Part shown: positions 1-64,000 of the stretch, piece by piece
Layout of the letters: every line of letters starts with the position of its first letter
Numbering within the stretch: position 1 is the stretch's first letter
Assembly: GCF_026016445.1 (NCBI RefSeq)
Contig: NZ_CP096147.1
Coordinates: forward strand, 2,826,501 to 2,890,500
DNA length: 64,000 nucleotides
Source: Cognatishimia activa
Lineage (GTDB): Bacteria; Pseudomonadota; Alphaproteobacteria; Rhodobacterales; Rhodobacteraceae
Reading direction: 5' to 3'
The notes under the pieces: model-generated
What the model saw: the letters and a program-made list of their open reading frames with translations, nothing else
Database searches by the model: none
What the model was told of the DNA's origin: nothing
Position numbers and translations under genes: made by a program

Positions 1-635
1 CACCCATCCCCGCCCAAAGTGATCACCACATCCGCGACCGGCAGCTGGTCAACCTCAAGCCCTGTGGCCTCCGTCAGTTGCGCCGCTTCGATTTCATTGA
101 GAATTAGGAAATCCAAGTATGGCATCACAGCCTTTACGGAATCCGCATCAAACGGTGCCGCGGCATAGGCCACAAACATCCCAAGATCGCGACCCATCTG
201 AGCGGCATAGGCCTGCTGGTTGGTCTCGTTCTGGATCAAAAGAATATCGCCTCGAGCGCTTTCGCTCAGTGCTTTGCCAACCGCACTTTCCGTGATGTCG
301 TGGTTCGCGCCCGGAAATAGCACAATCGCGTTTTCACCGCCTGTGTCGACATTGATCACCGCGTGACCTGTGGATTGGTCATCTAATACCGCGATATGCC
401 GGGTATCGACGCCATATTCCAACAATCTCTGGCGGGCCCATTTTCCATCAGCGCCAACTGCCCCGATATGGGAGACCAAGGCTGCCGCACGAGAGGCCGC
501 AACCGACATATTAGCCCCCTTGCCACCGAGGCCTTTATTCAAACTTTGAGCCGCAAGCGTTTCACCTGGTCCGGGTAAATGTGGCACATGGTAAAATAGA
601 TCGGCATTTATCGAGCCGAGGTTATAAATCGCCAT
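1..635 (-). CDS. rbsK: Ribokinase (PfkB family), 3'-truncated by window edge
   Basis: Phosphorylates D-ribose to ribose 5-phosphate with ATP in the cytoplasm. About 211 N-terminal residues are visible, starting at the ATG complementary to 633-635. The N-terminal GGKGAN motif near residue 37 is the PfkB sugar-binding signature. It continues with the family's central sheet and a GGDG turn at the window edge. The C-terminal GAGD catalytic-base motif lies outside the window. The family is clear from GGKGAN and overall layout; substrate (ribose rather than another sugar or nucleoside) is inferred from the closest family resemblance. It is followed upstream by the terminator of maeB, so it is probably not cotranscribed with that gene. 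Confidence 0.85.
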   Translation of the reverse strand, partial: MAIYNLGSINADLFYHVPHLPGPGETLAAQSLNKGLGGKGANMSVAASRAAALVSHIGAVGADGKWARQRLLEYGVDTRHIAVLDDQSTGHAVINVDTGGENAIVLFPGANHDITESAVGKALSESARGDILLIQNETNQQAYAAQMGRDLGMFVAYAAAPFDADSVKAVMPYLDFLILNEIEAAQLTEATGLEVDQLPVADVVITLGGDG

Positions 636-647
636 AAAATACTCGCA

Positions 648-686
648 AAAATAGATCCCTGAGACCGCTACTGTGGCGCGGTCTCA
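648..686 (-). terminator. Intrinsic terminator downstream of maeB
   Basis: A perfect 9-bp stem (TGAGACCGC at 660-668 with GCGGTCTCA at 678-686) encloses a 9-base loop. On the minus strand it is followed by a run of T (complement of 648-652). It lies just past the maeB stop codon. Confidence 0.7.
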
Positions 687-712
687 GTACGAGTTCAAGT
701 TGTAAACGATGA

Positions 713-2968
713 TCAACCGACCTTGCAGGCCGCAAGGATCGCCATGTTTACAATGTCATTCGCCGTGGAGGTCGTGGAACAGATCTGAATCGATTTATCG
801 ACACCCGCCAAAATCGGGCCAATCACTGTCGCACCCGCCATTTCCTGCATCAGCTTGGTGGAAATACTTGCCGAGTGACGCGCTGGAACTACCAGTATAT
901 TGGCCGGGCCGGACAGTCGCTGGAATGGATAAGCTTCTTGCTGAGTTGGGTTCAACGCCACATCCACAGCCATCTCGCCTTCATATTCGAAATCTACACC
1001 GCGTTTGTCCAAGACATTTGGCGCGAGGTGCATTTTCTCTGCCCGCTCCGAAACCGGATAGCCAAAGGTTGAGAAGCTGACAAAGGCGATGCGAGGCTCA
1101 AGACCCATGTTGCGGGCCACATCGGCACTGCGTTCCGCAATATTGGCCAGTTCGTTTTCATCAGGCCATTCGTGCACCAAAGTGTCAGAGATCAGAACAA
1201 CGCGACCGTTGTGCAGGATCGCGGTAATACCCACTGCCCCAGCTTCAGCATCGGCATCGAAGACATGGTTGATCAGCTCCATCACATGGGCGGATTTCCG
1301 TGTTGCACCGGTAACCAGGCCATCGCCGTGACCATGCGCCAGCATCAACGCGGCGAAGACGTGACGATCCCGTGCTGCTAGACGATGCACATCGTGACGG
1401 TCATAGCCTTTGCGTTGCAGGCGCTTGTAAAGGAAGTCCTTATAGGACCGCAGGTGCATAGAGTTTGCTGCGTTCACAACCTCAAGCTCAGAAACCGCAT
1501 CCCCCAGACCTGCTGCTTCCAGCTTTTCGGCCACATCCGCCTCGCGGCCCACTACCAGCGCCTTGCCAAGGCCAGAGCGTTGGTACGTCACTGCAGCACG
1601 CAATACCCGCGGATCATCACCTTCTGCAAAAATCATCCGCGCCTGCGCATTGCGCGCACGGGCATTCATGTTGCGCAGCATGTTCGCTGTTGGGTCCATG
1701 CGGGATTTCAGGTTGGCCTCATAGCCTTCCATATCCACAATCGGACGGCGTGACACACCGGTATCCATACCGGCTTTGGCAACAGCCGGCGGAATACGGT
1801 AGATCAGACGCGGGTCAAATGGTGTTGGGATGATGTAATCCCGACCAAAGGTCAGCTTACGGCCATAGGCCATCGCGACCTCATCTGGCACATCTTCACG
1901 CGCCAGTTCAGCCAATGCTTCTGCACAGGCGATTTTCATCTCGTCATTGATGGCGCGCGCGTGGATATCCAACGCCCCGCGGAAGAGATATGGGAAAGCC
2001 AGAACGTTGTTCACCTGGTTGGCGTAGTCAGAACGCCCAGTCCCCATAATTGCATCCGGGCGCACAGCCTGCGCCTCCTCTGGAGTGATCTCTGGATCAG
2101 GGTTCGCCATCGCAAAAATCAGGGGATCCGTAGCCATTGTTTCGACCATCGCTTGGGTCACCGCCCCGCGAACAGAAACACCAAGGAAAACGTCGGCGCC
2201 GACCATTGCTTCTTCCAAAGTGCGCAGATCAGTTTTGATCGCATGCGCAGATTTCCACTGGTTCATGCCGTCTTTGCGGCCCTGATAAATCACACCTTTG
2301 GTGTCGCAAACGATGCAATTTTCGTGCTTTGCACCCATAGACTTCAGCAGCTCGATACAGGCAATCCCTGCAGCTCCCGCACCGTTCAGAACGATCTTAA
2401 CGTCTTCGATTTTTTTACCAGAGAGGCGCAATGCATTGATCAGACCCGCCGCGCAGATCACGGCTGTGCCGTGCTGGTCGTCGTGGAAGACCGGAATATC
2501 CATCTCTTCCTTCAGACGCTGTTCAATGATGAAACACTCAGGTGCTTTGATGTCTTCAAGATTGATGCCGCCAAAGGTTGGCCCCATCAGTTTGACCGCC
2601 TGACAGAAGGCATCCGGGTCTTCGGTGTCGAGCTCAATATCGATCGAGTTCACATCCGCGAACCGTTTGAACAGAACCGACTTCCCCTCCATAACCGGCT
2701 TCGAGCCCAGCGCGCCAAGATTGCCGAGGCCCAAAACAGCCGTACCGTTTGAAATCACCGCTACAAGGTTGCCTTTGTTGGTATAGTCGTACGCCGTGGA
2801 AGGGTCCGCCGCGATTTCTTCGCAAGGAACTGCCACACCCGGAGAATAGGCCAGTGACAGGTCACGTTGCGTGGTCATCGGCACAGTTGCCTTAATTTCA
2901 AACTTGCCTGGTGTTGGCTCAAGGTGGAAGGCGAGCGCCTCCTCACGAGTCACTTTGGTCTTGGTCAT
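713..2968 (-). CDS. maeB: NADP-dependent malic enzyme with C-terminal phosphotransacetylase-like domain
   Basis: Oxidatively decarboxylates malate to pyruvate, yielding NADPH; cytoplasmic. The 751-residue protein has the typical MaeB two-part form: a malic enzyme domain in about residues 1-425, with a GAGAAGIA dinucleotide-binding loop near residue 195, and a phosphotransacetylase-like domain in the rest, which is usually regulatory and not catalytic. I chose the ATG at 2966-2968 because an AGGAGG ribosome-binding site lies just upstream; an in-frame start 39 bases earlier exists but has no better signal. It is divergent from mutS with about 150 bases between, which must hold both promoters. 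Confidence 0.93.
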
Positions 2969-3118
2969 ACGGGTCGAATCCTCCTGGCGTCTATTGCTCT
3001 TAGACAAGCCTCAAAGGGGCCTCAACATGTTAGCGCCCAAACTCTGTGCGATTTCACCTTTCACCCCCTTCGAAACCTTTGCTACACCACTTGGAACAAC
3101 CTTTTGGGGGAACGGGCC

Positions 3119-5764
3119 GTGAGTGCAGCCAAACCTGCTGTTACGCCGATGATGGCGCAGTATCTGGAAATCAAAGAGGCGCACCCGGATGCGCTGCTCT
3201 TCTATCGCATGGGCGATTTCTACGAGATGTTCTTTGATGACGCTGTCGCCGCGGCCGAGGCACTGGACATCGCCCTGACCAAACGCGGCAAACATGACGG
3301 CAATGAAATCCCAATGTGCGGCGTCCCCCATCACGCGGCCGAGGGCTATTTCTTAACGCTGATCCGCAAGGGGTTTCGAGTTGCAGTATGCGAACAAATG
3401 GAGAGCCCCGCTGAAGCTAAGAAGCGCGGCTACAAAGCAGTCGTACGGCGCGAAGTGGTGCGCCTTGTTACACCCGGCACGTTGACCGAAGATTCGCTGC
3501 TGGATGCCCGCCGTCACAACTTCTTGGCAGCTTATGCACAGGTCCGGGACGAGTCGGCTTTGGCATGGGCGGATATCTCTACCGGTGTGCTGCATGTGAT
3601 GACATTGCCGCAAGTCCGGTTAGGTGCTGAACTCGCGCGCCTCGCGCCATCAGAACTTCTGATCGCAGAAGGTTCAGAGGCAGATTTGGCTGAAACAGTC
3701 TCTGATATGGGCGTCTCTATGACGTCTGTGTCGCGCGGATCCTTTGACAGCACCGCAGCAGGAAAACGCGTTGCAGCGCTCTTTGGCACGCAAGATTTGG
3801 ACGCCTTCGGTAGCTTCACCCGCCCTGAAACAGGTGCACTTGGAGCCATCGTCGACTATTTGGAAATCACCCAAAAAGGCAAACTGCCCCTGCTGCGCCC
3901 TCCGGTCAAAGAGCTGACAGGCGGCACAATGCAAATCGACGCCGCCACGCGACGAAATCTGGAACTAACACACTCTCTTTCTGGCGGTCGCTCCGGCACG
4001 CTTTTGGCAACGATCGACCGCACGGTGACCTCTGCAGGCGCACGTCTTTTAGAACGCCGCTTGTCGTCCCCATCGCTGTCTCTGGATACAATCAACGACC
4101 GCCAAGGCGCGGTGACTTTCAATGTTGATAACGCCCACACCGCTCGTGATCTACGAGACCTGCTGCGCAAAGTGCCGGACTTAGACCGCGCTTTGTCTCG
4201 GCTATCGCTGGACCGGGGCGGCCCGCGTGATCTCGCCGCCATCCGGAATGGCCTCGCGCAGGCCATCGACATCTGCGGCTTGCTGGGCGCACTCGATCTT
4301 CCGGCCCTGCTCACCGAAGCTTTGCAAAACCTGCAAGGTCATGACGAACTTCTGGACCTGCTCGACCAAGCGCTGATTGCAGACCCGCCGCTTCTTGCGC
4401 GCGATGGTGGTTTTATTGCTCCGGGCTATGACGCGGAACTCGATGAATCCCGTCGCTTACGCGACGAAGGTCGCGGCGTGATTGCCGGACTTCAGGCGCA
4501 ATACAGCGAACTCACGGGCATTCAGGCGCTGAAGATCAAGCACAACAATGTGCTTGGCTATTTTGTGGAAACCACCGCCAAACACGCTGACGCAATGATG
4601 TCTGCGCCGCTGTCTGAAACCTTCATCCACCGTCAGACCACCGCGAACCAGGTGCGTTTTACCACTGTTGAACTCTCCGAGCTGGAAACCAAAATCCTGA
4701 ACGCGGGCAGCAATGCACTTGAGATCGAAAAGAGTCTCTATTCAAGCCTAAGACGGGCCATCTTGGACGCTTCCGCTCAGGTTTCTGGCGCCTCCCGTGC
4801 GCTGGCCGAACTCGACCTTCAAGCCGCACTCGCTGACCTAGCAACAGCCGAAAACTGGAACCTGCCAGAGGTGAATAACAGCCGCGACTTTGAAATCGTG
4901 TCAGGTCGTCACCCGGTGGTCGAAGCCGCGCTGCGCAAGCAATCTGGCGCACCCTTTGTGGCCAATGACTGCGATCTATCCGGTGGTGACCGCGCCAGCA
5001 TCTGGATGCTGACCGGTCCGAACATGGCCGGTAAATCGACCTTCCTGCGCCAGAACGCCTTGATCGCATTGTTGGCCCAAATGGGCAGCTACGTCCCGGC
5101 CGATCGCGCCAAGATCGGCATCGTCAGCCAACTCTTCTCCCGCGTCGGAGCCTCAGATGACCTCGCCCGTGGCCGATCCACCTTTATGGTCGAGATGGTC
5201 GAAACCGCCGCCATCCTCAACCAATCTGATGACCGCGCGCTTGTGATCCTCGACGAAATCGGACGCGGCACCGCGACCTATGATGGCCTGTCTATCGCCT
5301 GGGCTACGCTGGAGTATTTGCACGAAGTGAACGGCTGCCGCGCGCTTTTCGCAACGCATTACCACGAGATGACAGCCCTCGCCGGCAAGCTGAAAGGCGT
5401 CGACAACGCCACGGTCAGCGTCAAAGAATTCGACGGCGAAGTAATCTTCCTGCACGAGGTCAAACGCGGTGCCGCGGATCGCAGCTATGGTGTGCAGGTC
5501 GCACAGCTTGCAGGCCTTCCTGACTCCGTCATCAACCGTGCGCGTGAAGTTCTGGACATGCTTGAAAAGAACGAACGTGAAGGTGGGTCACAGAAAGCCA
5601 TCATCGATGACCTCCCACTTTTCGCTGCTGCACCTGAGCCGATGTCTAAACCAAAGGCCGTCCCGTCGCCTGTTGATGAGCGTTTGGGACAGATCATTCC
5701 AGACGAACTCACTCCGCGTGAGGCATTGGATTTGCTTTACGAACTCAAAGGTTTGGCAAAGTAG
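3119..5764 (+). CDS. mutS: DNA mismatch repair ATPase MutS
   Basis: Recognises base mismatches and small loops and starts methyl-independent mismatch repair with MutL. The 881-residue protein has the mismatch-contacting Phe-x-Glu motif (F34-Y-E36), the connector, lever and clamp domains, and a C-terminal ABC ATPase with Walker A TGPNMAGKST near residue 632 followed by the DEIGRGT Walker B. The open frame runs 252 bases further upstream, but a GTG at 3119 preceded by GGGGGAA gives the family's usual N-terminus and avoids running into the divergent maeB. It converges on the TPM gene, leaving a single base between stop codons. Confidence 0.95.
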   Translation: MSAAKPAVTPMMAQYLEIKEAHPDALLFYRMGDFYEMFFDDAVAAAEALDIALTKRGKHDGNEIPMCGVPHHAAEGYFLTLIRKGFRVAVCEQMESPAEAKKRGYKAVVRREVVRLVTPGTLTEDSLLDARRHNFLAAYAQVRDESALAWADISTGVLHVMTLPQVRLGAELARLAPSELLIAEGSEADLAETVSDMGVSMTSVSRGSFDSTAAGKRVAALFGTQDLDAFGSFTRPETGALGAIVDYLEITQKGKLPLLRPPVKELTGGTMQIDAATRRNLELTHSLSGGRSGTLLATIDRTVTSAGARLLERRLSSPSLSLDTINDRQGAVTFNVDNAHTARDLRDLLRKVPDLDRALSRLSLDRGGPRDLAAIRNGLAQAIDICGLLGALDLPALLTEALQNLQGHDELLDLLDQALIADPPLLARDGGFIAPGYDAELDESRRLRDEGRGVIAGLQAQYSELTGIQALKIKHNNVLGYFVETTAKHADAMMSAPLSETFIHRQTTANQVRFTTVELSELETKILNAGSNALEIEKSLYSSLRRAILDASAQVSGASRALAELDLQAALADLATAENWNLPEVNNSRDFEIVSGRHPVVEAALRKQSGAPFVANDCDLSGGDRASIWMLTGPNMAGKSTFLRQNALIALLAQMGSYVPADRAKIGIVSQLFSRVGASDDLARGRSTFMVEMVETAAILNQSDDRALVILDEIGRGTATYDGLSIAWATLEYLHEVNGCRALFATHYHEMTALAGKLKGVDNATVSVKEFDGEVIFLHEVKRGAADRSYGVQVAQLAGLPDSVINRAREVLDMLEKNEREGGSQKAIIDDLPLFAAAPEPMSKPKAVPSPVDERLGQIIPDELTPREALDLLYELKGLAK

Positions 5765-5765
5765 G

Positions 5766-6812
5766 TCACCAACTGCCACTGGCCCCGCCACCGGAAGACG
5801 AGCCGCCGCCAAAACCGCCTGAGGAAGAAGACGAACTTTTCGACTTCTTCGGAATGGTGACATGTGTGTGGTATTTATCCCCGCAATGTTTGCAATTGTA
5901 GTCGACACGCTTCAGGCCGGTACTTGACGTCGTGGCATGCTCAAGGATCGTCGAATCCGCTTCAAGAGTGCGGTAGTTACAACTGCGGCAGGCCCCATAG
6001 TTTGAAAACCAGGATTTGTAACTTTCGATGGTCCGGTGATCGCATTTATCGCAGAGCCACACATCGTAATCGACGCTCTTGAGTCGCTCTTCCAGCTTCT
6101 GGCCATCCTTGAGGTATTTGTCGTCCTCAAGCTCCTCGACGCGGCGCATTTTACTGCGATCAATCGGGCAAATACGAGGCTTGTTCCGCTTCCAACGACG
6201 ATAGAGACGAAACAACAGCCCCGCGACAAAGGCATAGGCCACCGCAATCCAATCACCAATTACATCCAGTCCGAAGGACAGGCGATTGCGCAATTTCTCA
6301 AAGAAGCTCGCGTTGAATTCACCCGGCCAGGCGCCACCCACTTCGTGAATAATCGCATCGACCCCACGGTTAATACCTTTCTCATATTCATCATCGCGAA
6401 ACAGTGGCACGATTTTATCGTCTATGATGGCCGCCATGGCATCATTTTTTGTATCACCATAGCCAGAGCCAACTTCAATGCGCAGCACCCGATCAAGCCG
6501 CGAGACCAACAGCATCACACCATCGTTGCGCGCTGCACCCCCAACACCCCAATAGTTGAACAGACCAGTGGCAAAAGGTTCAATCTCGCCTTCATGACCA
6601 TAGTTGCTCATCCGGTCTATGATAACGACGGTAAACTCGATATTGGTCTCAGATCTGAGCTCTTTCAGCTTATCGCGGATGACCTCTTCTTCCTCAATGG
6701 ACAGGAGGTAGGCAAAGTCATTCACGTAAAGTTCTGTGTAGTCCGGGTAATCTTGTGCAGTTGCAGATGTCGCCGTGAAAAGCAGAAGAATTCCAACAAT
6801 CAGATGTCGCAA
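5766..6812 (-). CDS. TPM-domain membrane protein with cysteine-rich C-terminal region
   Basis: A Sec signal peptide ending near ATA-QDYP is followed by a TPM (PF04536) domain of about 150 residues, facing the periplasm. A transmembrane segment (IAVAYAFVAGLLF) comes next, then a cytoplasmic part with three CxxC pairs (CDKC, CRSC, CKHC) and one CPID that could bind zinc. The tail is Ser/Gly-rich and ends GGGASGSW, a common ending in this family. TPM proteins are linked to membrane-protein or photosystem quality control, but the exact role is unknown. Start choice is uncertain: a GTG at 6831-6833 lies inside the grpE terminator hairpin with no ribosome-binding site, whereas a TTG at 6810-6812 has GAGGG seven bases upstream. 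I prefer the TTG (348 residues). Confidence 0.8.
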   Translation of the reverse strand: MRHLIVGILLLFTATSATAQDYPDYTELYVNDFAYLLSIEEEEVIRDKLKELRSETNIEFTVVIIDRMSNYGHEGEIEPFATGLFNYWGVGGAARNDGVMLLVSRLDRVLRIEVGSGYGDTKNDAMAAIIDDKIVPLFRDDEYEKGINRGVDAIIHEVGGAWPGEFNASFFEKLRNRLSFGLDVIGDWIAVAYAFVAGLLFRLYRRWKRNKPRICPIDRSKMRRVEELEDDKYLKDGQKLEERLKSVDYDVWLCDKCDHRTIESYKSWFSNYGACRSCNYRTLEADSTILEHATTSSTGLKRVDYNCKHCGDKYHTHVTIPKKSKSSSSSSGGFGGGSSSGGGASGSW

Positions 6813-6842
6813 AGAAAAAGCCCTCGAAGTCACGAGGGCTTT
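6811..6842 (-). terminator. Intrinsic terminator after grpE, overlapping the TPM gene start
   Basis: A 10-bp perfect stem (AAAGCCCTCG at 6817-6826, CGAGGGCTTT at 6833-6842) has a 6-base loop and is followed on the minus strand by TTCTTT. It ends the hrcA-grpE transcript. Its 3' arm supplies the GAGGG that would serve as the ribosome-binding site of the next gene. Confidence 0.75.
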
Positions 6843-6871
6843 GTAGCAGGTTTTTCAAAAACTGTAGAGGT

Positions 6872-7426
6872 TTAGCCCGTCATAGAGCTGACACCGACTT
6901 TCGCCGGACGCAGCAGACGGTCATGTAGCATAAAGCCTTCGGCGGAAACCTGAATGATTTCACCCGCTTTGGTGCCCGGCACCGGCGCTTCAAACATAGC
7001 TTCGTGCTGGTTTGGATCAAACTTGTCGCCAACTTCAGGCGCAATCATTTCCAAACCGTGCTTTTTGAAGACGTTCAGCAGCTCACGCATGGTCAGCTCG
7101 ATACCTTCGATCACAGCAGGCGCCGCCGCCTTCTGCTCTTCGGTGATGGCTTCCATCGCGCGTTTCATATTGTCGTAAACAGGCAGCATATCGCGCGCCA
7201 GTTTGGAACCGCCGTACATCTCTGCATCCCGGCGGGATTTGTCTGCGCGTTTGCGGGAATTTTCCGCATCCGCCAACGCCCGCATCCAGCGATCTTTGTA
7301 TTCGTCGCGTTCCGCCTTCAGCTCGTCCAGCTCAATGGCTTCATCTTCCAGCTCATCCAGATCCTGCAGCTCCGCTTCCAGGTCTGCAACGTCATCAAGA
7401 AATTCTTCTTCTCTTGGCTCTGCCAT
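6872..7426 (-). CDS. grpE: Nucleotide exchange factor GrpE
   Basis: Stimulates ADP release from DnaK in the Hsp70 chaperone cycle. The 184-residue protein has an acidic, coiled-coil N-terminal half (glutamate- and leucine-rich, residues 5-90) and the C-terminal beta domain with the family motif around NPNQHEAMFE and the conserved GFMLHDRLLRPAKVGV end. The ATG at 7424-7426 is preceded by GAGGTGG. It lies nine bases after hrcA in the same direction, the usual heat-shock pairing, so the two are cotranscribed. Confidence 0.95.
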   Translation of the reverse strand: MAEPREEEFLDDVADLEAELQDLDELEDEAIELDELKAERDEYKDRWMRALADAENSRKRADKSRRDAEMYGGSKLARDMLPVYDNMKRAMEAITEEQKAAAPAVIEGIELTMRELLNVFKKHGLEMIAPEVGDKFDPNQHEAMFEAPVPGTKAGEIIQVSAEGFMLHDRLLRPAKVGVSSMTG

Positions 7427-7435
7427 ATTCCACCT

Positions 7436-8500
7436 CTAGGTCCGGTCCGAAATCAGCTTTCCAACCAGTTGCGCCGTGTAATCCACAATCGGCACGATGC
7501 GTCCATAGTTCAGGCGCTTGGGTCCGATGACCCCAACTGCACCCACAATCTTACGATCAGCGTTCATATATGGGGAAACCACCAAAGAGGAACCCGAAAG
7601 TGAAAAAAGTTTGTTCTCAGAGCCAATAAAAATGCGCACACCGTCGCCTTGATCGGCCAATTCGAGGAATTCTGCGATATCACGCTTGCGTTCGAGGTCG
7701 TCAAACAGCGTTCTGATCAGCTCCAACTCCTCTTCACCCTGCGCATCGCCCAGCAAATTGGACCTCCCACGCACGATGAGTCGCTCTTCTGTGCCGCCAT
7801 CATCAGCCCATACCGCTAGTCCTGAGTCGATCAAAGCGCGGGAGAGTTTATCGATCTCTTGCCGCCGCTTTCCAATCTCTTCGCGAATCACGGTTTGCAG
7901 TTCCGAAAGCGTGCGCCCTTCGATCAGCGAGTTTAGGAAGTTCGCCGCTTCGCGCATCGAACTCGGCGTCTGCCCCGGGGGCGGAGTGAAGAGCCGGTTT
8001 TCCACATGGCCATCTGCCATGACCAATACCACCAATGCGCGGTCATGCGCGAGGCTCACAAATTCGATGTGCCGGATCGGTGCTTCGTGTTTTGGCGCGA
8101 GTACCAAAGACGCGCCTTGTGTGACCCCGGATAATGCCGCGCCGACGCGATCGAGCATCGATCCTACATCGCCAGCATTGGCACCCAGTGTATCGTCGAT
8201 CTTCTGCTGATCGCCACGATCCAAATCGCGCACTTCAAGCAAGCCGTCGACAAACATACGCAATCCCTGCTGGGATGGGATACGGCCCGCACTGACATGT
8301 GGGGAATCCAGCAGACCCAGATACTCCAGATCCTGCATCACATTGCGGATGGTCGCCGCGCTGACCTTTTCCGAAAAATCCCGCGTCAAGGTCCGCGATC
8401 CAACGGGATCTCCCGTTGCCAAATAGCCTTCGACGACGCGCCGGAACACCTCGCGGCTGCGGTCGTTCATCTCGCCCAGAATGTCTTTGCTCTCTGTCAT
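7436..8500 (-). CDS. hrcA: Heat-inducible transcription repressor HrcA
   Basis: Binds CIRCE elements to repress groESL and related chaperone genes. The 354-residue product starts with MTESK and contains the N-terminal winged helix (residues about 10-100, with the SRTLTRDF and SAATIRNVM segments) and the C-terminal GAF-like dimerisation domain. A longer upstream frame exists, but the ATG at 8498-8500 gives the normal length; a second ATG at 8468-8470 is the alternative and has a GGGCGAG upstream. No CIRCE repeat (TTAGCACTC-N9-GAGTGCTAA) is visible upstream, so this operon itself is probably not HrcA-controlled. Divergent from rph. Confidence 0.93.
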   Translation of the reverse strand: MTESKDILGEMNDRSREVFRRVVEGYLATGDPVGSRTLTRDFSEKVSAATIRNVMQDLEYLGLLDSPHVSAGRIPSQQGLRMFVDGLLEVRDLDRGDQQKIDDTLGANAGDVGSMLDRVGAALSGVTQGASLVLAPKHEAPIRHIEFVSLAHDRALVVLVMADGHVENRLFTPPPGQTPSSMREAANFLNSLIEGRTLSELQTVIREEIGKRRQEIDKLSRALIDSGLAVWADDGGTEERLIVRGRSNLLGDAQGEEELELIRTLFDDLERKRDIAEFLELADQGDGVRIFIGSENKLFSLSGSSLVVSPYMNADRKIVGAVGVIGPKRLNYGRIVPIVDYTAQLVGKLISDRT

Positions 8501-8624
8501 CTGAGAATGCAGTTTAGACCGCAATCCATGAGCCTCAAGCAGAAAGCTCAATCGGGCTTGCGTCCGACCCACCTGCCCCTGTATCCCATGGCGCAACACA
8601 TTACCCCATTTAAAGGATAGTCCT

Positions 8625-9338
8625 ATGCGTCCGTCTGGCCGTCAGCTGAATGAAATGCGCGAAGTTTCCATCGAAACCAACGTCACCAAACACGCAGAAG
8701 GCTCCTGCATGATCAAAATGGGTGACACACATGTGCTGTGTACTGCGACTTTGGAAGCGCGCGTTCCACCATTCATCAAGGGCTCCGGCCTGGGATGGGT
8801 CACCGCTGAATATGGCATGCTTCCACGCTCGACTACGTCCCGCATGCGTCGCGAAGCGGCTGCAGGCAAACAAGGTGGCCGCACTGTTGAAATCCAGCGC
8901 CTTATTGGCCGCTCCCTGCGCGCCGGCGTTGATCGCGTTGCTTTGGGCGAACGTCAAATCACCATCGACTGTGATGTAATCCAAGCAGACGGCGGCACAC
9001 GTTGCGCGTCCATCACCGGCGGCTGGGTTGCTTTGCGCCTCGCGGTAAACAAGCTGCTCAAAGCGGGCGAGATCACAACCGATCCGCTGATTTCCCCTGT
9101 CGCTGCGATTTCATGCGGTATCTACGCGGGCCAACCAGTGCTTGATCTGGACTACCCGGAAGACAGCGAAGCCGGTGTTGATGGTAACTTCATCATGCTT
9201 GGCAACAAAAACCTGATCGAAGTTCAGATGAGCGCCGAAGGCTCTGTCTTCTCCCGCGATCAGATGAACCAACTGATGGACCTTGCAGAAAAAGGTGTGG
9301 AAGAACTGGCCGCGCTGCAGCTGGAAGCCACTGCATGA
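8625..9338 (+). CDS. rph: Ribonuclease PH
   Basis: Phosphorolytic 3'-5' exoribonuclease that trims tRNA 3' ends. The 237 residues match the family's normal length, beginning [12 protein letters not shown] with the conserved [14 protein letters not shown] strand and the [10 protein letters not shown] phosphate-binding arginine region. The start is supported by AAGGAT about eight bases upstream. It overlaps rdgB by four bases (ATGA), so the two are translationally coupled, a pairing common in alphaproteobacteria. Confidence 0.96.
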
Positions 9339-9946
9339 CCCGCAAGTTTGAAGGCGACCGCTTGCTGGTCGCCACCCACAACGCAGGCAAGCTGAACGAG
9401 ATCACCGAGATCTTGGCTCCTCACGGCGTATCCGTAGTAGGTGCGGGTGATATGGACCTGCCAGAGCCTGAAGAAACCGAAGACACCTTTGTCGGCAACG
9501 CCCGCATCAAGGCGCACGCCGCTGCGAAAGCCACCGGCCTTCCAGCGCTCGCCGATGACAGTGGCATCACCATCGACGCCTTGAACGGCGCGCCGGGTGT
9601 TTACACAGCCGATTGGGCAGAAACCGGCAATGGCCGCGATTTCATGATGGCTATGACCCGCGCCAATGATGAGATCAACGCTGTTGGCCAAGACGCACCG
9701 CGCACCGCGCAATTCCGCTGTACCTTGGTTCTCGCCTGGCCTGACGGACATGACGAAGTCTTCGAAGGTGTGATGCCGGGGTCTTTAACCTGGCCAATCC
9801 GAGGCGAAGGTGGCTTTGGCTACGACCCGATGTTCGTGCCTGAGGGTCTCGACATGACATGCGCCGAAATGGACAAAGCAGAGAAAAACAAAATCAGCCA
9901 CCGCGGCCGAGCGTTGCAAGCCTTTGTGGCAGGTTGTTTTGGCTGA
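9335..9946 (+). CDS. rdgB: Non-canonical purine NTP pyrophosphatase (RdgB/HAM1 family)
   Basis: Hydrolyses ITP, dITP and XTP to the monophosphates, keeping deaminated purines out of DNA and RNA. The 203-residue protein has the N-terminal substrate motif [11 protein letters not shown] at about residue 12 and the acidic metal site LADDSGI near residue 67, followed by [11 protein letters not shown] and SHRGRAL at the C-terminus. It starts inside the rph stop codon (ATGA) and overlaps hemW, forming a tight rph-rdgB-hemW operon. Confidence 0.96.
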
Positions 9947-11096
9947 CGATTGGCAAAATGGGGGCTTTGGGCTTTATATCCATTGGCCCTTTTGCCAGGC
10001 CAAGTGCCCCTATTGCGATTTCAACTCGCATGTTTCCAGAGAAATTGATCAAAAACAATGGTTTAGAGGATATCTAGCCGAGTTAGACCGCGTTGGATCA
10101 GAAACCCAAGGCCGTGTTCTAAACTCAGTCTTTTTTGGTGGCGGCACACCCTCTTTGATGGACCCAGATGTCGTCGCAGAGATCCTCGCAAAGGTCCAAA
10201 CGCTTTGGCCCTCGGCAAACGATCTGGAAGTCACGCTAGAAGCCAACCCCGGCTCTGTCGAAGCAGGCCGTTTCGCCGCCTACCGCCAAGGCGGCGTCAG
10301 CCGCGTCTCGATGGGAGTGCAAGCATTAAATAACCGAGACCTCCAACGCCTCGGCCGCATCCATTCCGTGGATGAGGCCAAAGCCGCTTTCGAGGTTGCG
10401 CGCACCACTTTCGACCGCGTCAGCTTCGATCTGATCTACGCCCGCCAAGACCAAACCCTGGACGCGTGGAGAGCTGAACTCCGCGAAGCCCTCTCCATGG
10501 CGATTGACCACCTGTCGCTTTACCAACTGACCATCGAAACCGGCACCGCCTTTGGTGACCGTTACGCCAAAGGCAAACTCCGCGGCCTGCCTGAAGACGA
10601 CCTTGCCGCTGACATGTACCAGATCACCGGCGACATCTGCGCCGAATCCGGCCTCGGAGGCTATGAGGTCTCCAACTACGCCAAACCCGGATCGGAAAGC
10701 CGGCACAATCTGATCTACTGGCGCTACGGTGATTACGTCGGCATTGGTCCTGGCGCCCATGGTCGCGTAACTTTGAACGGTCAACGCTTTGCAACCGAGT
10801 GCTGGCGCAACCCAACCAAATGGCTCGAAGCTGTCGACACCGGCTCTGCCGAAAATGTCCGCCGCGCCATCACCCTGCCCGATCAAGCGGATGAAATGAT
10901 GATGATGGGCCTGCGCCTGTCTGAAGGTGTAGATCTAGCTCGATGGGAAAAACTTTCAGGTCGCTCTTTAAATCCTGACCATCTGGCCCATCTGCAAGAC
11001 ATTGGCATGATCTCCCTTTCCGGCGATCGGCTTTATGCAACGCAAGACGGCCGTATGGTACTAAACACCCTGCTCGCCGAGATATTGGTGGAATGA
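9939..11096 (+). CDS. hemW: Radical SAM heme chaperone HemW (HemN-like)
   Basis: HemW-type radical SAM protein; members bind heme and are thought to deliver it to respiratory proteins, and are not coproporphyrinogen oxidases. The cluster-binding motif is CQAKCPYC (Cx3Cx2C) followed by DF, lacking the fourth Cys of true HemN. A GGGTPS SAM-binding loop follows. I chose the TTG at 9939, which gives [19 protein letters not shown], because this is the normal beginning and GGCAGG lies upstream; a GTG at 9924 is possible. It overlaps the rdgB stop by eight bases. 385 residues. Confidence 0.92.
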   Translation: MADDWQNGGFGLYIHWPFCQAKCPYCDFNSHVSREIDQKQWFRGYLAELDRVGSETQGRVLNSVFFGGGTPSLMDPDVVAEILAKVQTLWPSANDLEVTLEANPGSVEAGRFAAYRQGGVSRVSMGVQALNNRDLQRLGRIHSVDEAKAAFEVARTTFDRVSFDLIYARQDQTLDAWRAELREALSMAIDHLSLYQLTIETGTAFGDRYAKGKLRGLPEDDLAADMYQITGDICAESGLGGYEVSNYAKPGSESRHNLIYWRYGDYVGIGPGAHGRVTLNGQRFATECWRNPTKWLEAVDTGSAENVRRAITLPDQADEMMMMGLRLSEGVDLARWEKLSGRSLNPDHLAHLQDIGMISLSGDRLYATQDGRMVLNTLLAEILVE

Positions 11097-11100
11097 CAAT

Positions 11101-11454
11101 ATGCGGTATATTTGGGGGTCAATTGGCCTAATTGCGGTATGTCTCGGCCTTCTAGGCATTCTCCTACCACTGCTGCCAACCGTTCCGTTCCTGTTGCTCG
11201 CCGCATTCTGTTTCGCCAGAAGCTCAGAACGCCTCCATTCCTGGATGATGGATCACCCAACCCTCGGCCCGCCCATCCAAGATTGGCAAGACAGCGGAGC
11301 GATCAGCCTAAAAGCCAAAAAGCTTGCAACACTTTCTGTCGTAGCTGTCTTCGCGATTTCATGGGTTCTAGACGTAAAAGCCACGGTCCTGATTTTTCAG
11401 GCCGTGACTCTTTCTTGTGTGATGCTGTTTATTTGGACGCGCCCAGACGCCTAA
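11101..11454 (+). CDS. DUF454 (YbaN-type) inner-membrane protein
   Basis: A 117-residue protein of the DUF454 family with two N-terminal hydrophobic helices joined by a Pro-rich turn (LGILLPLLPTVPFLLLAAFCFARSS) and a second hydrophobic pair near the C-terminus. The FARSS...W...HP sequence after the first pair is characteristic. Function unknown. It begins four bases after hemW and may be cotranscribed with rph-rdgB-hemW. It converges on parB with 22 bases between stop codons. Confidence 0.85.
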   Translation: MRYIWGSIGLIAVCLGLLGILLPLLPTVPFLLLAAFCFARSSERLHSWMMDHPTLGPPIQDWQDSGAISLKAKKLATLSVVAVFAISWVLDVKATVLIFQAVTLSCVMLFIWTRPDA

Positions 11455-11476
11455 AGTGTCTCTAATTCAGCAGAAC

Positions 11477-12367
11477 TTACTGTGACGTCAAAATACGGCA
11501 CAGTTCATCCAGCTGTTCCATATCTTTGTATTTGATCGTGATCTGTCCAGATTCACCGCCTGCTTTGTGGTCAATCGCAACCTTCATGCCAAGGTTCGCA
11601 GACAAATCACCTTCCAGCGCAGCAGTATCCGCATCTTTGACTGGCTTCGCCTTCTTGGGCTTATCCATATCTCCAGAAGCGTATTTCTTCACCAAAGCTT
11701 CCGTTGCTCGAACAGACAGACCCTCTTTAACAATCCGCTTCGCGATCTCTTGTGCATGATCAGACGTAATCAGCGCCCGCGCATGTCCAGAGCTCAGCTG
11801 ACCCTCTTCGACCAAGTTTTGGATATCCTGTGGCAGATTCAGCAGACGCAGTAGGTTCGCGATATGGCTGCGGCTCTTGCCCAGCGCCTTAGACATCGCT
11901 TCCTGCGTATGTCCGAATTTTTCCATCAGTTGGCGATAGCCCGCCGCTTCTTCGACTGGATTCAGATCAGACCGTTGAATGTTTTCAATGATCGCAATTT
12001 CAAGGACTTCAATATCCGTGAACTCACGCACCACAACCGGCAGCTCATGCAGCTGCGCTTTCTGAGATGCACGCCAGCGGCGTTCACCCGCGACAATCTC
12101 ATATTTTCCGCCCGGCTTTTCCCGCACGATCAGTGGCTGGATAACACCTTTCTCGCGAATAGAATTCGCCAGATCTTCCAAATGCTCAGGATCAAAGCGT
12201 CGACGCGGCTGATCCGGATTTGGTTCAATGTTTTCAATAGGAACAACCATATCCGGGCGTCGTGGTTCGTCTGAAGAAGCAGCCGGTATCGGAGATTCAT
12301 TTACATCTGCCATCAGGGCAGACAGCCCACGGCCAAGCCCACGGGATTTGGTTCTATTTTCGGCCAT
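11477..12367 (-). CDS. parB: Chromosome-partitioning protein ParB (Spo0J family, parS-binding CTPase)
   Basis: Binds parS, loads as a CTP-dependent sliding clamp and spreads to form the partition complex that ParA segregates. The 296-residue protein has the N-terminal basic segment GLGRGLSAL, the ParB/Srx CTPase domain with PDQPRR and GERRWRA motifs, the HTH domain with KSRSHIANLLRLLNLP, and a C-terminal dimerisation domain. Two perfect parS sites lie 1.4 and 3.3 kb upstream inside rsmG and mnmG. It follows parA by about 24 bases, so parAB is an operon. Confidence 0.96.
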   Translation of the reverse strand: MAENRTKSRGLGRGLSALMADVNESPIPAASSDEPRRPDMVVPIENIEPNPDQPRRRFDPEHLEDLANSIREKGVIQPLIVREKPGGKYEIVAGERRWRASQKAQLHELPVVVREFTDIEVLEIAIIENIQRSDLNPVEEAAGYRQLMEKFGHTQEAMSKALGKSRSHIANLLRLLNLPQDIQNLVEEGQLSSGHARALITSDHAQEIAKRIVKEGLSVRATEALVKKYASGDMDKPKKAKPVKDADTAALEGDLSANLGMKVAIDHKAGGESGQITIKYKDMEQLDELCRILTSQ

Positions 12368-12391
12368 GCTCAGCCCCCTAAGAAATTCTTT

Positions 12392-13195
12392 TTATGCGAT
12401 CGCGCCGAAGTGCTTATCCAACATCTCGCGCGCCAAGGCGCGATATGCTTCTGCGCCCTTTGAATTTGGATCATACTGCAAAACAGGCTGCGCGAAAGAG
12501 GGAGCTTCAGAAACCCGCACATTTCGTGGAATTCGCGTTTCGTAAACGAGGTCTCCCAAGTTATCCCGCGCATCCTCTTCCACCTGCTGGGACAGGTTGT
12601 TGCGCGAGTCAAACATCGTCAGAACCACGCCTTCGATGCGTAGATCAGGATTGGCTGTTTGGCGAACCTCACGCACTGTCAGCATCAGCTGTGACAGTCC
12701 TTCAAGAGCAAAGAACTCGCTTTGCAGCGGGATCATTACCGAATGCGCGGCAACCATCGCGTTGACTGTCAAAAGATTCAATGACGGAGGACAATCAATT
12801 AGGATGTAGTCCCAGTCAAAGGTATCCATAGCAGGTTGGCGCAGTGCATCGTGTAATAGGAAAGACCGCTTTTCATTCGCCATTAACTCCATATCGGCAG
12901 AGCTTAGATCAACGGTTGCAGGAATGATGCCAAAGCCCTCGGAATCCACCATTTGAATAACATCATTCAGATCGATGTCGTCCACCAATAGATCGTAGGT
13001 CGTGTTGGGGCGGTCATCAATCCCAAGCCCTGTAGAGGCGTTACCCTGAGGATCCAGGTCTACCAACAAGACGCGCACACCTTCTTCAAAAAGTGCGGCT
13101 GCAAGATTGATCGTTGTTGTAGTCTTTCCGACGCCGCCTTTTTGATTGGCAATCGCGATTATTTTCGGCCCGCTGCCTCGCACTGGATCAGACAC
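12392..13195 (-). CDS. parA: Chromosome-partitioning ATPase ParA (Soj family)
   Basis: Deviant Walker-type ATPase that moves ParB-parS complexes over the nucleoid. The 267-residue product has the deviant Walker A motif KGGVGKT at residues 19-25, the DLDPQGN Walker A' region and the DCPPSLN Walker B region. The ATG start overlaps the end of rsmG by eight bases, so parA is coupled to the mnmE-mnmG-rsmG genes. This arrangement near the origin is standard in alphaproteobacteria. Confidence 0.96.
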   Translation of the reverse strand: MSDPVRGSGPKIIAIANQKGGVGKTTTTINLAAALFEEGVRVLLVDLDPQGNASTGLGIDDRPNTTYDLLVDDIDLNDVIQMVDSEGFGIIPATVDLSSADMELMANEKRSFLLHDALRQPAMDTFDWDYILIDCPPSLNLLTVNAMVAAHSVMIPLQSEFFALEGLSQLMLTVREVRQTANPDLRIEGVVLTMFDSRNNLSQQVEEDARDNLGDLVYETRIPRNVRVSEAPSFAQPVLQYDPNSKGAEAYRALAREMLDKHFGAIA

Positions 13196-13808
13196 GTTTG
13201 ATATCCCTGACTTTCAGTATTACTGCACCCTCTTGGGTTTCACTTTTAATCACCTCTGAGGAGAAAGACCATGATTTCTCAGCGGCTTGGACCTCTTTTT
13301 TCCAATTGACACCCTTTGGGAAAATTGCTGTGCCATTTGCCTCTAAATGACGCTCCGAAAAGCTAAGAAGGGCATCAAGATCCGCCAAAGCACGCGCGGA
13401 AAGAACATCCGCAGAATGAGGATCAGCCTTTTCGATCCGTGCTGTCACGACATCAGCTTTAACGCTGGTCTCTCGTAGAACGGTGCGAAGGAAAGTGCAT
13501 TTACGGACATCACTTTCCATCATCGTAATATCCCACGGAGCAGGCAGTTCAGCATTCATAATCGCCAACACCAGTCCTGGAAAGCCTCCCCCACTGCCTA
13601 TATCAAGCCACTTCCCGCCGGATGGCTGTGCCAGATTGAATAGCTGAACAGAATCCAGGATATGGCGGTTCCAGAGGTCTTTGATGGTCGACGGGGATAC
13701 CAGATTGATCTTGGAATTCCACTTTTCCAAAAGTTCTGCCAGCAGCGCTAGTCGATCCAATGTTTCACGTGAAACATCGAGCTGCTCTTGAACAGATTGT
13801 GGGATCAT
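13188..13808 (-). CDS. rsmG: 16S rRNA (guanine-527-N7)-methyltransferase RsmG (GidB)
   Basis: Methylates G527 N7 of 16S rRNA using SAM; loss often gives low-level streptomycin resistance. The 206-residue protein has the SAM motif [15 protein letters not shown] around residue 70 and the N-terminal [15 protein letters not shown] helix. A perfect parS sequence is embedded in the reading frame at 13761-13776, encoding VSRET. The start codon overlaps the mnmG stop by four bases. Confidence 0.95.
13761..13776. promoter_or_regulatory. parS partition site (inside rsmG)
   Basis: An exact match to the consensus parS palindrome TGTTTCACGTGAAACA. ParB binds this sequence as the centromere-like anchor. 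It lies within the coding sequence of rsmG. Confidence 0.93.
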
Positions 13809-15679
13809 GCTGATTTTTCCTGACGCTTACGCTGACGCAGCTTGGCTAAAAGAAGCGTTAGCGCCGCTGGGGTCATCCCATCAACACGCGCCGCTTGGGC
13901 CAAATTGCCCGGTTTTGCGCGTGATAGTTTGAGCTTCAGCTCGTTCGACAAACCCTCAATGCCATCGAATTCAAAATCAACCGGAATTGGCTGTGCCTCG
14001 TCTCGACGTACCGCATCAACATCTTTCTGTTGGCGTTGGATGTAGTTCGCATATAGCGCGTCTCGATTGAGCTGCTCTTGTACTTCCAAATCCACATCCG
14101 AAAATTCTGTATTCAGGTTTTTTAACTGTTCAAAATCCACCTCAGGGAAGGCAAGGAGCTGAAACGCACTGCGTCTCTGCCCGTCATTATTCACTGAGAT
14201 TCCTGCGGCGTTGATTTTTTTCGGGGTATAGCTACTCCCCTCCAACAGCTCCCTTCCTGCGTTCAGACGGTTCATCTTATTGGAAAACACGGCCTTGCGC
14301 CCTTCCCCAACAAGACCTAACGCAAGCCCAACCGGCGTAAGTCGTTGGTCAGCATTGTCAGCTCTCAGCGAAAGTCGGAACTCTGCGCGTGAGGTAAACA
14401 TGCGATAGGGCTCAGTCACACCACGTGTGATGAGATCGTCGATCATCACACCGATGTAGCTGTCAGAACGACTGAAGTGGTGAGGCTCTTTCCCTTGCGA
14501 AGCCCGCGCGGCGTTCATGCCCGCAACTAATCCCTGGGCTGCCGCCTCTTCATATCCTGTCGTGCCATTGATTTGCCCCGCCAAATAGAGGCCTGGAACA
14601 TTTCGGAGTTGAAGATCAGCGGTGAGGCAACGGGGATCTACATAATCATATTCAATTGCGTATCCCGGCTGGAGGATTTTCGCATCCTCCAATCCATAAA
14701 TCGAATGAACATAGTCATCCTGAACATCCACAGGTAAAGAGGTCGAAATCCCGTTCGGGTAGACGGTGTAGTCATCTGCACCTTCAGGTTCTAGAAACAC
14801 CTGATGGGAGGTCTTATCCGCGAAACGAACGATCTTATCTTCAATAGAGGGGCAATAGCGTGGACCGATACCATCGATATGCCCACCATACATCGCGGAT
14901 CTATCCAGATTCTCCCGAATGATCGCGTGCGTTTTTTCGTTTGTATGTGTGATGCCGCAAGAGATTTGCGGTGCGCTCACGCCTTTGGACAGGAAGGAAA
15001 ACAGGACCGGGTCATCATCCCCTGGCTGGCTATCCAGTAAATCCCATTTGATGGTACGTCCGTCTAGCCGAGGAGGCGTACCGGTTTTCAGGCGTCCTAG
15101 ATCGAGATCAAAGCTATCGATGCGCTCTGCAAGCTTGATGGAGGGCTTATCGCCGATCCGCCCACCAGGCCTTGAAACATCTCCGATGTGGATTACGCCA
15201 CGAAGGAATGTGCCTGTTGTCAGAACGACGGCGTGTGACCGCATTTCAGAACCGTCGGCGAGTTCGATACCAGACACGCGCTGACCTTCCATGATGAAGT
15301 CCGTTGCTTCCCCTTCGACGATCGTGAGGTTCTCGCAGTTGGACATCTCACGATACATTTCTGTGCGATAGATCTTTCGGTCGGCCTGCGCACGCGGGCC
15401 CTGCACCGCTGGGCCTTTGCGACGATTGAGAAGTCGGAATTGGATACCGGCAAGGTCAGCCACTCGACCCATAACACCATCCAGTGCATCGATTTCCCGG
15501 ACAAGGTGCCCTTTTCCCAGCCCACCGATAGCAGGGTTACAGGACATCACCCCGATACCTTCTTTTGTCAAAGTGACAAGGGCAGTCTTAGCACCTGCGC
15601 GGGCTGCGGCATGTGCAGCGTCGCAGCCTGCGTGCCCTCCGCCTACGACGATGACATCAAAATGTTTCACGTGAAACAC
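13805..15679 (-). CDS. mnmG: tRNA uridine-5-carboxymethylaminomethyl modification enzyme MnmG (GidA)
   Basis: FAD-binding partner of MnmE; together they install the cmnm5 group at the wobble uridine of several tRNAs. The 624-residue protein has the N-terminal FAD-binding [10 protein letters not shown] near residue 13 and the conserved [21 protein letters not shown] stretch (near residue 48), with the expected C-terminal helical domain. The first residues MFHVKH are encoded by an embedded parS site, so the ATG at 15677-15679 is shared with the palindrome. Downstream it overlaps rsmG by four bases; upstream is mnmE. Confidence 0.96.
15663..15678. promoter_or_regulatory. parS partition site (at the mnmG start codon)
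   Basis: An exact match to TGTTTCACGTGAAACA, overlapping the first codons of mnmG (MFHVKH). It is the second perfect parS in the window, 1.9 kb from the first and about 3.2 kb from the inferred origin. Confidence 0.93.
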
Positions 15680-15682
15680 TCC

Positions 15683-16981
15683 TTACTTACCGATGCAGAA
15701 GCTTGAGAAAATCTCATCCAGAAGATTTTCAACATCAACACGACCGACAATGGAATCCAATGCTCGAATCGCAGTTCTCAGTTCTTCTGCAGCTATATCA
15801 TATTGTTCCGGACCAAACGCCAGAACGGCCTGCCCTGCTGCCAGAGACTCCGTTGCGCGTACCATAGCGACCCGATGACGTTCGCGCGTCGCAATACCCA
15901 GATTGGCAGTTCGGTTCGATAGAATACTCTGAATGTCCGAAATCAACTCAGGAACCCCTGCCCCTGTTCTTCCTGAAATCGCGCCGCGGGCTTCATCCAG
16001 CGTATCTGCCTTGCCTGTGAGCGTGATATCGTCCGGCAATGCTTTAAGTTCAGGTTCCTGACCTTCTTCTACCAAGAAAACGCGAAGGTCTGCTTGCTCA
16101 GCCCTTTTCTTTGCAAGCTCAATGCCAATACCTTCTACGTGGTCGTCGGTTTCTCGCAGGCCAGCCGTATCCAACAGTGTGACGGGCAATCCACCGAGAT
16201 CCATACGGACTTCGATGACATCTCGGGTTGTACCAGCATATTCTGAGGTAATAGCCGCTTCTCGACCGGCAATGGCATTCAAGAGCGTTGATTTGCCAAC
16301 GTTTGGCGTACCGACAATAGCAACCTCAAATCCAGTTCGGATGCGCTCTGCGGTTTCAACACCGATGATTTGCTTGGACAGTTCCTGTGAGACACCTTCA
16401 AGCAAGGCATCCACTTCTGGGGTGACATCGACCGGGACTTCTTCGTCTGCAAAATCGATTGTGGCTTCGATCAATGCCGCCGCGCGTATGAGATCGACGC
16501 GCCATTTCTCAGCCAAGTTTCCAAGATCACCGGACAGGACGCGCAGCGCCTGACGACGCTGGGCTTCTGTTTCCGCTTCGATCAGATCTGATAAGCCTTC
16601 AACCTGGGCGAGGTCCATGCAGCCGTTTTCCAAAGCGCGACGGGTGAATTCCCCTGCCTCTGCAAGACGCAATCCCGGCATGTCTCCCAAAACGCGCAGC
16701 AGCCGGTTAACAACAGCGACTGACCCGTGGGTATGAAGTTCCAAAACCTCTTCCCCAGTGAAAGAATTCCCTTCTGGGAAGTATAATATCAGAGACTGAT
16801 CAACCCGAACCCCTTCGGAATCGCGGATCAGTTTTAGTGTTGCGAGTCGTGGCTGAGGCACCTCACCACAAAGGGCTTTTGACACATTTTGTACGTTCGG
16901 ACCGGACACCCGAACGACAGCGACCCCCGATTTCCCGGGGGCCGAAGCCAAAGCAAATATGGTGTCACTGACCAGGGTCAT
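15683..16981 (-). CDS. mnmE: tRNA modification GTPase MnmE (TrmE)
   Basis: K+-dependent GTPase that works with MnmG on wobble uridine. The 432-residue protein has an N-terminal tetrahydrofolate-binding domain, a helical domain interrupted by the G domain (Walker [10 protein letters not shown] around residue 228, [11 protein letters not shown]3), and the C-terminal CIGK motif (the last four residues), which carries the catalytic cysteine of the family. It begins six bases after the rho stop and ends three bases before mnmG begins, so rho-mnmE-mnmG-rsmG-parA-parB reads as one transcript unless internal promoters exist. Confidence 0.96.
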
Positions 16982-16987
16982 GACGCA

Positions 16988-18259
16988 TCACGCATTCATG
17001 GAGTCGAAGAACTCACCATTGGTTTTTGTCTGCTTGAGTTTGCCCAGCAGGAATTCAATCGCATCGGTTGTACCCATCGGGTTGAGAATGCGGCGCAGAA
17101 CAAAGGTTTTCTGCAGGTCCTTCGGATCGACCAGAAGATCTTCCTTACGTGTACCGGATTTGAGAATGTCGATCGCTGGGAAGACGCGTTTGTCTGCGAT
17201 CTTGCGATCCAGAACAACTTCGCTGTTACCAGTACCCTTGAATTCTTCGAAGATCACTTCGTCCATACGGGAGCCCGTATCGATCAGAGCGGTGGAGATG
17301 ATGGTCAAGGAACCACCCTCTTCGATGTTCCGGGCCGCACCGAAGAAACGTTTCGGACGTTGCAGAGCATTGGCGTCAACACCACCGGTTAGTACCTTAC
17401 CGGAGCTTGGCACCACAGTGTTGAATGCACGGCCAAGTCTTGTGATCGAATCAAGAAGGATCACAACATCTCGTTTATGCTCAACAAGACGCTTGGCTTT
17501 TTCGATGACCATCTCAGATACAGCCACGTGACGTGTTGCTGGTTCGTCGAAGGTTGAGGAAATCACCTCCCCCTTCACAGAGCGCTGCATGTCCGTCACC
17601 TCTTCCGGACGTTCGTCGATCAAAAGAACGATCAGGTAACACTCCGGATGGTTCGCTTCGATGCTGTGCGCGATATTTTGCAGGATCACGGTTTTACCGG
17701 TCCGCGGTGGCGCAACGATCAAGGAACGCTGGCCTTTACCAATTGGCGCAACGAGGTCGATCACACGGGCAGATTTATCCTTAATGGTTGGATCTTCGAT
17801 CTCCATCTTCAGACGTTCATCCGGGTAAAGCGGAGTGAGGTTGTCAAAGGCGATTTTGTGTTTCGCCTTTTCTGGATCTTCGAAGTTGATCGAAGTCACA
17901 TTTGTCAGGGCAAAGTAACGTTCCTGATCATCTGGCGCTTTAATCACACCGTTAATGGTGTCGCCGGTGCGCAGGCTGTGTTTGCGGATCATGTCAGGGC
18001 TGACATAGATATCATCCGGGCCTGGTAGATAGTTTGCCTCCGGTGACCGCAGGAAGCCAAAGCCATCTTGCAGGACTTCCAGCACACCATCACCGGAGAC
18101 TTCCCAGCCTTCATCCGCGCGTTCGCGCAGAATTTGGAACATCATCTCGCCTTTACGCATGGTGGAGGCGTTTTCAATTTCCAATTGCTCAGCCATCGCC
18201 AGCAGATTTTTCGGGCTTTGTGCTTTCAGATCGGAAAGCGCAAGTTTGTTCTCGGACAT
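16988..18259 (-). CDS. rho: Transcription termination factor Rho
   Basis: Hexameric RNA-dependent ATPase that terminates transcription. The 423-residue protein, starting [12 protein letters not shown], has the N-terminal helical domain, the cold-shock-like RNA-binding fold ([12 protein letters not shown]), and the ATPase with P-loop APPRTGKT near residue 175 and the Q-loop/R-loop region DSITRLGRA. An in-frame extension upstream to 18316 has no recognisable N-terminus, so the internal ATG at 18257-18259 is chosen. It is separated by 120 bases from hemJ upstream. Confidence 0.96.
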
Positions 18260-18379
18260 AAACACACCTAACGGGCCACGCAGGCCGCGATTTTCAATTT
18301 GTAGGTCGGAAGACACTTAGCCCGGACGGGCCAGTTGCCAGAAGAGATAGGTGGATTCCTCAGCTAAGTCAAACTGAGC

Positions 18380-18829
18380 TCAGAATTTAACCACCACAGA
18401 GAGGACGATGATGACCATCAGTACAGTGGGCACTTCGTTCATCAGCCGGTAGCGCCGACCTTCGAGTGTGTTCTCACCGCGTTCAAAGTTTTTGCGACGT
18501 GCCATGAGCCAGTGATGGAAGCCTGTCATCAGAATAACTGCCAGCGCCTTTGTGTAGGGCCATACAGCGCTCCAATCGACAATTCCCGGGGTGAAGACCA
18601 GCAACAGACCAAAGACCCATGTAGCGATGCTTGCAGGGCCCATGATAAATCTCAGAAGCTTGTACTCCATGATCTGGAGCGTCTGATCGAGCTGATCCCC
18701 ATTCTCTGCATTCTCAGCGTGATACACGAAGAGACGGGGCAGATAGAAAAGACCAGCCATCCAGCTGATTACAGCCATGATATGGATCGCCTTGGTCCAA
18801 GGATAAAGCAGTGCAAGAATATCGGACAT
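18380..18829 (-). CDS. hemJ: Protoporphyrinogen IX oxidase HemJ (CopD-like membrane protein)
   Basis: Oxidises protoporphyrinogen IX to protoporphyrin IX in the inner membrane, one of the last steps of heme synthesis. The 149-residue protein has four predicted transmembrane helices, the first containing the KAIHIMAVISWMAGLFYLP signature with the conserved His of helix 1, and a conserved Lys/Arg-rich segment before the last helix. HemJ replaces HemG/HemY-type oxidases in most alphaproteobacteria. It is the first gene leftward of the candidate oriC. Confidence 0.9.
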   Translation of the reverse strand: MSDILALLYPWTKAIHIMAVISWMAGLFYLPRLFVYHAENAENGDQLDQTLQIMEYKLLRFIMGPASIATWVFGLLLVFTPGIVDWSAVWPYTKALAVILMTGFHHWLMARRKNFERGENTLEGRRYRLMNEVPTVLMVIIVLSVVVKF

Positions 18830-19055
18830 GAGCGAGAACCGTCTGAACTAAGCCTCTCTCAAATAAATAATTATTATAAAGAAAGGAAGATGATTTGGTA
18901 GGGAGATCACTTTCTGTGGATTACTGAGTTTTCTCGGTTTTTTCCACAACCCAAGAGCGGTGGGAAAGTTTGCTCTGAAATTGAGATGCAAATTGTATTT
19001 TCTTTTTTTATCGTTATAAAACAGTATATTGTAAGAAATAAGGCGAGAATGTGAC

Positions 19056-19064
19056 TGTGGATAA
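19056..19064 (-). promoter_or_regulatory. Perfect DnaA box
   Basis: TGTGGATAA, the complement of the 9-mer TTATCCACA, in the middle of the origin gap next to an AT-rich stretch. Confidence 0.8.
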
Positions 19065-19238
19065 ACTGTGGGATGAAATTCGTTCTTAATGATTCCATCA
19101 CGCGCTGAACTTATCCCTATCCTCACGGGAGGAATCAGCGTGAAAAACTTTAAACCTGATGAGTTATCTACCGCTTGCAGCGCCGCTGGATTTACCCGAA
19201 AAATCATACTCAAGTTTTGGCACCAATTATCCAGCGGG

Positions 19239-19247
19239 TTATCCACA
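19239..19247 (+). promoter_or_regulatory. Perfect DnaA box overlapping the maf start codon
   Basis: TTATCCACA; its last base is the A of the maf ATG. DnaA bound here would occlude initiation of maf transcription or translation, so it may also serve as an operator. Confidence 0.75.
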
Positions 19248-19846
19248 TGAGTCAGCCATTGATCCTAGCAAGCGGATCAAAAATCAGGGCAGAGATGCTG
19301 CGAAACGCGGGGGTACCCTTTGAAGTAAAGACCGCCCCAGTTGACGAGGAAATGATCCGCCAAAGTCTGGAAGCGGAAGAGACACGACCGCGCGATATCG
19401 CGGATTCATTGGCGGAAGCGAAAGCGCAAAGGGTCAGCGCCAAGGTGCCCGGGGCCTTGGTATTGGGATGTGATCAGGTTCTTGACTTTGAAGGAGAGGT
19501 CTTTTCAAAGCCGAAAGATCCTGAAGATGCGCGCGCTCAATTGAAAAGACTGCGGAACCACCGCCATTCTTTGCTGTCAGCCGCCGTGATATATGAAGAT
19601 AACAAACCAATCTGGCGCCACGTTGGAATTGTGCGCCTTCGGATGAGAGATTTTTCTGACGCCTTCTTAGATGATTATGTGAATCGCAATTGGGAAGACA
19701 TTCGACATACAGTGGGATGCTACCAATTGGAGGCAGAAGGAGTGCGTCTGTTTACCCGCGTTGACGGCGATTATTTTACGGTTCTGGGAATGCCGCTGCT
19801 AGAGCTACTGGCCTACCTAACCCTACGAGGAGATTTGCAACGATGA
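19247..19846 (+). CDS. maf: Maf-like nucleoside triphosphate pyrophosphatase
   Basis: Cleaves dTTP, UTP or modified pyrimidine triphosphates; the family has house-cleaning activity. The 199-residue protein begins MSQPLILASGSKIRAEML, the LxLASxSxxR loop typical of Maf, and has the conserved EEE and LGCDQVLDFEG acidic site. An upstream in-frame start at 19175 would place 24 extra residues within the origin gap, so the internal ATG at 19247 is chosen. First gene on the rightward side of the origin and overlapped by aroE. Confidence 0.92.
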   Translation: MSQPLILASGSKIRAEMLRNAGVPFEVKTAPVDEEMIRQSLEAEETRPRDIADSLAEAKAQRVSAKVPGALVLGCDQVLDFEGEVFSKPKDPEDARAQLKRLRNHRHSLLSAAVIYEDNKPIWRHVGIVRLRMRDFSDAFLDDYVNRNWEDIRHTVGCYQLEAEGVRLFTRVDGDYFTVLGMPLLELLAYLTLRGDLQR

Positions 19847-20676
19847 CATTACCAAAAATTCCTTTGGCGGCAGTTGTTGGGCATCCGATTGCACATTCAA
19901 AATCTCCGAAATTGCATGGCTATTGGCTTAAGACCTACGGCATTGCCGGACATTACATCCCGATGGATGTCGCACCGGATGACCTGGAGACGGTTCTGCG
20001 CAATATGCATAAGATGGGTTTTGTGGGCGCCAATGTTACGATTCCGCATAAAACCCGCGCTTTGGAAATTGCCGATCAGGTGACAGATCGCGCGACTTTG
20101 ATTGGTGCGGCGAACACGTTGATCTTCCATGAGGATGGAAAAATCCTTGCCGACAACACTGATGGCTATGGATTTATCCAAAACCTGCGCCAATCCGCAC
20201 CAGAATGGGATCCGGCCTCTGGACCAGCCGTGGTTCTGGGAGCAGGCGGCGCAGCGCGTGCAGTCGTTGCATCCCTTTTGGATGCCGGTGTGCCCGAAAT
20301 TTTCATAAGCAACCGGACACGGGTGCGTGCCGAACAACTGCGCGATGATTTTGGGGCGCGGTTGAAAGTTGTGGAATGGGTGCAAGCTGGCGAAACCATG
20401 GAAGATGGCGCCACGATTGTGAACACCACGTCTTTGGGAATGGCGGGAAAACCAGAATTAAAGGTCTCTCTCGAAGGCCTCCAGGCCGGAAGCCTTGTGA
20501 CGGATTTGGTTTACACACCTCTGCGCACACCATTTTTGGATGAAGCAGAACAGAGGGGCTGCGTGACCGTAGATGGTCTGGGTATGTTGTTGCATCAGGC
20601 GACACCGGGATTTGAACGTTGGTTTGGCCCACGGCCAGAAGTTACCGAAGAACTTCGTCAGGTGATGCTGACATGA
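19843..20676 (+). CDS. aroE: Shikimate dehydrogenase
   Basis: Reduces 3-dehydroshikimate to shikimate with NADPH in aromatic amino acid synthesis. The 277-residue protein has the substrate loop HSKSPKLHG near residue 18, conserved Lys in TIPHKTRAL, and the NADP-binding GAGGAARAV near residue 130. Coupled to maf by ATGA and to coaE by ATGA, forming the maf-aroE-coaE-dnaQ origin-proximal operon. Confidence 0.95.
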   Translation: MTLPKIPLAAVVGHPIAHSKSPKLHGYWLKTYGIAGHYIPMDVAPDDLETVLRNMHKMGFVGANVTIPHKTRALEIADQVTDRATLIGAANTLIFHEDGKILADNTDGYGFIQNLRQSAPEWDPASGPAVVLGAGGAARAVVASLLDAGVPEIFISNRTRVRAEQLRDDFGARLKVVEWVQAGETMEDGATIVNTTSLGMAGKPELKVSLEGLQAGSLVTDLVYTPLRTPFLDEAEQRGCVTVDGLGMLLHQATPGFERWFGPRPEVTEELRQVMLT

Positions 20677-21266
20677 CATTCAAGCTCGGATTGACCGGCT
20701 CCATTGGTATGGGCAAGTCGACCACGGCGAAAATGTTTGCCGATTTGGGCTGTGCGGTTTGGGATGCAGATGCCGCTGTACATCGGATGTATTCCAAAGG
20801 CGGCGCCGCGGTTTCCCCAATGCAGGCAGTTTTTCCAACGGCCATCCAAGACGGTGCTGTGTCGCGTGATGCTCTGAAAGAGATCATCGGAACGGACCCA
20901 AGCGCACTGACGCAGGTCGAAAAAATTGTGCATCCCTTGGTGGCGGCGGATCGAGATAACTTCATTGCCAACAGCCAGTCCGAAATCACTGTCCTAGATA
21001 TACCATTGCTCTTTGAAAACGGTAGCGAACAGAAATTTGACGCCGTTGTATGCGTCTCTGTTTCACCAGAATTGCAGCGAAAACGTGTTATGGATCGGGG
21101 CACTATGACCGAGGCGCAATTTGAAAGCATTCTGGCAAAACAGATGCCCATTAATGACAAAATTGCCAAGTCCGATTATGTGATTGAAACCGACACAATG
21201 GATCACGCACTTGCCCAGGTAAAGGTCGTGATCGAAGACATTAAACAAAGGTTGGCCGATGCGTGA
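20673..21266 (+). CDS. coaE: Dephospho-CoA kinase
   Basis: Last step of coenzyme A synthesis, phosphorylating the ribose 3'-OH. The 197-residue product starts MTFKLGLTGSIGMGKSTTAKMF, with P-loop GSIGMGKST. The in-frame start 54 bases earlier lies within aroE; the ATGA overlap at 20673-20676 decides the start. Overlaps dnaQ by eight bases. Confidence 0.94.
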   Translation: MTFKLGLTGSIGMGKSTTAKMFADLGCAVWDADAAVHRMYSKGGAAVSPMQAVFPTAIQDGAVSRDALKEIIGTDPSALTQVEKIVHPLVAADRDNFIANSQSEITVLDIPLLFENGSEQKFDAVVCVSVSPELQRKRVMDRGTMTEAQFESILAKQMPINDKIAKSDYVIETDTMDHALAQVKVVIEDIKQRLADA

Positions 21267-21987
21267 AATCGTAATGGACACGGAAACCACGGGCTTTGAC
21301 GCCGAAGGATCTGACCGAATTGTGGAAATCGGTTGCGTTGAATTGTGGAACCACATGCCAACGGGTGAGACCTATCACGTCTATATCAACCCTGAGCGCT
21401 CTATGCCGGAAGAAGCCTTTGGGGTGCATGGGATTGGTCCTGACTTACTGGAACCACCCCGTCCACCGGAGCCGGGCCAGGTATTACTGCGTGATAAACC
21501 GGTTTTTGCAAAGGTGGCTCAGTCATTTTTGGATTTCATCGGCGATGCGAAGCTCGTGATCCATAATGCGTCCTTTGACATCAAATTCCTGAACGCCGAA
21601 TTGAGTCGCATGGGGTTAGCAACTATCCCCTGGGAGCAGGCAATCGATACTCTGGCTATGGCCCGCCAAAAGTTTCCGGGTGCCCGGGCAACGCTTGATG
21701 CGCTTTGTTCTCGGTTCGGCATTGATAATAGCAACCGAACCCTTCACGGGGCGTTGCTTGACTCTGAAATTTTGGCTGAGGTTTATCTTGAACTCATCGG
21801 CGGTCGGCAACCTGACTTTGCGCTTGCAAGCACGGCGGGCCAATCTAGCGGTGTTGCTCAAGACGATTGGCGACCGACAGCGCGCCCAAACCCCTTACCG
21901 TCGCGTTTGACGGAAGATGAAAAATCGGCACATGCTGAATTCGTCGAAAAAATGGGGGAAGATGCGCTTTGGAAAAAGCTGGGGTGA
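21259..21987 (+). CDS. dnaQ: DNA polymerase III epsilon subunit (3'-5' proofreading exonuclease)
   Basis: Proofreads newly made DNA in the replicative holoenzyme. The 242-residue protein has the DEDDh exonuclease motifs: Exo I DTETTG at residues 7-12, Exo II HNASFDIKFLN near residue 98, and Exo III HGALLDSEILAEVY near residue 163. A flexible C-terminus of about 55 residues probably binds the alpha subunit. Placed next to the inferred origin with coaE, a common alphaproteobacterial order. Confidence 0.95.
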   Translation: MREIVMDTETTGFDAEGSDRIVEIGCVELWNHMPTGETYHVYINPERSMPEEAFGVHGIGPDLLEPPRPPEPGQVLLRDKPVFAKVAQSFLDFIGDAKLVIHNASFDIKFLNAELSRMGLATIPWEQAIDTLAMARQKFPGARATLDALCSRFGIDNSNRTLHGALLDSEILAEVYLELIGGRQPDFALASTAGQSSGVAQDDWRPTARPNPLPSRLTEDEKSAHAEFVEKMGEDALWKKLG

Positions 21988-22023
21988 CATCCTCGGCCCA
22001 GATGAAGCAGAACCGAGGATGTC
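21986..22023. terminator. Hairpin between convergent dnaQ and secB
   Basis: An 11-bp perfect stem (GACATCCTCGG at 21986-21996 with CCGAGGATGTC at 22013-22023) surrounds a 16-base loop. It begins inside the dnaQ stop codon. Neither strand has a long adjacent T-run, so it may act as a bidirectional terminator or as a 3'-end stabiliser. Confidence 0.5.
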
Positions 22024-22031
22024 AAAAAGAT

Positions 22032-22541
22032 TTAGGCGTCTAGCTTCTGTTCACCAGCTGCGGCCTGACGGCGCGCGATTTCGTTGCGGTAAAGCGCAAC
22101 AAAGTCGATGGTTTCCAGGTTCAGAGGCGGGAAGCCACCATCACGAGTGATGTCAGAAACAATACGACGCACAAATGGGAAGATCATGCGTGGGCATTCG
22201 ATCAGAAGGAATGGGTGCAGTTGTTCTTCTGGGATCCCTTCGATCGAGAAGATTCCAACATAGTCGAGTTCCAGAACGAATAGCGTCTGATCACCACCTT
22301 TGGCTTTGTTGGTGATGTTCAATTTGATCGCAGATTCATATTGGTTTTCCTGCTGACGCTTTTTCGCGTCGAGGTTCACTTGCACCTGAACGTCAGGCTG
22401 AACGTCGCCTTGAATGCCCTTCTGCGCCAGAATGTTTTCAAACGACATGTCACGGACATATTGAGTCATGACATTCATTTTAATCTGTGGGGCTTGCGGT
22501 GCTTCTGCAGCGCCGCCGGTTTCAGGCGTGTTTTCAGCCAT
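22032..22541 (-). CDS. secB: Protein-export chaperone SecB
   Basis: Tetrameric cytoplasmic chaperone that keeps preproteins unfolded and hands them to SecA. The 169-residue protein has the conserved core starting QIKMNVMTQYVRDMSFENILAQ and the acidic LDYVGIFSIEGIPEE segment that contacts SecA. Normal length. Stands alone, 60 bases from fxsA. Confidence 0.95.
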   Translation of the reverse strand: MAENTPETGGAAEAPQAPQIKMNVMTQYVRDMSFENILAQKGIQGDVQPDVQVQVNLDAKKRQQENQYESAIKLNITNKAKGGDQTLFVLELDYVGIFSIEGIPEEQLHPFLLIECPRMIFPFVRRIVSDITRDGGFPPLNLETIDFVALYRNEIARRQAAAGEQKLDA

Positions 22542-22601
22542 GGGGTTTCTCCGAAAATATCAAAAATTTGCAGGCAGGCTTAACAGAGGCGGCCACGGGC
22601 C

Positions 22602-23108
22602 TCAATGCTTAGTCCAACCAGAGGGGCCGCGATCAGTGTCATGGGTCGGTTTTTTAGCAGGATCAACTTCGGTGAAGTCTCCATCGATCACGTCTTCATC
22701 TTTTTGAGGGTGACCGCGGAAATGCATGTTCTGCGCGTTTCCGCCCATGTTGAAGCTTTGCACCTTAATGCGCTTGCGTGCGTAGTTCATGATCGCAACC
22801 CGAACTGGTGGCATGAGAAGAGCAAAACCAACAGCATCGGTGAAGAAACCCGGTGTCAGCAATAAAGCGCCGGAAAAGAGGATCATCGCACCATGCGCCA
22901 AAGGTTCCGTAGGATCATTCAACTCATTGAAGGACTTGCGCAGATCGCCCATTGCCATCGCGCCCTGATTGCGCACCAGCCAAGTGCCCAGAATAGCTGT
23001 TAAAACCACAATCGCCAGCGTTGGGAGGAGCCCAATCGCGCCACCGATTTGGATAAACAAACCGATTTCGATCAAAGGTACGGCCAAAAAGGCCAAAAAC
23101 AACCACAT
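22602..23108 (-). CDS. fxsA: FxsA-family inner-membrane protein
   Basis: The 168-residue protein has the FxsA (PF04186) N-terminus with two transmembrane helices (LFLAFLAVPLIEIGLFIQIG and a second near residue 25) and two more hydrophobic segments. FxsA alters phage exclusion when overexpressed in E. coli; its normal role is unknown. The C-terminal third is hydrophilic with an acidic run (residues 135-150) and a His/Lys end. Divergent from the Tim44-like gene with about 100 bases between. Confidence 0.8.
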   Translation of the reverse strand: MWLFLAFLAVPLIEIGLFIQIGGAIGLLPTLAIVVLTAILGTWLVRNQGAMAMGDLRKSFNELNDPTEPLAHGAMILFSGALLLTPGFFTDAVGFALLMPPVRVAIMNYARKRIKVQSFNMGGNAQNMHFRGHPQKDEDVIDGDFTEVDPAKKPTHDTDRGPSGWTKH

Positions 23109-23208
23109 CTTATGAACTCCTTGTCACTTCGCGCGTGTGGACTTGACTGCGCGTGTGACATACATAAGTCCGGTACATGTTGATTTCTACGTCCAAGACG
23201 AGGTTCTA

Positions 23209-23862
23209 ATGAATTCGCCCCTACTTCAGCTTTTGGTATTGGCCGGCATCGCCGTCTTTTTGATCCTGCGGCTGAGAAATGTGCTTGGCACCCGTGATGG
23301 GTTTGAGCCTCCCCGTGAAACGACTGTTCAGCAACGTCGTGGCCCTGAACTTGAAGTGATCGAAGGTGGCCCAGATCGGGACATCACAGATCACGTGGAA
23401 GAAGGCTCTTCTTCTGCGGAAGCTCTGGGCAAGATGAAATCCGCAGAGCCGGGCTTTGGCGTCAGTGACTTCTTGGGTGGCGCAAAGGGCGCTTACGAGA
23501 TGATCCTGATGGGCTTTGAAAAAGGCGATCTATCCGGTGTGAAAGATTTCTTGGCAGACGATGTTTACGAAGCGTTCGATGGCGTTGTGAAAGCCCGCGA
23601 AGAGCAAGGCCTGACCATCGATGCTGAATTCATCGGTGTCCGGGAGACCACGTTGCAGGAGGCAACTTTTGACGATGCAACGCGTGAAGCTGAGCTGACC
23701 GTGAAATTCATCGGCGAGCTGACCTATGTCGTGCGCAATGCCGAGGGTGAGATTGTCGAAGGCAGCGAGACCCAGGTGAAACGTCAGAAAGACGCTTGGA
23801 CCTTCGCGCGTACCATGGGTGCTGACGATCCTAACTGGCAGCTTGTTGCCACGGGCGAATGA
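23209..23862 (+). CDS. Tim44-like domain protein (TimA-type adaptor)
   Basis: A 217-residue protein with an N-terminal transmembrane helix (LLQLLVLAGIAVFLILRLRNVLG) and a cytoplasmic or periplasmic Tim44-like domain (PF04280) of about 150 residues (VSDFLGGAKGAYEMILMGFEKGD and the ending AWTFARTMGADDPNWQLVATGE are typical). Alphaproteobacterial homologues of the mitochondrial import component Tim44. Their bacterial function is unclear but they are linked to membrane protein handling. Start chosen at 23209 since GAGG lies upstream. Coupled to mltA. Confidence 0.85.
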   Translation: MNSPLLQLLVLAGIAVFLILRLRNVLGTRDGFEPPRETTVQQRRGPELEVIEGGPDRDITDHVEEGSSSAEALGKMKSAEPGFGVSDFLGGAKGAYEMILMGFEKGDLSGVKDFLADDVYEAFDGVVKAREEQGLTIDAEFIGVRETTLQEATFDDATREAELTVKFIGELTYVVRNAEGEIVEGSETQVKRQKDAWTFARTMGADDPNWQLVATGE

Positions 23863-24896
23863 TTGCGGCGCTTCGGGCGGCATTGGTTGCAGGGGTTGCG
23901 ATGATGTCAAACATCGCAACCGCTGAGACGTCTTACACGATTTTAGACTACAAAGACCTTGATGGTTGGGAGCGCGACGATCACCACGCCGCGCTTCGTG
24001 TATTTCAGAACACTTGCCCCGACCTTGATGCGCCCGACTGGCGTGCGATCTGTGCGGCCGCCCCGACCTTTGGCAATGCAAAGAAGTTCTTTGAGCTTCT
24101 GTTTCGACCAGTCCTGATCGAGGATGGGGTCGATGCGAAATTCACCGGCTATTTTGAGCCGGAACTGCACGGATCTCGTGTACCAACCGCGCGTTATCGC
24201 TTTCCGGTTTATGCCAAACCACCAGAAGTGCGTTTGGGCCAAAGGTTCATGACTCGAGAAGAGATCGAAACCACCGGCGCTTTGGTTGGTCGCGGATTGG
24301 AAATCGCCTGGGTTGATGACTCGGTTGAGCTGTTTTTCCTTCAAATCCAAGGGTCTGGCCGTATTCGTTTGCCGGATGGTAGCGCCATTCGCGTAGGTTA
24401 TGGCGGAGCCAATGGGCATCCCTATCGTTCTGTTGGCGCAGAACTCGTGAGGCGTGGGACCTACGCCAGCCATCAGGTTTCTGCGCAGGTCATCCAGAAT
24501 TGGGTGAAACGGAACCCTGTCGATGGGGCTGAGTTGCTACGGCACAACCCATCTTACGTTTTCTTCCGCACGGTGAACCAAGTCCCCGCCCATAAGGGGC
24601 CTTTGGGGGCCATGAACCGCTCAATCACAACCATGCGGTCTGTTGCCGTTGATCCAGCCTTTACCCAACTCGGCGCGCCAGTTTGGGTAGAGAAAGACGG
24701 TGATGATCCAATCCGCCGTTTGATGATAGCGCAGGATACAGGATCAGCCATCAAAGGCGCTCAGCGGGCGGATATTTTCTTTGGAACGGGTGATGAAGCC
24801 GGTCGTAAGGCCGGTCGTTTGCGGGATCCTGGGCGGATGATTGTTTTGCTCCCAATCCAGCGGGCCTACTCGCTTTTGCCTGAGGCGGTGATGTGA
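23859..24896 (+). CDS. mltA: Membrane-bound lytic murein transglycosylase A family protein
   Basis: Cleaves glycan strands of peptidoglycan, forming 1,6-anhydro-MurNAc ends. The 345-residue protein has a signal peptide ending at AETSY, the MltA domain, and the 3D domain with the catalytic aspartate segment AQDTGSAIKGAQRADIFFG around residue 290. No lipobox Cys is visible, so it is probably periplasmic and not a lipoprotein. Start overlaps the stop of the Tim44-like gene (ATGA). Confidence 0.92.
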   Translation: MIAALRAALVAGVAMMSNIATAETSYTILDYKDLDGWERDDHHAALRVFQNTCPDLDAPDWRAICAAAPTFGNAKKFFELLFRPVLIEDGVDAKFTGYFEPELHGSRVPTARYRFPVYAKPPEVRLGQRFMTREEIETTGALVGRGLEIAWVDDSVELFFLQIQGSGRIRLPDGSAIRVGYGGANGHPYRSVGAELVRRGTYASHQVSAQVIQNWVKRNPVDGAELLRHNPSYVFFRTVNQVPAHKGPLGAMNRSITTMRSVAVDPAFTQLGAPVWVEKDGDDPIRRLMIAQDTGSAIKGAQRADIFFGTGDEAGRKAGRLRDPGRMIVLLPIQRAYSLLPEAVM

Positions 24897-25486
24897 AACG
24901 CAAAGGCCTGAGTGATGAAGACAAGGCGTTGTGGAAAAAGGTTTCCGAAACCGCGGAACCTTTGCATCCCCCGAAACGCAAACCAGTCAGCCCAGAAGAT
25001 CGCCCCTTGCCGATGCCAAAACCGGTAAAAGTGGAAGTAACGCAGTTGCAGCCATTTCAGCTGGGCGCGAAGGCCAAGAAAAATGCCAAGAACCATGACT
25101 TGATGCCGTCGATTTCGGATCGCGTCGGAAATCAGCCCGTGCAGATGGACAAAAAGGCTTACGGCCGCATGACCAAAGGCAAGCTGACCCCGGAGGGACG
25201 GATTGACCTGCACGGTATGACCCTGGATCAGGCGCATCCTGCCCTGATTGGCTTCGTGATGCGCTCCTATACCGAGGGCAAACGGCTCGTGCTGGTGATC
25301 ACGGGCAAAGGCAAAAGCAAGCGCGATGACGGGCCGATCCCGGTGCGACGCGGCGTGTTGAAACATCAGGTTCCACAATGGTTGCAAATGGCGCCTCTGC
25401 GTTCAGTGGTCTTGCAGGTTCGTGAGGCGCATCTGAAACACGGTGGCTCTGGCGCCTACTATGTATATTTGCGTCGGCGCGGTTAA
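24893..25486 (+). CDS. Smr-domain protein (MutS2 C-terminal-like nuclease domain)
   Basis: The 197-residue protein carries an Smr domain in its C-terminal half, with the DLHGMTLDQA motif near residue 105 and the ITGKGK segment, and a hydrophilic N-terminus. Smr domains are nucleases active on DNA or RNA; stand-alone ones have been linked to RNA cleavage and ribosome-collision rescue. GTG start at 24893-24895 overlaps the mltA stop. It ends in a 4-base overlap with the convergent hydrolase gene. Confidence 0.88.
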   Translation: MKRKGLSDEDKALWKKVSETAEPLHPPKRKPVSPEDRPLPMPKPVKVEVTQLQPFQLGAKAKKNAKNHDLMPSISDRVGNQPVQMDKKAYGRMTKGKLTPEGRIDLHGMTLDQAHPALIGFVMRSYTEGKRLVLVITGKGKSKRDDGPIPVRRGVLKHQVPQWLQMAPLRSVVLQVREAHLKHGGSGAYYVYLRRRG

Positions 25487-26616
25487 CCCGATGTATTCGA
25501 CAGGGCCTCGACCGGCTCCAGCTTCCAAAGCACTGCGCGGCCCATGGTTTCCTTGGTGACTGCAATGCGCCGCTGTCCTGCGTCTAGTTCCAAAGTCGTA
25601 CCGCTTTCTTCTTCCAATAGACGCAGAACACCACCGCTATTGATAAAATCTAGCAATGCCGGTGATGTCGCGATGGCAAAATGATCGGTGTTTCTGCCTT
25701 CTCCGAAAGCTGAAATATCAAATACCAGAATTGGGTAGTCTGCCAGCGCAGCTATGTCACTGTCGTTTCCCAAGCGGCTGGGGCGCCCGCTGATAACGCC
25801 CGAAACCTGCAGCGCCACATCACGTTCTGAGACGAATAGCATAAAGGGCTGTGGCAGAGATCGAAGTTTTGCAAGCTGGCTTTTGAATACATCGATATCG
25901 ATGTCCGGCACGATCAGCGCCACTCCGAACAGATTTTTTGATGCCCAGCCGGGGCTTTCGATTTCTATTTGGCGCAGCGCTTCCATCGTCAACAAAGCCC
26001 CCATTGAATGGGCAAGCACGAAGGGCTTTGCCTTTGTACCATCTCGGGTTGCTTTCAGCGTTTGAACGAGTGCATCTCGGCTGAACAAAGTGCTATCGCG
26101 ATCATGGCCGTAGCCCACAACTTTGGCCGCGCTGGGCCATGCGAAATTCACGTGGGTCGAAAAGGTTTCTACGTCGTGACGCATCTGCGCCTGACGATAT
26201 AGAGCCTCGGAATAACTGTTGTTGAACCCATGCACAAAAACCATCGCGTTGCGATTTTCAGCAGGGAGGCCGCGGGTCTGATGCGATAGCGCGGTTTCAA
26301 AACCGGACTCACCTTTCAGAATTTGCAGTGACGCGATTGAAAAGTGTTGCTGCGGATCTGGATTATTGTGTCTGATGCGTAGCGTTCCCGGTACATGCTC
26401 TGCTGGAACAACCACTGTCGCCTTTTGATAGACGAGATCCTCAGATCTGGACTTTCCGTAGCCGGAGGATTCAGAGTTAGGTGCGCGGTTTGTGGCGACA
26501 AATATCTGATGCGGTGTGCCGATGGAGCCGGCATCAGGCTTCAGTATCAATTGTTCCCTTTCGGCGCAGGCCGCTAAAAACGAAAGAACAAGAACGCTTA
26601 ATAACCAAAATCGCAT
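25483..26616 (-). CDS. Alpha/beta-hydrolase lipoprotein (DUF900 type)
   Basis: A predicted lipoprotein: signal peptide MRFWLLSVLVLSFLAAC with lipobox L-A-A-C. The remaining 360 residues form a DUF900-like hydrolase with the nucleophile motif AHSMGAL (GxSxG variant with His) near residue 200 and an oxyanion-region HGFNNSY near residue 130. Substrate unknown; family members are esterases or lipases. Not clearly an operon with its neighbours: hslU lies 65 bases downstream of it on the chromosome but in the same direction upstream. Confidence 0.8.
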   Translation of the reverse strand: MRFWLLSVLVLSFLAACAEREQLILKPDAGSIGTPHQIFVATNRAPNSESSGYGKSRSEDLVYQKATVVVPAEHVPGTLRIRHNNPDPQQHFSIASLQILKGESGFETALSHQTRGLPAENRNAMVFVHGFNNSYSEALYRQAQMRHDVETFSTHVNFAWPSAAKVVGYGHDRDSTLFSRDALVQTLKATRDGTKAKPFVLAHSMGALLTMEALRQIEIESPGWASKNLFGVALIVPDIDIDVFKSQLAKLRSLPQPFMLFVSERDVALQVSGVISGRPSRLGNDSDIAALADYPILVFDISAFGEGRNTDHFAIATSPALLDFINSGGVLRLLEEESGTTLELDAGQRRIAVTKETMGRAVLWKLEPVEALSNTSG

Positions 26617-26681
26617 AACAGCCTACCAGCTCATACCCTGGCTGAACTATCGGCAGCCAGGGTAAATGAGGCAACTAAAAC

Positions 26682-27989
26682 CTAAAGCACGTAGCGCGAC
26701 ACATCTGTTGATTTTGACAGCTCGCCAAGGTGTTTCTCAACAAACGCCGCATCCACAGAAATATCTGTTCCCGCCTGATCAGGTGCTGTGAAGCTAAGAT
26801 CTTCGAAGACCCGCTCTATCACAGTGTAAAGTCGCCGTGCGCCGATGTTTTCGACGGATTGGTTCACGTCTGCCGCGATCTTAGCCAGCGCCGCGATGCC
26901 GTCATCGGTGAAGGTCACCGCGACTTCCTCGGTTGCCATCAATGCAGAATACTGACGGGTCAACGCATTATCGGTCTCCGTCAGAATGCGCACGAAGTCC
27001 TCTTCGGTCAGGGCGCGCAATTCTACGCGGATTGGCAGACGGCCTTGCAGTTCTGGCAGCAGGTCAGACGGTTTCGCAATGTGGAAAGCACCGGATGCGA
27101 TGAACAGGATGTGGTCAGTTTTCACCGGGCCATGCTTTGTGGAAACAGTTGTGCCTTCGATCAGCGGCAGCAGGTCGCGCTGCACCCCTTCACGAGAGAC
27201 ATCACCACCGCGCGCATCAGACCGGGCACAGACTTTGTCGATCTCATCGAGAAAGACAATGCCGTTTTGCTCCACTGCTTCCAGTGCCGCTTTGGTGACA
27301 GTCTCATCATCCAGCAGTTTGTCGGCTTCTTCGCCAATTAATACGTCGTAGCTTTCTGCAACGGTCATGCGTTTCTTAGTAGTGCGGCCACCCAGCGCTT
27401 TGCCGAAGATATCGCCTAGGTTCATCATGCCCATTTGCCCACCCGGCTGGCCCGGTATGTCAAACATCGGCATCGGATTAGAGGTATCGGAAATCTCAAG
27501 ATCGATAACCGTATCATCCAGCTCGCCCGCGTGCAGTTTTTTGCGGAACATCTCACGCGTGCCTTCGCGCGCGTCTTCACCGGCAATGGCGGTGATCACG
27601 CGTTCTTCGGCAGCGTTCTGCGCGTTGGCTTTGACCTCATCACGCATGTATTCGCGGGTCTGCATAATGGCCGCGTCGACTGGATCACGCACGATCTGTT
27701 CAACGTCGCGGCCTACGTAACCCACTTCGGTGAACTTCGTGGCTTCGACCTTGATAAACGGTGCTTTGGCAAGCTTTGCCAGACGCCGGGAAATCTCGGT
27801 TTTACCAACGCCGGTTGGCCCGATCATCAGGATGTTCTTCGGGTAGACTTCATCGCGTAGATCATCAGAGAGCTGCTTGCGACGCCACCGGTTGCGCAGG
27901 GCCACAGCGACGGCACGTTTGGCGTCTTTTTGGCCGATGATGAAACGGTCGAGTTCTGAGACGATTTCGCGAGGGGTCAGGTCAGTCAT
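26682..27989 (-). CDS. hslU: ATP-dependent protease ATPase subunit HslU
   Basis: AAA+ unfoldase that feeds substrates to HslV. The 435-residue protein has the Walker [10 protein letters not shown] near residue 56, Walker B FLDEIDK near residue 248, the I-domain between them, and the conserved C-terminal ...VSRYVL that inserts into HslV. Separated from hslV by the DUF2157-like gene, in the order hslV-membrane protein-hslU, whereas most bacteria have them adjacent. Confidence 0.96.
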
Positions 27990-27998
27990 GAGTATCCA

Positions 27999-29057
27999 TT
28001 ACGAGTGGGCAGGCGGTAGCCGCTTCAGCGGCAGAACACCTGAGAATGTTTTCAGGAGTGCAGCGCGGATGCGAGCCCAGAAGGCCCCCAGCGCCACAAG
28101 GAAGATACCAAGGAACAGGATCGTCAGTCCCGCACCGTCTCCTTCAAAGACAGTGAAGGCCAGGGCGACGACATAGCCAATGGCGGTGATTAGGAAGGAC
28201 CGGCGGTCAATGATGATCGCGATCAAGGCGAAGGCCAGCAATACGACTAAAAGAACGGCGTTGCTTTCGCTCTCCATCAGTGCAAGCGCAAGGGTGTTAA
28301 CTAATGCAGGCGCAGCAACGACGTGCAGCCAGAAACCCTGCGCCGACCGTCGGGTGACTCGGTGCGGATCAGACATGTCAAAAACCATTGCGACAACGAA
28401 AACCGCGAGGCCCACAGCCAGCGTGATCCATGCGAAGGGGCCCTGCGCGCTGAGGCGGAAGATATCGGTGATATCTGCCGGCGTGCCCGCGCTATTGGCA
28501 CCAATGATCATAGCGAGGCCAAAAATACCAAGCGCAATTAGCGCCATGGCGAAAGGCACGCGGAAGCGCCACCAATAGACGGTCAGGGCCGCGACGCTGG
28601 CTCCCATGGCGATTGGCAGAGAAGAAAAGTCCTCCTGAGCAACCATGAAAGGTTCCGCAAAATAGGCAGCGCAGCCAGCGACAGCATTCCCGGCAAACAT
28701 GATCGACAGGGCAATCGCTGGGGCAACCATACGACGGATGCGAATAAAGTATTCCGAAATACCCCAGATCACTAACCCGCCAATAACAGTCGCTGTCAGG
28801 ATGTGAGATTGATAGTTCACAATCTCGGTCGCCATGGTCACGGAATTCACTGTGATCCAGCCCGCAGCTAAGATCACCAGACCAACGACGATGAAGATTT
28901 CATTGAACCCTTTGAACAGCTCAAATGGTTCATCTCCTGGTGCAAGGCCTTCGCGGGCACCACGTCGGCTATCGGCCAAAGCCCGCAATGACACTGCTTG
29001 GGCTTCGGTCAACAGACCCGACTCAACAGCGGCCCGGAGATCATCAGATGCGATCAT
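27999..29057 (-). CDS. Polytopic membrane protein, DUF2157-like, between hslV and hslU
   Basis: A 352-residue protein with an N-terminal cytoplasmic part of about 45 residues ([21 protein letters not shown], as in DUF2157 starts) followed by about ten predicted transmembrane helices. Function unknown. It overlaps the hslV stop by four bases and ends nine bases before hslU, so it is embedded in the hslVU heat-shock operon and is probably coexpressed with it. This position suggests a membrane stress link, but that is inference only. Confidence 0.7.
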
Positions 29058-29611
29058 GCAGAGATCTTCTCCACGGTCAGGCGGCCATTTGTGTAGACGC
29101 AGATATCAGCCGCAATCGCCATGGCATCGCGCGCAATGGTTTCAGCGTCTTTGTCGCTGTCCATCATACCGCGGGCAGCAGCCAGGGCGAAGTTACCGCC
29201 GGAACCAATTGCTGTCACGTCGTGCTCAGGCTCCAGAACATCTCCTGCACCAGTGATGACGAAGATGTCTTTACCATCCGAGACAATCAGCATGGCTTCC
29301 AGCTTTTGCAGATATTTGTCAGTCCGCCAATCCTTGGCCAATTCCACAGAGGCGCGTGCAAGCTGGCCGGGGGTCGCTTCGAGTTTGGCCTCAAGCCGTT
29401 CCAGCAAGGTGAACGCATCCGCAGTTGATCCTGCAAACCCCGCGACAACCTCATGTCCGCCCGGTTTCAGGCGACGTACCTTGCGTGCCGTGCCTTTGAT
29501 CACCGTCTGACCAAGGCTCACCTGCCCGTCCCCAGCGATCACAACCTCGCCGCCTTTATTGACGCCAATGATTGTGGTGCCGTGCCAGCCTGGGAATGCG
29601 TCGTCTGCCAT
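29054..29611 (-). CDS. hslV: ATP-dependent protease subunit HslV
   Basis: Proteasome-like threonine protease, forming the HslVU complex. The 185-residue product begins [14 protein letters not shown]: the catalytic threonine is residue 12, so an 11-residue propeptide must be removed. E. coli HslV has only the initiator Met. The conserved [16 protein letters not shown] and [11 protein letters not shown] segments follow. The internal ATG at 29609-29611 with GGAGAT upstream is chosen over one eight codons earlier. A sigma-32-like promoter precedes it. Confidence 0.95.
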
Positions 29612-29637
29612 AAGGATCTCCGTAATTTCGTCCACAA

Positions 29638-29667
29638 TATATGGGCCGCTGATTCACGAGGTGCAAG
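29638..29667 (-). promoter_or_regulatory. Candidate heat-shock (RpoH) promoter of the hslV operon
   Basis: On the minus strand CTTGCAC (complement of 29661-29667) is followed after 15 bases by CCCATATA (complement of 29638-29645). This matches the CTTGAAA-N13-15-CCCCAT(T/A)T pattern of RpoH promoters, two mismatches in the -35. It lies about 27 bases ahead of the hslV start codon. Confidence 0.5.
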
Positions 29668-29814
29668 ACAAAGCCCATGTTTTCAAGTTGCCTAAAAGAT
29701 ATGCACTCAGCGCAATACGGACATTTGCGATGGGCATTTGTTCGACTCAAGCCTTGCTCGTAGGAAGGCCTTGCAACCGACGTTGGGTCGGCTGACGCAC
29801 AAAGGACACGACAC

Positions 29815-30006
29815 ATGGCTTCTCAAGCTATCGCAGCGCAAGCGCCTTTCGGAGCTGTCAACGCACTCCGGGAGTACAACCTCGCCTCTGAAATCTTCAC
29901 GGGCATCGTCACCTGGTATCAAAAACATAAGACCCGTGAGGAGCTGATGAAGCTGACAGATACGCAGCTGGATGACATCGGTTTGGCACGCAAAGATCTG
30001 ATCTAA
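29815..30006 (+). CDS. DUF1127 small protein
   Basis: A 63-residue protein whose C-terminal part, WYQKHKTREELMKLTDTQLDDIGLARKDL, is the DUF1127 signature. DUF1127 proteins are small, often basic, and in alphaproteobacteria some act as RNA-binding modulators of phosphate or carbon metabolism. This one lacks the usual N-terminal Arg-rich run, and its N-terminal third is Ala-rich. Stands alone with its own terminator; role unknown. Confidence 0.85.
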   Translation: MASQAIAAQAPFGAVNALREYNLASEIFTGIVTWYQKHKTREELMKLTDTQLDDIGLARKDLI

Positions 30007-30041
30007 AGTTTCGATCCTTCGTCGTGAGACGCCGGATCAAC

Positions 30042-30076
30042 GGAAAGCCGCTCTTACCCCTCAAGAGCGGCTTTCC
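30042..30076. terminator. Strong intrinsic terminator after the DUF1127 gene
   Basis: A perfect 14-bp stem GGAAAGCCGCTCTT (30042-30055) with AAGAGCGGCTTTCC (30063-30076) and a 7-base loop. The plus strand continues ACTATTTTAAG. It also lies just downstream of the convergent Lin0512 gene pair, so it may serve both. Confidence 0.8.
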
Positions 30077-30082
30077 ACTATT

Positions 30083-30451
30083 TTAAGCTTCTGAAAGCTT
30101 CCATTTACCGGTTTGGTCCGGCACGAAAGCTTCAATGGCCGCGGTCGCGATGACATGGCAGGTGCCGGCTTCTTCGTGATCGACATTCAGTCCGCCTTTA
30201 ACGGCTGTGACCTCTGCCACACCGCGGGGCAGATCGGCGGCGACCGCCTCGCAATCCACTTTTTCTGGCTCAGCGACGCCGATTGTGACCTTCACACTCA
30301 TCTCTAGATGATCCATGCCAATGCTTGGGAAGAGTGTAATGGATGAGTGATGCAACGCGTCTTGTACAGCGCGCTTCGCGGCCTTTGTGTAGTCCTTTCC
30401 GTAAAGATCGTTGCCGGTGCCCATTTCAAGGATAATACGTTTCTTGCTCAT
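30083..30451 (-). CDS. Lin0512-family protein (copy 1, downstream)
   Basis: A 122-residue protein of the Lin0512 family (PF09585), a family of unknown function. It begins MSKKRIILEMGTGNDLYGKDYTKAAKRAVQDALHH, aligning with its neighbour. It overlaps the preceding Lin0512 gene by four bases (ATGA), so the two are coupled. Sequence identity between the two by eye is low to moderate, with matching D-Y-T-x-A-A and A-L-x-H/W spacing, suggesting old duplication and a heteromer. No signal peptide or transmembrane segment. Confidence 0.75.
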   Translation of the reverse strand: MSKKRIILEMGTGNDLYGKDYTKAAKRAVQDALHHSSITLFPSIGMDHLEMSVKVTIGVAEPEKVDCEAVAADLPRGVAEVTAVKGGLNVDHEEAGTCHVIATAAIEAFVPDQTGKWKLSEA

Positions 30452-30798
30452 TGGGCTGGCTCCATATCGAAAGATACGATGATGGCGGCATTGGCGATCA
30501 CGGTGTTCCCGTTGCGATGCGGGGCATTTACGTCCAGCCCGCCCTCTTCCACGATGATATTCGGCTGCCCATACGGGAAGATCTTTTTCAGCTCGGCCAC
30601 ATCTACCTGATCAGGTTTCGCACATCCGATCTTGGCATCAATAATCATGGCGCTTTTCTCAAAACCAAACAGTTCTGCCATATTGATGGAGTTGTGCCAG
30701 AGCGCATCCTTCAGGGCGCGGCTGGCAGCTTGGGTGTAATCTTCGCGGCGCAGGGATGTGCCCATCCCGAACTCGACCAGCACTCGTTTTTTGGCCAT
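30448..30798 (-). CDS. Lin0512-family protein (copy 2, upstream)
   Basis: A 116-residue protein starting MAKKRVLVEFGMGTSLRREDYTQAASRALKDALWHNSI, paralogous to the following gene. Like it, it has an N-terminal strand then a helix with DYTxAA and a conserved GGLDVN(A/H)... motif near the C-terminus. Function unknown. First gene of the pair, 139 bases from the trxA stop codon on the other side of a terminator, so the pair has its own promoter. Confidence 0.75.
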   Translation of the reverse strand: MAKKRVLVEFGMGTSLRREDYTQAASRALKDALWHNSINMAELFGFEKSAMIIDAKIGCAKPDQVDVAELKKIFPYGQPNIIVEEGGLDVNAPHRNGNTVIANAAIIVSFDMEPAQ

Positions 30799-30885
30799 GG
30801 GGTTCCTTTCTAAGATTGCTGCCAGACTGCTGAAAGGCAGGGTGAAAGGAAAGAGGCCAATTGGACGCTTTCATAGGTCCAAAAG

Positions 30886-30919
30886 AAAATGGCGCTCCGA
30901 GTAGGAACGCCATTTTTTT
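30886..30919. terminator. Intrinsic terminator between trxA and the Lin0512 pair
   Basis: A 13-base arm at 30886-30898 (AAAATGGCGCTCC) pairs with 30904-30916 with one G-T wobble, loop of five bases. The plus strand continues with T's; on the minus strand the stem is followed by CTTTT, ending trxA. Confidence 0.75.
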
Positions 30920-30937
30920 GTCGGTTGATCGGTCAGA

Positions 30938-31258
30938 TCAAATGGATTCGTCGATCCAGCCTTGCAGAGCTGCCTTCGGAGCAGCACCGGCGCGGTTAGA
31001 GACGACCTGACCGTCTTTGAAGATGAACAGCGCAGGAATGCCGCGCACGCCCATGGCTGCGGCGGAGTTCGGGTTGGAGTCGACGTCGACTTTCACAACT
31101 TTTACTTTGCCTTCGTATTCGGCGGATAGCTCTTCGAGAGCTGGGCCGATTTGTTTACACGGGCCACACCACTCAGCCCAGAAGTCGACGACAACTGGGA
31201 TATCGGAATTTTTGACTTCAGCGTCAAAGGTGGCATCGGTGACAGCGACAGTTGCCAT
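30938..31258 (-). CDS. trxA: Thioredoxin
   Basis: Cytoplasmic dithiol-disulfide oxidoreductase. The 106-residue protein has the WCGPC active site at residues 30-34, the cis-proline GIPALFIF and the normal length of thioredoxin 1. It follows addA by about 60 bases, a common alphaproteobacterial arrangement, and may be cotranscribed with it in addition to having its own promoter. Confidence 0.97.
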
Positions 31259-31318
31259 TTGAGTCTCCTAAGGAAGAATTTGGGTCGGCCATGAACCTAG
31301 GTACCCGATGTTGTGGCG

Positions 31319-34300
31319 TCAAGCGCGATACACGTTTCCGAGAGCTTCTGTGATCAGGGCGTCAGGCAATGACATCAATTGTCCCGTTTTAGTCCAGAGA
31401 AGCGCGGTTTTGACCGTTTTGCCTGGATAGATTTGTTTCAACGCATGCGCATAGGCCCCCATCTGGCGCAAGAGCCCTTCAGGGGTTTTGGCGATGTCAG
31501 ATGGCACAACAGCGTTGGTTTTGAAATCCACCGCCAGCACTTCGGATTCGCTGATGATCAAACGGTCAATTGTGCCGTGCAGTTTTTGATCGCCTAGGCT
31601 TGCCGTCAAAGAAACCTCGGCCAGGGTGTCGGATGCAAAAAGGTGCTGAAGCTCAGGCGCCCTCAAGACCAACGCAGCCTCGGCAAGCAGGTCCGTCCAG
31701 GTGTCGGCCCCCTCCCCCGCGTTCTCCAAAATACGCGGTGCGAGATCGTGCCAATTGTCTTCTGGTTCATCGGCCAGATGTTCCAGAAGCAGGTGGATTT
31801 GACGCCCGCGTTTCTTGGCTGCTTCTTCATCCAGACCTGCTTCTCCGGGCAATGCTTTAGCTCCGCCCAGATCTGACGGGCTTAGCGCTGCGTCCGGTGC
31901 TGATACCTTTGCAGCGGGTGTTTTATAATGGAGTGGTAGTTCAGGTATTGCCGCTTCGGTTTTGATCGCTTCGGCGACCAACTCGCCCGACCAGTCACCA
32001 TGTTCGTAACGCAGCCCCTGCCCCTCGGCGAAACCATGAGGTTCAGCACCCAGATGTTTCATCCCTGCTTCAATGGTCTGATACCAAGTGTCGCCTGATT
32101 TATCCAAATCGCCGGCGGCGGCAACGATCAACCATTTCTCGGCTCGCGTCATCGCCACATACAAAAGCCGCATCCGCTCTTGGCGCTGGGCGTCTGCTTT
32201 GGTTTCCCGCGCTGCGCGCACGGCATCAGGAGCCGTCGCGCCTCCTGAATTCCAAAGCGCAACATCTTCGGTATGCACAATTTGATCCGTCATGCGCAGT
32301 AGGCGTTTTCCGGTGTCGGGCATGATGACAATCGGAGCTTCCAGGCCCTTAGAGCCATGCACAGTCATCACCCTGATCTGATCGCTGGCGCTGTCCATCT
32401 GGCGTTTGATTTCCAGATCGTCAGTTTCCATCCAGACAAGAAAGCCCGTCAGGCTGGGCACAGCGCTGCGTTCATAGGCGAGCGCCTGAGACAAGAGCGC
32501 ATTGATCCCATCCTCGGCCTCATTGCCCAGCCGCGCAAGTAACTTCCGGCGGCCATCATGGCGGGTCAGAATGCGCTCAATCAGATCATAGGGGCGCAGA
32601 AAATCCGTCTGCCCCATCAGATCACCCAAGAACGTCATGGTTTTTGGGAATTCCTCGCCGCGATCCCGCAGCGCCTGCCAGAGGAAGGGAGTTGTGCGGC
32701 GATGGGCAAGGTCAAATAGTTGCTGTTCGCTCCAGCCTAGCAAAGGCGATCTGAGAACTGTGGCCAAGGACAGGCTGTCTTCTGGCGTGCCAAGGAATTT
32801 CAGCAGCGCCTCAAGATCTTTCACCGCCATTTCCGCCCCAACTTTCAGTCGGTCAGCCCCGGCGATCGGCAATTTCGCGACCTTACAGGCGCGGATGATC
32901 TCTTGGAACAAATCCGACCGACGTTGGACGAGTATAAGGAAATCCCCAGCACGAACCGGTCGTTGCGTATAGACGCCTTCTTTACCTTTTTTAGCAGGAA
33001 TAGAGACTTGTTCGCGGATCATTCGCTTGATTTCCCAAGCAATATTTTGAGCCAATTGAACAGTGTGGTGCGTATCACTCAGCCGATCTACCGGATCGTA
33101 CCAATCGCCCTCTTCAGGCGCTTCGGTTTTCTCTACCACGGGCCACAGATCAACCCGTCCCGGTAGGTCGCTATTAAACGCAATGTGCTGCTCAAACTTG
33201 GTGCTGGGTTGCACGGCAAAACAGGCATCCACCACGCGCAGCACCGCGTCGGATGAGCGGAAGGAATATTCCAGCTCCAAGTTTTGCAAAGGTGCTTCCG
33301 AGGCCTGAAGTCTTTCACCAAATTCCGCGCGCATGCGGTCAAACTCGGCCGGGTCCGCGCCTTGGAAGCTGTAAATCGACTGCTTTTTATCCCCAACCAC
33401 AAAAATCGTGCGCTGGGTATCGTCCCGCGCGCCGGTGCCAGATGTGAATTCCTGTGCCAAGCGTTCAATCACCTGCCATTGCACGGGGCTTGTATCCTGC
33501 GCTTCGTCCACAAGGATGTGATCGATCCCACCGTCCAGACGATACAGCACCCATTGCGCCACGTTTGGGTCCGACAGCAGATTACGCGCGCGCAAAATCA
33601 GGTCATCAAAATCAAGCCACCCAAGGCGTTGTTTGTTGGCCTCATAGTGCTCCAAAAACCGATGCGCGAATGACCAAAGCGCAAGGCTGCGTCGCGCATT
33701 TGCCAGCGCCAAACGATCCTTGCGCGCATCTTCAACGCGCATCATGAGTTTATCCAGGCGCGCAATCAGATCAGGATGATCTTTTTGCAGTTTCTTGGTC
33801 GGAAAAGACCCTATCTTGGCAGAAAATGGCTCTTTTGCCTTTTCGCCGGTGAGGAATACCCCCTCCAGCACAGGGAGTGCGTCGTAGCCAATTTGCGGCA
33901 AAACAGCGAGTTTCGCAGCGGCCTTGCCATCGTTTGCACCACCAGTTTTTAGCACCTCGATCAGCGAAGCAATCAGGTCAGCCTCATCGCCCAAAAACAC
34001 GGATGCCGCAATCGTCTCGTCAGTTGTGCCACCCTTAAGGCCAAGCACTTCAAATAGCCGGTCTTTTGAAACCGGCTTTGCATAGCTGTGGGCGGATCGC
34101 ACGATATCAGCTGTTAGCATTTCAAAACTGTCGCCGGTGAAATGCCGCGCGAGGTCTGCAATCAGGTTCGAGTCATTGCCGCCCGCCATCTCATCAACGA
34201 TCTCTTCCCGCAACAAGGCTGCCGCGCGGTCTTCCATCTCTTTGAACAACGGGCTGACCCCTGCCTCCAAAGGAAAGCGACGCAGTAAAGACGAACAGAA

Positions 34301-34675
34301 GGAGTGGATGGTTTGGATTTTTAGGCCACCCGGCGTTTCAATCGCGCGTGCAAAAAGAGTGCGGGCATCATTCAAACGCCGCGAGTTGATGACCCCTTCA
34401 ACGCCTAGCTCCAGCAGTTCTGTCTTCAGGGCTGTGTCATCGCGCATGGCCCATGACCCAAGCCGTTTAAACAACCGGTTTTGCATCTCGGAGGCAGCTG
34501 CTTTGGTATAGGTCAGGCATAGGATGTGCTGTGGCTGCACGCCTTCCAGCAACAGCCGCGCAACGCGGTCGGTTAGAACGCGGGTTTTGCCCGATCCGGC
34601 ATTGGCTGAGAGCCAAGTCGAGGCATCAGGCCGCGCCGCTTGAACTTGGCGTTCGGTGGCGTCGTTACGCTTCAT
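31319..34675 (-). CDS. addA: Double-strand break repair helicase-nuclease AddA
   Basis: UvrD-like helicase with a C-terminal RecB-family nuclease; with AddB it resects DNA ends and loads RecA, replacing RecBCD. The 1118-residue product has the Walker A NAGSGKTRVL near residue 27, the DEAQDTSPVQW motif near residue 400 and the nuclease LAVDFKTNA near residue 1075. The internal ATG at 34673-34675 overlaps the addB stop (ATGA) and is preferred over the upstream in-frame start. Belongs to the long leftward operon with tsaE, amgK, murU and addB. Confidence 0.95.
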   Translation of the reverse strand: MKRNDATERQVQAARPDASTWLSANAGSGKTRVLTDRVARLLLEGVQPQHILCLTYTKAAASEMQNRLFKRLGSWAMRDDTALKTELLELGVEGVINSRRLNDARTLFARAIETPGGLKIQTIHSFCSSLLRRFPLEAGVSPLFKEMEDRAAALLREEIVDEMAGGNDSNLIADLARHFTGDSFEMLTADIVRSAHSYAKPVSKDRLFEVLGLKGGTTDETIAASVFLGDEADLIASLIEVLKTGGANDGKAAAKLAVLPQIGYDALPVLEGVFLTGEKAKEPFSAKIGSFPTKKLQKDHPDLIARLDKLMMRVEDARKDRLALANARRSLALWSFAHRFLEHYEANKQRLGWLDFDDLILRARNLLSDPNVAQWVLYRLDGGIDHILVDEAQDTSPVQWQVIERLAQEFTSGTGARDDTQRTIFVVGDKKQSIYSFQGADPAEFDRMRAEFGERLQASEAPLQNLELEYSFRSSDAVLRVVDACFAVQPSTKFEQHIAFNSDLPGRVDLWPVVEKTEAPEEGDWYDPVDRLSDTHHTVQLAQNIAWEIKRMIREQVSIPAKKGKEGVYTQRPVRAGDFLILVQRRSDLFQEIIRACKVAKLPIAGADRLKVGAEMAVKDLEALLKFLGTPEDSLSLATVLRSPLLGWSEQQLFDLAHRRTTPFLWQALRDRGEEFPKTMTFLGDLMGQTDFLRPYDLIERILTRHDGRRKLLARLGNEAEDGINALLSQALAYERSAVPSLTGFLVWMETDDLEIKRQMDSASDQIRVMTVHGSKGLEAPIVIMPDTGKRLLRMTDQIVHTEDVALWNSGGATAPDAVRAARETKADAQRQERMRLLYVAMTRAEKWLIVAAAGDLDKSGDTWYQTIEAGMKHLGAEPHGFAEGQGLRYEHGDWSGELVAEAIKTEAAIPELPLHYKTPAAKVSAPDAALSPSDLGGAKALPGEAGLDEEAAKKRGRQIHLLLEHLADEPEDNWHDLAPRILENAGEGADTWTDLLAEAALVLRAPELQHLFASDTLAEVSLTASLGDQKLHGTIDRLIISESEVLAVDFKTNAVVPSDIAKTPEGLLRQMGAYAHALKQIYPGKTVKTALLWTKTGQLMSLPDALITEALGNVYRA

Positions 34676-37605
34676 GCCAGGTCCTCCGGCGTGGGTTCTT
34701 CGGTCACATCCCATTCGCCAAACCGCGCGAGCTGGTCGTAGTCGCTGTGATCGGTGTCTTTCCGCAGTGCTCGGCGTGAGGTGAACCCCTGCTCTGCATC
34801 CAAATAGCGGGTGATCAGCTGTTCGAATTCGGCCCAGACCTGGGCCGTTGGCATCTCAAGCAATGGTGCAGCGACAGTTTTCGGGGTGTTGGAAAGACCA
34901 ATATAGATTGCCTCAGCGACTTCAGCGGGGTCGATATCTCGGAACCCGCCTTTTTCGGCCATGGCGGCTTCTAGCAGCAATTGCTTGTCAAAGTACCGCT
35001 GTTCGGCTGGCGTCGGCGGGGCACCGGTTTTGTAGTCATAGATCATCAGATCACCGGTTTTGGTACGGTCGATCCGGTCGGCGGTGCCGGTTAGAGTAAA
35101 GCCAAGCTGCGGGATGTCCGTCTTAGCCGTGGCTTCAAACCCAATGGGCTTGCCACGGTTTTGGCGGTTTTTTTCATCGGTGACAAATTGATCTGAAATA
35201 CGATCAATTCGCGCTTTCCACAGGCTGCGTGCCGTGGCCCACGGGACGTTTTGGGCTAAAACAGTCTCTGAAATGAATATCAGATGTTCTTTCGTCAGCA
35301 GCGCACGATCTTCACTGACATCTTTAATAAATGCCTCCAGTACCTCGTGGATAACGATCCCTCGTAGAAGAGCATCCGGGGTGCGCATCAGAGGATCCAT
35401 GGGGCGCAGGCGCAGGGTGTGACGCGCATAGATGGCATAAGGATCGCGGATCAACTTTTTGATTTCGGTGACCGAGAGTTTGGTTGGCCTTGAGGCGATA
35501 GGCGGTTTCGGCGACGGACGTTTCGCCGCTGGAACAGGTGTCACCATTTCGAGGGCCTTTGTCATATTCAACCAAGCGACGCCGCGTTGTCGCATTTCGG
35601 TTAAAGCGGTAGGGCCACCCTGCTCTGGCAGGCCGTCGAGCAGGTTCGTCAATCGGTTGATCCAGCGTGATGGCACCGTTTCGGCGTCATCAGAACGGAT
35701 TGAGCGGGTCAGCCAGACTTCTTTCGAGCCAACCGCCTGCTGAAAGTCATGGGCAGACAGGCCGATGCGGCGCTCAGGCAACAATAGACCCGCGTCATGA
35801 CGCATTTTTCGGTTGAGCCATGGGTCGGGTTTGGCGTTTTCAGGCCAGCTGCCCTCATTCAGGCCGCCAAGGATCGTCAGGTCTGCGCCCTGAACGCGGG
35901 CCTCCAAGGTGCCCCAGATCAGGATATTGGGATGTGGAGCATCACGATCACGCACCTCACCTTGCGACAGCACCGCCCCAAACAGATCGGCATAGTCTGC
36001 AGCACCGATCTCGCCTGCATGAGGAGCGTTTTCGCGTAGGTCCTCGACGATCCGCACAGCTTCACGCCCGGCTTTTTCTTCCCAGAGTCTACCTGAACCC
36101 TCAGCATCGACACTGCCGCGCGCGATGATTTCAGAGCGCGCGAGTTGGGTTTCTAAGCGTGCTTCAAAGGGCAGGGCACCAGGCTGTTCGGCGTCGCAGA
36201 AGGTGTTGGTTAACCATACGCCCCAAGTTTCTGCGCCTTCGATTGTCTTGCTCCAGGCAGACAGCACTTCTGGCTCGGGAAAGGTGATGCCTTTACGGCG
36301 TAGGTATAACTCCAGCTCGCGGGTGAAGCGCAGATGGTGGTTCCGATCCGTGCCCGAATGGGTGAGGGGGTGTTTCAGCAAAGTCAGCAGGGATTCCGAC
36401 GTTAGTGGGCGGAAAAACAAGGCTGCGACATGGCGCAAGAACCGCCCGGGAGGCGACAGCTGAAGCGGGGTTCCTGCTGAATCGTCCGGCAAGATATTCC
36501 AACGATCCAATGCCGCTGTGACCTGACGGGTCAGCATCCTGTCCGGCGTGATCAGGGCCGCTGTTTGGCCATTCTCGGCAGCTTGGCGCAGGCGCATCGC
36601 AATCGCTAATGCCTCTTCGCGCATGGAGGGCGCTTCTAAAAGTGTGACGTCTTGTGTTGCCTGATCGAGATCGGTCAGATTTGGTCCCTCGCGACGCCAT
36701 TGATCCGTGACGGGAGCAGGGCGAAGTGCAAGCGATATCAATTTGTTACGAGAAGGGCAGGGGGCTGCCGCGTTTGTCCACTCAGCGACATTTTCAGAAG
36801 TTAGGTCCAGCCCAGATAGGATTTTCTGAAACCGAAATTGCGGGTGATCTTCGGCGGTTAAAGCATCTGACAAGGCCGCCCAAACGGACTTTGGCGTATC
36901 GAAATCAAACCCCGGTAGGATCAAAGCGCCCTGGGGCAGTTTGGCGACTGCCTGCATCAAAAGCATGGTTGTCCCGCGCGATCCGGTTGAGCCAGCAAGG
37001 ATCACAGGATGTTGCGGCGGGTTGGTCTCCCACTCCTCTGAGAGGCGTTGGATCACCATACGTTGACGCGTCTCGCTGTCAGGCGCTTGGTCCACGGTTT
37101 CTAGAAAGTTGCGCGCGATGCCGAAAAACGCCTGAGCGCGTTCCCAATGGCCTGATTGGTCGGAGACGTCCAGCGCTTCGATGCTATCAGGCGAAACACC
37201 TTCGCCGCTCATTTCATCCATGAGCCCGGCGAGACTGTCTGCAAGATCATAGAGCGACGCGCGGGGGGCGAGATCGGGTTGCTGCTCCAGAAGACGAGAA
37301 ATCAGCTGGATCAGTTCAAACCGTCGACGTAGGGGGTTCACCGCAGCAGGAATTTCCTTGTGCGCGAGATTTTTGCCCACGTGAGTCAGCAGATCAATGC
37401 GCGGCATCAGTGTCGCGGGCCCGGCATCAGCAATTGATCGCAAACGGCGCGCCATCCGCTGAGTGTTCACGATGATCTGGACCTGTGCCATAGCTTCGGG
37501 TGGTTGATCCTGCATGCGATCAAGCAAGCCTCTCCAGAGTGCTTGCGGAAAGTCGATGCCTGGTGCAATGCCAAATACCCGTGGCTTTTCGGATGGGCTA
37601 AACAT
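34672..37605 (-). CDS. addB: Double-strand break repair protein AddB
   Basis: Partner of AddA with a degenerate helicase domain and a RecB-type nuclease domain. The 977-residue protein has LAGSTGSRGTT in the P-loop position (Walker A lacks the Lys) and the nuclease motif YDYKTG near residue 895. Three consecutive starts (GTG-ATG-ATG) occur; the last ATG at 37603-37605 is best spaced from GCGAGG. The murU stop codon lies inside the start region, so translation is coupled. Length fits alphaproteobacterial AddB. Confidence 0.94.
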   Translation of the reverse strand: MFSPSEKPRVFGIAPGIDFPQALWRGLLDRMQDQPPEAMAQVQIIVNTQRMARRLRSIADAGPATLMPRIDLLTHVGKNLAHKEIPAAVNPLRRRFELIQLISRLLEQQPDLAPRASLYDLADSLAGLMDEMSGEGVSPDSIEALDVSDQSGHWERAQAFFGIARNFLETVDQAPDSETRQRMVIQRLSEEWETNPPQHPVILAGSTGSRGTTMLLMQAVAKLPQGALILPGFDFDTPKSVWAALSDALTAEDHPQFRFQKILSGLDLTSENVAEWTNAAAPCPSRNKLISLALRPAPVTDQWRREGPNLTDLDQATQDVTLLEAPSMREEALAIAMRLRQAAENGQTAALITPDRMLTRQVTAALDRWNILPDDSAGTPLQLSPPGRFLRHVAALFFRPLTSESLLTLLKHPLTHSGTDRNHHLRFTRELELYLRRKGITFPEPEVLSAWSKTIEGAETWGVWLTNTFCDAEQPGALPFEARLETQLARSEIIARGSVDAEGSGRLWEEKAGREAVRIVEDLRENAPHAGEIGAADYADLFGAVLSQGEVRDRDAPHPNILIWGTLEARVQGADLTILGGLNEGSWPENAKPDPWLNRKMRHDAGLLLPERRIGLSAHDFQQAVGSKEVWLTRSIRSDDAETVPSRWINRLTNLLDGLPEQGGPTALTEMRQRGVAWLNMTKALEMVTPVPAAKRPSPKPPIASRPTKLSVTEIKKLIRDPYAIYARHTLRLRPMDPLMRTPDALLRGIVIHEVLEAFIKDVSEDRALLTKEHLIFISETVLAQNVPWATARSLWKARIDRISDQFVTDEKNRQNRGKPIGFEATAKTDIPQLGFTLTGTADRIDRTKTGDLMIYDYKTGAPPTPAEQRYFDKQLLLEAAMAEKGGFRDIDPAEVAEAIYIGLSNTPKTVAAPLLEMPTAQVWAEFEQLITRYLDAEQGFTSRRALRKDTDHSDYDQLARFGEWDVTEEPTPEDLA

Positions 37606-38293
37606 CATCACCTCGCAACAGAGCTTCTGCGAGGTCTATGCCAGCAGGGTGGCCAACGTCACACCATTGACCAGGGTAGGATATCCCGTGAATGCGTCCG
37701 GCGTCCTGATTATCAATCCAAACGTCTCGGAGGGAGAATTTTGTTTGGGAAAACCCTTCGAGCAATTCTGGTTTCATGACCTGAATGCCTCCAAAGACCA
37801 AATCATCAGGGCCATAGGTGAGACGACCATCTTTTGCCAAGATGAAATCACCTTGGCCCTTGTATCCAACGCATTGCCCGATTGGGATACAGACTAACAG
37901 CGCGTCCATTCTGCTTGGGTTCCAAGCGTCAATCGCCATCTGAAATGGGTTTGGCCCCTTCCATATGGCGTCGGAGTTGGAGGTGATGAAAGCATTGTCT
38001 CCGAGAAGAGGCAGCGCGTTTTTCAATCCTCCGCCGGTTTCCAGTATCTCCAGCTCTTCGCGAATGGTTTTTACACCTTGTGCATGTAGGTGCACTTCGA
38101 GCTGGTCAGGAAGATAGTGAAGATTGGCTAATATCGGGTCTAAGCAGCACTCGTTAGCAAGATTGATGGTGTGGTCGATCAGTGGCTTACCAGCGACGGC
38201 TATCAGCGGTTTGGGTGTGTTGGCGGTCAATGCGCCCATGCGGGTTCCAAACCCAGCCGCAAATATCATCAAGGCGTTGGGACGGTGCCGCAT
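37598..38293 (-). CDS. murU: N-acetylmuramate-1-phosphate uridylyltransferase-like nucleotidyltransferase
   Basis: Uridylylates MurNAc-1-phosphate (with AmgK) in the peptidoglycan recycling route that bypasses early MurNAc synthesis. The 231-residue protein has the nucleotidyltransferase motif FAAGFGTRMGALTANTPKPL (residues 11-30; G-x-G-T-R-M and PKP) and the conserved TGGGLKNALPLLG segment, with no hexapeptide-repeat acyltransferase domain, as MurU. The neighbour amgK makes the MurU assignment more likely than GlmU or RmlA. It overlaps amgK by 25 bases. Confidence 0.85.
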   Translation of the reverse strand: MRHRPNALMIFAAGFGTRMGALTANTPKPLIAVAGKPLIDHTINLANECCLDPILANLHYLPDQLEVHLHAQGVKTIREELEILETGGGLKNALPLLGDNAFITSNSDAIWKGPNPFQMAIDAWNPSRMDALLVCIPIGQCVGYKGQGDFILAKDGRLTYGPDDLVFGGIQVMKPELLEGFSQTKFSLRDVWIDNQDAGRIHGISYPGQWCDVGHPAGIDLAEALLRGDDV

Positions 38294-39291
38294 AGGTCTC
38301 TCAATCGTTGCAGATGTGCTGGGGTGGGCGCCGGAAGTTCAGCTAAGACCTGCTCTCGAATTTCATCCGTTGCTGGGTGTTTAAGATCTCGCTCGATATA
38401 ACCCCAAACGCGCGGGATGAAGTCTACGTAGTGCGCTTTGCCGAAGTGCAGAGATAGCCGCGCGAAAACACCCAAAATGCGCAGATTTCGCTGTAGGCCC
38501 AGGAGGTGGTAGTCCGCCACGAATTCATTCTGATCAAGCCCGGTTTGATCAAGATAATGCGCAATCATTGCCTGCTCTAAGTCCTCCGAAACATCACGCC
38601 GCGCGTCTTGGAGCAAAGACACCAAATCATAGGCGCGATGGCCCTTCAAAGCATCTTGGAAATCCAGCATACCTACTTTCGCAACACCGCTGCGATCAGG
38701 CAACCAGATGAGATTCTCGGCATGATAGTCTCGTTGAATCAAAACATCAGATTTTTGATCAAATGGCGCCAAAACAGTCTCTAACAATGCTTCAATGCGC
38801 AGCGCCTTCTCATCATTCGATGGATCGTAACGATCTAGATACCAGCGCCAGGCCATTGCGGCCTTCTCTGCCATAAGCTGAGCGGAATAGGCAGGAAGAT
38901 CAGCTGGTGGGGCCACGTTATGCAGGGCAATCAGCGCGTCAATTGCCGCTGTATACAGAGGTCTTTCAAGCGGTGAATCCTCTTCCACAACACGGGCATA
39001 AAGTGCGTCCCCAAGGTCCTCCAAAAGCAAGAACCCATGACGTTCATCAGATGCAAATATTTTGGGTGCGGACAGGCCGTGGCTGGTGAGATAGTTCGCG
39101 ATTTTTACGAAGGGTCGCGTATCCTCACCGCGTTCGGGAGGAGCATCCATTAAAACTGCGCATTCACCGTCTGGGCGCAAAAGTCTTTCATATCTGCGGT
39201 TGGAGGCATCACCAGCCAATGGCGCTCTCTTGGCGTCATCCCAACCAGCTTGTTTTATGAATTTCTGAATCTTGTTTTCGCGGTCAGACAC
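38269..39291 (-). CDS. amgK: N-acetylmuramate/N-acetylglucosamine anomeric kinase AmgK
   Basis: Phosphorylates the anomeric carbon of MurNAc or GlcNAc. The 340-residue protein is a phosphotransferase (APH fold) with the N-terminal GDASNRRYER segment, the Brenner-like catalytic RDYHAENLIWL near residue 197 and the metal-binding LDFQDAL. GTG start overlaps the tsaE stop by eight bases. With murU, this is a recycling pathway known to give fosfomycin tolerance in Pseudomonas; that is family knowledge. Confidence 0.88.
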   Translation of the reverse strand: MSDRENKIQKFIKQAGWDDAKRAPLAGDASNRRYERLLRPDGECAVLMDAPPERGEDTRPFVKIANYLTSHGLSAPKIFASDERHGFLLLEDLGDALYARVVEEDSPLERPLYTAAIDALIALHNVAPPADLPAYSAQLMAEKAAMAWRWYLDRYDPSNDEKALRIEALLETVLAPFDQKSDVLIQRDYHAENLIWLPDRSGVAKVGMLDFQDALKGHRAYDLVSLLQDARRDVSEDLEQAMIAHYLDQTGLDQNEFVADYHLLGLQRNLRILGVFARLSLHFGKAHYVDFIPRVWGYIERDLKHPATDEIREQVLAELPAPTPAHLQRLRDLCGTVPTP

Positions 39292-39760
39292 TTGTTACGC
39301 CTTTCAACTTATCCGTCCATTTCTTGGCTTTCCAAGACATCGATATCTGACGCTGGCCCTCAATTGGTGTCATGCTGAGCGAAATTGTCAGGGCGTTTTC
39401 TGGCACAAGCTCGGCCAACCTATCTGGCCATTCGATCAGACAAATCGAGTCATCAAGTGCGTCGATCAATCCGAGTTCAATTACTTCGTCGGGACCGGAC
39501 AATCGATAGAGATCGGCGTGCCAAATCTCACAAATTGGACCATCGTAGGTTTGAACAAGCGTAAATGTCGGGGAAGGGACATCTTCCGGGGTTTCTAGCG
39601 TGTGTTGAATCAAGCTGCGGGCAAAATGCGTTTTTCCTGCACCGACGCCACCTTCCAAAAGGATGCAGTCGCCGGGTTTCAATTGTCGTCCAATTTCCAT
39701 GGCTATTTCAGCCGTCTCTTCGGCAGAACCAAGCAATCCATTCGGGGGCAAAAATGTCAT
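39284..39760 (-). CDS. tsaE: tRNA threonylcarbamoyladenosine biosynthesis ATPase TsaE
   Basis: ATPase of the TsaBDE complex that makes t6A37 in ANN-decoding tRNAs. The 158-residue protein has the P-loop GGVGAGKTHFARSL near residue 36 and the SPTFTLVQTY segment. Starts at the ATG at 39758-39760; a TTG five codons earlier is an alternative. It lies 45 bases after the PAS-protein gene and overlaps amgK. The partner tsaD is in this window at about 51.5 kb. Confidence 0.92.
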   Translation of the reverse strand: MTFLPPNGLLGSAEETAEIAMEIGRQLKPGDCILLEGGVGAGKTHFARSLIQHTLETPEDVPSPTFTLVQTYDGPICEIWHADLYRLSGPDEVIELGLIDALDDSICLIEWPDRLAELVPENALTISLSMTPIEGQRQISMSWKAKKWTDKLKGVTSV

Positions 39761-39805
39761 GGCCAGAGGATACAATCCCGCGCTGGGCCTGCAAGACAGA
39801 AGCGC

Positions 39806-41281
39806 CTATGTAGTGAGAATTTTGGTAGGGCTTGCGCCGATTTCGGATGGGACGGCATGGCGCAACATGATCAGCTGACCTTTAGCGCGGACCAAATGCA
39901 AGTCGACAGCTATACTCGCGATCCTCAGGCAGGCGATGTGCGCTTCCTGAGCCTTATCCGATTGCGCCAAGAAACGTGCGATCCTGCCTAGGTGCTTGGG
40001 TGAAATATCCCTTTGCATGGCGTTCAAAAGCTCTGTCACCGTGAAATCCGCAAAACTGCTTTCTGGATCAACCTTCCAGTATCTTTGAAAGGATTTGTTG
40101 GCAAAGACGACCCTTCCCAGCGCATCGACTGCGGCAATGGCATCATCCATCGCGTCAAGGAGCGTGTGTGACAGCGCCAATTCATCTCGAAATCGGCGGG
40201 TGGTTGAAACCTGGGAGCTGATGTCTTCGAATAAGAATCCAACACCGCCTTCGGGGTTGGGCAACCCGCTTGCCCGAATGGTAGCGCCATTCGGGAGCTG
40301 CCAGTTTTCTCGGAACCGGTTTTCCGCAGAGTTCGAGATCTGATCTGCAATTTGTTCACGCCATGCGACATAGTTCTTTGGTTCGGGGATCATTCGGTTG
40401 TCGCGCATATGATCAAAGAAGCTTTCGATGCTGGGGCGTGCGCTGAGGAAGCCGGCGGAAAACCCAAAGAGATCTATCACCGCGGGATTAAACAGAACCA
40501 GATTGCCTTCGCTATCAAACACAACCAGTCCAGTAGAAAGCTGAGCGAATGTTTTGCCGAGGGTTTGAACGACATCTTGGCGCGAAGTTTCTGCCGCTAC
40601 CGTCTCTTCTGCGCTATGGGCATAGTAGATCGTTGATCCCGCGACTTTCTTTTTAACAAGGCGATAGTGTTTCGGAGCCTTTCCTCGGCTCTCTGGAAGC
40701 GAAAATCGATTGGAATTGGAGCGCGCGCGCCTGCGCAGTGCGTCTTTGAGATGAACGGCAAACCCCGCGCGATTGAACGCTCTATTCTTCCACAAGAGGC
40801 TGCCATCGTCGGCTTCGGCCCAAATAGGGAAGGGGGCCTCCAGGCATTCCTGGCCAGGAGTTTGAGGATTGAAGGCATCTCCGAATTGCAGTTCGATGCG
40901 AGTGAAAGGTGCTTGCTGTTCGATCGATAAGTGATGTGCAAGCGGTTCGATCTGCTCAGGGTACACCGTCGCGCCATCTTCCAGCGCCTTTAAGGAAACA
41001 GGAATTTGCGGGACAATCTCAGCCAAGACAGATCGAACCTCTGGCCAACTCATGTCGCTGGTCTTTTTTTGCCCAAGAAACCGCAGACCGGCGGCATTGG
41101 CTTGGGTCAATCGGCTGTGCTCGAACAGAAAAACAGGAGAAGCCTTAGAGGCAGAAGACCAGTCTTTTTGATGATGCCTTGAAAGACCAAGCTTTCCCGA
41201 CTGAAATTTTGAGCGATAGACCCAAATCCCGGTCGCCAACACAAAAGCACTAAAGCTTGCCAAAACAATAAATACAAACAC
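39806..41281 (-). CDS. Membrane-anchored PAS-domain protein without kinase domain
   Basis: A 491-residue protein with one N-terminal transmembrane helix (FVFIVLASFSAFVLATGIWV), a linker, then probably two or three PAS-like folds: one around residues 260-345 (VVFDSEGNLVLFNPAV), and another around 380-440 (LLDAMDDAIAAVDALGRVVFANKSF). No HisKA, HATPase, GGDEF or EAL motif is visible. GTG start with GAGGTC upstream. It lies 60 bases after regB in the same direction; a role as a redox or ligand sensing partner is suggested by this position only. Some family annotations call such proteins PAS-containing hypothetical. Confidence 0.75.
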   Translation of the reverse strand: MFVFIVLASFSAFVLATGIWVYRSKFQSGKLGLSRHHQKDWSSASKASPVFLFEHSRLTQANAAGLRFLGQKKTSDMSWPEVRSVLAEIVPQIPVSLKALEDGATVYPEQIEPLAHHLSIEQQAPFTRIELQFGDAFNPQTPGQECLEAPFPIWAEADDGSLLWKNRAFNRAGFAVHLKDALRRRARSNSNRFSLPESRGKAPKHYRLVKKKVAGSTIYYAHSAEETVAAETSRQDVVQTLGKTFAQLSTGLVVFDSEGNLVLFNPAVIDLFGFSAGFLSARPSIESFFDHMRDNRMIPEPKNYVAWREQIADQISNSAENRFRENWQLPNGATIRASGLPNPEGGVGFLFEDISSQVSTTRRFRDELALSHTLLDAMDDAIAAVDALGRVVFANKSFQRYWKVDPESSFADFTVTELLNAMQRDISPKHLGRIARFLAQSDKAQEAHIACLRIASIAVDLHLVRAKGQLIMLRHAVPSEIGASPTKILTT

Positions 41282-41341
41282 TAGAAAGACCTCATGGTTA
41301 ATGAGGTGAAGCTTACACTTTGAGGTAAATATTTAATAAAT

Positions 41342-42733
41342 TTAGTTCGACACCATCGGATTGCTGGCGGTTATCTGCTCGCCCTGTGAAACCACCAGTT
41401 TCTCCCTGGGCCAAGTGACTTCTACAATGGCACCGCGGGTTTTTAAGTGAGGCACTTTGGCGTTCACCGCATCTGATCCATTTGAGAAGGCGATACGGGC
41501 GCCCGAACGCTCCAGAAGCGTTTTGGCGATGAACAGGCCTAGACCCATTCCTTCGTAACCTGGGCGCTGTTGACGTTCACGTTCAGAGCGGCGTCGACGC
41601 ATAAATGGGTTGCCGATACGGCCAATCAAATTACTGGGGTAGCCTTGACCGTCATCCATCACGCGGACGGTGATTTTGTCAGCGGTCCAGTCGCTTTCGA
41701 CCCAGACATTGCTAGAAGCAAAATCAACGGCGTTTTGAATGAGGTTTCTAAGGCCGTGGATGATTTCAGGCCTCCGGTAAACGATCGGGATATCTCCTTC
41801 AGAAGACTGTGTGATATTTTCTGAAAAGTTAAGGTTCTTACCCCGCCCGATATGAGGTTCTGCGGCTTCTTCGATCAAAGTCAGAAGCGGTGCCTGTCTG
41901 AGCTGCAAATCGTTTTTCCCGGCACGTCCCATAGAATGCAGAATGTCGCGGCATCTGTCCGCCTGTTGCCTGATCAGCGCGGCATCTTCATAGAGTTCGG
42001 TCTGATCTTTCAGTTCTTCCATCAGCTCAGCGCTCGCTAATTTGATGGTTGCAAGCGGTGTACCAAGTTCATGGGCTGCGGCCGCCACGACCCCACCGAG
42101 ATCAGTCAGTTTTTGCTCGCGGGCGAGGGCCATCTGTGTGGCAGCGAGGGCTTCAGCCATCGAAGACATCTCAGAAACAACGCGGCGCGAATAGATCGAC
42201 GAAAAGATGATCGCGATAGCGATACCTGCCAGATTGCCAAACAAGAAAATATCAGGAATGCGCAGGATAAAGCCTTCGGCGGTGCGCAATGGTAGATGAA
42301 ATTGCAGAAGTAGCGTCACAAGAATGATCGCAACCGTGGCCAAAGTGATGGTGGAGCGCACAGTAAGAGTAGCGGCAGAAACTGTTACTGGGCCGACCAC
42401 AAGAATAGAGAAAGGGTTGTTCAAGCCGCCTGTCAGGAAAAGCAGGAAGCAGAGCTGCAAAAGGTCAAACAGAAGTATGGCCGCATTCTCAGTTTCAGAC
42501 AGTAGCCGGTTTTCTGGAAAGACATTGGCAGAAACAACGTTGGCCAATATCGAGATGCCGACAGCCGCGTAGCAAAGCGCATAATTCAGATCGAGTCCAA
42601 AGTAGCGATCAGCCACAATCAAAGCGATCATCTGACCGGCAATGGCGATCCAGCGCACCGTGGTGATGGTGCGAAGGCGAATCCAGTTACCGCGTCTTTC
42701 TTCGGAAATGAGGTCCAGTGCTTGATCTGTCAT
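41342..42733 (-). CDS. regB: Redox sensor histidine kinase RegB (PrrB)
   Basis: Membrane sensor kinase of the RegB/RegA system, phosphorylating RegA when the quinone pool is reduced. The 463-residue protein has six predicted transmembrane helices, the ubiquinone-binding heptad GGLNNPF at residues 102-108, the phosphorylated His in HELGTPL at residue 221, the redox-active Cys261 in QADRCRDIL, and the catalytic GMGLGLFIAKTL near residue 400. It is divergent from senC-regA as in Rhodobacter. Confidence 0.96.
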   Translation of the reverse strand: MTDQALDLISEERRGNWIRLRTITTVRWIAIAGQMIALIVADRYFGLDLNYALCYAAVGISILANVVSANVFPENRLLSETENAAILLFDLLQLCFLLFLTGGLNNPFSILVVGPVTVSAATLTVRSTITLATVAIILVTLLLQFHLPLRTAEGFILRIPDIFLFGNLAGIAIAIIFSSIYSRRVVSEMSSMAEALAATQMALAREQKLTDLGGVVAAAAHELGTPLATIKLASAELMEELKDQTELYEDAALIRQQADRCRDILHSMGRAGKNDLQLRQAPLLTLIEEAAEPHIGRGKNLNFSENITQSSEGDIPIVYRRPEIIHGLRNLIQNAVDFASSNVWVESDWTADKITVRVMDDGQGYPSNLIGRIGNPFMRRRRSERERQQRPGYEGMGLGLFIAKTLLERSGARIAFSNGSDAVNAKVPHLKTRGAIVEVTWPREKLVVSQGEQITASNPMVSN

Positions 42734-42803
42734 AGGGGTCCGCCAACTATTCTAGCATTATTGTTAGATTTAGATGCAGCATTTGACAAACACGTGCGGT
42801 GCA

Positions 42804-42820
42804 TTGCCTCGGCCAAGCAA
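42804..42820. promoter_or_regulatory. Imperfect dyad between regB and senC (candidate operator)
   Basis: A 17-base imperfect inverted repeat TTGCCTCGGCCAAGCAA (centre at 42812) in the 168-base divergent promoter gap. GC-rich, with GCGGT just upstream. RegA sites have loosely defined GCGGC...GNCGC form, which this only partly fits. A candidate autoregulatory site, low certainty. Confidence 0.3.
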
Positions 42821-42901
42821 TCGTGAAGGGCCCTGACGTTGATTGTGGTGTTCCACGGGCATAGGTCTTTGCGAAATTGTTGGGTTAAAGAGGGGAAAGT
42901 C

Positions 42902-43519
42902 ATGATCCGAGCAATTGCTGCGACATCAACGGTCGCAATGATCGCGCTGATGGGCGGTATTTGGTATGTCAGCCAAGATGCGTCAGACGATCAATTTGCC
43001 CAATGTCGTTCATCGACGGTGGCAGGTGGTGCCGGGGCCATTGGTGGCCCATTTGAACTCGTGCGCGAGGACGGGGTGACCGTCACGGATGCAGAGGTGA
43101 TTACTGACCCTACGCTGCTCTATTTTGGTTATACCTTTTGCCCAGATGTGTGCCCACTTGATGCAAGCCGCAATGCTGAGGCAGTCGAGCTTCTGGAGGA
43201 GCGCGGCATCATGTCCACACCTGTGATGATCACGATCGATCCCGAACGCGATACGCCAGAAGTCTTAGCTGAGTTCACGGATTATTTGCATCCGCGCATG
43301 ATCGGTCTGACTGGGACAGATGAACAGGTGAAAGCGGCCTCCAAAGCCTATAAAACCTACTACAAACGACAACCTTCCGAGGATGAGTTTTATCTTGTGG
43401 ACCATTCGACGTTTACGTACTTGGTGTTGCCGGAAACGGGCTTTGTCGAATACTTCCGCCGTGAGACAACCCCTGAGCAAATGGCAGATACCGTCGCCTG
43501 CTACGTAACGCATTCATAA
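42902..43519 (+). CDS. senC: SCO1/SenC-type copper chaperone (PrrC)
   Basis: Thioredoxin-fold membrane-anchored copper protein needed for cytochrome oxidase assembly and linked to RegB signalling. The 205-residue protein has one N-terminal transmembrane helix, the Cu motif CPDVCP (C80, C84), and the third ligand His in VDHSTF near residue 176. The ATG at 42902 with GAGGGGAAAG upstream is preferred to an upstream in-frame start. Precedes regA by 80 bases. Confidence 0.94.
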   Translation: MIRAIAATSTVAMIALMGGIWYVSQDASDDQFAQCRSSTVAGGAGAIGGPFELVREDGVTVTDAEVITDPTLLYFGYTFCPDVCPLDASRNAEAVELLEERGIMSTPVMITIDPERDTPEVLAEFTDYLHPRMIGLTGTDEQVKAASKAYKTYYKRQPSEDEFYLVDHSTFTYLVLPETGFVEYFRRETTPEQMADTVACYVTHS

Positions 43520-43599
43520 ACGTTGCGTCCGCTTGTTTGACGACAGCCAGCCCGCGGGCTAAAACCTATTGAAATCAGGACAGTCTTAAAAGGACGCGC

Positions 43600-44154
43600 A
43601 TGTCTGAGAATACTCTGAACGACATCGGACCAGATAAGTCACTTTTGTTGGTCGATGATGACGAGCCCTTTCTGAAGCGCCTCGCAAAGGCCATGGAGAA
43701 ACGAGGGTTCGAAGTAGAAACGGCTGGCTCGGTGGTTGCTGGATCAGCAATCGCAACAGCTCGTCCCCCGGCCTATGCTGTGGTGGATCTGCGGCTAGAG
43801 GACGGCAATGGCCTGGATGTTGTAGAAATCCTGCAAAACAAGCGCGAAGATTGCCGCGTCGTTGTGCTTACAGGATACGGTGCGATTGCCACTGCCGTTG
43901 CTGCCGTGAAGATTGGCGCGACAGATTACCTTTCAAAGCCTGCTGATGCTCAGGACATTGTGAATGCATTGCTGACGCCGGAAGGGGCTTTGCCACCACC
44001 ACCAGAAAACCCAATGTCTGCAGATCGCGTGCGTTGGGAGCATATTCAGCGGGTCTACGAGCTTTGTGATCGCAACGTATCAGAGACCGCGCGCCGCTTG
44101 AACATGCACCGCAGGACTTTGCAGCGCATTTTGGCAAAACGTTCGCCGCGCTAA
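43600..44154 (+). CDS. regA: Redox response regulator RegA (PrrA)
   Basis: Global transcription regulator of photosynthesis, nitrogen, respiration and carbon genes in Rhodobacteraceae. The 184-residue protein has the receiver domain with D63 in VVDLRLEDG and the conserved C-terminal Fis-type HTH (VRWEHIQRVYELCDRNVSETARRLNMHRRTLQRILAKRSPR region). The linker is proline-rich (PPPPENP), another RegA trait. Converges on the GNAT gene. Confidence 0.96.
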   Translation: MSENTLNDIGPDKSLLLVDDDEPFLKRLAKAMEKRGFEVETAGSVVAGSAIATARPPAYAVVDLRLEDGNGLDVVEILQNKREDCRVVVLTGYGAIATAVAAVKIGATDYLSKPADAQDIVNALLTPEGALPPPPENPMSADRVRWEHIQRVYELCDRNVSETARRLNMHRRTLQRILAKRSPR

Positions 44155-44158
44155 TTTC

Positions 44159-44650
44159 TTAACGCTCCAGATCGTATCGCTTCCAGATTTTGTCGACGAC
44201 CATTCCATCGTCGAGAGTCTGGTTGGGAATGCGCTGAATATCTTCAAAACCGCGGCTTTGATAATAGGTCAGGCCGCTTTCGTTATCTGCGCGAATGACT
44301 GCATGTAGATAGCGATAGCCAAGATCGATCGCTGCTTTGCGGGTAACTTCAAATAGCTTTGATCCAATGCCGAGGCCAGTTGCTCCGACCTTTGCGAACG
44401 TCGCAATACTGACACCATCTTCAGCAATATCTGGGTGCCTTACAAACCACTGAAACCCGACAATCTCACCTTCAACGGTTTCGGCCACGTGCCAAACCGA
44501 GCGCGGCTCTTTGACTTTATCCTTCATCATCTCGGTTGAAAACGGAGTGACGTAGGCGGTGGTTCCACCAATCTTGATGACTTCATTCAGCAGGTCAGCC
44601 ATCCCACGGCAATCCAAAGTGCCAGCCCGGCGAACGGTGATGTTTTTCAT
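44159..44650 (-). CDS. GNAT-family N-acetyltransferase
   Basis: A 163-residue single-domain protein with the acetyl-CoA-binding motif VGATGLGIGSKLFEVTRKA (the R/Q-x-x-G-x-G/A pattern) and the ADNESGLTYYQSRGFEDI segment typical of phosphinothricin or amino-acid N-acetyltransferases. Substrate unknown. Start overlaps the HD gene's stop by four bases, so the two are cotranscribed. Confidence 0.85.
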   Translation of the reverse strand: MKNITVRRAGTLDCRGMADLLNEVIKIGGTTAYVTPFSTEMMKDKVKEPRSVWHVAETVEGEIVGFQWFVRHPDIAEDGVSIATFAKVGATGLGIGSKLFEVTRKAAIDLGYRYLHAVIRADNESGLTYYQSRGFEDIQRIPNQTLDDGMVVDKIWKRYDLER

Positions 44651-45234
44651 TTCAATTCTTTCAAAAGAGCGTTGTGTCGCGCGGTGAATTCATTTCGTAC
44701 CTCAACCGGTGGACGTAATGTGATGGACATGCCTTCAATGGCCTCCGGCTTTGGTTTGCCAAAGAACTTCGCGGCTTCCTTTTCGGAGAACCCCGCGATT
44801 TGGGTGGCTTCCATGTAGGCGCTGACCTTATCGGCGCGTTTGATTTGGGACTTAATGGTCTTGGGCAACGAAGCGGGCAGGCCAAATCGAATGTGAATCG
44901 CGGCCATCAATCGATCATCAAGGTCACCATAGTCGGGGCCGACGGCTGCCTTCACCGGCGAAATCATATCGCCAATTACATATTCCGGCGCATCGTGCAG
45001 CAAGGCCGCCAGCTTCCACTTCACCGGGGCTTTTGGATACATGCGGGAAAAGAGCGCTTCTACCAACAACGAGTGTTCGGCCACTGAATAAGCGTAGTCC
45101 CCAAGAGTTTGCCCATTCCAACGCGCAACAAAAGCCAATCCATGCGCGATGTCTTCGATTTCAATGTCCATCGGGGTGGGATCCAAAAGATCCAACCGCC
45201 GCCCGGACAGCATACGTTGCCACGCGCGCGCCAT
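44647..45234 (-). CDS. HD-domain phosphohydrolase (YfbR-like)
   Basis: A 195-residue protein with the HD domain motifs H-x-n: VAEHSLLVEALF near residue 53 and LLHDAPEYVIGD near residue 81, then D in a later helix. The YfbR class removes phosphate from deoxynucleoside 5'-monophosphates; the sequence fits this class but the substrate is unproven. ATG at 45232-45234 is preferred because of TTAGG just upstream. Confidence 0.82.
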   Translation of the reverse strand: MARAWQRMLSGRRLDLLDPTPMDIEIEDIAHGLAFVARWNGQTLGDYAYSVAEHSLLVEALFSRMYPKAPVKWKLAALLHDAPEYVIGDMISPVKAAVGPDYGDLDDRLMAAIHIRFGLPASLPKTIKSQIKRADKVSAYMEATQIAGFSEKEAAKFFGKPKPEAIEGMSITLRPPVEVRNEFTARHNALLKELK

Positions 45235-45628
45235 GAGCCTAAGCCTCATTGTTTCAATTGAGCGGAGTTTTGATCACATCCTCGCGGGATTCAATGTGTT
45301 CCGGCGCGAAACACACAAAATTCTTGGCCCGAAAAAACGAGGTAAATTTCTTGCTCGACGTTGTTATTCACAGAGGGGGTTCTGTGACTATTAAGGCCTA
45401 TTCTGCCACAAAACCCGTATATTTTCAACGTTCTGCCTTGATTTCGAGCAAAACTGGTATCACCTTGTAAATATATCTAGATCACTGCTGCCAACAAACC
45501 TGTGAAGCCATGTGCTTTGAAATGGGCTCAGATGGTCACGATATTGATACCGAAAGGGGGGCACATCTAGTCCTCCCGTGTGTGCCTCCCTCTCAGAAGA
45601 TGAATGAACGATGAGAAGGAGCTATGTC
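45235..45628. other. Gene-free 394-base gap with structured leader
   Basis: AT-rich in its first half, with no ORF I can support. It carries a 7-bp hairpin TCACAGA-GGGGGT-TCTGTGA at 45368-45387. Near the 3' end, a 10-bp hairpin (GGGGGGCACA at 45556-45565 with TGTGCCTCCC at 45581-45590, one G-T wobble, 15-base loop) ends about 40 bases ahead of the small secreted protein gene. Probably holds both divergent promoters and a folded 5' untranslated region. No small-RNA family recognised. Confidence 0.5.
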
Positions 45629-45943
45629 ATGTTCAAACGTATCTTAGCAGCCGGGCTCTTGTTCGGCATGGCGGCAACCGCCCCACCAGCGCATGCCAGC
45701 AATTGTGCTTTGCGTGATCAGGTCGTGGACCGGCTACAAAGCAAATATTCGGAAACGCTGACTGCAGGCGGACTGCAGGGAACACAAAATATTCAGACCA
45801 TGGTTGAGGTCTGGGCATCCGAAAAGACCGGGACTTTCACAGTGATCCTGACCAATCCTCAGGGTATCTCCTGTGTGGTGGCAACCGGCACCGACTTTTT
45901 TAAGCGTGAGGCACCTATCGTACCAGATGGTGTAAAAAGCTGA
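45629..45943 (+). CDS. Small secreted protein of unknown function
   Basis: A 104-residue product with a signal peptide MFKRILAAGLLFGMAATAPPAHA and a mature part of about 80 residues. It contains two Cys (NCALRDQ and ISCVVAT), which could form a disulfide. I do not recognise the family. The internal ATG at 45629 with AAGGAG eight bases upstream is clearly the start; the earlier ATG at 45611 is not. It has an unusually long, folded leader and lies upstream of ahcY. Confidence 0.7.
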   Translation: MFKRILAAGLLFGMAATAPPAHASNCALRDQVVDRLQSKYSETLTAGGLQGTQNIQTMVEVWASEKTGTFTVILTNPQGISCVVATGTDFFKREAPIVPDGVKS

Positions 45944-46003
45944 CACAAAGACCATCTCGCTTCTGACCTGCCATTGTCGGGCAGGGGTAGCAGTGCTATC
46001 TGA

Positions 46004-46028
46004 CCACAGAACTCATGTGGCAAGGAGC
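46004..46028 (+). promoter_or_regulatory. Hairpin and ribosome-binding site upstream of ahcY
   Basis: A 5-bp stem CCACA/TGTGG (46004-46020) with loop GAACTCA is followed directly by the ribosome-binding site AAGGAGC (46022-46028). The loop CTC can pair with GAG of the ribosome-binding site. This could form a small pseudoknot controlling translation; the layout recalls the SAM/SAH riboswitch but the loop is too short and the core does not match. Confidence 0.25.
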
Positions 46029-46036
46029 ACGGCGAG

Positions 46037-47425
46037 ATGCCGACGGACTACATCGTAAAAGACATTTCTCTGGCAGATTTTGGCCGGAAAGAACTCGACA
46101 TTGCAGAAACCGAAATGCCAGGCCTGATGGCGCTGCGCAAAGAATATGGTGAAAGCAAACCACTGCAGGGCGCCCGCATTGTTGGCTCGCTGCATATGAC
46201 CATCCAGACAGCAGTCCTGATCGAAACCCTTGTGGCGCTGGGTGCGGATGTGCGCTGGGCGTCATGCAATATCTTCTCAACCCAAGATCACGCGGCAGCG
46301 GCGATTGCGGCGGCAGATATCCCAGTTTTTGCAATCAAAGGCCAAAGCCTGGAAGAGCATTGGGATTATCTGGATAAATCCTTCCTTTTCCCTGAAGGTC
46401 CAAACCTGATTTTGGACGATGGTGGCGACGCGACATTGTACATCCTTCTGGGTGCGCGCGCGGAAGCGGGTGAAGACATAATCCCTGTACCGTCTTCAGA
46501 AGAAGAAGAAGTGATCAAGGCGCAGATCAAGAAGCGTATGGAAGCAAGCCCAGGCTGGTTCACAAAGATGCGCGATCAGATCAAAGGCGTGTCTGAAGAA
46601 ACCACAACTGGTGTGAACCGCCTGTATCAGCTGGTGAAAGACGGCCACCTGCCGTTCCCGGCAATCAACGTCAACGACTCGGTCACCAAGTCAAAGTTCG
46701 ATAACAAATACGGCTGCAAGGAATCGCTTGTTGACGGCATCCGCCGTGCGACCGACACCATGATGGCCGGCAAAGTGGCTGTCGTCTGTGGCTATGGCGA
46801 TGTTGGCAAGGGCTCTGCGGCCTCTCTTCGTGGCGCAGGTGCTCGTGTGAAAGTCACCGAAGTCGATCCAATTTGCGCGCTACAGGCGGCGATGGATGGC
46901 TTTGAGGTGACCCTTCTGGAAGATGAAGTGGCTTCTGCAGACGTATTCATCACCACCACCGGCAACAAGGACGTCATCCGCATCGAGCATATGCGCGAGA
47001 TGAAGGACATGGCGATCGTTGGCAACATCGGTCACTTTGACAATGAAATCCAAGTGGCGAACTTACGGAACCACAAGTGGACCAACATCAAAGAGCAGGT
47101 GGATATGATCGAAATGCCTTCCGGCAATCGTATCATCCTCTTATCCGAAGGTCGTCTACTGAACCTTGGTAACGCAACTGGCCACCCATCCTTTGTGATG
47201 TCAGCCTCCTTCACCAACCAGGTTCTGGCGCAGATTGAGCTGTGGACCAAAGGTGAGACTTACAACAACGACGTCTACATCCTGCCAAAGCATCTGGATG
47301 AAAAGGTAGCGCGCCTGCATCTGGATCGTATCGGTGTGAAGCTGACCAAGCTGGACAAAGATCAAGCGGACTACATCGGTGTTGGCACCGATGGTCCGTT
47401 CAAGCCAGAGCATTACCGCTACTGA
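46037..47425 (+). CDS. ahcY: Adenosylhomocysteinase
   Basis: Hydrolyses S-adenosylhomocysteine to adenosine and homocysteine, recycling the methylation product. The 462-residue protein has the NAD-binding motif [10 protein letters not shown] near residue 253 and the conserved HYRY C-terminus. Length and sequence fit bacterial AhcY with the long central insertion. Followed by a strong terminator. Confidence 0.97.
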
Positions 47426-47481
47426 TCTGGCTGCAAAGCAACCCAGATGAATCTGCGATTGATGCTGAATAATTGACCAAG

Positions 47482-47507
47482 GGCTCCGGTTTTCCGGGGC
47501 CTTTTTT
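47482..47507 (+). terminator. Intrinsic terminator after ahcY
   Basis: GGCTCCGG pairs with CCGGGGCC with one wobble across a TTTT loop, followed by TTTTTT. Confidence 0.8.
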
Positions 47508-47688
47508 GGGCGAGAACTGGCCTATCTGCGCACCATTCAGCACGCTTCCGCGCATTTTACCAGTGGCTCGAGGCTTTGTGATCAGCCCTTCCATTGAGAT
47601 TACTAATAGAAACACCAGCTTCCTTTTCATGATGGTCGCGGACCACTCTTCCCTTGGTTTGCGATGACAAAAGCAAAGGATAATGGAC

Positions 47689-48201
47689 ATGAAACTTGCA
47701 AAAGTTGCCATTGTTGCAGCACTGGTTGCAACTCCAATGAGCCTCTCCGCACAGGACTTCAGCGGTTTCCGTGCAGGTATTTCCGCCGGCGCACTGAGCG
47801 GTGATAACAACGCTTCTGGCGATGAGGCAGACTACGGCCTGTTCGCGGGGTACAACTATGATCTGGGCAACGGTCTGATTGGTGGTGAAATCGCTTATAA
47901 CACCGGCGACATCAATGCCACTGGCGTGACTCTCGAGGACTCTCTACATCTGAAAGCTCGCTATGGTATCCAAGTTGGCACCAGCGGTCTGGCCTATGGT
48001 ACCATTGGTTATGCGCGCGCCAAAGCGAGCACAGGTGGTCATGACGAAGGTTACGTTGTGGGCGCGGGCTATGAACAGGCCATAAATGATCAAATGTTTG
48101 TAGGTGGTGAATACCTCTACAGCGAATACAATAACGTCGGCGCAACAAGTTCTGACGCAAGCGCGCATTCGATTGCCGTGCGCTTGGGAATGAAGTTCTA
48201 A
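47689..48201 (+). CDS. Outer-membrane beta-barrel protein (OmpA/OprF-like or porin-like)
   Basis: A 170-residue protein with a signal peptide ending at LSA-QDFSGF and a series of short amphipathic beta strands with Gly/Tyr-rich turns (GLFAGYNYDLGNGLIGGEIAYN) ending in Phe, the usual barrel C-terminus. Length fits an eight-strand barrel. Function unknown; the family includes adhesins and envelope stability barrels. ATG at 47689 with AAGGAT spaced eight bases is chosen over 47683. Confidence 0.85.
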   Translation: MKLAKVAIVAALVATPMSLSAQDFSGFRAGISAGALSGDNNASGDEADYGLFAGYNYDLGNGLIGGEIAYNTGDINATGVTLEDSLHLKARYGIQVGTSGLAYGTIGYARAKASTGGHDEGYVVGAGYEQAINDQMFVGGEYLYSEYNNVGATSSDASAHSIAVRLGMKF

Positions 48202-48254
48202 TCCAACTCTTCCCTAGTCGCGCCTATAGGCCGTCGGAAGTGGTGATATATGCA

Positions 48255-48290
48255 GGACCCCCGGCCGCGGTACCGGGGGTTCTGTCTTGT
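48255..48290 (+). terminator. Terminator after the outer-membrane barrel gene
   Basis: ACCCCCGG (48257-48264) pairs with CCGGGGGT (48273-48280), loop of eight bases, followed by TCTGTCTTGTTT. Confidence 0.7.
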
Positions 48291-48449
48291 TTGGATGATG
48301 GACAGCGCAGCTCTGATCGCGCATTTCCAAAACCTTATGGGGAATTTCACCGCAAATTTTTCCTTTGTGTCGGCTTGGATAGCCCGTATCGTGTTCTTGC
48401 AAGGGGCCGAGCCCCATTCGCGTAACGGGATTTGTATTGGAGAGTGACT

Positions 48450-48791
48450 ATGGGAAAACGCGACGATCTGATCGCACAATATGCTGATGACCTGCGCAGC
48501 AAATGCGGGATTGAACCCGACATGGACCTACTGACTAAGGTCACTATTGGATGTGGTCCAGCGATTTACGACGCGGATGCATCCACAGTTGCAGCAACTC
48601 AAGAGAGTGAGTTGGAAACAGTTAAGAACAACTTCCTCGTGAAAAAACTCGCGCTGTCTGATGGCCCAGAGTTGATGGAAGCGATCAACTCTGTGATCGA
48701 AACCTATGGTCGCTCCGAGCGCAACAAATACCGCGCTGTTGTCTATTACATGCTGACCAAACACTTCGGTAAAGAATCCGTCTACGGATAA
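48450..48791 (+). CDS. DUF2853 protein
   Basis: A 113-residue protein of the DUF2853 family (MGKRDDLIAQYADDLRSKCG with the conserved DMDLLTKVTIGCGPAIYDADASTV). Function unknown; a structure of a member suggests a small helical bundle. The ATG at 48450 with GGAGAG upstream is chosen over a TTG six codons earlier. It stands alone and has its own terminators. Confidence 0.88.
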   Translation: MGKRDDLIAQYADDLRSKCGIEPDMDLLTKVTIGCGPAIYDADASTVAATQESELETVKNNFLVKKLALSDGPELMEAINSVIETYGRSERNKYRAVVYYMLTKHFGKESVYG

Positions 48792-48797
48792 ACGAAA

Positions 48798-48860
48798 GCC
48801 CACCAAATGGTGGGCCTCTGACTTAAAAACGGAAAGGCCAGGCATTTGCCGGGCCTTTTT
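48798..48860. terminator. Double terminator between DUF2853 and DUF1761 genes
   Basis: First hairpin: GCCCACC-AAAT-GGTGGGC (48798-48815). Second: AGGCCAGGC-ATTT-GCCGGGCCT (48835-48856), one A-G mismatch, followed by TTTTT. The convergent genes use these from both sides. Confidence 0.75.
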
Positions 48861-48862
48861 GC

Positions 48863-49258
48863 TTAGAAGATCGTGAGTACAATCCCGATCACTGTGCAGC
48901 CAATGGTAGCATAGCCGCCGTCGATAATGATCAAGTTACGTGGGCGTCCTGCAAAGGTGTAGTTGGTCGCAATCCACGGTGTTGCTAGAAAGAGCCCGAC
49001 ACCCAGCCCTGCAATCAATCCTTTTCCAACCGTATCGATACCTGCCAGTGAAAACATGTGCCGCATCATGCCAGCTACGATGATCAGGCAGATGATTGAT
49101 ACAATATAGGGCACCTTGTCAGTTGAATTGGCCGGACGTCCATCCTCGCCGACTTCAACACCTGAGGCCGCCATCCAAGGCTTTGCTAGCGTCATGTACC
49201 AAACCGCCCCAAAGGCATATGCCGCAATAGCGGCTGCAATGATGTTTATGAATTCCAT
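48863..49258 (-). CDS. DUF1761 membrane protein
   Basis: A 131-residue protein with four predicted transmembrane helices and the DUF1761 signature (FGAVWYMTLAKPWM near the N-terminus; GLFLATPWIATNYTFAGRPRNLIIIDGGY). Function unknown. The internal ATG at 49256-49258 with GAGAGGGAC upstream is chosen since the extension has no hydrophobic N-terminal. Confidence 0.85.
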   Translation of the reverse strand: MEFINIIAAAIAAYAFGAVWYMTLAKPWMAASGVEVGEDGRPANSTDKVPYIVSIICLIIVAGMMRHMFSLAGIDTVGKGLIAGLGVGLFLATPWIATNYTFAGRPRNLIIIDGGYATIGCTVIGIVLTIF

Positions 49259-49317
49259 GTCCCTCTCCATGTCCACCAGAGTAGTGACAGGAGTATGCCC
49301 AAATGTTGGGGGTGTGG

Positions 49318-49737
49318 CTAGAGTTTCATACCACCCATAGATGAAATGATGCCCCACTCTGCGTCCGACACTGGTTGCACAGAGAGGCGGGAATTGCGAA
49401 CCAGCACCATCTCTGCCAGTCGCTCTTCGCCTTTGATCTGATCAAGCGTGACGGGTTTTGGGAGGTTAGCAATGGCGCGAATATCGACGCATTCCCAACG
49501 CTCGTCATCGGTGGTTGAATCCTGATGGGCTTCGGCGATAACCTCGACGATGCCGACCACGGATTTCTCTTTCTGAGAATGGTAGAAGAACCCGCGATCA
49601 CCCACTTTCATCTCGCGCATGAAGTTGCGCGCTTGGTAATTGCGCACGCCGTCCCATTCCTCACCCTGATCGCCCTTGTCGATCTGGTTCTGCCAGCTCC
49701 AGGTGGAAGGTTCGGATTTGAACAGCCAGTAGCGCAT
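49318..49737 (-). CDS. EVE-domain protein
   Basis: A 139-residue PUA-like EVE domain protein (MRYWLFKSEPSTWSW; WDGVRNYQARNFMR; GDRGFFYHS), which binds modified nucleotides or RNA. It overlaps the YciI gene by one base (TGATG). EVE domains have been noted near methylation and defence genes, but nothing of that type is in this neighbourhood. Confidence 0.9.
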   Translation of the reverse strand: MRYWLFKSEPSTWSWQNQIDKGDQGEEWDGVRNYQARNFMREMKVGDRGFFYHSQKEKSVVGIVEVIAEAHQDSTTDDERWECVDIRAIANLPKPVTLDQIKGEERLAEMVLVRNSRLSVQPVSDAEWGIISSMGGMKL

Positions 49738-50009
49738 CAGCCTATCACCTTGTTCCAAGCGATGATTTCGACGCTCTGGAAAAGATCCGCTTTCTTATAG
49801 GGATCTTCCGCCGCCCAAGCCTGCGCTTCGGTGATGTCGGCGAATTCCAGAATGATCAGAGAGCCACACATATTGCCATCTTCGTTCAGAAATGGCCCGG
49901 CCATTTCAACCGCTTCGGTTGCCTTCAAATACGCGACATGCGCATCGCGATTGGCTTTGCGGATTTCCAGGGCGCCGGGTTTGTCTTTCGCGATCAAAGC
50001 AAAACGCAT
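49737..50009 (-). CDS. YciI-like protein
   Basis: A 90-residue YciI-family protein with the ferredoxin-like fold and conserved HVAYLKA and AEDPYKKADLF region (DPY motif). Function unknown; some homologues act as dehydrochlorinase-like enzymes. ATG at 50007-50009 has GAGG well placed, although an overlapping ATG at 50013-50015 exists in an ATGA with the gpsA stop. Cotranscribed with gpsA. Confidence 0.82.
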   Translation of the reverse strand: MRFALIAKDKPGALEIRKANRDAHVAYLKATEAVEMAGPFLNEDGNMCGSLIILEFADITEAQAWAAEDPYKKADLFQSVEIIAWNKVIG

Positions 50010-50011
50010 TT

Positions 50012-50971
50012 TCATTCCTCTTTTGGGGGGCGTGCGAGCAATTCGTTCATAGCCTCGCGCACGCTGAGTTTTTGGTCAAGCAATGCGACAACCATTTGCG
50101 TGATTGGCATTTCGATTTTGAGGGTCTGGGCTTTCTGCAGTGTAGCGCGCGCCGTGGCTGCGCCTTCAACGGTGATGTTGCGGTCAAAATCCGCCCCATT
50201 GCCAAGCGCGAATCCAAAACTGTAGTTCCGAGATTGCGGTGAGGTGCAGGTCAGGATCAGGTCTCCAAACCCTGAAAGACCAGAAAGCGTGTCTGGTTTT
50301 GATCCAAGCGCCAGAGCCATGCGGTTCATTTCTGCAAAACCGCGTGTAATCAAAGAGGCGCGCGCGCTTTCACCTAGGCCCGCACCCATGACAGCGCCGC
50401 AAGCGATGGCCATCACGTTCTTTAAAGCGCCGCCTAATTCTGCGCCGGTTGCATCTGAGGTACGATAGATCCGCAGATTGGGTGCCATCAACTCAGCTTG
50501 TAGGTCTTTCAGCGCAGTTTCATCATCACAGGCCAGAGTTAGGGCCGTTGGCAGTCCTTTAGCGATGTCAGCAGCAAAGCTCGGGCCGGTTAAAATGGCG
50601 GGCGTGGCAATGGGTGCAACGCTTCGGATCACCTCAACTGGGCCCTCTCCGGTTGTGAGCTCTATCCCTTTGCAGCAGGCGACTAAGGTTTTGCCGTGTA
50701 AGGCAGGGGCCTTGGAAAGCACATCTCGCAAACGCTGCATAGGCACCGCCAGCAGCACGATGTTGTCGGTTAAGTCGCCAATGTCGGAGGTCAGCTTGAT
50801 ATTGTCAGGCAGTTTCGCGCCAGGCAATCGCGCCGCGTTCTCACGCGTGTCGCGCATGGTTTCGATCGCGGAATTGTCTCGTGCCCAAAGCGTGACATCT
50901 CTACCGCCGAGAGCAAGAGAGATCGCCAAAGAGGTCCCAAAAGCGCCGGCGCCGAGGATGCTAATGCTCAT
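50012..50971 (-). CDS. gpsA: NAD(P)-dependent glycerol-3-phosphate dehydrogenase
   Basis: Makes sn-glycerol 3-phosphate from dihydroxyacetone phosphate for phospholipid synthesis. The 319-residue protein has the nucleotide-binding [10 protein letters not shown] at residues 7-16 and the catalytic Lys in [11 protein letters not shown] near residue 183. Its start overlaps the tsaD stop by four bases; the tsaD-gpsA order is conserved in alphaproteobacteria. Confidence 0.96.
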
Positions 50972-52065
50972 GCTTTGGCTCCCTTTTTACCACCACCTAA
51001 AAGCGCAGGTGCGGATTTATCAAGCGGCCAACGCGGACGCGCAACGAGACGCATATCGTCCTGTTTCCCAGCCTTGAAGCGTTCCATGCCAGCATAGGCG
51101 ATCATAGCAGCGTTATCGGTGCACAACGCCAATGGAGGGGCTGTGAAGGCCAGTCCGTTGTCGGCGCAAACAGTCTCTAATCCAGCCCGAATTGGTGTAT
51201 TTGCGGCTACACCGCCTGCGACTGCAAGCAGCGGCTCGGTTGGCGCTTCTTCGAGGTAAGTCGCGATGGCGCGCGCAGTTTTCTTTCCCAGCACGTCAAC
51301 CACTGCGGCTTGGAACGAGGCGCAAAGATCATTGCGATCCTGCTCCGTCAGCCCGCCTTTTTCGGCGACGATCGCGTCGCGCGCTCTTAGAAGTGCTGTC
51401 TTCAAGCCGGAAAAACTTAAGTCGCATCCAGGACGATCCATAAGCGGGCGCGGGAAGGCAAACCGCTTTGGGTCTCCAAGCTTTGCAGCTTTCTCAACCG
51501 AAGGTCCGCCGGGTTGTGGCAATCCCAACAGACGCGCGGTTTTGTCGAAGGCCTCGCCGGGGGCGTCATCGATCGTGCCGCCGAGACGTGTGAAATCTTC
51601 TGGACCTCGTGCGATCAGGAATTGGCAATGTCCTCCGCTGACAAGCAACATCAAATAAGGAAAAGCCACCTGATCTGTCAGGCGCGGCGTCAGCGCGTGG
51701 CCCGCGAGGTGATTTACGCCGACCAGCGGAGTACCCAGCCCAGCCGCCAAACCTTTTGCGCACATGACACCCGACATGACCCCGCCGATAAGCCCTGGAC
51801 CTGCAGTCACTGCTATGGCGTCGATGTCTTTCAAAGCAACACCGCTTTCCGCCAGGGCCTCTTCCACACAGATATCAAGTTTCTCAGCGTGAGCGCGTGC
51901 CGCGATCTCTGGAACGACACCTCCGAAGGCTGCATGCAGATCATTCTGGCCGTGAACGACAGAAGACAGGATTTGCACCGGATCGTCGCCTGTTTGGCGC
52001 AGAATAGCCGCAGCCGTATCATCACAGCTGCTTTCCAGCCCCAGAATTGTAAGATCTTCGCTCAT
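50968..52065 (-). CDS. tsaD: tRNA N6-adenosine threonylcarbamoyltransferase TsaD
   Basis: Transfers the threonylcarbamoyl group to A37 of ANN-reading tRNAs with TsaB and TsaE. The 365-residue product has the ATPase start [12 protein letters not shown] near residue 7 and the metal-binding HLAGH near residue 115. The upstream in-frame start adds five residues and is not preferred. It is divergent from hemD with 56 bases between. Confidence 0.96.
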
Positions 52066-52121
52066 AGCCGACCATTGCACGATTTAATTACGGCAGGTAA
52101 CACCGTAAGGCGCTGTAAACA

Positions 52122-52829
52122 ATGGGTCTGACCGTGCCAAAGCCAAAGCCTACCGTTCTGTTGACCCGCCCTTTGGCGCAATCAAAACAATTTGAGCAAT
52201 CATTACGTGATGGTGGGTTTGACGGCCCCATCGTAATTTCCCCTTTGATCGAAATTTCCGCCGCGCCAGTGGATTGTGATTTATCGGAGTTTGACGGAGT
52301 GATTTTCACCAGTCGAAACGCTGTCGATTTCGCGCCTGTCAGCTCTATTCACGCATGGTGTGTCGGGGACAAAACCGCGGAAAAGGCTCGCAGATTTGGT
52401 TGGGACGCCACCTCTGCAGATGGGGATGCTGATGCTCTTGTGGCTACTATTGCCAGGTCGAAGCCCGAAGGAAAACTGGTTCACCTCAGGGGTGAGCACA
52501 GCCGCGGAGATGTTGCTACACGTCTCAATCAGGCAGGAATAAAAACATATGAACGGGTGGTTTACCGCCAGACAGAAATGCCACTGAGCGCTGAGGCCCA
52601 GGCACTTTTGTCGGGGGAAAGGCCCGTTATTATCCCCTTGTTTTCTCCGCGTTCCGCGGTTCTTTTGAGGAAGCAAAGTCGATTTAGTACAGGAGTTTCG
52701 AGTGTCGTGATGAGCGTAGCTGTGGCGAATGAAATTCAAAATGTGGGCATTGGGACAATTATCCTAGCGCCTAAAACAACAGCGTCAGCCATGCTAGAAA
52801 GCACTCTTTCGCTAATCGATGCAGCATGA
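52122..52829 (+). CDS. hemD: Uroporphyrinogen-III synthase
   Basis: Cyclises hydroxymethylbilane with inversion of ring D, feeding heme, siroheme and cobalamin. The 235-residue product is a two-domain alpha/beta protein with the N-terminal LLTRPLAQSKQFEQSL and the C-terminal SPRSAVLL helix. Sequence is poorly conserved in this family, but its place beside the mitofilin and hemY genes supports it. hemC is not adjacent here, unlike in several relatives. Confidence 0.9.
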   Translation: MGLTVPKPKPTVLLTRPLAQSKQFEQSLRDGGFDGPIVISPLIEISAAPVDCDLSEFDGVIFTSRNAVDFAPVSSIHAWCVGDKTAEKARRFGWDATSADGDADALVATIARSKPEGKLVHLRGEHSRGDVATRLNQAGIKTYERVVYRQTEMPLSAEAQALLSGERPVIIPLFSPRSAVLLRKQSRFSTGVSSVVMSVAVANEIQNVGIGTIILAPKTTASAMLESTLSLIDAA

Positions 52830-52908
52830 CGCATTGTAGCTGGCGGCCAGCGCGCATAAATTTGAATTGAAGAATTGATAAGAAACGGATTCGAAAGGGT
52901 GGGTACAC

Positions 52909-54213
52909 GTGGCCAAGGCTGACAAATCTGACACGTCAACCGAAGAAGAAAAGGCTGTTGAAGCCAAGATTTCTGATGACGTTGTTGATGCCGAGATCAT
53001 CGAAGAAACATCCGAAGATACCGAGGCACCTGCCGAAGAAGATCTGAAGACCGACGATCAAGCAGACGAGACTGAAGCAACGGAAGAGGAGGTTCCTCAG
53101 GAAGAGACCTCCGAAGCCGCAGACGATTTAGTGGCGTCCGATGATGGCTATTCGGAAGAAACAGAGGATTCTTCGGAAGAAGAGACGGCAACGTCTGAGG
53201 AAACCCCGGTTGAAGCGCCCGTTCAGCCAACTCAGCCAACGGCAGCCCCTGTGAAAAAGACCGGATTCCTGCCCGTTGCTTTGGGAGGTGTTGTTGCGGC
53301 GGCGCTTGGCTTTGGACTGTCTCAATACGTTGGCCCGCTTTCAGCAGAAAAAGATCCGGCTTTGGTGGCTCTTGAAACGCTGGTTGCAGAGCAATCACAA
53401 AAGATCGATGAGCTTTTGGCTGGGCAGGCGGACGCGCAGACGGCGATTGAAGCCGCGCAGTCTTCTGCATCTTCCGCGACATCCAATGTTGAAGGGCTTA
53501 CCGGTGCTGTTGCTGCTGTGAACAGCCGCATTGATGATGCTGCCGGTGCCCTCGCCACTTTGGACGGGCGTTTGGCAGCGCTTGAGAAGAACCCGATCAG
53601 TCAGAACCTGCCTTCCGCCGCCCTTGAGGCATATGAGCGTGAGGTTGAAGAATTGAAGGCCGCAGTTGCGCAGCAACGTGCAGAAGCGGCGTCGATGGAA
53701 GAAAACGCCAAGCTGACGGCTCAACAGGCGCTTGCCCGCGCAGCGCTGTCGCGTGTTCTGTCGGCATTGGATTCCGGAACGCCCTATCGCGTCGCACTAA
53801 CCGATTTTTCCGCCGCCACCGGAACAGCCGTATCTGCAGCGTTGGAGACCTATGCGGATGATGGTGTGACCTCTCTGGCATCACTACAGGACAGCTTCCC
53901 TGAAGTAGCGCGCAAGGCTTTAGCTGCGGCGCGCAGTGGAGAACAAACAGGCGGTGTGAAACTTACTGACTTCTTCAAGGCGCAACTGGGTGCGCGCTCT
54001 GTTACGCCACAAGAAGGCGATGGTGCAGACGCGGTGCTTAGCCGTGCAGAAGGCGCTTTGCGCGCTGGGCGCGTCACAGATGCGTTGGCTGAGCTTTCCA
54101 ACCTGCCAGAAGAGGCGAAGCCTGCTTTTGTAGACTGGATCGCGCAGGCGGATGCGCGTCAGGCGGCGTTTGCCGCTGGCGAAGCGTTGTCTCAACAATT
54201 GAACACTAACTAA
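52909..54213 (+). CDS. Mitofilin/Mic60-like inner-membrane protein
   Basis: The 434-residue protein has a highly acidic N-terminal tail (residues 1-105, rich in Glu/Asp), a single transmembrane helix (PVALGGVVAAALGFGLSQYV) near residue 125, a long coiled-coil (residues 150-270), and the C-terminal mitofilin domain. Alphaproteobacterial Mic60 homologues shape intracytoplasmic membranes and have this neighbourhood of hem genes. GTG start at 52909 with AAAGGGTGGG upstream. COG4223. Confidence 0.9.
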   Translation: MAKADKSDTSTEEEKAVEAKISDDVVDAEIIEETSEDTEAPAEEDLKTDDQADETEATEEEVPQEETSEAADDLVASDDGYSEETEDSSEEETATSEETPVEAPVQPTQPTAAPVKKTGFLPVALGGVVAAALGFGLSQYVGPLSAEKDPALVALETLVAEQSQKIDELLAGQADAQTAIEAAQSSASSATSNVEGLTGAVAAVNSRIDDAAGALATLDGRLAALEKNPISQNLPSAALEAYEREVEELKAAVAQQRAEAASMEENAKLTAQQALARAALSRVLSALDSGTPYRVALTDFSAATGTAVSAALETYADDGVTSLASLQDSFPEVARKALAAARSGEQTGGVKLTDFFKAQLGARSVTPQEGDGADAVLSRAEGALRAGRVTDALAELSNLPEEAKPAFVDWIAQADARQAAFAAGEALSQQLNTN

Positions 54214-54223
54214 AGGTCTGCAG

Positions 54224-55672
54224 ATGCTCTGGTCCCTCACAAAAATCGTTGTTTTTGTCGCTGCCATCGCAGGCCTGACATTGGGCGCTGGCTATCTGAT
54301 GGAAAGCGACGGCGGTGTTATGATCACCATCGCTGGTGTCGAATACACACTGACCCCGTTGATGTCTGCGATCGCTCTTTCCGTTTTGGTGGTCGTGCTA
54401 TGGGTGCTACTCAAGCTTGCGTCGCTGACCGTCGCTGTTCTGAAATTCCTCAATGGCGATGAGACCGCGATTTCTCGCTACTTTGACCGCAATCGTGAGC
54501 GTCGTGGCTATAAGGCGCTGACCGAAGGCATGATGGCCCTGGCCTCTGGCGAAGGGCGCGTGGCAATGGATAAGGCGCGAAAGGCGGAACGCCTGTTGCG
54601 CAAACCAGAGCTGACCAACCTAATCACAGCGCAAGCCGCAGAGGTTTCCGGCGACCGTCGCAAAGCGGAAGAAGTCTACAAACGTCTTCTTGCGGATGAC
54701 ACTACACGCTTTGTAGGTGTGCGCGGGCTGATGAAGCAAAAACTGGATGCGGGCAAAACGGATGTCGCTTTGAAGCTTGCGGAAACTGCTTTCGCATTGA
54801 AACCACGCCATGTTGAGACGCAGGATACTTTGCTGAAGCTGCAAGCTGGTGAAAAGGACTGGTCTGGCGCACGTCAGACGCTGAAGGCCAAGCTGAAACA
54901 CGGTGGGCTGCCGCGCGATGTGCACCGCCGGCGTGATGCGGTTCTAGCGCTGTCTGAGGCCAAAGATCTGATCGGCAAAGACGCCAGCATCGAAATGCGT
55001 GAGGCGGCGATCGAAGCCAACAGACTTTCTCCAGATCTGATCCCAGCCGCTGTAATGGCCTCTAAAAGCTATGTGACCGAAGGCAAACCAAAATACGCCA
55101 CGCGAGTATTGAAGAAAGCCTGGGAAGCACAACCGCATCCTGATCTGGCGGCAGCTTTTGCCTCCATCGTGCCAGCAGAGTCCCCTACCGAGCGGATCAA
55201 GCGATTTGGCGCCTTGGTGAAGACCACAGCAGACCATGCGGAATCCAAGATGCTTATGGCCGAATTGAATATTGCGGCAGAGGATTTCCCGGCAGCGCGC
55301 CGCGCTTTGGGTGATTTGATCGAGAAAGACCCAACGGCCCGTAATCTCACTATCATGGCTGCAATTGAGCGTGGCGAAGGTGCTGAGGACGCAGCGGTTA
55401 AGGGTTGGTTAGCCAATGCGCTGACGGCACCGCGCGGCCCGCAATGGGTCTGTGACAGCTGCCAGAACATTCACTCTGAATGGGCGCCAGTCTGTGACAA
55501 TTGCCAGAGCTTTGACACGCTGACATGGAAGACACCACCAGCGTCAGAGGCTGTCAGCCCAACGGGTGTTGAGATGCTTCCGTTGATCGTGGGTGAGCTC
55601 GAAAAGTCAGAAGAAGGCGACGCGCCAGTCGATGTCACTCCAGCAGAACCAGTGGCTGAGGTCGCAAAGTAG
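54224..55672 (+). CDS. hemY: HemY-like TPR protein with C-terminal zinc ribbon
   Basis: A 482-residue protein with two N-terminal transmembrane helices, a HemY_N domain and TPR-like helical repeats (ALKLAETAFALKPRHVETQDTLLKLQA). The last 90 residues carry two CxxC pairs (CDSCQN, CDNCQS), predicted to bind zinc. Not the protoporphyrinogen oxidase of Gram-positives that shares the name. Follows mitofilin closely (10 bases), so they are cotranscribed. Role in heme metabolism is only implied by association. Confidence 0.9.
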   Translation: MLWSLTKIVVFVAAIAGLTLGAGYLMESDGGVMITIAGVEYTLTPLMSAIALSVLVVVLWVLLKLASLTVAVLKFLNGDETAISRYFDRNRERRGYKALTEGMMALASGEGRVAMDKARKAERLLRKPELTNLITAQAAEVSGDRRKAEEVYKRLLADDTTRFVGVRGLMKQKLDAGKTDVALKLAETAFALKPRHVETQDTLLKLQAGEKDWSGARQTLKAKLKHGGLPRDVHRRRDAVLALSEAKDLIGKDASIEMREAAIEANRLSPDLIPAAVMASKSYVTEGKPKYATRVLKKAWEAQPHPDLAAAFASIVPAESPTERIKRFGALVKTTADHAESKMLMAELNIAAEDFPAARRALGDLIEKDPTARNLTIMAAIERGEGAEDAAVKGWLANALTAPRGPQWVCDSCQNIHSEWAPVCDNCQSFDTLTWKTPPASEAVSPTGVEMLPLIVGELEKSEEGDAPVDVTPAEPVAEVAK

Positions 55673-55686
55673 TTTATTTTAAGTGT

Positions 55687-55709
55687 CGCGGGGTGTTCTG
55701 CCCCCCGCG
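55687..55709 (+). terminator. Hairpin after hemY, ahead of tRNA-Thr
   Basis: CGCGGGG (55687-55693) pairs with CCCCGCG (55703-55709); followed by TTCATCAATTT, a weak T-run. Confidence 0.5.
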
Positions 55710-55720
55710 TTCATCAATTT

Positions 55721-55796
55721 GCCGCTGTAGCTCAGCTGGTAGAGCACGTCATTCGTAATGATGGGGTCGTAGGTTCAAGTCCTATCAGCGGCACCA
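55721..55796 (+). tRNA. tRNA-Thr (anticodon CGT)
   Basis: A 76-base tRNA with CCA encoded. Acceptor GCCGCTG/CAGCGGC, D-arm GCTCAGCTGGTAGAGC, anticodon stem with loop TTCGTAA (anticodon CGT at 55754-55756, reading ACG threonine), T-loop GGTTCAAGTCC. All helices pair with one wobble in the anticodon stem. Confidence 0.95.
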
Positions 55797-55949
55797 ACCA
55801 CGCGTCCACCGATTAAAATGCGCTAAATTTTCGGGCACACTTGCCTGATTTTGAGGCATATATGGCAGGTTTTCCTGGAATTCAGGGGAGTACCCTCGTC
55901 GGAGCCACCTGCAAGCTCTAAGTGATGGGCAATTCCAACAGCCAGAGAC

Positions 55950-56552
55950 GTGATCTTGGATCTGCCAGCGACTGATGCCCTCACCATCGTGATTGTCGAG
56001 CATGACAAGGACCGTGCGCTGTCCATTGTGGACAGCCTGCGCGAGACTGGCCCGCATAAAATTCATGTCCTTGCTGAGGAAAGCGGCCTGTCACGGTCTG
56101 TCTCACAGCTGAAACCCGATGTGGTGTTGATCGATGTCGCAAACCCTTCGCGGGATTCGATCGAGCAACTAGCAAACGCATCCTCTCCGCTGGAGCGGCC
56201 CGTCGCCTTCTTTGTAGATCGCAGTGATGCGCAGATGACTAAGGCCGCGATTGAGGCGGGCGTGTCGGCTTATGTGGTGGACGGTTTGCAGATGGACCGG
56301 ATCAAACCGGTGATGGACGCAGCAATTGCGCGGTTCCAGATGTTCCAGCGGATGCGCACGGAATTGGAAACCACCAAACGCGCTTTGGAAGAGCGAAAAG
56401 TGATCGACCGTGCGAAAGGCTTGCTGATGAAGGTGCGTGGGATTTCCGAAGAAGAGGCCTATGCTCTCTTGCGAAAGACTGCGATGGATCAGGGTAAGCG
56501 CGTGGCAGATGTGGCTGCTTCCTTGGTGACAGCGGCGGATTTGCTGTCATGA
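55950..56552 (+). CDS. nasT: ANTAR-domain response regulator NasT (nitrate/nitrite antitermination)
   Basis: RNA-binding antitermination regulator. The 200-residue protein has a receiver-like N-terminus (IVIVEHDKDRALSIVDSLRE with the acceptor position at VVLIDVANP, D69 by eye) and a C-terminal ANTAR domain (residues 125-195, VIDRAKGLLMKVRGISEEEAYALLRKTAMDQGK). In Azotobacter and Klebsiella it is inhibited by NasS and binds paired hexaloop hairpins in leader RNAs. Start GTG at 55950; a weak upstream signal. Overlaps nasS by four bases. Confidence 0.94.
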   Translation: MILDLPATDALTIVIVEHDKDRALSIVDSLRETGPHKIHVLAEESGLSRSVSQLKPDVVLIDVANPSRDSIEQLANASSPLERPVAFFVDRSDAQMTKAAIEAGVSAYVVDGLQMDRIKPVMDAAIARFQMFQRMRTELETTKRALEERKVIDRAKGLLMKVRGISEEEAYALLRKTAMDQGKRVADVAASLVTAADLLS

Positions 56553-57718
56553 GCGGACAGCAGATCAAAGCAGGATACATGCCACTCATCGATGCGGCGC
56601 CATTGATTGTGGCCCATGAGTTGGGATTTGCCGAAGAGGAAGGGATCGCACTGGAGCTTGAAGCGGCCCCCAGTTGGTCGACATTGCGCGATCTATTGGC
56701 TTTTGGGCAAATCCAGGCAGCTCATATGCTATCTCCGGTTCCCGTTGCTTCATCATTAGGACTGCTGGCTGGACTGCCGCGGCTTGATGCGCTGATGGTG
56801 ACTTCCGCAAACGGCAATGTGTTTGGCGTTTCCAAAGAAATGTCCGAGCGGCTTGAAGCCGATGGTTTTGCCTATCCCTTTCATGATGCGGAGAAGGCGG
56901 GCTTGGCCATTGCCTCTCTGCCAAGACCACTGCGCATCGGGGTGCCCTTTGACTTGTCGATGCATTCGGAGTTGATCACACTCTGGCTATCGAACTTTGG
57001 CATGGTGAAAGGGGAAGACTTCCACATCATGGCGGTGCCACCTCCGATGATGGCGCGGGCCATTGAACGACGTGAGTTAGATGCTTTCTGCGTTGGGGAG
57101 CCATGGGGGTCGATCACAGTTGAGCGCGCGATGGGCGCATTGATATTACCGGGCGCCGCGATCTGGTCCTGTGCACCTGAAAAAGTTTTGGCAGCCAGAG
57201 AAGACTGGATTGCCGAAAACCCAACTGCAGTTTCCGCTCTGATGCGAGCGGTGTGGCGCGCCTGCGTCTGGTTGGCAGTGCCGGGCAATAAGACAATGGC
57301 AGCAGAGTTGCTATCGTCTGAGACCTATTTGGGACTTGGGTCAGAGATCATTGATCGCGCCCTATCTGGGCGGTTCATTGTGAACAGCAATGGCGATCTG
57401 CGTCGATTTGATGGGTTCATGCTCTTTGCGGGTGATGGCATCTGTTTCCCATGGCAATCTCAGGGCCGCTGGATCGCCGAGCGTTTGGTGAAGCGGTTCA
57501 ACCTTTCGGCAGATGTGCGGCCGGAGGATGCTCAGAAGGTTTTCCGAAGCGATCTATACCGAGAATATCTGATGCCAATTGGCGCAGAAATGCCTCTGAG
57601 CTCTGCCAAGGTAGAGGGTGCATTGGACGCGCCAACAGAGGTTCCGACGGTTTCGGGTAGCATGATTCTGGGGCGGAATTGCTTTTTTAATGGCGAAATT
57701 TTCGATCCAGGTCAGTAA
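56549..57718 (+). CDS. nasS: Nitrate/nitrite sensor NasS (cytoplasmic NrtA-like binding protein)
   Basis: Binds nitrate or nitrite and, when empty, sequesters NasT. The 389-residue protein resembles NrtA/CmpA nitrate-binding proteins but has no signal peptide, so it is cytoplasmic, as in NasS. The N-terminus MSGQQIKAGYMPLIDAAPLIVAHELGFAEEEG and the FCVGEPW segment are typical. Coupled to nasT. Confidence 0.93.
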   Translation: MSGQQIKAGYMPLIDAAPLIVAHELGFAEEEGIALELEAAPSWSTLRDLLAFGQIQAAHMLSPVPVASSLGLLAGLPRLDALMVTSANGNVFGVSKEMSERLEADGFAYPFHDAEKAGLAIASLPRPLRIGVPFDLSMHSELITLWLSNFGMVKGEDFHIMAVPPPMMARAIERRELDAFCVGEPWGSITVERAMGALILPGAAIWSCAPEKVLAAREDWIAENPTAVSALMRAVWRACVWLAVPGNKTMAAELLSSETYLGLGSEIIDRALSGRFIVNSNGDLRRFDGFMLFAGDGICFPWQSQGRWIAERLVKRFNLSADVRPEDAQKVFRSDLYREYLMPIGAEMPLSSAKVEGALDAPTEVPTVSGSMILGRNCFFNGEIFDPGQ

Positions 57719-57739
57719 AGCTGCCCATTTTTTCAGCAC

Positions 57740-57770
57740 TGCAGAAAAATCACGCTGCAATGCAGAAAAA
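57740..57770 (+). repeat. Direct repeat TGCAGAAAAA upstream of the nrtA leader
   Basis: TGCAGAAAAA occurs at 57740-57749 and 57761-57770, 21 bases start to start (two helical turns). A partial inverted form TTTTTTC precedes it. May be a regulator site of the nrtA promoter; no family match. Confidence 0.35.
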
Positions 57771-57822
57771 ATGAGGAGAACGACTCGTATCGGCAAAAGG
57801 TTAACGACATACTGACCTCAAC

Positions 57823-57842
57823 GCAGAGCAATGGCGCTCTGC
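57823..57842 (+). promoter_or_regulatory. ANTAR hexaloop hairpin P1
   Basis: Perfect 7-bp stem GCAGAGC/GCTCTGC with hexaloop AATGGC: A at position 1 and G at position 4, the ANTAR RNA signature. Confidence 0.85.
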
Positions 57843-57884
57843 TAAGATATCAATATCCAGGGTCGCTGATTGGTCTTGGAATGA

Positions 57885-57902
57885 TTGAGCAAAGCCGCTC
57901 GA
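57885..57902 (+). promoter_or_regulatory. ANTAR hexaloop hairpin P2, overlapping the terminator arm
   Basis: TTGAGC/GCTCGA stem (six pairs, one G-T wobble) with hexaloop AAAGCC: A1 and G4. The loop and 3' arm are the first bases of the terminator's 5' arm (57891-57905), so P2 and the terminator cannot coexist. Confidence 0.82.
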
Positions 57903-57951
57903 CAATGGGTCCCTCCTCCTCCCTGGACCTCTTTGTCGGCGGCTTTTTTTT
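57891..57951 (+). terminator. Leader intrinsic terminator of the nrtA operon
   Basis: AAAGCCGC-T-CGACAA (57891-57905) pairs with TTGTCGGCGGCTTT (57933-57946) as a 14-bp stem with one bulged T. A smaller GGTCC/GGACC hairpin sits in its loop. It is followed by eight T's. NasT binding to P1/P2 would prevent it. Confidence 0.88.
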
Positions 57952-57995
57952 ATGCCCATCCGTTGGGTGGATGGGCCCGAACAAGGACGGAATGA

Positions 57996-59360
57996 ATGAA
58001 ACGCATAGCTTCCATTCTCGCAGCTACAGTCACAATGGCCACGCCAGCCCTTGCTGAATTGGAGCTCGAAAAAGACGAACTGACTTTCGGATTTATCAAG
58101 CTGACAGACATGGCGCCGTTGGCGGTGGCATACGAACAGGGTTACTTCCTGGAAGAAGGCCTGTTCGTGACGCTTGAAGCGCAAGCGAACTGGAAAGTTC
58201 TGCTGGACGGCGTGATTGACGGTCAGTTGGACGGCGCGCACATGCTGGCGGGTCAGCCGCTGGCGGCGACAATCGGTTACGGCACCGAGGCGCACATCAT
58301 CACACCATTTTCAATGGACCTGAACGGCAACGGCATCACCGTTTCAAACGAAATCTGGGAAGCGATGAAGCCAAATGTTCCTCTGATGGAAGATGGCCGT
58401 CCTCAGCACCCAATCAGCGCATCTGCTCTGAAACCAGTGGTCGATGAATACACTGCGGCAGGCAAGCCATTTAACATGGGAATGGTTTTCCCAGTATCCA
58501 CGCACAACTACGAACTGCGCTACTGGCTGGCAGCCGGTGGTATCGAGCCTGGCTACTATTCCCCAGAAAACATCACAGGTCAGATCGGTGCAGAAGCGCT
58601 TCTGTCCGTGACACCTCCTCCACAGATGCCAGCGACAATGGAAGCGGGCACCATCTATGGCTACGCGGTGGGTGAGCCTTGGAACCAGCAGGCTGTTTTC
58701 AAAGGCATCGGTGTTCCGGTGATCACTGACTACCAGATGTGGAAAAACAACCCTGAGAAGGTTTTCGGCATCACCAACGAATTCGCCGAAGAGTATCCAA
58801 ACACCACCAAAGCGGTTGTGAAGGCTCTGATCCGTGCGGCGATCTGGCTGGATGAAAACGACAACGCCAACCGTGACGAAGCCGTGGAAATCCTGTCTCG
58901 CCCTGAATATGTGGGTGCGGACGCCGAGGTGATCGCGAACTCCATGACTGGCTTCTTCGAGTTCGAAAAAGGCGACAAGCGCGACATCCCGGACTTCAAC
59001 GTGTTCTTCCGCTATAACGCAACCTACCCATACTACTCTGATGCGATCTGGTACCTGACACAGATGCGTCGCTGGGGTCAGATTGCTGAAGCGAAGTCTG
59101 ACGAATGGTACTTCGAAGCCGCGAAATCTGTTTACCGCCCAGATATCTATCTGGAAGCAGCCCGCCTGCTGGTGGACGCTGGCCTGGCAAACGAAGCTGA
59201 CTTCCCATGGGACAGCGATGGCTTCAAAGCGCCAACACCTGCTGAAGATATCATCGACGGTATCGCATACGACGGTAAGGCACCAAACGCTTACATCGAC
59301 AGCCTGCCAATCGGCCTGAAAGGCGCGCAGACAGTCGTTGGCACCGAAGTTCAAGGCTAA
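57996..59360 (+). CDS. nrtA: Periplasmic nitrate-binding protein NrtA
   Basis: Substrate-binding protein of the nitrate ABC transporter. The 454-residue protein has a Sec signal peptide ([20 protein letters not shown]), no lipobox Cys, then the NrtA/CmpA fold ([25 protein letters not shown], and the nitrate-site [11 protein letters not shown]). Expression should be under the leader terminator. Longest gene of the operon's first part; the gap after it holds a hairpin. Confidence 0.93.
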
Positions 59361-59372
59361 TCAATTCTTCTC

Positions 59373-59406
59373 GGTGGGGCATCAATGGTGATGCCCCACC
59401 ATTCCC
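59373..59406 (+). terminator. Hairpin between nrtA and nrtB
   Basis: A 12-bp perfect stem GGTGGGGCATCA (59373-59384) and TGATGCCCCACC (59389-59400), loop ATGG, followed by ATTCCCC and a T-run. Either attenuates transcription into nrtB or stabilises the upstream nrtA mRNA, giving excess binding protein. Confidence 0.65.
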
Positions 59407-59518
59407 CTTTTTCGCGCTTTGACCTGCGTCCAACGAAGGTTGCAGCTCTAAACGCAAAACACTGAACGAACCCAGGTCCAGCAACTGCTGAAACGCTGGC
59501 CCACCAAGGAGCAAAACA

Positions 59519-60601
59519 ATGACTGCCATCGATCCACAACAGTTGGACGACCAGGCCGCCCGCGAGGCGCGGAAGGCCAAGATCTTCACATGGATCAATA
59601 AAGCCGACACATGGTTCACCGTATTGGGCCTCGGCTGGCTGACTCCAATCTTCCGTGCCATCGCGGGTGACAACCCAAAGGCACAGTATAAAGAAATCTG
59701 GAAGCTGGCTGGTGTGCCGGTTCTGGCGATTGTGGGCTTCATGTTCCTTTGGGCGACGCTGGCGCCACAGGTTCAAACCTCATTGGGCGCGGTTCCGGGA
59801 CCATCTCAGGTTTGGGAGCAGGCTGTGAACCTGCATGAAGATGCGCAGGCGAAAGCCGCTAAGAAAGCGCAATTCGAAGAAAAAGTTGCACAACTGAACG
59901 AGCGACTGATCGCACAAGGTAAAGAGCCGAAAGAACGTGCCTTCACCGGTGCGCCAAGCTACTACCAGCAAATCTGGACCTCGATCAAAACCGTTTTCTT
60001 CGGCTTCTTGATTGCATCTGTTGTTGCGATCCCGCTTGGTATCCTTGCAGGTCTGTCGCCTTACGCAAACGCAGCTATCAACCCGCTGGTACAGATATTT
60101 AAGCCGGTTTCTCCGCTTGCATGGCTGCCGATCGTGACCATGATCGTTTCTGCGACCTACGCGGTGGACGGCGACGGCTGGTTTGCAAAATCCTTCCTGA
60201 ACTCTGCCATCACCGTGACGCTCTGTTCCCTGTGGCCAACTCTGATCAACACCTCTCTGGGTGTGAGCAGTATCGATAAGGACCTCGTCTCTGTATCCAA
60301 AGTACTGAAAATGAGCACATGGACTAAGATCACCAAGCTGGTTCTGCCATCCGCGTTGCCCCTGATCTTCACCGGTCTGCGTCTGTCCCTTGGTGTGGGC
60401 TGGATGGTTCTGATTGCGGCTGAAATGCTGGCGCAGAACCCTGGTCTTGGCAAATTCGTATGGGATGAATTCCAAAACGGCTCTTCCCAGTCTTTGGCGA
60501 AAATCATGGTGGCTGTCTTCACCATCGGCATCATAGGCTTCCTGCTCGACCGCCTGATGTATGCGATCCAAGCTGCCTTCACCTTCACAAACAATCGGTA
60601 A
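59519..60601 (+). CDS. nrtB: Nitrate ABC transporter permease NrtB
   Basis: Membrane permease. The 360-residue protein is longer than cyanobacterial NrtB (about 275) by an N-terminal cytoplasmic extension with one helix (VPVLAIVGFMFLWATLAP) and a Lys/Glu-rich coiled-coil segment (residues 105-145) before the BPD_transp_1 domain. The EAA loop LAQNPGLGKFVWDEFQ is present. Tightly spaced ahead of the ATPase gene. Confidence 0.92.
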   Translation: MTAIDPQQLDDQAAREARKAKIFTWINKADTWFTVLGLGWLTPIFRAIAGDNPKAQYKEIWKLAGVPVLAIVGFMFLWATLAPQVQTSLGAVPGPSQVWEQAVNLHEDAQAKAAKKAQFEEKVAQLNERLIAQGKEPKERAFTGAPSYYQQIWTSIKTVFFGFLIASVVAIPLGILAGLSPYANAAINPLVQIFKPVSPLAWLPIVTMIVSATYAVDGDGWFAKSFLNSAITVTLCSLWPTLINTSLGVSSIDKDLVSVSKVLKMSTWTKITKLVLPSALPLIFTGLRLSLGVGWMVLIAAEMLAQNPGLGKFVWDEFQNGSSQSLAKIMVAVFTIGIIGFLLDRLMYAIQAAFTFTNNR

Positions 60602-60609
60602 TCTGACCC

Positions 60610-62313
60610 ATGGCGATACTGAAACTCGATAACGTTTCTAAAAGCTTCGGCGAAGGCACAGCCAAGACCGACGTTTTGAAGAACATCAATCTGGAAGTTG
60701 AGGAGGGCGAGTTCCTCGTTCTCCTCGGCTTCTCCGGCACCGGGAAAACCACTCTGATCAACCTGCTGGCGGGTCTGGAGAAACCTTCCCAAGGCGCACT
60801 GACTTACAAAGGCAAAGAGATCACGGGCCCGGGCCCAGAGCGCGGCGTGATCTTCCAAAGCTACTCGCTGATGCCTTGGCTGTCTGTCTCTGGCAACGTG
60901 CGTCTGGCGGTCGATAGCGTCTTCCCAAAGATGCCTTCTGCCGAAAAGGACAAGAAGGTTGCGCACTACGTGAAGATGGTGGGCCTGAGCCACGCGGCGA
61001 CACGCCGTCCGGCTGAGCTTTCTGGCGGCATGCGTCAACGTGTGAACGTGGCGCGCGCCTTGGCAATGAACCCAGAGGTTCTGTTGCTGGATGAACCGCT
61101 TTCTGCGCTTGATGCTTTGACGCGCGGCAATCTCGCGGATGAGATCGTTTCGATCTGGGCCGCTGAAAAGCAGACCTGCGTTCTAATCACCAACGATGTG
61201 GACGAAGCCATTGTGATGGCCGACCGCATCATCGCGCTTAACCCAGATGGCACCCTTGGCGAAGAATTCAAAGTTCCGCTGGCGCGTCCGCGTGATCGCA
61301 CCGCTATGAACAATGATGAAACCTTCAAGAAACTGCGCATGGAAGTGACCAACTACCTGATGGACGTTGGCATTGAGGCGAAGGTTGAAGGTTCCAAGCA
61401 GCTGCCGAATGTAACCCCGATCCACGGTGTCCCAGCTGCAGTTGCGCAGGCGCAGGAAGGTCTGATCGAGAACCGCTTCTTGGACTTCTCCCAGCTTCAC
61501 AAGGTGTACCCAACGCCAAAAGGTCCGCTGACCGTGGTTGAGGACTTTGACCTGAAAATCAACAAGGGTGAGTTCATCTCGCTAATCGGTCACTCAGGCT
61601 GTGGTAAATCCACCGTTCTGACCATGGCCGCAGGTCTGAATGAAATCTCTAAAGGTGCCATCAAACTGGACGGTCGCCACGTTGAGGGCGCTGATCCGGA
61701 GCGCGCGGTGGTGTTCCAATCACCTAACCTCTTCCCTTGGCTCACCGCGCGTGAAAACTGTGCGATCGGCGTGGACAAGGTCTACCCAAAAGCCAGCCAG
61801 GCAGAGCGCCAGGACGTGGTGGAATACTATCTGGAGCGCGTAGGTCTGGCCGACGCGATGGATAAATCTGCCTCTGACATGTCCAACGGTATGAAGCAGC
61901 GTGTGGGTATCGCCCGTGCTTTTGCCTTGTCTCCGAAACTGCTGCTGTTGGATGAACCATTCGGCATGCTTGACTCTCTGACACGTTGGGAGCTGCAGGA
62001 AGTTCTTATGGAAGTTTGGTCCCGCACCAAGGTGACTGCCATCTGTGTGACGCACGACGTGGACGAAGCCATCCTGCTCGCGGACCGCGTGGTCATGATG
62101 ACCAATGGCCCACAAGCGACCATCGGGAAAATCACAGAAGTTGACCTGCCACGTCCAAGGACCCGAAAGGCGCTTCTGGAGCACCCTGACTATTACACTT
62201 ACCGCCAAGAAGTCCTCGAATTCCTGGAGGAATATGAACACGGCGCAAAACCCAAACCAAAGGCTGAGGCAGCTGCCAAGCCCAAGGTGAAGCCAAAGAT
62301 TGCGGCGGAGTGA
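60610..62313 (+). CDS. nrtCD: Nitrate ABC transporter ATPase with two NBDs (NrtC-NrtD fusion)
   Basis: Single chain with two ABC nucleotide-binding domains: NBD1 residues 1-260 (Walker A GFSGTGKTT near residue 39, signature LSGGMRQR, Walker B LLLDEPLSALD) and NBD2 residues 295-540 (GHSGCGKST near 326, signature MSNGMKQR, LLLDEPFGMLD). The second signature has Asn where Gly is usual. Both motifs look competent. The C-terminus is a Lys/Pro/Ala-rich tail. No NrtA-like regulatory domain as in cyanobacterial NrtC. Confidence 0.9.
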   Translation: MAILKLDNVSKSFGEGTAKTDVLKNINLEVEEGEFLVLLGFSGTGKTTLINLLAGLEKPSQGALTYKGKEITGPGPERGVIFQSYSLMPWLSVSGNVRLAVDSVFPKMPSAEKDKKVAHYVKMVGLSHAATRRPAELSGGMRQRVNVARALAMNPEVLLLDEPLSALDALTRGNLADEIVSIWAAEKQTCVLITNDVDEAIVMADRIIALNPDGTLGEEFKVPLARPRDRTAMNNDETFKKLRMEVTNYLMDVGIEAKVEGSKQLPNVTPIHGVPAAVAQAQEGLIENRFLDFSQLHKVYPTPKGPLTVVEDFDLKINKGEFISLIGHSGCGKSTVLTMAAGLNEISKGAIKLDGRHVEGADPERAVVFQSPNLFPWLTARENCAIGVDKVYPKASQAERQDVVEYYLERVGLADAMDKSASDMSNGMKQRVGIARAFALSPKLLLLDEPFGMLDSLTRWELQEVLMEVWSRTKVTAICVTHDVDEAILLADRVVMMTNGPQATIGKITEVDLPRPRTRKALLEHPDYYTYRQEVLEFLEEYEHGAKPKPKAEAAAKPKVKPKIAAE

Positions 62314-62317
62314 GACT

Positions 62318-64000
62318 ATGAAAAAGAAACTTGTTGTTATTGGTGCGGGTATGGCCTCTGGCCGTGCGCTGGAGCACCTGTTGGAGGCAGACAAAGATGC
62401 CTACGACATCACTCTTTTCAACGCAGAACCGCGTGGAAACTACAACCGCATCATGCTGTCTCCGGTTTTGTCCGGCGATAAAACTTACGAAGAAATCGTA
62501 ACGCATGATGCGAATTGGTACGAAGAAAACGGCGTAACCTGCCGGTTTGGGGAGCATGTCGTCAAGATCGACCGCGAGCGCAAAATTGTGGTTGGCCAGA
62601 ACGGTGAAGTTGCCTACGACAAGCTGCTTATGGCAACTGGTTCTGCGCCTTTCATCATTCCGGTGCCCGGCAAAGACCTGCCCGGTGTGATTGCCTACCG
62701 CGATCTTGATGACACCAACACCATGATCGAAGCGACCCAGAAACCGGGCGCCAAAGCTGTGGTCATCGGTGGTGGTTTGCTGGGTTTGGAAGCCGCTGCC
62801 GGCCTGAAGGCCCGCGGAATGGACGTGACCGTTTTGCACCTGATGGGTCACTTGATGGAGCGCCAGCTTGATGAGGCGGCAGGCTACCTTCTGCGTCGCG
62901 CGCTGGAAGACAAAGGCATTGAAGTGAAATGCCAAGCGTCAACAGCAGCAATCTTGGGTGAAGACAAAGTCGAAGCAGTTCTGCTGCAGGATAAAACCAC
63001 GATCCCTGCCGATCTGGTGGTTATGGCTGTGGGTATCCGCCCAGAAACGCGTCTGGCGAATGATGCGGCGATTGAGGTCGAACGCGGTATCACCGTGGAT
63101 GACGCAATGCGCACCTCTGATCCAGATATCCTTGCGGTTGGTGAATGTGTCGAGCACCGTCAGCAGCTCTTTGGTCTCGTCGCACCGCTCTATGACCAAG
63201 CGAAAGTGGTTGCGGCAACGCTCTTGGAAGAAGACGCTGTTTTCGCTCCAAAAGAAGTCTCTACAAAGCTGAAAGTCACCGGTTGTGACCTCTTTAGCGC
63301 GGGAGACTTTGCCGAGGGTGAAGGCCGCGAAGACATCGTATTCCGCGACCCAAGCCGTGGTGTCTACAAACGCCTTGTGATTGAAAACAACGTGATCGTT
63401 GGCGCGGTCATGTATGGTGATACTGCTGACGGAAATTGGTTCTTTGGCCTGATCAAGGACAAGACCGATATTTCCGACATGCGGGATACGTTGATCTTTG
63501 GCCCAGCCTTCCAAGGAGGCGAACCGCTGGACCCCTTGCAGGCCGTTGCAGCCTTACCGGATGACGCAGAAATCTGTGGGTGCAACGGCGTATGTAAAAG
63601 TCAAATTGTCGACGCCGTCAAAGCTGGCGCTACTGATCTGGGTGCGGTCCGTGCCCAGACAAAAGCCTCTGCCTCTTGCGGTACATGTACGGGACTCGTC
63701 GAGCAGCTGATGGCGGTCACCCTTGGGGATGACTTCCAGATGCCAGCAGCCCAGTCTGTCTGTGGCTGTACCGATCTGACCCATGAAGATGTGCGTCGCT
63801 TGATCAAGTCCAAAGAGTTGAAATCTCAGGCCGCGGTCTGGCAGGAGCTTGGCTGGAACACGCCAAATGGTTGCCACGTCTGTCGCCCTGCGGTGAACTA
63901 CTACCTTCTGGCAGATTGGCCTGTTGAATATCAGGACGATCCACAGTCTCGGTTCGTGAACGAGCGCAAACACGCGAACATCCAGAAGGACGGCACCTAT
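62318..64000 (+). CDS. nirB: Assimilatory nitrite reductase large subunit (NADH), 3'-truncated
   Basis: Reduces nitrite to ammonium with NADH; carries FAD, [2Fe-2S], [4Fe-4S] and siroheme. Only the first 561 residues are in the window: an FAD/NAD(P)-binding oxidoreductase fold (VVIGAGMASGRALEHLL; VVIGGGLLGLEAAAGL), and two BFD-like [2Fe-2S] cysteine motifs (CGCNGVCK near residue 423, CGTC near 454; CGCTD later). The ferredoxin-nitrite reductase-type siroheme part lies beyond the window. ATG at 62318 with GGAG seven bases upstream. No nirD or nasA seen yet. Confidence 0.94.
   Translation, partial: MKKKLVVIGAGMASGRALEHLLEADKDAYDITLFNAEPRGNYNRIMLSPVLSGDKTYEEIVTHDANWYEENGVTCRFGEHVVKIDRERKIVVGQNGEVAYDKLLMATGSAPFIIPVPGKDLPGVIAYRDLDDTNTMIEATQKPGAKAVVIGGGLLGLEAAAGLKARGMDVTVLHLMGHLMERQLDEAAGYLLRRALEDKGIEVKCQASTAAILGEDKVEAVLLQDKTTIPADLVVMAVGIRPETRLANDAAIEVERGITVDDAMRTSDPDILAVGECVEHRQQLFGLVAPLYDQAKVVAATLLEEDAVFAPKEVSTKLKVTGCDLFSAGDFAEGEGREDIVFRDPSRGVYKRLVIENNVIVGAVMYGDTADGNWFFGLIKDKTDISDMRDTLIFGPAFQGGEPLDPLQAVAALPDDAEICGCNGVCKSQIVDAVKAGATDLGAVRAQTKASASCGTCTGLVEQLMAVTLGDDFQMPAAQSVCGCTDLTHEDVRRLIKSKELKSQAAVWQELGWNTPNGCHVCRPAVNYYLLADWPVEYQDDPQSRFVNERKHANIQKDGTY

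Follow-up and report, generated by a model that had tools for sequence, protein, structure and literature searches.

A putative NasT antitermination leader with a third hairpin in front of nrtA in Cognatishimia activa

INTRODUCTION

Antitermination by ANTAR proteins is usually pictured as the work of one dimer on two hairpins that stand close together. Leader studies reportedly exist for Azotobacter, Pseudomonas aeruginosa and Bradyrhizobium nosR as well as for the systems considered below.

The control of nitrate assimilation by NasS-NasT antitermination, the binding of NasT to nas leaders, and the two-hairpin ANTAR motif are all established (PMC3795266, PMC5424462, PMC3369931, PMC7496416, PMC8934654). 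In Paracoccus, nitrate-activated NasT shifts the nasA leader in gel shift assays, and NasS-NasT dissociates with nitrate (PMC3795266). SELEX with NasR gave a consensus of a terminal C:G pair and a hexaloop with A at position 1 and G at position 4 (here, A1/G4; PMC7496416). The spacing of the two hairpins has been studied for EutV, whose leaders have linkers of 5 to 12 nt: linkers of 3 or 14 nt strongly lower induction (PMC3369931), and 20 nt added to the linker abolishes antitermination in vitro (PMC8934654). In the EutV structure, G4 stacks on Tyr164 while A1 has no specific contact; one dimer binds one hexaloop at a time, and successive binding has been proposed, first to the recruitment hairpin and then to the antitermination hairpin (PMC8934654).

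Here, we analyze the gap between nasS and nrtA in a window of 64,000 nucleotides from Cognatishimia activa (contig NZ_CP096147.1, positions 2,826,501 to 2,890,500). A sequence-only reading had described this gap as a two-hairpin NasT unit. Both of its hairpins and its terminator proved real, but a third hairpin between the two had been overlooked. The regulatory system is known; the third hairpin (Pm) and an over-long linker between the outer hairpins (P1 and P2) make this leader a variant of it.

RESULTS

A NasS-NasT gene pair ahead of nitrate assimilation genes

The features of the locus are collected in Table 1. The position of the genes and the protein families that they encode place a NasS-NasT system ahead of a nitrate assimilation operon, and open reading frames and Pfam matches bear out the earlier placement of nasTS directly upstream of the leader. 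The nasS start overlaps the nasT stop by four bases. The last frame in Table 1 extends past the end of the window, and its start codon is our choice. A tRNA-Thr (CGT) gene lies at 55721-55796, about 150 bases upstream of nasT.

Table 1. Features of the nasTS-nrtA locus (positions within the window)
Feature	Position	Strand	Description
nasT	55950..56552	+	Receiver-like and ANTAR RNA-binding protein (PF03861), 200 aa, GTG start
nasS	56549..57718	+	Nitrate/nitrite-sensor-like, NrtA/NMT1_2 type; PF13379 E 7.6e-55
nasS-nrtA gap	between 57718 (nasS end) and 57996 (nrtA start)	–	Houses the leader hairpins and terminator
Dyad	57755..57765	+	CTGCAATGCAG; between nasS and P1, upstream of P1
P1 hairpin	57823..57842	+	7 bp GCAGAGC/GCTCTGC; hexaloop AATGGC 57830-57835; read directly and folded
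P1-P2 linker	57843..57884	+	42 nt; contains Pm
Pm hairpin	57856..57880	+	9 bp TCCAGGGTC/GGTCTTGGA; 7-nt loop GCTGATT 57865-57871; C:G closing pair; loop G4 at 57868
P2 (antiterminator) hairpin	57885..57902	+	6 bp TTGAGC/GCTCGA; hexaloop AAAGCC 57891-57896; read directly and folded
Intrinsic terminator	57891..57951	+	T8 at 57944-57951; read directly and folded
nrtA	57996..59360	+	ABC transporter nitrate-binding protein, first gene after the leader; PF13379 E 1.5e-92
nrtB	59519..60601	+	Permease; PF00528; TIGR01183 E 4e-45, under its cut-off
nrtCD-like ATPase	60610..62313	+	Two ABC domains in one 567-aa protein; TIGR01184 in two stretches, 598.2 bits
nirB-like	62318..64000	+	Assimilatory nitrite reductase large subunit; TIGR02374 596.9 bits, over cut-off

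The ANTAR domain of NasT (residues 141-193) was found over the Pfam cut-off (PF03861, E 1.5e-22), and the receiver domain below it (PF00072, E 2.7e-6, 28.0 bits against a cut-off of 30.2). The Pfam scan of NasT gave these two families only (ANTAR and Response_reg), and the NIT nitrate-sensing domain was absent. In phmmer searches, NasT matched the structures 1s8n, 6wsh, 4akk, and 1qo0, which we take to be Rv1626, EutV, NasR, and AmiR, respectively. By our own count on the phmmer alignment, Y171 and M179 of NasT line up with Tyr164 and Met172 of EutV. We found no ANTAR match other than NasT in the genome, which is an estimated 98.99 percent complete.

Two A1/G4 hairpins and a terminator

Direct reading and folding confirmed the two hairpins with the A1/G4 hexaloops AATGGC and AAAGCC. 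In both, a C:G pair closes the stem below the loop (C57829:G57836 in P1, C57890:G57897 in P2). Also confirmed is the 14-bp terminator with eight T's, whose 5' arm shares bases with the second hairpin, as claimed. In this terminator, AAAGCCGC and CGACAA pair with TTGTCG and GCGGCTTT, with one bulged T at 57899, and its folding energy of -29.9 kcal/mol is far below that of shuffles (z -6.9). The loop and 3' arm of P2 double as the 5' arm of the terminator. Because A1 of the P2 loop is already the first base of the terminator 5' arm, P2 and the terminator are mutually exclusive. Across 57800-57995, none of 200 shuffles folded as well as the real sequence (z -4.1). One more 9-bp hairpin was seen in the fold at 57954-57976, between the terminator and the nrtA start.

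General-purpose scans returned little at this place. A simple terminator scan reported no terminator at the leader, probably because the hairpin loop exceeds the 3 to 8 bases that the scan allows, and a sigma-70 promoter scan found nothing. At the gathering score, Rfam had no family for the leader, and only a tRNA passed in the window. The four Rfam matches with E up to 1 in 57600-58050 comprised three microRNA families and CcsR1, all far under gathering and rejected; the microRNA matches, at 57717-57782, were discarded as sub-threshold.

A single strong site in the genome

We searched the genome with a covariance model built from 33 relatives, with the window left out, and scored 150 of 1092 first-look candidates. 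The leader was the single strong match (43.1 bits, E 1.8e-7); the other five reached at most 22.7 bits (E 0.02). The second and third matches (22.7 and 19.6 bits) were rejected because they are located inside long open frames, and the remaining three scored 12.8 bits or less. NasT of this genome thus probably has one operon as its direct target, as judged from this search.

Conservation of the leader among relatives

In a search of 198 genomes of the same family, NasS had a match with E up to 0.001 in 89, the window's own included, of which the weakest may be NrtA alone. A first search of genome contigs with NasS found no relatives. An alignment search with NrtA came next, and the best 80 of its 552 confirmed places were used. 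The closest among the NrtA matches listed was that of Cognatishimia maritima (98 percent identity over 361 residues). Altogether, 156 leader regions were gathered, and 149, the window among them, were kept once 7 duplicates had been dropped; genomes with a weak NasS match, or with one that ran up against a contig end, were left aside, as were two extra stretches (L078 and L079) from genome G192.

The gene order and the leader of the window recur in these relatives. In genome G188, about 2 kb separate nasS from the nrtA match of one leader region (L011), versus the usual few hundred bases, which suggests an insertion in or beside the leader.

Hairpins were chosen blind to their loop letters: the terminator was located first, followed by the overlapping hexaloop hairpin of best energy. 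By the rule used, 124 of the 149 leaders have a terminator and 25 do not. P2, the overlapping hexaloop hairpin, was present in 119 of these 124; its loop is A1/G4 in 114 and has G4 in all 119. P1, taken as the most stable hexaloop hairpin 36 to 65 nt upstream, is A1/G4 in 83 of 96 leaders, with none found in 23 of the 119, compared with 68 of 1161 hairpins in mononucleotide shuffles. (In our first search, where longer P1 stems were preferred when there was a choice, 27 of the 149 leaders were without an A1/G4 P1.) When hairpins of the form C[ANNGNN]G were counted in the 124 leaders, 2 had none, 36 had one, 78 had two, and 8 had three. Among 2480 dinucleotide shuffles, 47 had one such hairpin and none had two.

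The stems tell a similar story in an alignment of 69 of 71 selected leaders, whose rows were required to have at least 4 pairs, the fifth pair being left free. The C:G closing pair is present in 68/69 P1 and 69/69 P2 hairpins, and the rows had been picked for pairing, not for letters. The fifth pair of P1 is formed in 51 of the 69 rows by six pair types, with both sides changed in 25 rows, although kinship among the sequences inflates these covariation counts. The anatomy of the leader and its conservation are shown by these data.

These counts bear on the question of whether the hairpins could be an ordinary attenuator, or a terminator of nasTS, free of NasT control. A strong terminator is present, NasT binding to this particular leader is something we infer, and mutation of hairpin HII in Paracoccus barely affected nitrate-grown expression (PMC5424462). 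An attenuator of that kind would not, however, account for A1/G4 letters kept far beyond chance in two separate hairpins whose stems vary, and we consider it very improbable. Regulation of this leader by nasTS, as had been proposed, is instead supported by the presence of a sole ANTAR protein, a single strong leader site, and a gene order that recurs in relatives, all of them features read from sequence.

Two leaders (L108 and L120) are peculiar in that the P1 and P2 loops both start with G (GAGGAT for P1 in both; GAAGCC and GACGCC, respectively, for P2), as if the first loop base of P1 and P2 had changed together. A change of NasT specificity in these two was considered and dropped, as no obvious difference in the ANTAR domain could be seen by eye.

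Upstream of P1, the CTGCAATGCAG dyad is a possible promoter or operator element, as suggested by its recurrence: the pattern C[TC]GCNN[TC]GC[AG]G is present in 59 of 103 leaders versus 16 of 2060 mononucleotide shuffles. It lies 82 to 86 nt before the P1 loop in 18 of the 59, and 75 nt before it in the window.

A third hairpin between P1 and P2

The view of the leader as a pair of ANTAR hexaloops holds for the loops, which have A1 and G4, but not for their distance, since 42 nt between P1 and P2 is far beyond what EutV tolerates. Within this stretch lies Pm, 13 nt behind P1 and 4 nt ahead of P2. It is present in minimum-free-energy folds of the leader, where an added G:U pair leaves it with a 5-nt loop, and its stability when folded by itself is only moderate, being matched by 13 of 200 shuffles. 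The Pm loop of the window is without A1 and has seven nucleotides, so that Pm and P2 do not form a pair of A1/G4 hexaloops here. Relatives that do have such a hexaloop in Pm include L080 (ATTGAT) and L066 (AATGGC).

One of these folds raises the question of whether, in the window organism, an extended Pm stem pairs with the P2 5' arm and so acts as an anti-antiterminator, in which case NasT would also have to disrupt Pm. In the minimum-free-energy fold of 57800-57995, UCAAU (57850-57854) does pair with AUUGA (57884-57888), reaching into the P2 5' arm. The fold of 57820-57902, on the other hand, retains P2 with 5 bp next to Pm, and no matching complementarity was seen by eye in the sister sequence L080. 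We therefore regard this arrangement as quite improbable.

A hairpin is found at the place of Pm in many relatives, mostly with a CCC/GGG stem. When Pm was chosen by energy, the central fourth base of odd-sized loops was G in 57 of 59, versus 176 of 864 in mononucleotide shuffles; even-sized loops had G at position 4 in just 39 of 71, giving G4 in 96 of 130 overall. These counts are without L095, L057, L062, and L144, in which P2 was misassigned, and without the 12 of 149 leaders that have neither P2 nor a terminator. Next, 100 chosen loci were searched with a covariance model (R2), and the 96 that matched were aligned by a model without Pm pairs. Of the leaders in this alignment, 89 of 92 have G in the G4 column of the Pm loop. 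Once the 33 rows on which the model was trained are set aside, 56 of 59 do; those 33 had been picked, in an alignment of their own, for G4 in a Pm loop frame of 7 nt. On the two sides of the loop, the closing base is C in 88 of 93 leaders and G in 84 of 93, respectively; position 1 is much less uniform (A in 51 of 92, G in 34). A GAATT-like box with one invariant A is also seen between P1 and Pm in the alignment of those 33 relatives.

Hairpins of the form C[xNNGNN(N)]G with at least 4 bp are present in 51 of 92 linkers, versus 171 of 4600 dinucleotide shuffles, and the median gap between Pm and P2 across linkers is 6 nt. Even with the stem requirement relaxed to at least 3 bp, this strict form was not found between P1 and P2 in 29 of the 92 leaders. 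Folding energy by itself is weak evidence for Pm: against dinucleotide shuffles, the linker of the window has a z of -1.07 (p 0.16), and p 0.05 was reached by 15 of 89 linkers. By a wider measure of the linker, with P1 taken to 6 bp and P2 as 4 bp, the window has 45 nt and the 89 leaders have 27 to 47 nt, these leaders having been selected for a long P1-P2 distance.

Covariation in Pm is weak as well, because most stems are CCC/GGG: 11 cells of the helix are changed on both sides. The covariation score is higher than in any of 500 shuffles, but the number of such doubly changed pairs does not stand out in this way (200/500). The window gains 11.5 bits when scored by a model with Pm pairs instead of one without them, part of this gain being due to cheaper handling of the window's longer Pm stem. 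The Pm pairs were added for 63 loci that had not been used in training, one of them the window: scores rose by more than 0.5 bits in 31, fell in 13, and stayed about equal in 19. Overall, then, the evidence for Pm is uneven.

In the main alternative, NasT touches P1 and P2 only, and Pm brings them closer together as an untouched, passive stem. A1 and G4 are kept best in P1 and P2, whereas in Pm the first loop base is A in little more than half of the leaders, the loop often has 7 nt, and even-sized loops have G4 only about as often as not. Moreover, when the loop letters are left free, stems of 4 bp or more are found in 80 of 92 linkers versus 2567 of 4600 shuffles. What a passive stem leaves unexplained is the near-invariant G4 of the aligned Pm loops together with their C:G closing pair. 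We take the passive stem seriously, at odds well short of even. A contact or relay role of Pm for NasT, which the loop letters suggest, we propose tentatively, and at slightly less than even odds.

Leaders beyond the family

Outside the family, the leader has a patchy distribution. Across the class, the leader model matched 10 of 385 genomes under strict filters, and 20 of 289 class genomes had a NasS match with E no higher than 1e-60. At the 19 class NasS loci besides the window, the 700 bases behind nasS hold at least two A1/G4 hexaloop hairpins in 13 cases and at most one in 6. NasS matched in 170 plasmid records, of which 8 were opened; in two of these 8 (L196 and L199) there was no such leader and at most one such hairpin behind nasS. 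At the two gammaproteobacterial NrtA loci looked at (L158 and L159), no P2 with a terminator was found.

The leaders that were found differ in their number of hairpins. In Rhodobacter sp. CZR27 (L195), AACGGC and AAGGAC hairpins are joined by a third, AATGAC, that was recognized by eye and has three pairs only. In three long leaders (L179, L180, and L182), four or more ANTAR-like hexaloop hairpins could be seen in series, partly by eye. Three other loci (L183, L185, and L201 from Ensifer) have two hairpins with loops 18 to 21 nt apart, and since these have only two close hairpins, three cannot be a requirement of NasT in general.

The two-hairpin leaders also suggest a different division of labor, in which Pm and P2 would be the working ANTAR pair, as in these other alphaproteobacteria, and P1 would be an accessory or a decoy. 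Their upstream loop lies at about the place of Pm, and the short median gap between Pm and P2 would suit such a pair. P1, however, is better conserved than Pm in its A1/G4 letters, and Paracoccus depends on an upstream hairpin, HI (PMC5424462), although HI could not be matched to one of the three hairpins. We consider this division of labor unlikely.

DISCUSSION

Our main reading is that the leader is a nitrate-responsive NasT antitermination leader of nrtA-nrtB-nrtCD-nirB under NasS control, to which we give a probability of roughly 0.9 on the evidence of gene order, protein families, RNA folding, and conservation of the hairpins. The release of NasT by NasS and the binding of NasT to the leader are published for Paracoccus and would apply here by analogy. 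Without nitrate, NasS would keep NasT, and RNA polymerase would halt at the terminator. With nitrate or nitrite, NasS would let NasT go, and NasT would then keep P2 as a hairpin, thereby occupying the terminator 5' arm so that transcription could proceed into nrtA.

A more specific proposal concerns how NasT would come to P2. Given distances of 13 nt from P1 to Pm and 4 nt from Pm to P2, compared with a P1-P2 distance of 42 nt that would lie outside the EutV limits, Pm could be a stepping stone, with the caveat that these limits may not hold for NasT. In such a relay, NasT would be recruited on P1, would move to Pm on its emergence, and would get to P2 before the terminator forms. Pm would thus bridge an otherwise over-long gap by making two short hops of it. 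A broader, more speculative proposal, against which we would sooner bet, is that the NasT leaders of Rhodobacterales are ANTAR relays in which a dimer is passed along three (elsewhere at least four) single G4 hairpins to the one that blocks the terminator. If this were true, one loop would be the unit of recognition, and the time window of the operon would depend on how many stepping stones there are and how they are spaced, not on a fixed hairpin pair.

Whichever role Pm has, leaders with distant outer hairpins joined by a mostly G4 third hairpin offer a natural test of the successive-binding model proposed for EutV, and three-hairpin leaders may broaden the motif used in genome searches for ANTAR targets. 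We found no description of a three-hairpin NasT or ANTAR leader in the literature that we searched, and as our coverage of it was partial, we do not claim the third hairpin as unreported.

Comparison with known systems

The locus has the parts of a NasS-NasT system, namely, a NasT with receiver-like and ANTAR domains and an NrtA-like NasS, encoded together with nasT beside nitrate assimilation genes. One of the closest described counterparts is the nasA leader of Paracoccus denitrificans, where nasT-nasS likewise lies directly upstream, hairpins lie in the nasS-nasA gap, and nitrate assimilation genes come next. In P. denitrificans HAMBI_2443 (L194), the leader has three C:G-closed G4 hairpins as in the window (AACGGC, AATGAT, and GACGAT), but the sequence and spacing of the hairpins differ, and the first gene is membrane-transporter-like by eye, not nrtA. 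A scan of this leader gave no run of five T, and the hairpin published as HI, which lies 137 bp upstream of nasA, could not be assigned on comparison to any one of those in this leader. Bradyrhizobium diazoefficiens NasT is also an antiterminator of nitrogen genes, with hairpins reported in some of the leaders (PMC6759348), but its targets are nos, nap, and others, in contrast to the one strong leader match in the genome analyzed here.

The nasF leader of Klebsiella oxytoca is another case of nitrate-controlled ANTAR antitermination, and P1 and P2 fit the NasR SELEX consensus. NasR, however, senses nitrate with its own NIT domain, whereas here a separate protein, NasS, would be the sensor. As an ANTAR target RNA, the leader has two A1/G4 hexaloops, C:G closing pairs, and an overlap of P2 with the terminator. 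It shares with the EutV-dependent eut leaders of Enterococcus faecalis both the A1/G4 hexaloop hairpins and a second hairpin that overlaps the terminator (PMC3369931, PMC8934654). It differs in lacking their compact linker: the eut leaders have two hairpins with 5 to 12 nt between them, while the outer hairpins of the C. activa leader stand 42 nt apart, with a third hairpin in between.
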